Assembly (NCBI GenBank): GCA_025399215.1 | Contig: MU621272.1 | Span: 1-25,792 of the forward strand | Direction: 5' to 3' | Source: Globomyces pollinis-pini | Lineage: Eukaryota > Chytridiomycota > Chytridiomycetes > Rhizophydiales > Globomycetaceae | DNA: 25,792 nucleotides | In this document: one piece after another, positions 1 through 25,792 of the stretch | Position numbering within the stretch: position 1 is the first letter of the stretch | How the letters are laid out: each line of letters starts with the position of its first letter | Notes under the pieces: generated by a model | Told to the model about the DNA's origin: nothing | The model's database searches: none | What the model saw: the letters and a program-made list of their open reading frames with translations, nothing else | Translations under genes and position numbers: made by a program

Positions 1-2001
1 GCCACCAAAACTATTTGGAATCAACTTGCTCTACCAGGAACAAACAATAACTTTACACTGTTTGAAAAACGTCGTGTTTATTGTGATAGTCCTTGTCATC
101 AATGTCTTCCTCGATATCCAAAACCACTGACATCTTTAAATTCGGATGGATATGAATATTCTCCAGTCGTTAGTGGTTATCTCAATATGACTCAATTGTG
201 TTCCAATTCAGGTGAATTCTGTGTATACACCAATAGTAGTCGTATTGCATTGAATGACAATGTGATTTTCCCAGCTTCAAAAGAAGGATCAGTGGATACT
301 ACTATGAATGACCATACCTATCTATTGGACTTGTCATATGACGGGAACTTGCGTTACTTTGATATGAGCAACAAGAATGCTCTAGTATGGAAATCAAATA
401 GCAAACCAGGATTTGGACCATTTACCTCTTCTGTATCTGATACAGGTCTCTTTGGAATTTATGATTCCGACAACAAATTAGTATGGTCTTATCAATGGTT
501 TGATAAAACACAAATTGTTTGGAAAACTTCTGATAATGGTGATTGGGCCATCAAATGTGATAGTCCAGGTGATGATCTTCAAACCGTGAAATCCAATTCT
601 CCACAAGATTGTCAAACCCAATGTTTTAACACTGGTAGATGTAATTCTTGGGCATTGATTGGAGATACTTGTTATTTGAAATTCAAATTGAATGCTTCTC
701 GTGATACTTTCAAACCAGCTTCAAAAACTGATTATTGTGGATTGGTTAAATTAAAGATTTTATGGAATTCTTCACCTGAAGGTGATTGGGGTGATAATTG
801 TGATTGGCCTGGAAATGATAATGCTCTTATCAGTACAAAAACATTACAAGAATGTCAACAAAAATGTAATGCTGATAGTATTTGTAATGCTTGGGCTTTC
901 TTTGGATCCAATTGTTATCTAAAAACTAAACCTTCTCCTAGTCGTAGTACTTTTGAAGCAAGAGTTGGTGGTATTGCTTGTGGAATGGTCAAACCAAAGA
1001 TTTTATGGAGATCTTCACCTGAAGGTGATTGGGGTGAATATTGTGATTGGCCTGGTGATGATCTTAAAACAATCAACAGTAATAGTCCACAAGATTGTCA
1101 AAAACAATGTTTTGGTGATGATGGTTGTAATTCTTGGGCTTTAGTTGGAAGTACCTGTTACTTTAAAAAGAAATCGAATCCAGTCCGTGAAAAGTTTTCA
1201 ATCAGATCATCTCTTCAATACTGTGGAATGGTGAAATCAAAGATTTTATGGAATGCATCACCTGAAGGTGATTGGGGTGAATATTGTGATTGGCCTGGTG
1301 ATGATTACAAGACTACCAACAGTAACAGTCCTCAAGATTGTCAACGTCAATGTTTTGGTGATGGAAATTGTAATTCTTGGGCTTTGGTTGGAAACACTTG
1401 TTACTTTAAGATTAAATCTAGTCCTGCTCGTGGAAAGTTTGAAGTCAGATCATCTCTTCAATACTGTGGAATGGTGAAAGCCAAGATATTATGGCATTCA
1501 TCCCAAGATGGTGATTGGGGTGAATATTGTGATGCACCTGGTGACGATTACAAAACTACCAATAGCAACAGTCCACAAGATTGTCAAAGACAGTGTTATG
1601 AAGATGTTCGCAATTGTAATACTTGGGCCTTACTTGGAAATACTTGTTACTTTAAAGTAAAATCTAATCCATCTCGAGCCACTTTTGAACCTAGAACTTA
1701 TCAAGAATATTGTGGTGTGGTTAAACCAAAATTGTATTGGTATACTTATGGTGAAGGTGATTGGGCCTACAACTGTGATGATTTGGATCATAATGATCTC
1801 AGATATATCAAACCGATGGGTAAATCAGCTGATTGTGCTCCAGCCTGTAACAGTGATCCTCAATGTACTCATTGGACTTGGACTGGTGATGCTACTTGTT
1901 ATTTAAAGAGAAGGAATAATGTATCCCGAGCATCTGTCTCATTGATTACAAATCCTAGATTGACTTTGGTTTGTGGTGTTGCCAAGAGATATTCTCTTTA
2001 G
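1..2001 (+). CDS. Bulb-lectin protein with six tandem PAN/apple-like repeats (5' truncated)
   Basis: The reading frame is open from base 1 to the TAG at 1999-2001 (666 residues visible), so the start lies left of the window. Residues about 83-165 resemble a bulb-type (mannose-binding) lectin domain, with the pattern DGNL...VW..N..G...S..SDTG...IYD..N.LVWSY. From about residue 168 six repeats of roughly 81 residues follow. Each carries GDW..xCD.PG(D/N)D, then DCQ..C, CN(S/T)WAL.G..CY.K, R..F and a closing CG.VK. This cysteine layout resembles PAN/apple modules, which bind carbohydrate or protein. The last repeat is the most divergent. I infer a secreted or cell-surface adhesin; the signal peptide would be outside the window. 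No introns are seen. A possible poly(A) signal AATAAA is at 2034-2039. The family assignment rests on pattern only. Confidence 0.8.
   Translation, partial: ATKTIWNQLALPGTNNNFTLFEKRRVYCDSPCHQCLPRYPKPLTSLNSDGYEYSPVVSGYLNMTQLCSNSGEFCVYTNSSRIALNDNVIFPASKEGSVDTTMNDHTYLLDLSYDGNLRYFDMSNKNALVWKSNSKPGFGPFTSSVSDTGLFGIYDSDNKLVWSYQWFDKTQIVWKTSDNGDWAIKCDSPGDDLQTVKSNSPQDCQTQCFNTGRCNSWALIGDTCYLKFKLNASRDTFKPASKTDYCGLVKLKILWNSSPEGDWGDNCDWPGNDNALISTKTLQECQQKCNADSICNAWAFFGSNCYLKTKPSPSRSTFEARVGGIACGMVKPKILWRSSPEGDWGEYCDWPGDDLKTINSNSPQDCQKQCFGDDGCNSWALVGSTCYFKKKSNPVREKFSIRSSLQYCGMVKSKILWNASPEGDWGEYCDWPGDDYKTTNSNSPQDCQRQCFGDGNCNSWALVGNTCYFKIKSSPARGKFEVRSSLQYCGMVKAKILWHSSQDGDWGEYCDAPGDDYKTTNSNSPQDCQRQCYEDVRNCNTWALLGNTCYFKVKSNPSRATFEPRTYQEYCGVVKPKLYWYTYGEGDWAYNCDDLDHNDLRYIKPMGKSADCAPACNSDPQCTHWTWTGDATCYLKRRNNVSRASVSLITNPRLTLVCGVAKRYSL
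508..1990 (+). repeat. Six in-frame tandem PAN-like repeats, period about 243-246 bp
   Basis: Repeat units start near 508, 754, 998, 1241, 1484 and 1730 and are about 81-83 codons long. Units 3, 4 and 5 are the most alike. A 35-bp stretch is identical at 1202-1236 and 1445-1479, which points to recent unit duplication or conversion within the array. Confidence 0.85.
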
Positions 2002-2725
2002 TCTCAACTTATGACATACTACTAAGTTTTTCCAATAAAATATTACAATTCGATGTTTAGTTTGAATCTATCTGAAAAAAAAGATAATGTACGCTGATTT
2101 TAAGCATTAGATAATTGCAATACTATTGGGGACTACCAATGAATTATAACCTATAAATGAAGTGGACCATGGATGATCAATTACTATAGCAATAAATGGT
2201 TTGCAATAATTATATACATGGATCTGGTAGTTGGACGATAGATCCAGTTTTCAACTTTGAACCATCCATCTATCTGGTTCAAAATGAGTGTTCAAATAAT
2301 ATAAAGTGCTTTTAAAATGATCATTAAGGAAACAAGTGAAAAACACTAGAATACGTATCAGATAATAATTGTTTGCATGCGATTGATGAATTGAATATTG
2401 TAAATTCTTTATTTCAAGTACGACCGTGTAAATATTGAACTTTTAAAACAAATGCATGTGAATGCATTGACAAACGTGTAACTTTAAAATTAAAGGTTAT
2501 TTCAGGTAGTTAAAGATTCTCAGTTCATTCAAATTCAATTCATTTGATGATCTTTAGTTTTTAAATTCAAGATTTCAATTTCTGCTTTTATTTTATTTTT
2601 AGAAAACACGAAAAATAAAGAGACCCTTTGAGGAATTTTAGACCAACGCCACATCTGTATTGAAAATTAAGGATTCTTTAATATAAAAAGGAACGAGATT
2701 TTAAAAAGAATTCACTATTAAAAAG
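2002..2725. other. Intergenic, no gene seen; contains the expansin-like gene promoter
   Basis: AT-rich spacer of 724 bp. It holds the probable poly(A) signal of the lectin gene near its left end and a TATA-like element near its right end. No coding frame, RNA gene or convincing repeat was recognised on either strand. Confidence 0.6.
2681..2690 (+). promoter_or_regulatory. TATA-like element of the expansin-like gene
   Basis: ATATAAAAAG lies 36 bp upstream of the ATG at 2726 in an otherwise non-coding stretch. The position allows a short 5' UTR. Assigned by motif and spacing only. Confidence 0.4.
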
Positions 2726-3349
2726 ATGCAATTGATTATAAGCTTGATGTTATTGTCTTTGGGAATGGCTAGACCATTACAAAAACGTGCTATTGGTGGT
2801 TCAGCAAGTTATTATGGTCCTCCTACTGAAGCAGGTCCATTTGGAATTGGTGCTTGTGGTAATGATCCAATAAATCATGATTATTATGTTGCTGTTGGTA
2901 TCAATGCTTATGATGGTTCGCGATGTGGTCAATGTATTCAAGTTCAATTTGAAGGAAGAACGTCAATAGGCCCAATGGCAGATAAATGTCCAGGTTGTGG
3001 TTCTGGGGTTGATTTATCACCTCGTATGATGGATGAACTTACCGGAAGTGCTGAAAGAACTTACCAGCTTGGTCGTATCCCAGTTACTTGGGAGTATGTA
3101 CCCTGCCCAGCAGGAAGAGGAGTTGTAGGAGGCCAATCATTTTATGCATCATCATCTTCAACAGTTGGATCCACCCCTTTGAACACGGGAAGTGGTGAAA
3201 ACAAAACACTAGTTGGACAATGCCAATCGGATACTATTCAAGTGTGTATAGGAGATTATGAATGGAAGGATTGTCAGAGTCAACAAGAGTTAGTATGTAG
3301 TTCAGGGACCCGTTGCCAACAAGAATCCAAGTGGATCCAATGTATTTAA
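2726..3349 (+). CDS. Secreted expansin-like (DPBB) protein with Cys-rich CBM19-like tail
   Basis: Intronless, 207 residues. Residues 1-15 form a hydrophobic signal peptide, followed by a Lys-Arg dibasic site at 20-21 that could be Kex2-processed. Residues about 25-125 match a double-psi beta-barrel as in expansins, loosenins and family-45-like proteins: GIGACG, RCGQCI, ADKCPGCG, VDLSP and a final WEYVPC. The expansin C-terminal CBM63 is absent. A Ser/Thr-rich linker leads to about 45 Cys-rich residues (GQC...VC....W.DC......C.SGT.C.......C) resembling CBM19 chitin-binding modules. Such proteins loosen polysaccharide walls without hydrolysis. I infer an apoplastic or wall-acting role here. The start is supported by the signal peptide and the upstream TATA-like element. 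The tail assignment is less sure than the DPBB. Confidence 0.85.
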   Translation: MQLIISLMLLSLGMARPLQKRAIGGSASYYGPPTEAGPFGIGACGNDPINHDYYVAVGINAYDGSRCGQCIQVQFEGRTSIGPMADKCPGCGSGVDLSPRMMDELTGSAERTYQLGRIPVTWEYVPCPAGRGVVGGQSFYASSSSTVGSTPLNTGSGENKTLVGQCQSDTIQVCIGDYEWKDCQSQQELVCSSGTRCQQESKWIQCI

Positions 3350-3410
3350 AGACACCTAATTTATATATAAACACTTTTTTACCATAACAGTAGTTCATAG
3401 TACTTATTGA

Positions 3411-3530
3411 GTTAGGGTTGCGTATTGGGATTAGGGTTATTAAGTTAGGGTTATTATGATGAGTTAGGGTTGATGAGTTAGGGTTGATTAGGGTTAGTTA
3501 GGGTTATTGAGTTAGGGTTAGTTAGGGTTC
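3411..3530 (+). repeat. Array of nine TTAGGG motifs in the p23 upstream region
   Basis: TTAGGG starts at 3412, 3431, 3445, 3464, 3478, 3488, 3498, 3512 and 3522, always on the same strand. It is usually extended to AGTTAGGGTT and spaced 10, 14 or 19 bp apart. The array ends 39 bp before the p23 start codon. It is either a degenerate interstitial telomeric repeat or a cluster of binding sites for a telomere-repeat factor of the Tbf1/TRF kind. The sequence alone does not decide. Confidence 0.9.
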
Positions 3531-3568
3531 TTGATCATTTCAAGCTTTTGAATTTCTTTTTCTTTTAC

Positions 3569-4198
3569 ATGATGTCAACGTAATCCTTGATTCTCTCACA
3601 TTAGATCTGCTACTCGGTTTCCTCCTGTCTTATACGCTCAAGATAGAAAATCTCTATTCATCACAGTAAACTTACAAGATCTTAATGATCCCGAATTCAT
3701 TTTAACCGATCATTCAATCGCTTTTAACGCTACCGTAAACAATATTGCTTATGCTTTCTCCATTGACCTATTCGACAAAGTAAAGGAAGACTCTTGGCAT
3801 AAAACTGTCACTAACCGTAATGTCTCCTTGGTAGTCGCAAAGGAAAATGATAATACTCGCTTTTGGCCTCGTTTACAAAAACAATCTGGAAAATTAGCTT
3901 ATGTTAAAACTGACTTTTCCAAATATCAAGATGACACCTTTGACGATCCGGTCGAAGAAACTCCAGCTGATGATATGATGGGTGGAATGGGAGGTATGGG
4001 TGGAATGGGTGGAATGAATGAGCAACTCATGCAAATGATGGCACAAGGTGGTGGTATGCCTGGAATGCCAGATATGGCTAGTTTGATGAAAGGTGCCGGT
4101 GCCGGAGCTGCTACTGTAAATTTATATTATTTGATTATTTCTAGGAACCAGATTCAGATGATGAAGATGATGAATTGCCTCCACTGGAAGCTAATTAA
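3569..4198 (+). CDS. SBA1: Hsp90 co-chaperone p23/Sba1
   Basis: Three exons, joined 3569-3579, 3605-4115 and 4145-4198, with introns of 25 and 29 nt, giving 191 residues. The N-terminal CS domain (about residues 5-120) starts with RFPPVLYAQ and includes the p23 signature FWPRLQKQ followed by KTDFSKYQDD. A Gly/Met-rich linker (GGMGGMGGMGGM) precedes the classic acidic tail PDSDDEDDELPPLE. p23 binds the ATP-closed state of Hsp90 and slows its ATPase. The last exon was placed because the second intron restores the acidic C-terminus in frame. The first exon (MMST) is short and therefore less certain. Possible poly(A) signal AATAAA at 4220-4225. The TTAGGG array lies directly upstream. Confidence 0.88.
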
Positions 4199-4566
4199 AC
4201 TGTGTTTGGAAATTGTGAAAATAAAACTTGATTACACTAATGAAAACAGAAATTTAAACTATAACAATCAAAAAACCATAGTAATAGTAGGGTGCTTTGC
4301 AGTTGTTGGAAATGACTATGGTTGATGCTTTTTGAATTATTCGATGTTTGTATTTTAAATCCTAAATGTGAGTATCCATTCATGTCTTGATCTGTTTGTT
4401 TCCTTTAATGAACACCAATAATTGTTACTGACTGTGAGAAATACTGAAATAGGACCAATTCAGGACACAAAACAATCCACGTGGCAAATCTCTTTCTCAT
4501 TGGTCCACAATACAATGTAGTGTAAACCAAGCATAAATACTTGAAGGTTCAAGAATCCCATTTTAT
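4199..4566. other. Intergenic between p23 and ARF-like gene; no gene seen
   Basis: The 368-bp spacer holds the p23 poly(A) signal, an inverted CCAAT-type motif (ATTGG near 4499) and AT-rich TATA-like sequence (ATAAATAC near 4532) upstream of the ARF-like gene. Nothing else was recognised. Confidence 0.5.
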
Positions 4567-5150
<584 letters not shown>

Positions 5151-5633
5151 TGTCAATGGTAGTTGTTTATGATCTTTTTTCCTTGTCATTCAATAAACTG
5201 TTTTTTATATATTGTACTTTTAATATTTGTATAGTGAATGTTTTAATGACTATAGTTTGTAGGTTATTTTATCCTTGAAAAGATAAAAATCACGAAAAAG
5301 CTTAATTGTGTAGAAATCATCTCACATCATTATCAAACCAAACTAATTATAAAAAGAAATTCAAAATCAAGATTATGAAATAAACTGTAATTTAATAGAT
5401 GAATGATCAATTCTTAACAACAATAAAGTCATCATGTCACTATAATGGTGCACGTCATTTTTTACCATTCAAAAAAAAAACATCAAATTAAAACAATCAA
5501 ATCTATTATAAAAAAAAATAATACATCATTTTGATTTTAAATTTCAATTTTGATCATTTGATAAAGAAGAAAAATCAACGAGACTCTTTTGTATAGCATC
5601 AAATTGAATACAAACAAAAGAAGATTGAAAACA
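5151..5633. other. Very AT-rich intergenic; no gene seen
   Basis: The 483-bp spacer holds the ARF-like poly(A) signal and long A/T runs before the flagellar gene. I found no coding frame or RNA gene. Confidence 0.5.
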
Positions 5634-7612
5634 ATGCAATTGATTAAACAATTAAATCCACAAGGTAACAAAAAAAAATCTTCTTTATATATCAATTCAA
5701 AAATATCATTTTTTTAAAAAAATAATCACGATTTAAAATGAATGTGAATGCTAAACAAATAGAACGTAAAGTGACTTATTTATCACATCATCAAAGTCGA
5801 AAACCAATCCAAGGAGATCAATCCATCAAAGATTCTCTTTATTCAAATGATCAATTGGAATATATTAAAAATTTAGCTAAAGATCATGTACCTGATGATT
5901 TACGTATTGCTATTCATCAAGAAGTATATCATGATTTTTTTTAAATTGATGGTTAGAGAAAAGCATTAAAAGATATTTCACAAAAAAAGATAAAGAGTTG
6001 GGGTAATACTGTGATGGGATCTCGATTGAAAAGATTAGCTATGGCAGATGAAAAATCTCGATTAGCAGAAGTTTGTTTTTCAAGAAAATATTCATTCTTT
6101 TTTTTTAGATTGAAAGACAAAATACGGATCAAGAATGGGCTAAAATACGTGCAAAAGAACGTGAAGAAGCAATTCAAAGAGCAAGATTATTACAACAATG
6201 TGAAGGTCCAAGAGTTCGTAGTTTACATTCCCAATTAATCATGTCCAATGTCTTGCATGTAATACATTACTTTCTTTCATTCTTAGGAACGTGATAAACA
6301 AATTGATTATAAAAACAAATATAATTTAGCAGTCAAAATACATGAAAAAGAAGAATTTTTAAAACGAAGGTTATTAAATTTAAAAGAATTGGAAAAAGAA
6401 GAACAACAAATATTAGATTCACGTCAAAAACGATCTGAATTTGCTAATCATTTACGAGAATGTATGGATAAAAAATCTATTGAAAAAGCAACACAACGAC
6501 AAGTATATACCCCCCAAAAACAATTAATAATCTTATAGATTGATAAAGATGGTTATTTATCTTTAGCAAATGAAATTAAAACAGAATTTCAATTAAAATC
6601 TGTTCGAGATTTTCAAAACAAAATGAAATGGCAAAAAGAAATTAATCAAGTTTTAGTAGATCAAATTCAACAAAAGAATGTAAAACAAAGTTGATTTTTT
6701 TAATATTGATAGCAAAATAAGGAAAAAGCTAAAAGAGAAGCTCGAGAATTGGAAATTTCCAATGAACGATTTAATTCCATGAAACATATGTTTGTTGAAA
6801 AACGTAAAGACTTCTTCCAAAATCAACAAAAGTATGAATTTGTTTTATTTAATATTTTAGAGAAATTCATGATCGATTCAGAGTTGTTTCTGAACATAAC
6901 ATCAAAGCAAATGAATTAGTCAAACAAGATCGTGATAAATATTTAAATTCTATAAGTCATCAAGGACCTACAAAAGCTCAATTATTACGTGAAGAAAAAA
7001 TATTAACTGAAAAAGAATTTTATTTAAAAGAACAAGCTGAATTTGAAATTCAACATGTAATTAATATCATGGTAATAGGATTAGAAATCAAAACGTACTT
7101 TGATGAATGTTCAAGCTAAAGAATTGAAATTAAATGAACGCGCTCGTAACATTGAAAATACAGAATCTTGGAAAAAAGAAACTATTGAATTACAAGAAAA
7201 GAAAAAGAAAAGATTATTAGATATCAAAGAATTTCATGTTAAACAAATGGTAATCTTGATCCTTAACATCAAAGGAACATAAAAAGGTTTTAAAACAAGA
7301 ACAGAAATCAAATGAAATGAAACAAAATCAATTAAAAGCACAAAAGGAATTACAAGAATTAAATGATTTTGATTTATATGCTAATCAAATGATTGATGAT
7401 TGGAAATCTCAACGTAAAAATGTTGCACCTGTAATGAGATCACTTGAAAAAGATCGACCAGGTTACGTGAAAAGAAGACCTGGAATTATGAAGAAAGAAT
7501 ATGGTTCGTTTAATTTTCGTTTTTGTTAATCCTTTTATTTTTAGATCATTTCTCAAGATTGGGTTTCACAGTACGTTGGGTCCCTGCTCAACCGGTCATT
7601 CCTCCTATTTAA
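5634..7612 (+). CDS. TPH-domain axonemal coiled-coil protein (CFAP210/CCDC173-like)
   Basis: Eleven exons: 5634-5664, 5763-5923, 5957-6070, 6109-6258, 6287-6502, 6539-6679, 6713-6831, 6861-7056, 7085-7249, 7275-7503 and 7545-7612. The coding length is 1,590 nt, 529 residues. Every junction uses GT..AG and keeps frame. The product is almost entirely charged coiled coil rich in Glu, Lys and Gln, as in trichohyalin-plectin-homology (TPH) proteins of cilia (CFAP45, CFAP53, MNS1, CFAP210), which are about 500-550 residues and mostly microtubule inner proteins. The stretch RVRSLHSQLI..NVLHERDKQI and the C-terminal YDHFSRLGFTVRW..AQP look most like CFAP210, recalled by pattern, so the subfamily is tentative. 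Its presence argues for a motile flagellum. Intron 1 (98 nt) is unusually long for this window, and the last uses GTTCGT as donor. Confidence 0.82.
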
Positions 7613-7791
7613 ATTCAATAAAAAATCTCTTTTTGTTTTATAATTTGTTCCCTATCTGTATCAATATAACAGAGTGTTAGTAACAACACTGTGTTACATA
7701 ATCTCATCTACATGAGCAAAGCGTCACAAAATCTCATCTATAAGCAATACAGATTATTACAAAAACATTCAAATGAAATTGAACAATGTGT

Positions 7792-8479
<688 letters not shown>

Positions 8480-8524
8480 CTAATTTTTGGTAAAGTTGTT
8501 TTTATTTTTTACTCCTAGTGACAC

Positions 8525-8616
8525 GTATGTGGGTAAACAAACGACATTAAAGTATCGTAGGAGAGGCCATGTATGTGGGTAAACAAGTCTTATAGAATGG
8601 CATTAAAGTAGGAGAG
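8525..8616. repeat. Short promoter duplication upstream of ARF1 copy A
   Basis: The 16-mer GTATGTGGGTAAACAA occurs at 8525-8540 and 8571-8586. After each copy comes CATTAAAGTA and then AGGAGAG. It contains a forkhead-like GTAAACA core. It lies 50-145 bp upstream of the ARF1 start, so a regulatory role is possible but unproven. Confidence 0.6.
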
Positions 8617-8753
8617 TCAAAGGAATGGACTTGTTTCCTTGCACAAGCGATAAAGACGATCAAAATAACGTCCTTGGTTTTGGAATGAACCTTACAAAGT
8701 TGGTATCTCAATCAATAAAACAGAATATATTTCAACAATAGAAAGATATTCAA

Positions 8754-9476
8754 TTACTCGTAGAAGCAACCATAAACCATTGCAACAGCAAATAATTTAG
8801 ACTAAGATTAATAACAATCTGTATCATTTACATTTCGGAAAGATCCAGATGCCCATGTATCCGTGGTAGTGTCCTAATCATTACTTTATCCATTTGAATT
8901 TACCCAAACACATCGAGAAGCTACTTTAATACCTTGTCCCTTAAATTCTCCAATATCTACCTGAACCACTATCTTGTACCTGTCATATTCGAGTTCTATA
9001 CAATTAGTTGAATTCAAATACTTTTGACTTCTGCCAATATCTCATTCGATATCGTAGATATCAATTCAGGGACTTTTTCGTGTTCATATTTCATCTTTGT
9101 AAGATTCTTGATTAATACAGTATCAATAATTTTAGAAACTGCTCCAGCTCCAAACCTATTGAATTCAAAAATTAGTATCATTGGGGTATGGTTACTTTGT
9201 GTCTGGTTTCAAACGGTAAGTGTTTTCATAAACAACCGCATTTGCTTGTGGTACTGAATCTCTTCTTTCAACAGCTTTTTTTAATGTTTGTGAAGGAAAT
9301 CTGGATAGGTTATTGAATGAACCTCTCAGGTTATTTTTAGAACCCAATGCTTTTGTACTAGCTAAATTACCCCTTGATAAACTTTGTGATTTTGTCAAAT
9401 TGCTTTTAGATAACTTTGCTGGACCATCTTTTGCTAATGGAACGAATTCTCTTTCTGTTTCTGGTGCATCTGCCAT
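8754..9476 (-). CDS. Tctex-type dynein light chain
   Basis: Minus strand, exons 9196-9476, 9022-9155, 8904-8995, 8832-8873 and 8754-8801, with introns of 40, 26, 30 and 30 nt; 198 residues from the ATG that gives MADAPETERE. The first ~90 residues are Ser/Asn/Lys-rich and low in complexity. The rest is a Tctex-1 domain: ENTYRLKPD, a helix KIIDTVLIKNL, then RYKIVVQVDIGE..GQGI..ASRCVWD, and the last strand LFAVAMVYGCFYE. Tctex (DYNLT) chains link dynein intermediate chains to cargo. Family members with N-terminal extensions (TCTEX1D/DYNLT2/5) are often axonemal, which fits the flagellar gene nearby. The three short C-terminal exons were found by restoring the Tctex strands. The upstream frame stays open for 12 codons without an ATG. 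Confidence 0.87.
8996..9021 (-). other. 26-nt intron closely similar to ARF1 intron 2
   Basis: This intron of the dynein light chain gene matches ARF1 copy A intron 2 (8097-8122) at 22 of 26 positions, sharing AATTCAACTAATT and the final TATAG. The two genes are not homologous. Confidence 0.6.
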
Positions 9477-9658
9477 TTGTCTGTTGTTTAAAAGGTTTTG
9501 ACGCGAAAACAAACATCATTGATTTCAATTATAAAAGCAACCACTGAAGCAATAAAAAATCATACAATTACAACAAGAAAAGACAATCATTATAGTATTT
9601 CTGTTCTTTAAGATGGTTTTTATTAATGTTTAGTAAATTAGCTTTCCTTTGTTAAAAC

Positions 9659-11321
9659 ATGTTTAATTTTTCTTTGACTTTTCACATACAAATGAAAGCG
9701 AATGAGGTCCTTAATTTAGTACTAAATCACCTCCTACAAATCACTGAGATCAATCCATTGTTTCTATTGAAGATTTGTCATTTAAATCATCAATTCAGAT
9801 TAACCTACAATTTGAATTTTTACTGGAAGAAATGTTTTAATCAAATGATGAAAGTAAACTATCGTTTTACCAAAGAAATAAGAATAAATTATGCAAAGGT
9901 TTGCTTTGGATTATATCAATTTAAAAATCGGAAACGTACTACCATTCCTACTCCAATTGAACAAAGATTTTGGAGTGTTGTAATACAAGATTCAATTTAT
10001 ATTGATCCAATCAAAAATATCTGCAATGAAATGGAAAATTTGTTTCTTAGTCGATGGTCTCGTACCATTAATATGCCTGATTTACTAAAGAGTCGATCAG
10101 AAACTTACTTGGCAATCAATCAAAAACCTATTGGATATTTACCTGATTCAATAGGTATTCAATACAATTATTCAAGTTTTAGGAAATTGGAAAGAAATGA
10201 GACAAATTGATTTCAATAATAATTTATTGGTTCGAATACCAGAAACCATTGGATTTCTAACAAAGTTAAAGTATTTGAATTTGGGAAGCAATCATTTGAC
10301 TTTTATACCAGATTCGATTCAATATTTGACATTATTAGAAACATTATCATTGGATCGAAATCAATTTGACACGTTTCCTCGTAGTATCTTGTTATTAAAA
10401 TCTTTGGAAGGATTATCTATAGATTACAATTATTTAAAATCTATACCAAAGGATATCAATCGATTAACTTCCTTAAGATATCTACAGTTAAATAACAATC
10501 AAATTGAAAACATACCAAATACTATTTGTAAATTACACAATTTAACCAGTTTAAATTTAAAATCAAATCGATTAATACGAATCCCAACTGATATTGGAAA
10601 CTTGAAAAGTTTAGAAACCTTTGATGTAAACAACAATTTTCTCAGAACTTTACCAAATTCAATCGTTCAATGTATTCACCTTCAAGAATTTGATGTATCT
10701 TTCAATCAATTAAAAAAATTACCAAAATTCATTGGTCATTTAACCAATCTTGTTAAATTTCATGCTAATCATAATCAACTTCGATTTCTTCCAGTTAGTC
10801 TTGGAAATTTATCTTTAACTTGTCTCAACTTGGAAGATAATTCAATTCAAAACTTTCCAAAATGTTCAATGAATTTGATTTCAAATTTAAAAATCTTGAA
10901 TTTACATTTGAATCAATTATCAAGTATGAAATTTTGTTATTCATTGATTCACTTGACTCATTTGGATATTGGAAGAAATCAGATTGAATGGATGGATTCA
11001 AGTATCAAAAACCTATCCAATTTAGAATATTTCAACTTATCCTCAAATTTGATTCGATCCTTACCAAATTCTTTTCATCAACTTTCCAATTTAATTTATT
11101 TAAACTTGGATAATAATTTTCTAAAACATCTTGATCCAAAATTTGGTTCTTTAACAAATTTACAAACACTAAAGGTTCAAAACAATCTATTGATAGATAT
11201 ACCAATGTCATTGAAAAATTGTTTTCAATTACGACAATTGATTTTAAATGGTAATCAGTTTTACTCTGTTGATCAAGAGTTATTTTCCCATTTTAGATTC
11301 TTGTTTTCATTTACATTCTAG
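9659..11321 (+). CDS. Leucine-rich-repeat protein with F-box-like N-terminus
   Basis: Two exons, 9659-10154 and 10183-11321 (28-nt intron), 544 residues. The frame break falls inside the first clear repeat, and removing the intron restores LPDSIGNWKEMRQIDFNNN. About 16 LRRs of 23 residues fill the C-terminal two thirds (consensus LxxLxxLNLxxNxLxxIPxSIxx), of the class seen in SHOC2/ROQUIN-like and RAS-adaptor LRR proteins. Residues about 15-60 (NEVLNLVLNHLL...LFLLKICHLNHQF..TYN...YWKKCF) resemble an F-box helix set. If that is right, this would be an SCF substrate adaptor. An in-frame ATG at 9692 is an alternative start that begins directly at the F-box-like helix. Poly(A)-like AATAAA at 11364-11369. 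Family LRR is certain; function is not. Confidence 0.85.
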
Positions 11322-11401
11322 ATTTTACCGTTTTTGTATAGTATAATTCATTCAGAAATGAATAATAAATTTCCAGTTTCTTCAATTATATCCTAATTTC
11401 T

Positions 11402-11815
11402 CTAATTTGGGCTTAACTCTCTTGCTGCTTTAATATCCTTATATCTTGAGACTATCATGAAGCTTGATTAATTAGTTTCAATATTGTTACATTATCAACT
11501 ATGGAAAAGGTATTGAATCCTGAGTATATTTTGTAAGTTTTAATTCTTAAGAAGTGACCAGGACCTTGAACATGTTCTAAAAGCTCTAATTTGGTATGAG
11601 AAGGAATAGCAATGGATTCATCTAGTATTGCCTTGACTATCTTTGGTTTTACCTAGTTATGTCTCGAACTATCTTTTTTTTTCGCCGTTCCATAAAAGTA
11701 TCAAAGATTTTACCGTTTTTTAAGGGTGCCCGATCCAACCTCATGCGAGGTAATCAAAGCTCCAAAAGAGAGTTCACCAATTTCTCCCAATCCATACTCT
11801 TTGAAGTAGAAATAC
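11402..11815 (-). pseudogene. Broken minus-strand coding relic of unrecognised family
   Basis: The minus strand reads protein-like in pieces: FKEYGLGEIGELSFGAL..SHEVGSGTLKKR (11815-11716), then after a possible intron RHN, an in-frame TAG, VKPKIVKAILDE, PSHTKLELLEHVQGPGHF and NTFSIVDN (to about 11490), then SRYKDIKAARELSPN and a stop at 11402-11404. Joining the last two pieces needs a one-base shift from a canonical splice, and the TAG has no obvious intron around it. I infer a decayed 3' part of a gene. No upstream exons were found. I do not recognise the family. Confidence 0.4.
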
Positions 11816-12182
11816 CTTAATTATCCTTTCCATTTCTTTATCGTTAAAATATCATTTGGTCTCTTTGTTAAGTTTGTGACTCATTCCATTACACGAATTT
11901 GTCACTGAAACGGCACATGACCATCTCAAAATCACCACATGACCCCAAAGCAATGACTGATGAGTTCATGTGCAACGCAATTTAGTCATCAACCAAATCA
12001 GATCATCTATTGAATAACAAAATGTATTGAATTACTTGAATGAGTGGTCAAGAGAGATTACCATCAAAGTCTGATGGAATCATAAAGCCTGGACACTTTT
12101 CAAAATACCAATGACATCAATAACAAGAAACAGTTCTGGAATATTCTGTAATGGTAGGTTTTCTTGTGCTACTTTGTGGTAA
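11816..12182. other. Intergenic upstream of the NRPS; no gene seen
   Basis: No coding frame, RNA gene or clear repeat was recognised. It presumably holds the NRPS promoter, but I saw no convincing TATA element. Confidence 0.4.
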
Positions 12183-15100
12183 ATGAAAGAAATTGTTTTA
12201 AAAGCAGTAAGTAATTTCCCTAATTTATTGGCTAAAATGCAATTAATTCTTACCCGTTTGTCATCTCTTGCTACATGGTATTGCCTTTATCAAGTTGCAC
12301 AAAACCAATTTAAACAATTCAAACCTTACTCTAGATTGTCTAGACTTCAAAAATCTGTATGGAATTTCAATTTTGTTCACTTGGTCGCGTCACTGATATT
12401 TGCTTGGCGAACCATTCAGTTAGGTTTCTTTTCATCTGAATTCTCTTTCATCTCTAAAGCTGAATTGGGGGCCGTAGCAAATGGTTACTACGTATGGGAG
12501 CTACTTTTCACACTGTCAAATATTGGAAACATTCGATACGATAATCTATTTCATGCCTTATTGTCCATAGTACTGACTTATGAATTTAGAATTGAAAATG
12601 CATGGTATTCTCAGCAATTAGAGTTGATGTTAATCAGGTACCTTTTCTTTTAGTTAATGGTAGCAATATTTTCTTGATGATTGGTTGGTTCTCTGAAAAA
12701 ATCGAATTTGTGGACAATAGATTTAAATGGGTTAATTCAGTACTCTTGATTTCATCCTACATCTTATTCCGAATACTCAACAATACTAGAATGTTAGTCA
12801 GCCTGGCATTTGAACGGGGTCTTTGTCACACCATCACCACTGTTGTAGCGGGTAGTTTTTTCTTTATTGGTTTTCTGTCTTTAAATGTCTTTTGGGCTTT
12901 AAAGATTATTTCAAATACCCGAAAACGATTCCCTGATATTCATCCAGCAACTAAAACTATACAGAAAGGATTATTGATTGCTTCTACATTCACATTTATT
13001 CTCAGCTTAGTCTATTATGACTTGGACAATTGGACTTCTTTCAAACAGTTGTTTTTCTCTTGTTTCTTTCTTACTCCAGTCGTTTTGAGACTCAATTTCC
13101 CAGTCTCGAAAAAAAAGAAAATTGTAAACAGAAGTGTTTCAGAAAACGAGGAAATAATTGCAAAAGTGTGGGCACAAGTTCTTGGTCTTGACCTTTTAGA
13201 TATTCGACCAGACAGTGATTTTTTCATGCTTGGTGGAGATTCAATTCTGGCCATACATTTAGTGTCTTCATTAAGAAAGTTAAATATCCACTTGGACGCG
13301 AAAGATCTCTTTGTTCATCGTAGCCTTCGCGATATGACTAACGTTTCAACACCATTAAATCAAAAATACATTACAAATGAAATAGTTGTCAGGTACTTTT
13401 ACGTTCCGTCACTCATAATATTAGTGAATCGACTCAAATAGAAATCAATCAATTATTAGGTTTGCATGGAGGAAAAAAATCTATAGATGATGATATTTTT
13501 CCTTGTTCGCCTTTACAAGAAGCAATGTTTTCATCTAATCAAGTACATCAGGGTTCATTTCTGGAACAAATCATCTGGAGTTTTGAATCGAATTTGATGC
13601 GTGATAAAGTAATTCAAGCATGGTCGAAAGTTGTACTCAAAAACGATATATTACGGACATTGTTTTTCAGTACCAATAATGGGATTTATCAAGTTGTAAG
13701 AAATCCTACATTTATGCCACTGGATTTATATCTAGAATCATCTAACCTCTCACTTAACGCATTCTTACCCCTTGACAAGCAACGTGGATTTAAAGAAGGA
13801 ATTTTACCATGGTTTAGACTCACCAAAATCGAAGGAGATGTAAACCATTTAGTGTTAACTATCCACCATTTGCTATATGATGGTTGGTCTACTGCGTTAT
13901 TCTTTAACGATTTGGAAAATGCATTCAATGGTATGGTATTTTCAACCACTGTTTCCTACAAACCGTATGTACAACACATCATCAATGAAAATCAAGAAAT
14001 GTCGAAGAAGTATTGGACTCAATATCTTCAAGGAATGTCCATCCCATCATTCTTTAACCGAATTCAAAACTCGGAACAATTCAATTCAAACAAAATGATA
14101 TCTTTCTTGAAAGTTTCTCATAGTAAATTAAATGATGCATGTCATCAAGCTCATATCACTAAACCTGTTTTATTAAAGGCAGCGTGGGGGTTGACACTTC
14201 AGAAATACTACCAAACGGAAGATATTGTGTTTGGTGAAGTTGTATCTGGTCGAGACATAACTGTTCCTGATATAGAAATGTAAGTGAAAACCATAGATAG
14301 AATTGATGTTTAGTATCACCGGACCAACTATATCAACAGTACCATGTAGAATGAATATGAAAGATAAACGGTTGTTTTCCATCTTTGAACAACTTTTAAA
14401 TGATCAAATTCACAGAGGTTCTTTTACATCTGTAGGTATTGCCAAAATAGAATCTTGGTGTCAACAAGCTGGAATCATTGAGACTTTGTTTGTTTTTCAA
14501 AACTTTGTAGGAAAGAAATCAGATAATGAAATAATAACACCATCACAATTTGATAGAAATCAATCTGTGATATATCCTATTGAATTGACTTTTATACCAG
14601 AAGTTGATGATATTCAATTGCATTTTTCTTACCTTATATCAAGATTGTCTGTAAATATCGCAAACGATATATTAGAAACTTTTAATCACATTATCAGTCA
14701 GGTGGTAGATGCTTGCATTGGGTTTGTCAATATCAATATCCAAGATCTAACGGTACTTCCTGACCAACAAGTTCAACGATTGTTAACCTTTGGACAGGGT
14801 GCTGTTCAAGAAATTCCTTCAAAACGTGTAGATGAGGTGTTTGAACAATTAGCATTGTTAGATCCTTTTGTCCTTGCAATAGAAGAAGGAGAAAAATCAA
14901 TTAGTTATGGAGAATTAAATGATCGAGCAAATGAATTGGCCAGTTATTTGATCACAAAGGGAATTTGCGTTGGCGATTTTGTTGGTGTAATTACGACTCG
15001 GTCAATCGATATGGTCATTGGATTTTTAGCAGTATTAAAGGCGGGTGGAGCTTTCATCCCAATAGATAGTACTTTACCACTTGCACGACTCCAGTACATC

Positions 15101-18100
15101 CTTGAAAAATCTCAATGTAAATATGTCATGTTGAGGAGTATGAAAGACCATCAAAAAGAGAGATTTGGTGATTCTGGTGATTCATATACATGGATTGATA
15201 TGGAAAGTATAAAAGGGATGAAAGTAGAAGAATGGAATAGGCCAACGGTACCATTGAACAGTCCAGCATACGCTATTTTTACGTCTGGATCAACGGGATC
15301 TCCAAAAGGAGTTGTAATCAGTCATCGATCACTGACAAATTACTCTGCAATTCTTCCAAACATTCATGGGTGTAAAAAAGGAGATCGAGTAGGACAATTT
15401 ACATCAATTTCCTTTGACGTTTGTCTTGGAGATATATTTGATACTCTTTGCAGCCATGCTACATTGGTACTTCGTAGTGATGATGATCCATACAAAATAC
15501 TAAAGTCTGTCAAAATAGTAGTCATGACTCCAACCAGTTTATTAAATCTTGATCCAAATGATTATCCAAATTTAGAAAAATTGATAGTCATTGGGGAAGC
15601 ACTGACTGAAACCCTTCAAAATACTTGGTCCAACAAAACATGGTTTATCAATTCTTATGGACCTACCGAATGTACCATTATATGCTCATATACAACTATC
15701 CATCAGAATGAAGCTATCACTATTGGTGAACCGATGAACAATACTAAGCACTATATTGTAGATAGTTCAATGAACTTAGTACCCGTTGGTGTATCGGGAG
15801 AATTGGTAATTGGTGGGGCCGGGGTAGCATTGGGTTATCTCAATCAACCTGAACTTACTTCAGAACGATTTATTGATAATATTTACACCAAAGATGGCAC
15901 CAAAATGTATCGAACAGGAGATATTTGTAAATGGACCGAAACAGGACAAATTCAAATCCTAGGAAGGACAGATGATATGATTAAATTGAAAGGTTATCGA
16001 ATTGAATTAGATGAAGTTGCATTGAATGTATCAAAACATCCAGATGTTAGTGCTGCAGCAGTTGTGGTGAAAGATGACATGATGGTAGCATTTTTAACAC
16101 CATCTAGTGTAAATGTAGAGAAATTACGAGATTTTGTAACAGATCAATTGCCTCATTATATGGTTCCTGCTGTTTTTCAGACTTTGAAAGAATTTCCTTT
16201 GAATGCTAATGGAAAGGTAACTATTTTTTGGTGATGGTTAATTTTAGATTGATAAAAATCAATTGAAGAGGTTGGAGGTTGATAGTGGATTTGAAGCTCC
16301 AATGAATGAGAATGAAATTGAATTGTCCAAGATTTGGAGTGAAATATTAGGTGTTGATGGATCAAAGATTGGACGACATACATCATTTTTCGCCTTGGGT
16401 GGAGATTCAATTAAAGTGATACAACTTGTCTCTGTTTGTAGAAACATTGGATGGGAGATTTCAACATCAGATGTATTTCGGTATCAAACAATTAGTAGAA
16501 TTGCCAATGTAAAACCAATTGAGTTGATTCAATCTAAATCAACTTGTTTCCCAGTGACAACCTTTCAGTCATTGCTATTATCAGACACCAACCTTTCCTT
16601 AAATCATAGAAATCAATCTGTATTGTTGGAATTGAAACAATCTATGTTGCAAGACACTTTAGAAAGCAAAATTAGAATATTGGTAGAAAGACATGACACG
16701 TTAAGGAGTCGATTTGAGATAGACGATACAAAATGGAATCAAATCATCATTGAAGTCGAAAATTTCAAACATAGAGAACCACTTATGTTTGTTGTATCAA
16801 ATGATGATGAATTGGATTCTGCTTTGATTGATATTCAACAAACGATTGATGTTAGACTTGGCCATGTTTATTCGTATGGAATAATCAAGTACCAGTTAAA
16901 GACCATGTTATTTATTACTTGTCATCAACTTGTGATAGATTCTATGTCCTGGGATATCCTGTTAGGAGATTTAGACATTTTGCTTGCAGGTGGGGAACTA
17001 CAAAAACCATCAGTGACATTGCAACAGTGGATTGATCATAGAGTACAGAATTCAAATCTTGAATGTATTCAACAAGAGTCACATGGTTGTATAAATAGCA
17101 TTCAATCAAGGTACATGCGAGATAATTTAATACTCTTAGGAAACCACTGTCAAATCCAGAATTATTTAATGATTTCACATACAAAGTACTTTTATCAAGT
17201 GATATTTGTTCCAAGTTCCCTCAAGCTAATTTCCCACTGAATACAGCTACACCAGAATTAGTGTTGATGGCATTAATTGACAGTTTGGGAGAATTTCCCG
17301 AAAAAAATGAAAGCATCGGATTTACTTTTGAAAATAACAATAGAAATTATTACAATTCAGAAATAGATATCGAAGGTATCGTTGGATGTTTCACAAAAAT
17401 CATTCCGGTGTGGTTTACAATTGAAAACAAAGATATGGTGACCAGACTCAAAGAATTGAAAGATCTAATTCGAAAAGAGTTATTCATTGAAACTACAAAG
17501 CCATTAAAACAAAACACAGATCAATTGAAGATTAGATTCAAGTATGTTGAAGTATCAAAGCAATCAAGGTGGCATCATTTTGAAATGCTTCATAATCAAG
17601 ACCTCTTTGAAATTGGAGTGGAAAATCTAAATGATGATGATATCACAATCATATGCAGTTTGGACAATGGAACGATTGAATTGAAAGTTGAATTTTATGA
17701 CAACACTATTGAAAGTTATGTAAAGACTTGGTTGGATATTTGGAAACAGAAAATGATAGAATTAGTGATGGCACTTTGCGAGATCAAAGATGTGATTGGT
17801 TTGTCATCGACTGATTTCAATCTTTTATCCAATGACTTTGATATGGATGTATTTGAAACAAGTATTTTAGATTTGGGTTTCAAACTGCAAGATATAGAAG
17901 ATATATATCCAGCAGGACCATTTCAAGAAATGTTTATTGTAAAATGTGATGCAGACCCTCTGTTACCATTCAGCCATGATGTATATGAACTTCAAGAACC
18001 AATTGATATCGAACAATTTCAACAAGCATTTGACAAACTTTACATCAACACACCATTACTAAGAACCACATTCTGTAAAATCAATGATAGAGTGTACCAG

Positions 18101-19157
18101 TTTATTAGAAAACCTCATACACAATTTAAAATCACTCATGTTACTGATTTAAAGGAATATTTACATACCGATCAAAAACGTGGGTTTTTCTTTGGTGAAC
18201 CCTATTGGTTTCGTATTGCAATTCATAAAGGAGAAAAAACTCATTTAATTTTATCAATCTCTCACGCATTATTTGATGGTTGGTCTCATGATACTATTTT
18301 ACAAGATTTGTTCAAGTATTATCAAGGTCAAATAGTTTCCAAACGTACAAGCTATAAAGAATACATTCGATTTATTCTAAATAGAGATCAACAAGAATAT
18401 GAAGAATTCTGGAAATCATACTTTTTAGGATTTGATGGTAGTCATACCCTTGGAACTTCTGATGTTATACCGCAAGGCTTGAATCATGAATCCATCTATT
18501 TGAATTTTGATTTAAAGTCATATTTTCCTGCATTAAACAGAAATGGGCTGACAGTTGCATTAGTATTGAAAGCGTCATTATCTTTGACCCTTCAAAAACT
18601 TCTTGGGGTTGATGATATTGCATTTCTTGAAATGTTGGCAGCTAGAGACATACCACTTGATGGTATTCTTAGGTATGAATCTATTTATTTTTTAACGATT
18701 TAGTATGTTTGCTCCTATGATCAATATGGTTCCTTGTCGAGTATTGTCAACAAAAAACCAAACCATTGCTGAACTCTTTGAATCATTACAAAACAGCTAT
18801 TCTATATTAAGCAAATTTGCTCACTCATATCATACAGAAATCGAACAATGGTCAGGTGTCAAATCAAAATACCATGTTGCTTTTAATCTAACCATTATTT
18901 CAGACATAATGGAACAATTGACGGATCTTCCACTCAAACCTGTGGAAATGGAAAGTGTTCGATACCTTCATGAGTTGGAAGTTGTTGGAGGTCTATATCA
19001 AACTCACTTGCGCGTATTATTAAAATATCATGCAGATGTTATATCAAGAACTAGAATGATTGAATTCCAAGAAAGTCTAAGTATGTGCTTTAAAGGTTTA
19101 TTGGAATTGATAGAGAAGAATCAGTATAAAAGTACTTTGATTACTACCTTTAAATAA
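12183..19157 (+). CDS. TLC-membrane-domain/NRPS fusion, TLC-T-C-A-T-E-C
   Basis: Seven exons: 12183-12637, 12664-13392, 13425-14279, 14314-16216, 16248-17110, 17140-18672 and 18704-19157; introns of 26-34 nt; 2,263 residues. Residues 1-~290 have about eight or nine hydrophobic helices in a TLC-like layout (SVWNFNFVHLVASLIFAW; RYDNLFHALLSIVLTYE). T1 is at ~305-375 (LGGDS ~341). C1 is at ~415-840 (PCSPLQEAM; HHLLYDGWS ~542). A is at ~840-1315 with core motifs FTSGSTGSPKG, NSYGPTE, YRTGDI, GRTDDMIKLKGYRIE and NGK. T2 is at ~1330-1400 (LGGDS). E is at ~1405-1840 with a degenerate HQLVIDSMSW. C2 is at ~1850-2263 (PAGPFQEM; SHALFDGWS). There is no A before T1 and no thioesterase. I infer a membrane-bound peptide synthetase whose T1 is loaded in trans. 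Product unknown. Membrane helices and T1 share one exon, so the fusion is not a splicing guess. Confidence 0.9.
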
Positions 19158-19374
19158 ACGTGTAATTTTTTTGTCATAACTATATCTACACCTCTTATGG
19201 GTAAGACGCGAAAGAATCCTAACAAAATATCCAGACGAGAACAAATTAAATCCGTTATACTACTTGAGTGATACCCTATCGTCGATAAGGAGGGACATTC
19301 TTTTAAAGGCAAAACGATGGGTTTCTTTTTGTTCTCTTTAATACCTGGCAGCAGCAAAAGTCATTAAAGTTTTT
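19155..19374. other. Spacer with possible transposase N-terminal remnant
   Basis: A 24-codon frame at 19197-19271 (MGKTRKNPNKISRREQIKSV, then ILLE and TGA) looks like the helix-turn-helix start of a Tc1/mariner-type transposase. It ends in the 20-bp repeat that recurs at 21322-21341. No further transposase is readable. Confidence 0.3.
19255..19274 (+). repeat. 20-bp direct repeat, left copy
   Basis: TTATACTACTTGAGTGATAC is identical to 21322-21341. The two copies bracket the HNH gene and the NRPS fragment in the same orientation. Confidence 0.85.
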
Positions 19375-20520
19375 ATGATGGAAAGTTTGTTCCACGAAAT
19401 TGTGGCTGGCGTTTCAAAATATCTTTCCAAATCAAAAATGGACCCACAGGAATTACTACAAGAAAGAATTAATAGAGCTGAAGCTGCTATGGAGAAAGGG
19501 CAAACTGCTATGGAGAAAGCGGAAACTGCTATGGAGAAAGCGGAAACCGCTGTGGAGAAAGCGGAAACTGCTATGGAAGTAGCAACAGAAACTTTGGAAA
19601 AGTGGAAACAAGAAAATCCTGGATTCTCTGTTACAAATGAGTGTTACTTATACTACCAGAAGGAAGTGGATAAGTGTTACAATGCTCTGGATAAGTGTTA
19701 CAATGCTCTGGATAAGCGTTACAATGCTCTTGAAAGAAAAGAGGAAATCTACAAGGAGCTGGTAAAGACTTATGAAAAGTTGATCGAGAAAATGCCTTCT
19801 GCTAATGGTGTTGCTGTAGCTGACGTGAAAGAATTAATTAATCAAAATAAGCAATTATTTGATCTTATTCACCATGAACAATCTAGCAATAGTGACTCAA
19901 AAAGAAGTAGTGCAGGACGTAATAGCACGATTCAAAATAAGTTTAGAGAAAAATTGATAGCAAGAGACAAAGTTTGTGTTATTTCTGGAAATGAAACTGT
20001 AGAAGCTTGCCATATTATCCCTTACCGTTTCCCATCAGATAATAGTGGAATTTGGTGTCAAAAGTACAATCGATTTTGCTTTGACCGAGATGAAGGGATA
20101 TCTGATGTTCGAAATGGAATTCTTTTATCTAAATGTTTTCATAATCGTTTTGAGAAATATCAGTTTACTATTATATTTGAAGAAAACTTGTACAAAATCA
20201 AAGTTGGTGCAATCCCAATTCCACACCTTGAGAATGGTAAGGTATTATCATTTCCTACTGGCGAGGATTCAAATGGAAATGAATGGAAAGACCAATGGCC
20301 TGCACCAGAGTTTCTTAAATGGCATAATGATAATTTTGATAAAAACTCATTCAAGTTAAATACCGATGGTACCATCATGCATTTTGATTTTGATGAAAAT
20401 GACTATCGGATAAAATGGCTAAATGAACAATTGTCTACTACTGATTATGAAGATCCCAAACTTTCAATTAGAGCACCTAAAGATAGCTTGGAATTTATGG
20501 AACAATTGCAATCTTTATGA
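19375..20520 (+). CDS. HNH nuclease-domain protein with heptad-repeat coiled coil
   Basis: Intronless, 381 residues, unlike most neighbours. Residues ~35-75 are five 7-residue units (AMEKAET type) and ~99-119 are three units of DKCYNAL, so the N-terminal half is a repeat-built coiled coil. From about residue 195 a fungal HNH_2-type nuclease core follows: CVISGN...EACHIIPY, then DVRNGILLSKCFHNRFEKYQF. The expected His, Asn and His positions are present. HNH domains of this type occur in multicopy fungal genes and in crinkler-like effectors. The role here is unknown. Alternatives are a selfish or mobile nuclease or a host- or rival-directed effector; no signal peptide is visible. The gene sits between two copies of a 20-bp repeat, together with an NRPS fragment. 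The next in-frame ATG after 19375 is the adjacent codon 2. Confidence 0.82.
   Translation: MMESLFHEIVAGVSKYLSKSKMDPQELLQERINRAEAAMEKGQTAMEKAETAMEKAETAVEKAETAMEVATETLEKWKQENPGFSVTNECYLYYQKEVDKCYNALDKCYNALDKRYNALERKEEIYKELVKTYEKLIEKMPSANGVAVADVKELINQNKQLFDLIHHEQSSNSDSKRSSAGRNSTIQNKFREKLIARDKVCVISGNETVEACHIIPYRFPSDNSGIWCQKYNRFCFDRDEGISDVRNGILLSKCFHNRFEKYQFTIIFEENLYKIKVGAIPIPHLENGKVLSFPTGEDSNGNEWKDQWPAPEFLKWHNDNFDKNSFKLNTDGTIMHFDFDENDYRIKWLNEQLSTTDYEDPKLSIRAPKDSLEFMEQLQSL
19486..19590 (+). repeat. 21-bp coding minisatellite, five units (AMEKAET)
   Basis: Units at 19486, 19507, 19528, 19549 and 19570. The middle ones differ by one or two bases; the last is degenerate. Each encodes one heptad. Confidence 0.9.
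19669..19731 (+). repeat. 21-bp coding minisatellite, three units (DKCYNAL)
   Basis: Units at 19669, 19690 and 19711, nearly identical, each encoding one heptad of the HNH protein's coiled coil. Unrelated in sequence to the first minisatellite but of the same period. Confidence 0.9.
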
Positions 20521-20655
20521 ACAATAAATTATTATTATTTTAGCTCTAGTACTTACTGTTATTTTATAAGCTTATTTTTATTTCTTTTTATCATTACCAC
20601 AATCATATAATTGCCTGATAAAAGGATTAGTAAACTTTGATTGGTAATTCTCGGA

Positions 20656-20677
20656 TCTCCTCTAAAATAAATCGGTA
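20656..20677 (+). repeat. 22-bp direct repeat, copy 1
   Basis: Core CTCCTCTAAAATAAATCGG. An exact second copy is at 20885-20906, 229 bp away. Confidence 0.85.
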
Positions 20678-20884
20678 GTAAATACAGAAATCTAGTCCGT
20701 AATTTTGATATATTACATCAGCAGATACCCTGTTAATTTATAACAATCTCTTCTTAAATTTACAATACTTTTTTATCCTAAATCCTGGTAAGAAAGTAGC
20801 ACAACTTAAATCCGAAATGTTAGAGAAAATTAACATAAAAATCACGTCACAAATTGGGAAACTTTTGGTAATTTTTCGAATGAT

Positions 20885-20906
20885 TCTCCTCTAAAATAAA
20901 TCGGTA
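20885..20906 (+). repeat. 22-bp direct repeat, copy 2, beside the NRPS fragment
   Basis: Exact copy of 20656-20677, ending 26 bp before the left edge of the duplicated NRPS segment. Confidence 0.85.
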
Positions 20907-20932
20907 CAATTCGGTGTCCAATGCTTACTACT

Positions 20933-21322
20933 GCCGGGATAGCATTGGGTTATCTCAATCAACCTGAACTTACTTCAGAACGATTTATTGATAATATTTA
21001 CACCAAAGATGGCACCAAAATGTATCGAACAGGAGATATTTGTAAATGGACCGAAACAGGACAAATTCAAATCCTAGGAAGGACAGATGATATGATTAAA
21101 TTGAAAGGATATCGAATTGAATTAGATGAAGTTGCATTGAATGTATCAAAACATCCTGATGTTAGTGCTGCAGCAGTTGTGGTGAAAGATGACATGATGG
21201 TAGCATTTTTAACACCATCTAGTGTAAATGTAGAGAAATTACGAGATTTTGTAACAGATCAATTGCCTCATTATATGGTTCCTGCTGTTTTTCAGACTTT
21301 GAAAGAATTTCCTTTGAATGCT
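20933..21322 (+). pseudogene. 390-bp duplicated fragment of the NRPS adenylation domain
   Basis: Matches 15818-16207 of the NRPS gene without indels and with three mismatches by eye (near 20940, 21108 and 21156), about 99% identity. It covers the region from just after motif A6 (GGAGVALGYL) through A7 (YRTGDI) and A8 (GRTDDMIKLKGYRIE) to just before NGK. An ATG at 20921 in the flanking DNA happens to open the same frame, giving 137 residues to the TGA at 21332-21334. It lacks the ATP-binding and substrate-pocket motifs, so it cannot be a working adenylation domain. I infer a recent segmental duplication rather than a gene. Confidence 0.9.
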
Positions 21323-21341
21323 TATACTACTTGAGTGATAC
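21322..21341 (+). repeat. 20-bp direct repeat, right copy
   Basis: Identical to 19255-19274. It begins exactly where similarity of the NRPS fragment to its parent ends, so it marks the rearrangement junction. Confidence 0.85.
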
Positions 21342-21478
21342 TTTCATCCCGAATTTCATTTCCTTCATTTTTTTAATACAACTTACCATCACGTCACACA
21401 AACCTTTCAAAGGGGAGAATGAAACAAATTCCCAACAACAAAAAAAAGGCTTGTTGAAAAAGTTTGTAAAAATCCAAG

Positions 21479-22261
21479 ATGGTTTCTAGAAAATTCCAAG
21501 ACTATGAACTTCGAGAGGTGATTTTCGCAGTAGTATTATCAATACCCAATATTCTATTATGTCTCTATAACGCATATACACTGTGTACAAAATTCAAAAA
21601 AGATCTTTGGATAAAACGATTATTGGGTTTACTTATTTTCATGACTGGTGCGTTAACATTATTGGAATTAAATTTGATGAGTGATTTCGATCACTTGGAT
21701 TTGAATGGATACGCTTTGAAATTGGTGTTGACTCAAATGATGCAACCAGTATTTACTTTGATTCTGTACTTTAAATTGTTTTGGATCGTTAAAGTGAAAT
21801 CTATGGACTTGTACGTGTTGGGAATTGTTATTCTGGTCGGTACAGGGATTACAATTATCAAATCTAGTCTCATGTTTTATTACTCTTTCCATAGCTTAAC
21901 CTACTTTAGATTGAAATTATTGTTAGAAATTAGTACTGAAACCTATTTTCTCGTACTGGATATCTTTATTCTATTACTAGGACTTCAAAAATTATCAAAC
22001 TCATCATTGTTGAAATTAGTTAAATCTACGGTATTGAACGTGGTGGATAAACTGGCATTATTTCTTTTGGTTCTATATTTACTCATTCAAACTTGGAATT
22101 ATGAATTCACTAATATGCTTCTACTCTGTATTTTCAATATTTTGGCATCTTTGATGTTGATTTATTTTTCAACCTTGTCAGAATTGTTTAATAATGTCTT
22201 GGTTGATTTGGATAGTAAGGAACAAATTGGATTGACTGAAAATGGAGTTTATGAATTTTAA
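21479..22261 (+). CDS. Seven-transmembrane orphan protein
   Basis: Intronless, 260 residues. Seven hydrophobic segments are visible at about residues 13-35, 48-66, 80-103, 110-135, 150-168, 188-205 and 213-235, joined by short loops. The N-terminus is short and the C-terminal tail is about 25 residues and acidic (LDSKEQIG...YEF). There is no signal peptide and no motif tying it to a known receptor class; no DRY or NPxxY is seen. It could be a fungal orphan receptor-like protein or another small polytopic protein. The ATG sits in a good context (AAGATGG). Possible poly(A) signal at 22299-22304. Confidence 0.72.
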   Translation: MVSRKFQDYELREVIFAVVLSIPNILLCLYNAYTLCTKFKKDLWIKRLLGLLIFMTGALTLLELNLMSDFDHLDLNGYALKLVLTQMMQPVFTLILYFKLFWIVKVKSMDLYVLGIVILVGTGITIIKSSLMFYYSFHSLTYFRLKLLLEISTETYFLVLDIFILLLGLQKLSNSSLLKLVKSTVLNVVDKLALFLLVLYLLIQTWNYEFTNMLLLCIFNILASLMLIYFSTLSELFNNVLVDLDSKEQIGLTENGVYEF

Positions 22262-23197
22262 GCTTACATCTCATATTTGAATAGTTATTAAACGATTAAA
22301 TAAAATGCCTTTACAAATTGACTTGTAGAATTTCCATATTTCATTACTTTGACATTTCATTTATCAATGACTGCACGAAAGATCATCATTAAACTAGTGT
22401 TACCCACGAATTTGTGTTAAAGAAGAGTAAAACATAAGCAAAGGACACGTAAGTACACTAATAGTGCTATCATCATGATTGAAAGTAATTGTACAAGGAA
22501 AATGATGAAATGAAAAAGGTACAAGTTACATAAAAGAGGTACAAGTTAGTGGTATTGCAACCAACCATTGACGCGTTTCAATTCTAGAAGGTTCTGTAAT
22601 GTTGGCGTTGATTATGCGCAGCCTGCATAAAAGAAAGAATTACATTTCCAGAGTATTACCGCAAGACACGTAATTGGACGAAATGGATCGATAGCAACAT
22701 AAACGACTTTACCACCTTTTTGCAATGAAACTATTTGAATCTAGTGGTGGTCAACATTTCAAATTATGCCATTGAGGCACTTTACAAGAAATGTTTTGGG
22801 CGACAAATGTGGATTGAAGGAGTTGGAAGGCTTTCAAGTGGCTTCGTGGTGAGTCTCCAATTGGAAATGATAGAATCAGGAGAGTATGATTCTGAAGTTC
22901 AACTTATGGATATTTATAGTTATACTCGGTGTTATTGATTACAGATCGTGAAGATCAACAAGTAGATGGTACTTTAATTTCATTGATCAGTTTACTTTAC
23001 TTTTTTTTTTAAGAAAAACAATTAAAAATTCTAGCAATAAACTAATTGTTTATCAATACCAAGATCATCGAATCTTTTAATTATTTCTAGTAACTTCTCA
23101 GTCATTGTTACGTTTTTTGTTGGGTCATGTGATACTGATGGTTCATCTGTGGAGCCCAAGGAGTATAAAACGCCGTAACTTCCCACTCCAAAGACCA
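22262..23197. other. Gene-poor stretch with ambiguous short open frames
   Basis: No gene could be supported. Between 22560 and 22940 both strands read open in short pieces: plus-strand 22735-22938 (67 codons, no ATG start), and minus-strand KGGKVVYVAIDPFRPITCLA near 22723-22650. No splice solution joins them. A minus-strand frame at 23031-23243 (70 codons, no ATG at its start) overlaps the PDK-like start. A short repeat GGTACAAGTTA occurs at 22518 and 22538. The right end holds a TATA-like element. Confidence 0.4.
23163..23170 (+). promoter_or_regulatory. TATA-like element of the PDK-like gene
   Basis: GTATAAAA lies 27 bp before the ATG at 23198, which would imply a very short 5' UTR. Called from motif and position only. 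Confidence 0.4.
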
Positions 23198-24310
23198 ATG
23201 TCAATTTTACCAAAAGTATCGAAAAATCCAGCTTGGAAATCAATCCTAAGATGTGCTAATAAGAAGATAAATCCATTATCAGTAAGTCATTTTGATTTAT
23301 CTAATCATTAGTTGAAAGGTTTATCTGATATCCACGCTATGCCTGATTCTGTTTTTTTAAGGAATGAACTATCTATCAGGTTTATTCAAGCTTTAAAACT
23401 ACTGTCATTACCTACAATGCCATCTCATATGGATACTGCCATGGCTCCAATCATAGACAAGTATCTACAACACCTGTACTTACTTTCCTCTACTCCGCAA
23501 CTATCTACAAACGAAAATATCCAGTCGTTTATTGATGTCATTAATGAAATTCAACAAAGTCATCTTGATACTCTTTGTCTCTTTGCGTCTACTGTGAACA
23601 CTCACTCCTCCTTGTTGGATAATAAACCCACACTGAATCCCTCCTTCTATGAGAAATTCTATCTGCTTAATATGTCCTCTGCTCTCTTGATGAACGAATT
23701 TATCTCACTATCAAAGTCAAGAACAAATTTGGTCAAGTCAATTGATCTATTGGATACTACCAGTATGATTGCACAAGAATCTATCCATGCATTTAAATCC
23801 AAAGGTTTAAAATGTCCTGATATCAATGTATTGGATTTGAATGAATCTGTGAAAACAAATGCTTTATACTATGAACCTCATTTGAAATCCATTTTATATG
23901 AATTATTTGATAATTCCATCAAGGCAACAATCAAGACACATTCAAGTATGAATCATTTGCCTCCTATCCAAGTGAAAATTGCAGCAGGTAATGAAGATGT
24001 ATCCATTCAAATTTCGGATCAAGCTGGTGGTATTCCTCTTTCCAAAGTCAGTACTCTATGGTCTCGTAATTTGGTATTCCATAAATTAACCAAATCAAAA
24101 CCATTTGGAACAAATTTGGCTAGTTGTAACTTAATGGCCAAATATTTCGGTGGTGATTTATCGTTGGTGTCAATGGAAGGTCTTGGTACAGATACCACCT
24201 TACATTTACATCAGTTGGGTGATCATGCAGTTGAGAACTTGTCAGATATTCATGGTGTTGAAGTTGAAGATTCTAGTACTTGGTTACTTAACTTATTATC
24301 AAAACAATAG
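23198..24310 (+). CDS. PDK/BCKDK-type mitochondrial protein kinase, divergent
   Basis: Exons 23198-23281 and 23312-24310 (30-nt in-frame intron ending in TAG), 360 residues. The N-terminal all-helical domain carries LKGLSDIHAMPDSVFLRNELSIRFIQAL, typical of the pyruvate and branched-chain dehydrogenase kinases (residues ~28-180). A GHKL ATPase domain follows: N-box YELFDNSIKATIK (~225), G1 box SDQAGGIP (~263), and AKYFGGDLSLVSMEGLGTDT (~303). These kinases phosphorylate the E1 alpha subunit of mitochondrial 2-oxoacid dehydrogenases. The ATP-lid G2 box, GFGYGLP in typical members, reads FGTNLASC here, so activity may be altered. The start is the first ATG in frame and gives a Lys/Arg-rich N-terminus compatible with import. 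Poly(A)-like AATAAA at 24332-24337. Confidence 0.87.
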
Positions 24311-24412
24311 TTTCTTTCAAACAACAAATTTAATAAACCTCCTCTTTGTAAATATTAACTTTATCTATTGTCATTGTATTTATCAGTTTGTGAAACTGTT
24401 CAAGAAATTAGG

Positions 24413-24577
24413 ATGTTAGACTATGGTATATTGATATATAAGGAATGGTATACAACCAATATTGAGGAAGCTCAACACTATACCAATGATATAGATGCAT
24501 TTTTGGCGTCACCATCAAAACAGTCCATAACAGACAACATACAAGCAAATCTTTTAAAAAGTTTTTATTTCATTTAA
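24413..24577 (+). CDS. Short hypothetical frame downstream of the PDK-like gene
   Basis: A 54-codon frame from an internal ATG; the frame is open upstream to about 24360. The residues are ordinary in composition (LDYGILIYKEWY..NIEEAQHYTN). No family is recognised. It lies in the 293-bp gap between two convergent genes, so it may be a 3' UTR, a relic of a larger gene or chance. Confidence 0.2.
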   Translation: MLDYGILIYKEWYTTNIEEAQHYTNDIDAFLASPSKQSITDNIQANLLKSFYFI

Positions 24578-24603
24578 TTTGCCTTTGATACTAAGTGGAA
24601 AAA

Positions 24604-25636
<1,033 letters not shown>

Positions 25637-25792
25637 TTATACTACAGGGAGTTCCAAAACATATTGCTTCAGTCCAGCCATGGATTTTACATCCTTCGTG
25701 CCGTCTTTTGCTATAAAACTCTGCTTCTTGAACTTTTCAAACCGATGGGGAGGAACAACAAAATAAAGCTTTGGTTCATCATACAACTTGCA
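25637..25792 (-). CDS. C-terminus of a crinkler/RHS-like protein (5' truncated at window edge)
   Basis: The minus strand is open from the right edge to a TAA at 25637-25639 (51 residues). The tail LYFVVPPHRFEKFKKQSF...GLKQYVLELPVV resembles the common C-terminal ending of crinkler (CRN) and RHS-type multicopy proteins in chytrids and other microbial eukaryotes (LYFVVP..F..F..Q....QYVL). This is recalled by pattern, not searched. The rest of the gene is outside the window, so its effector or nuclease domain cannot be judged. Confidence 0.5.
   Translation of the reverse strand, partial: CKLYDEPKLYFVVPPHRFEKFKKQSFIAKDGTKDVKSMAGLKQYVLELPVV

Follow-up and report, generated by a model that had tools for sequence, protein, structure and literature searches.

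An NRPS of the chytrid Globomyces pollinis-pini with a TLC-type membrane domain at its N-terminus

The window, a stretch of 25,792 nucleotides that makes up contig MU621272.1 of Globomyces pollinis-pini (Chytridiomycota, Rhizophydiales), carries on its plus strand a single intact gene of seven exons (12183–19157), stop-free throughout and encoding a protein of 2263 aa. The protein has the domain order TLC-T-C-A-T-E-C, with T, C and A domains assigned by Pfam and a degenerate E domain; C, A and T domains with their core motifs lie in one chain, as in an NRPS, and the N-terminal membrane domain is, judged by homology, a TLC domain. We lean slightly toward reading the product as a membrane-anchored TLC-NRPS in which the first carrier domain (T1) would be an acyl-starter station and the first condensation domain (C1) would acylate the amino acid of the A domain on the second carrier domain (T2). 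This reading starts from the fused frame, the TLC homology, the domain order, the lack of an A domain before T1 and the kinship of C1; the topology, the acyl starter, the product and the membrane are proposed on that footing.

The exons (12183–12637, 12664–13392, 13425–14279, 14314–16216, 16248–17110, 17140–18672 and 18704–19157) are separated by six GT-AG introns of 26–34 nt each, and the start ATG stands immediately after an in-frame stop. Gene model and TLC profile together place the N-terminal half of the TLC domain (residues 1–151), which runs from TM1 into the beginning of TM5, in exon 1. Exon 2 is a single open frame containing the C-terminal half of that domain, two additional TM helices, a linker and T1 (PF00550, 13157–13339, residues 317–377, E 1e-14), whose LGGDS motif lies at 13229–13243. 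Between the two exons lies a 26-nt GT-AG intron (12638–12663). The original prediction had given 12183–13392 for this region and had placed helices and an LGGDS carrier in one uninterrupted exon (12664–13392); both statements are confirmed.

Further along the plus strand follow C1 (13492–14782), with an intact HHLLYDG motif and the intron 14280–14313 inside it, the sole A domain of the gene (14876–16216; AMP-binding and AMP-binding_C), T2 (16323–16508, LGGDS), an epimerisation-like domain (16548–17800, right border approximate) and a terminal condensation domain with the motif SHALFDG and no carrier behind it (17897–19100, right border approximate); the stop codon is at 19155–19157. The motifs of T1, T2, C1 and the A domain are intact. 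Pfam detects no A domain upstream of T1 in the window, and since the only one comes after C1, T1 is left without a dedicated A domain. The epimerisation-like domain was assigned by similarity to the T-E-C stretch of P0022, an NRPS encoded on contig C360 of the same genome, and by motifs typical of E domains. It is most similar to the E part of P0022 (133 bits), and its catalytic motif reads CHQLVID versus HHLVID in P0022. With one motif histidine lost, the gene may be in decay in places.

The same gene is publicly represented by protein P0003 (BC833DRAFT_599394, Globomyces pollinis-pini, 2092 aa), whose model begins at 12602, inside the TLC domain, is without exon 1, reads through intron 1 and splices T1 to C1 differently from the present model. 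Intron 1 matches an intron of a free-standing TLC gene, as described below; exon 1 therefore belongs to the gene, and the present model corrects the public start. The discrepant start and splice, together with the listing of P0003 on a 35,211-base contig compared with 25,792 bases here, could be taken as signs of an assembly or gene-model artefact in which two genes are read as one. We regard this as very improbable, as helices 6–9 of the TLC region lie within one exon with T1, the first intron has its counterpart in a TLC gene, and the public model, although probably derived from the same assembly, likewise joins these helices to T1.

No match to PF03798 or any other TLC family is obtained with Pfam for the spliced N-terminus, its exon pieces or P0003, and NCBIfam likewise yields no TLC match in the N-terminus. 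The relationship emerges within the genome itself (18.55 Mb in 459 contigs, the window being contig C183): exon 2 matches a place on contig C332 with 33% identity (E 2e-4), and PF03798 matches that place too, while exon 1 alone recovers only itself. Three proteins were taken from PF03798-matching places of this genome, C332a, C332b and C63; C332b was spliced by hand and the other two by our own aligner. Once spliced, C332b reaches 107 bits against PF03798. In blastp the window domain aligns with C63 at 54.7 bits (242 columns), with C332b at 50.4 bits (218 columns) and with C332a at 46.2 bits (102 columns). A profile built from the three sequences gives it 49.8 bits, compared with a maximum of 11.8 bits among 10,000 shuffles (5,000 full and 5,000 local shuffles of the domain) and a reversed copy, and hhalign of the trio against the domain reports 95.7% probability across 211 columns. 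Family positions that are kept include the Trp of GYxxW, His124, Arg188 and the SxIF stretch. The homology to accepted TLC members is thus domain-long, and the TLC-like N-terminus announced by the original prediction stands despite the silence of Pfam and NCBIfam: where a lack of any TLC match would have counted against it, a TLC relationship was found instead.

Comparisons beyond this trio gave little. With phmmer against solved structures, the window domain produces only hits of E ≥ 0.56 and C332b only hits of E ≥ 0.53. On contig C40 (9586–14049), at least four ceramide-synthase-like genes with HH and HDxSDP motifs stand in tandem. In hhalign, neither the trio nor the window domain shows a domain match to the ceramide synthases of the genome, and a C332b-guided alignment onto four of the C40 genes was unsuccessful (scores 40–44).

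The sole intron inside the TLC part (intron 1, phase 2) splits the Ser of LI-S-NIFL, and intron 2 of C63 splits that of EV-S-TIFL at the same position and in the same phase. The three TLC genes have seven distinct intron sites over about 250 codons, one of them matching, and we estimate chance agreement in both position and phase at about one percent. This agreement points to a common origin of the TLC part and the C63 gene.

Codon usage ties the TLC part to the rest of the gene in one respect and sets it apart in another. Its synonymous codon choice is like that of the NRPS exons in the coding frame only: the in-frame score is +0.025 per codon (training exons, +0.066), against −0.19 to −0.33 for the two other plus frames and the three reverse frames. 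GC by codon position differs, being 0.35, 0.33 and 0.34 in the TLC part and 0.44, 0.32 and 0.26 in the NRPS part. The latter difference would fit a fusion that arose recently and by chance in an NRPS gene now in decay and functionless at present, as would the changed E motif, the occurrence of the fusion in one species only and a 99% identical A-domain fragment 5.1 kb downstream, which shows local rearrangement. Such a history seems to us quite improbable, given seven exons with six GT-AG introns and 2263 codons free of stops, the intact motifs of T1, T2, C1 and A, and the codon choice shared with the NRPS exons.

Several other features of the window were recorded. The end of the A domain (15818–16117) is duplicated at 20933–21232 as a stranded fragment within an ORF (20900–21331), adjoined by an HNH_2 coiled-coil-like ORF at 19342–20517; by eye, a short sequence is common to the surroundings of ~19257 and ~21324. 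Two pieces of an Arf-family GTPase on the minus strand (7802–8101 and 24614–24913) are 99% identical and lie 16.8 kb apart. A PAN-domain protein at 493–1606 contains 243-nt tandem repeats that are 64–88% alike to the reference copy.

The original prediction counted eight to nine helices. Alignment to the TLC family gives seven, with homology ending at about residue 243, and two extra hydrophobic helices follow at residues 254–299 (12968–13105), flanked by K/R-rich loops on both sides and missing from C332a, C332b and C63; T1 comes next. Seven plus this hairpin agrees with the predicted number as an estimate, but simple hydropathy cut-offs return only five or six. The loops behind helices 7 and 9 contain six K/R residues apiece. 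As positively charged loops lie on the cytosolic side under the positive-inside rule, T1 would be expected to face the cytosol. A single-sequence AlphaFold model of exon 2 alone is too poor (pLDDT 47.7) to judge the six-to-seven-helix barrel of TLC folds. Scanning 121 NRPSs for hydropathy gives a weak contrast, with 0.61 for the window protein and at most 0.54 for 118 others, next to 0.88 for P0019 and 0.50 for P0003, its own truncated copy; on another scale the window protein is not separated from other NRPSs.

The place of the TLC domain within the synthetase gains meaning from the relatives of C1. In a tree of 37 C domains, C1 forms a clade (support 100/99) with the C1 domains of three Rhizophydiales proteins: P0012 of Boothiomyces macroporosus (HK103_004151), P0018 of Terramyces sp. 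JEL0728 (HDV01_007254) and P0019 of Boothiomyces sp. JEL0866 (HDV06_001686). These are also its best non-self matches among the retrieved proteins, at 249, 245 and 234 bits, the next being at 194. The tree was drawn from 20 chosen sequence sets, keeping domains that reached 330 residues and 40 bits; it includes three further domains of Globomyces, two of them from P0022 and one from C60, all outside the C1 clade, and exons of this genome entered unjoined, C75 and C289 giving none. All three relatives have the architecture SAT-T-C-A-T-C, where SAT is PF16073, so that the window gene has its C1 in the condensation clade of SAT-T-C proteins and its TLC domain occupies the place of their acyl loader.

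The SAT parts of these relatives contain GHSQG and share 43–48%, 33–37% and 40–43% identity with three open-frame pieces of the fatty acid synthase (FAS) beta gene of Globomyces. Given this resemblance, the N-terminal starter domain of P0012, P0018 and P0019 looks like an acyltransferase captured from fatty acid synthase beta. A separate SAT-NRPS in the Globomyces genome was considered and rejected, for the only SAT match found there (C35) is the FAS beta gene. Residues 1–315 of the window protein have no SAT or FAS similarity, so no SAT precedes its T1. P0019 additionally has about seven hydrophobic helices ahead of its SAT (residues 1–235), either a real fusion or a model error; they have no Pfam match and no sequence similarity to the window TLC domain or to a window ORF at 21470.

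Outside C1 the kinship fades. The region-wise comparison covered the T1, C1, A-plus-T2, E and C2 stretches. The ten best matches of T1 exclude P0012, P0018 and P0019; the A stretch (residues 850–1395, T2 included) is closest to Globomyces P0022 (503 bits versus 467–481 for the SAT relatives); and the terminal C forms no clade with theirs. Because C1 alone groups with the SAT-NRPSs, the window gene is, on these similarities, a mosaic rather than an orthologue in which only the front is new.

A weak A-subdomain remnant is likely, though only that, between SAT and T1 of the relatives. There blastp finds nothing significant for such a remnant, while a profile of 67 A-subdomains scores 11.7 bits for P0019, 8.2 for P0018 and 6.6 for P0012, against −1.4 or less for a SAT part and for the window protein; the best single stretches reach 11.4 (with GKID), 7.6 and 5.0 bits, respectively. 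This suggests a common ancestor that started from an amino acid, in which case acyl loading may be later than the split. In the likely history, the front was once A-T-C; an acyltransferase took over the place of the A domain in one family, and a TLC domain did so in Globomyces.

We propose that the gene product would be a single membrane protein, probably residing in the ER, whose NRPS part would lie on the cytosolic side. The TLC domain, seven helices with an added two-helix hairpin, would anchor it at the N-terminus and hold T1 at its cytosolic mouth, T1 being the putative station at which a lipid-type acyl group, instead of an amino acid, enters as starter. C1 would couple this group to the one amino acid that the sole A domain activates and T2 carries, and the terminal C domain would release or transfer the product, likely an N-acyl amino acid or a small lipopeptide. 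T1 thus probably carries an acyl starter at the membrane, the best reading given that TLC and FAS-type acyltransferase donors both come from lipid metabolism; the acyl starter for T1 that the original prediction had suggested is supported by the FAS-type acyltransferase found at the same place in the nearest NRPSs by C1. Several findings speak against the proposal: three of four ceramide-synthase catalytic residues are absent and a His is lost from the E-like motif, the kinship is limited to C1, the relatives have no E-like domain, the TLC fusion occurs in one species, GC by codon position differs along the gene, the hydropathy contrast is weak, and the A-subdomain remnant of the relatives would allow acyl loading to have arisen after the split.

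What the TLC domain itself does can be approached through ceramide synthases. According to PMC11919693, the first histidine of their HH pair is acylated to an acyl-imidazole, the second histidine and two aspartates are required, and CerS6 with His212Ala is inactive. By MAFFT alignment, the window domain keeps one of these four residues, His124, subject to a possible one-residue shift; its codon (12552–12554) aligns under E-INS-i with CerS6 His211, the first of the pair. Ala125, Leu150 and Asn153 stand where CerS6 has His212, Asp239 and Asp242; this mapping was made by MAFFT only, with CerS pieces joined by hand, and may be off by one residue. The HH pair with two Lag1-motif acids of a catalytic TLC domain is therefore incomplete, and since three of the four residues are replaced, ceramide-synthase chemistry as such is not expected of the window domain. 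The free TLC proteins C332a, C332b and C63 keep the His plus one Glu, at whose place the window has Leu150.

Such a domain might be an inert anchor that does no more than position the NRPS at a membrane, while a free acyl-AMP ligase, an acyltransferase or an A domain loads T1 in trans. His124 being all that is kept of the catalytic set, the acid positions being occupied by Leu150 and Asn153, and the divergence beyond the reach of Pfam all fit this idea, but nine helices are unnecessary for anchoring, the GYxxW Trp, His124, Arg188 and SxIF are conserved, and the place is that of the acyl loader in the relatives. On balance we find it rather unlikely. The TLC domain could also be a starter acyltransferase in its own right, with acyl-CoA or a membrane lipid as donor and His124 passing the acyl group on to the phosphopantetheine thiol of T1. 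It stands ahead of T1-C1, at the position where the relatives have the captured FAS acyltransferase, and in PMC11919693 the residue aligned with His124 is the nucleophile that forms the acyl-imidazole; the equivalents of His212, Asp239 and Asp242 are missing, however, and the same paper reports CerS6 His212Ala as inactive. We hold this role to be unlikely.

T1 carries the same phosphopantetheine arm as CoA. The cavity of CerS6 has a cytoplasmic opening where CoA sits (PMC11919693), and for this reason the tethered arm of T1 could reach a CerS-like cavity.

If the fusion is what it appears to be, it represents an N-terminal TLC-type means by which a eukaryotic membrane can hold an NRPS, and it offers a new candidate for how a lipid starter is loaded. 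The front of one NRPS lineage would have been exchanged within one chytrid order, as seen in an A remnant, an FAS acyltransferase and a TLC domain, providing a testable case for the origin of lipopeptide synthetases. Were the TLC domain an acyltransferase, lipid-metabolism domains would have been recruited twice, from different families, in making one NRPS lineage a lipopeptide maker. To our knowledge, little is known about the chemistry of TLC proteins besides ceramide synthases, and one wired to a carrier domain could reveal, by a covalent read-out, which group it transfers.

We found no second TLC-NRPS. The 315-aa domain, compared with 5.8 billion proteins through those 0.55–1.75 times its length that share 5-residue words, has nothing at E ≤ 10 among 2252 candidates; residues 1–310, run against 1524 long candidates, match only P0003, their own copy, at E ≤ 1. 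Among 119 NRPS relatives besides P0003 (120 listed of 2036), no TLC domain is seen, the best E values being 5.7 for the profile and 0.37 for the window domain. These searches reach only proteins with exact short words in common. A full-text literature search, with subscription papers mostly outside its scope, found no paper on a TLC-NRPS fusion.

Among known systems, ceramide synthases (CerS6 and the tandem genes on C40) share with the window domain the TLC family and, by alignment, a His at the nucleophile position; unlike them, it lacks the second His and both acids and is joined to an NRPS. The TLC proteins from C63 and C332 are homologous to it over the whole domain, and C63 alone has an intron in common with it, but they are free-standing proteins of ~260 aa without carrier, extra hairpin or NRPS. 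These free proteins presumably resemble TMEM56/TLCD4. TMEM56 binds CerS2 and alters ceramide levels, according to PMC13147617.

The original prediction regarded NRPSs as normally soluble, which needs a caveat. Epsilon-poly-lysine and delta-poly-ornithine synthetases, as described in PMC10522769, are membrane-fixed NRPSs, and a membrane NRPS is hence already known. Like the window protein, they have NRPS modules held in the membrane by their own helices; their membrane part is C-terminal, has six predicted helices with soluble inserts, is needed for polymerisation and is not TLC.

The closest comparison remains with the SAT-NRPSs P0012, P0018 and P0019, which share with the window protein the plan X-T-C-A-T-...-C, a single A domain and a terminal C. 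In these relatives X is an FAS-beta-type acyltransferase (PF16073) and not TLC, and T1 is preceded by the weak A-subdomain remnant. With two condensation-type domains they have no E domain, whereas the window protein has an E-like one, and their terminal C falls outside its clade.
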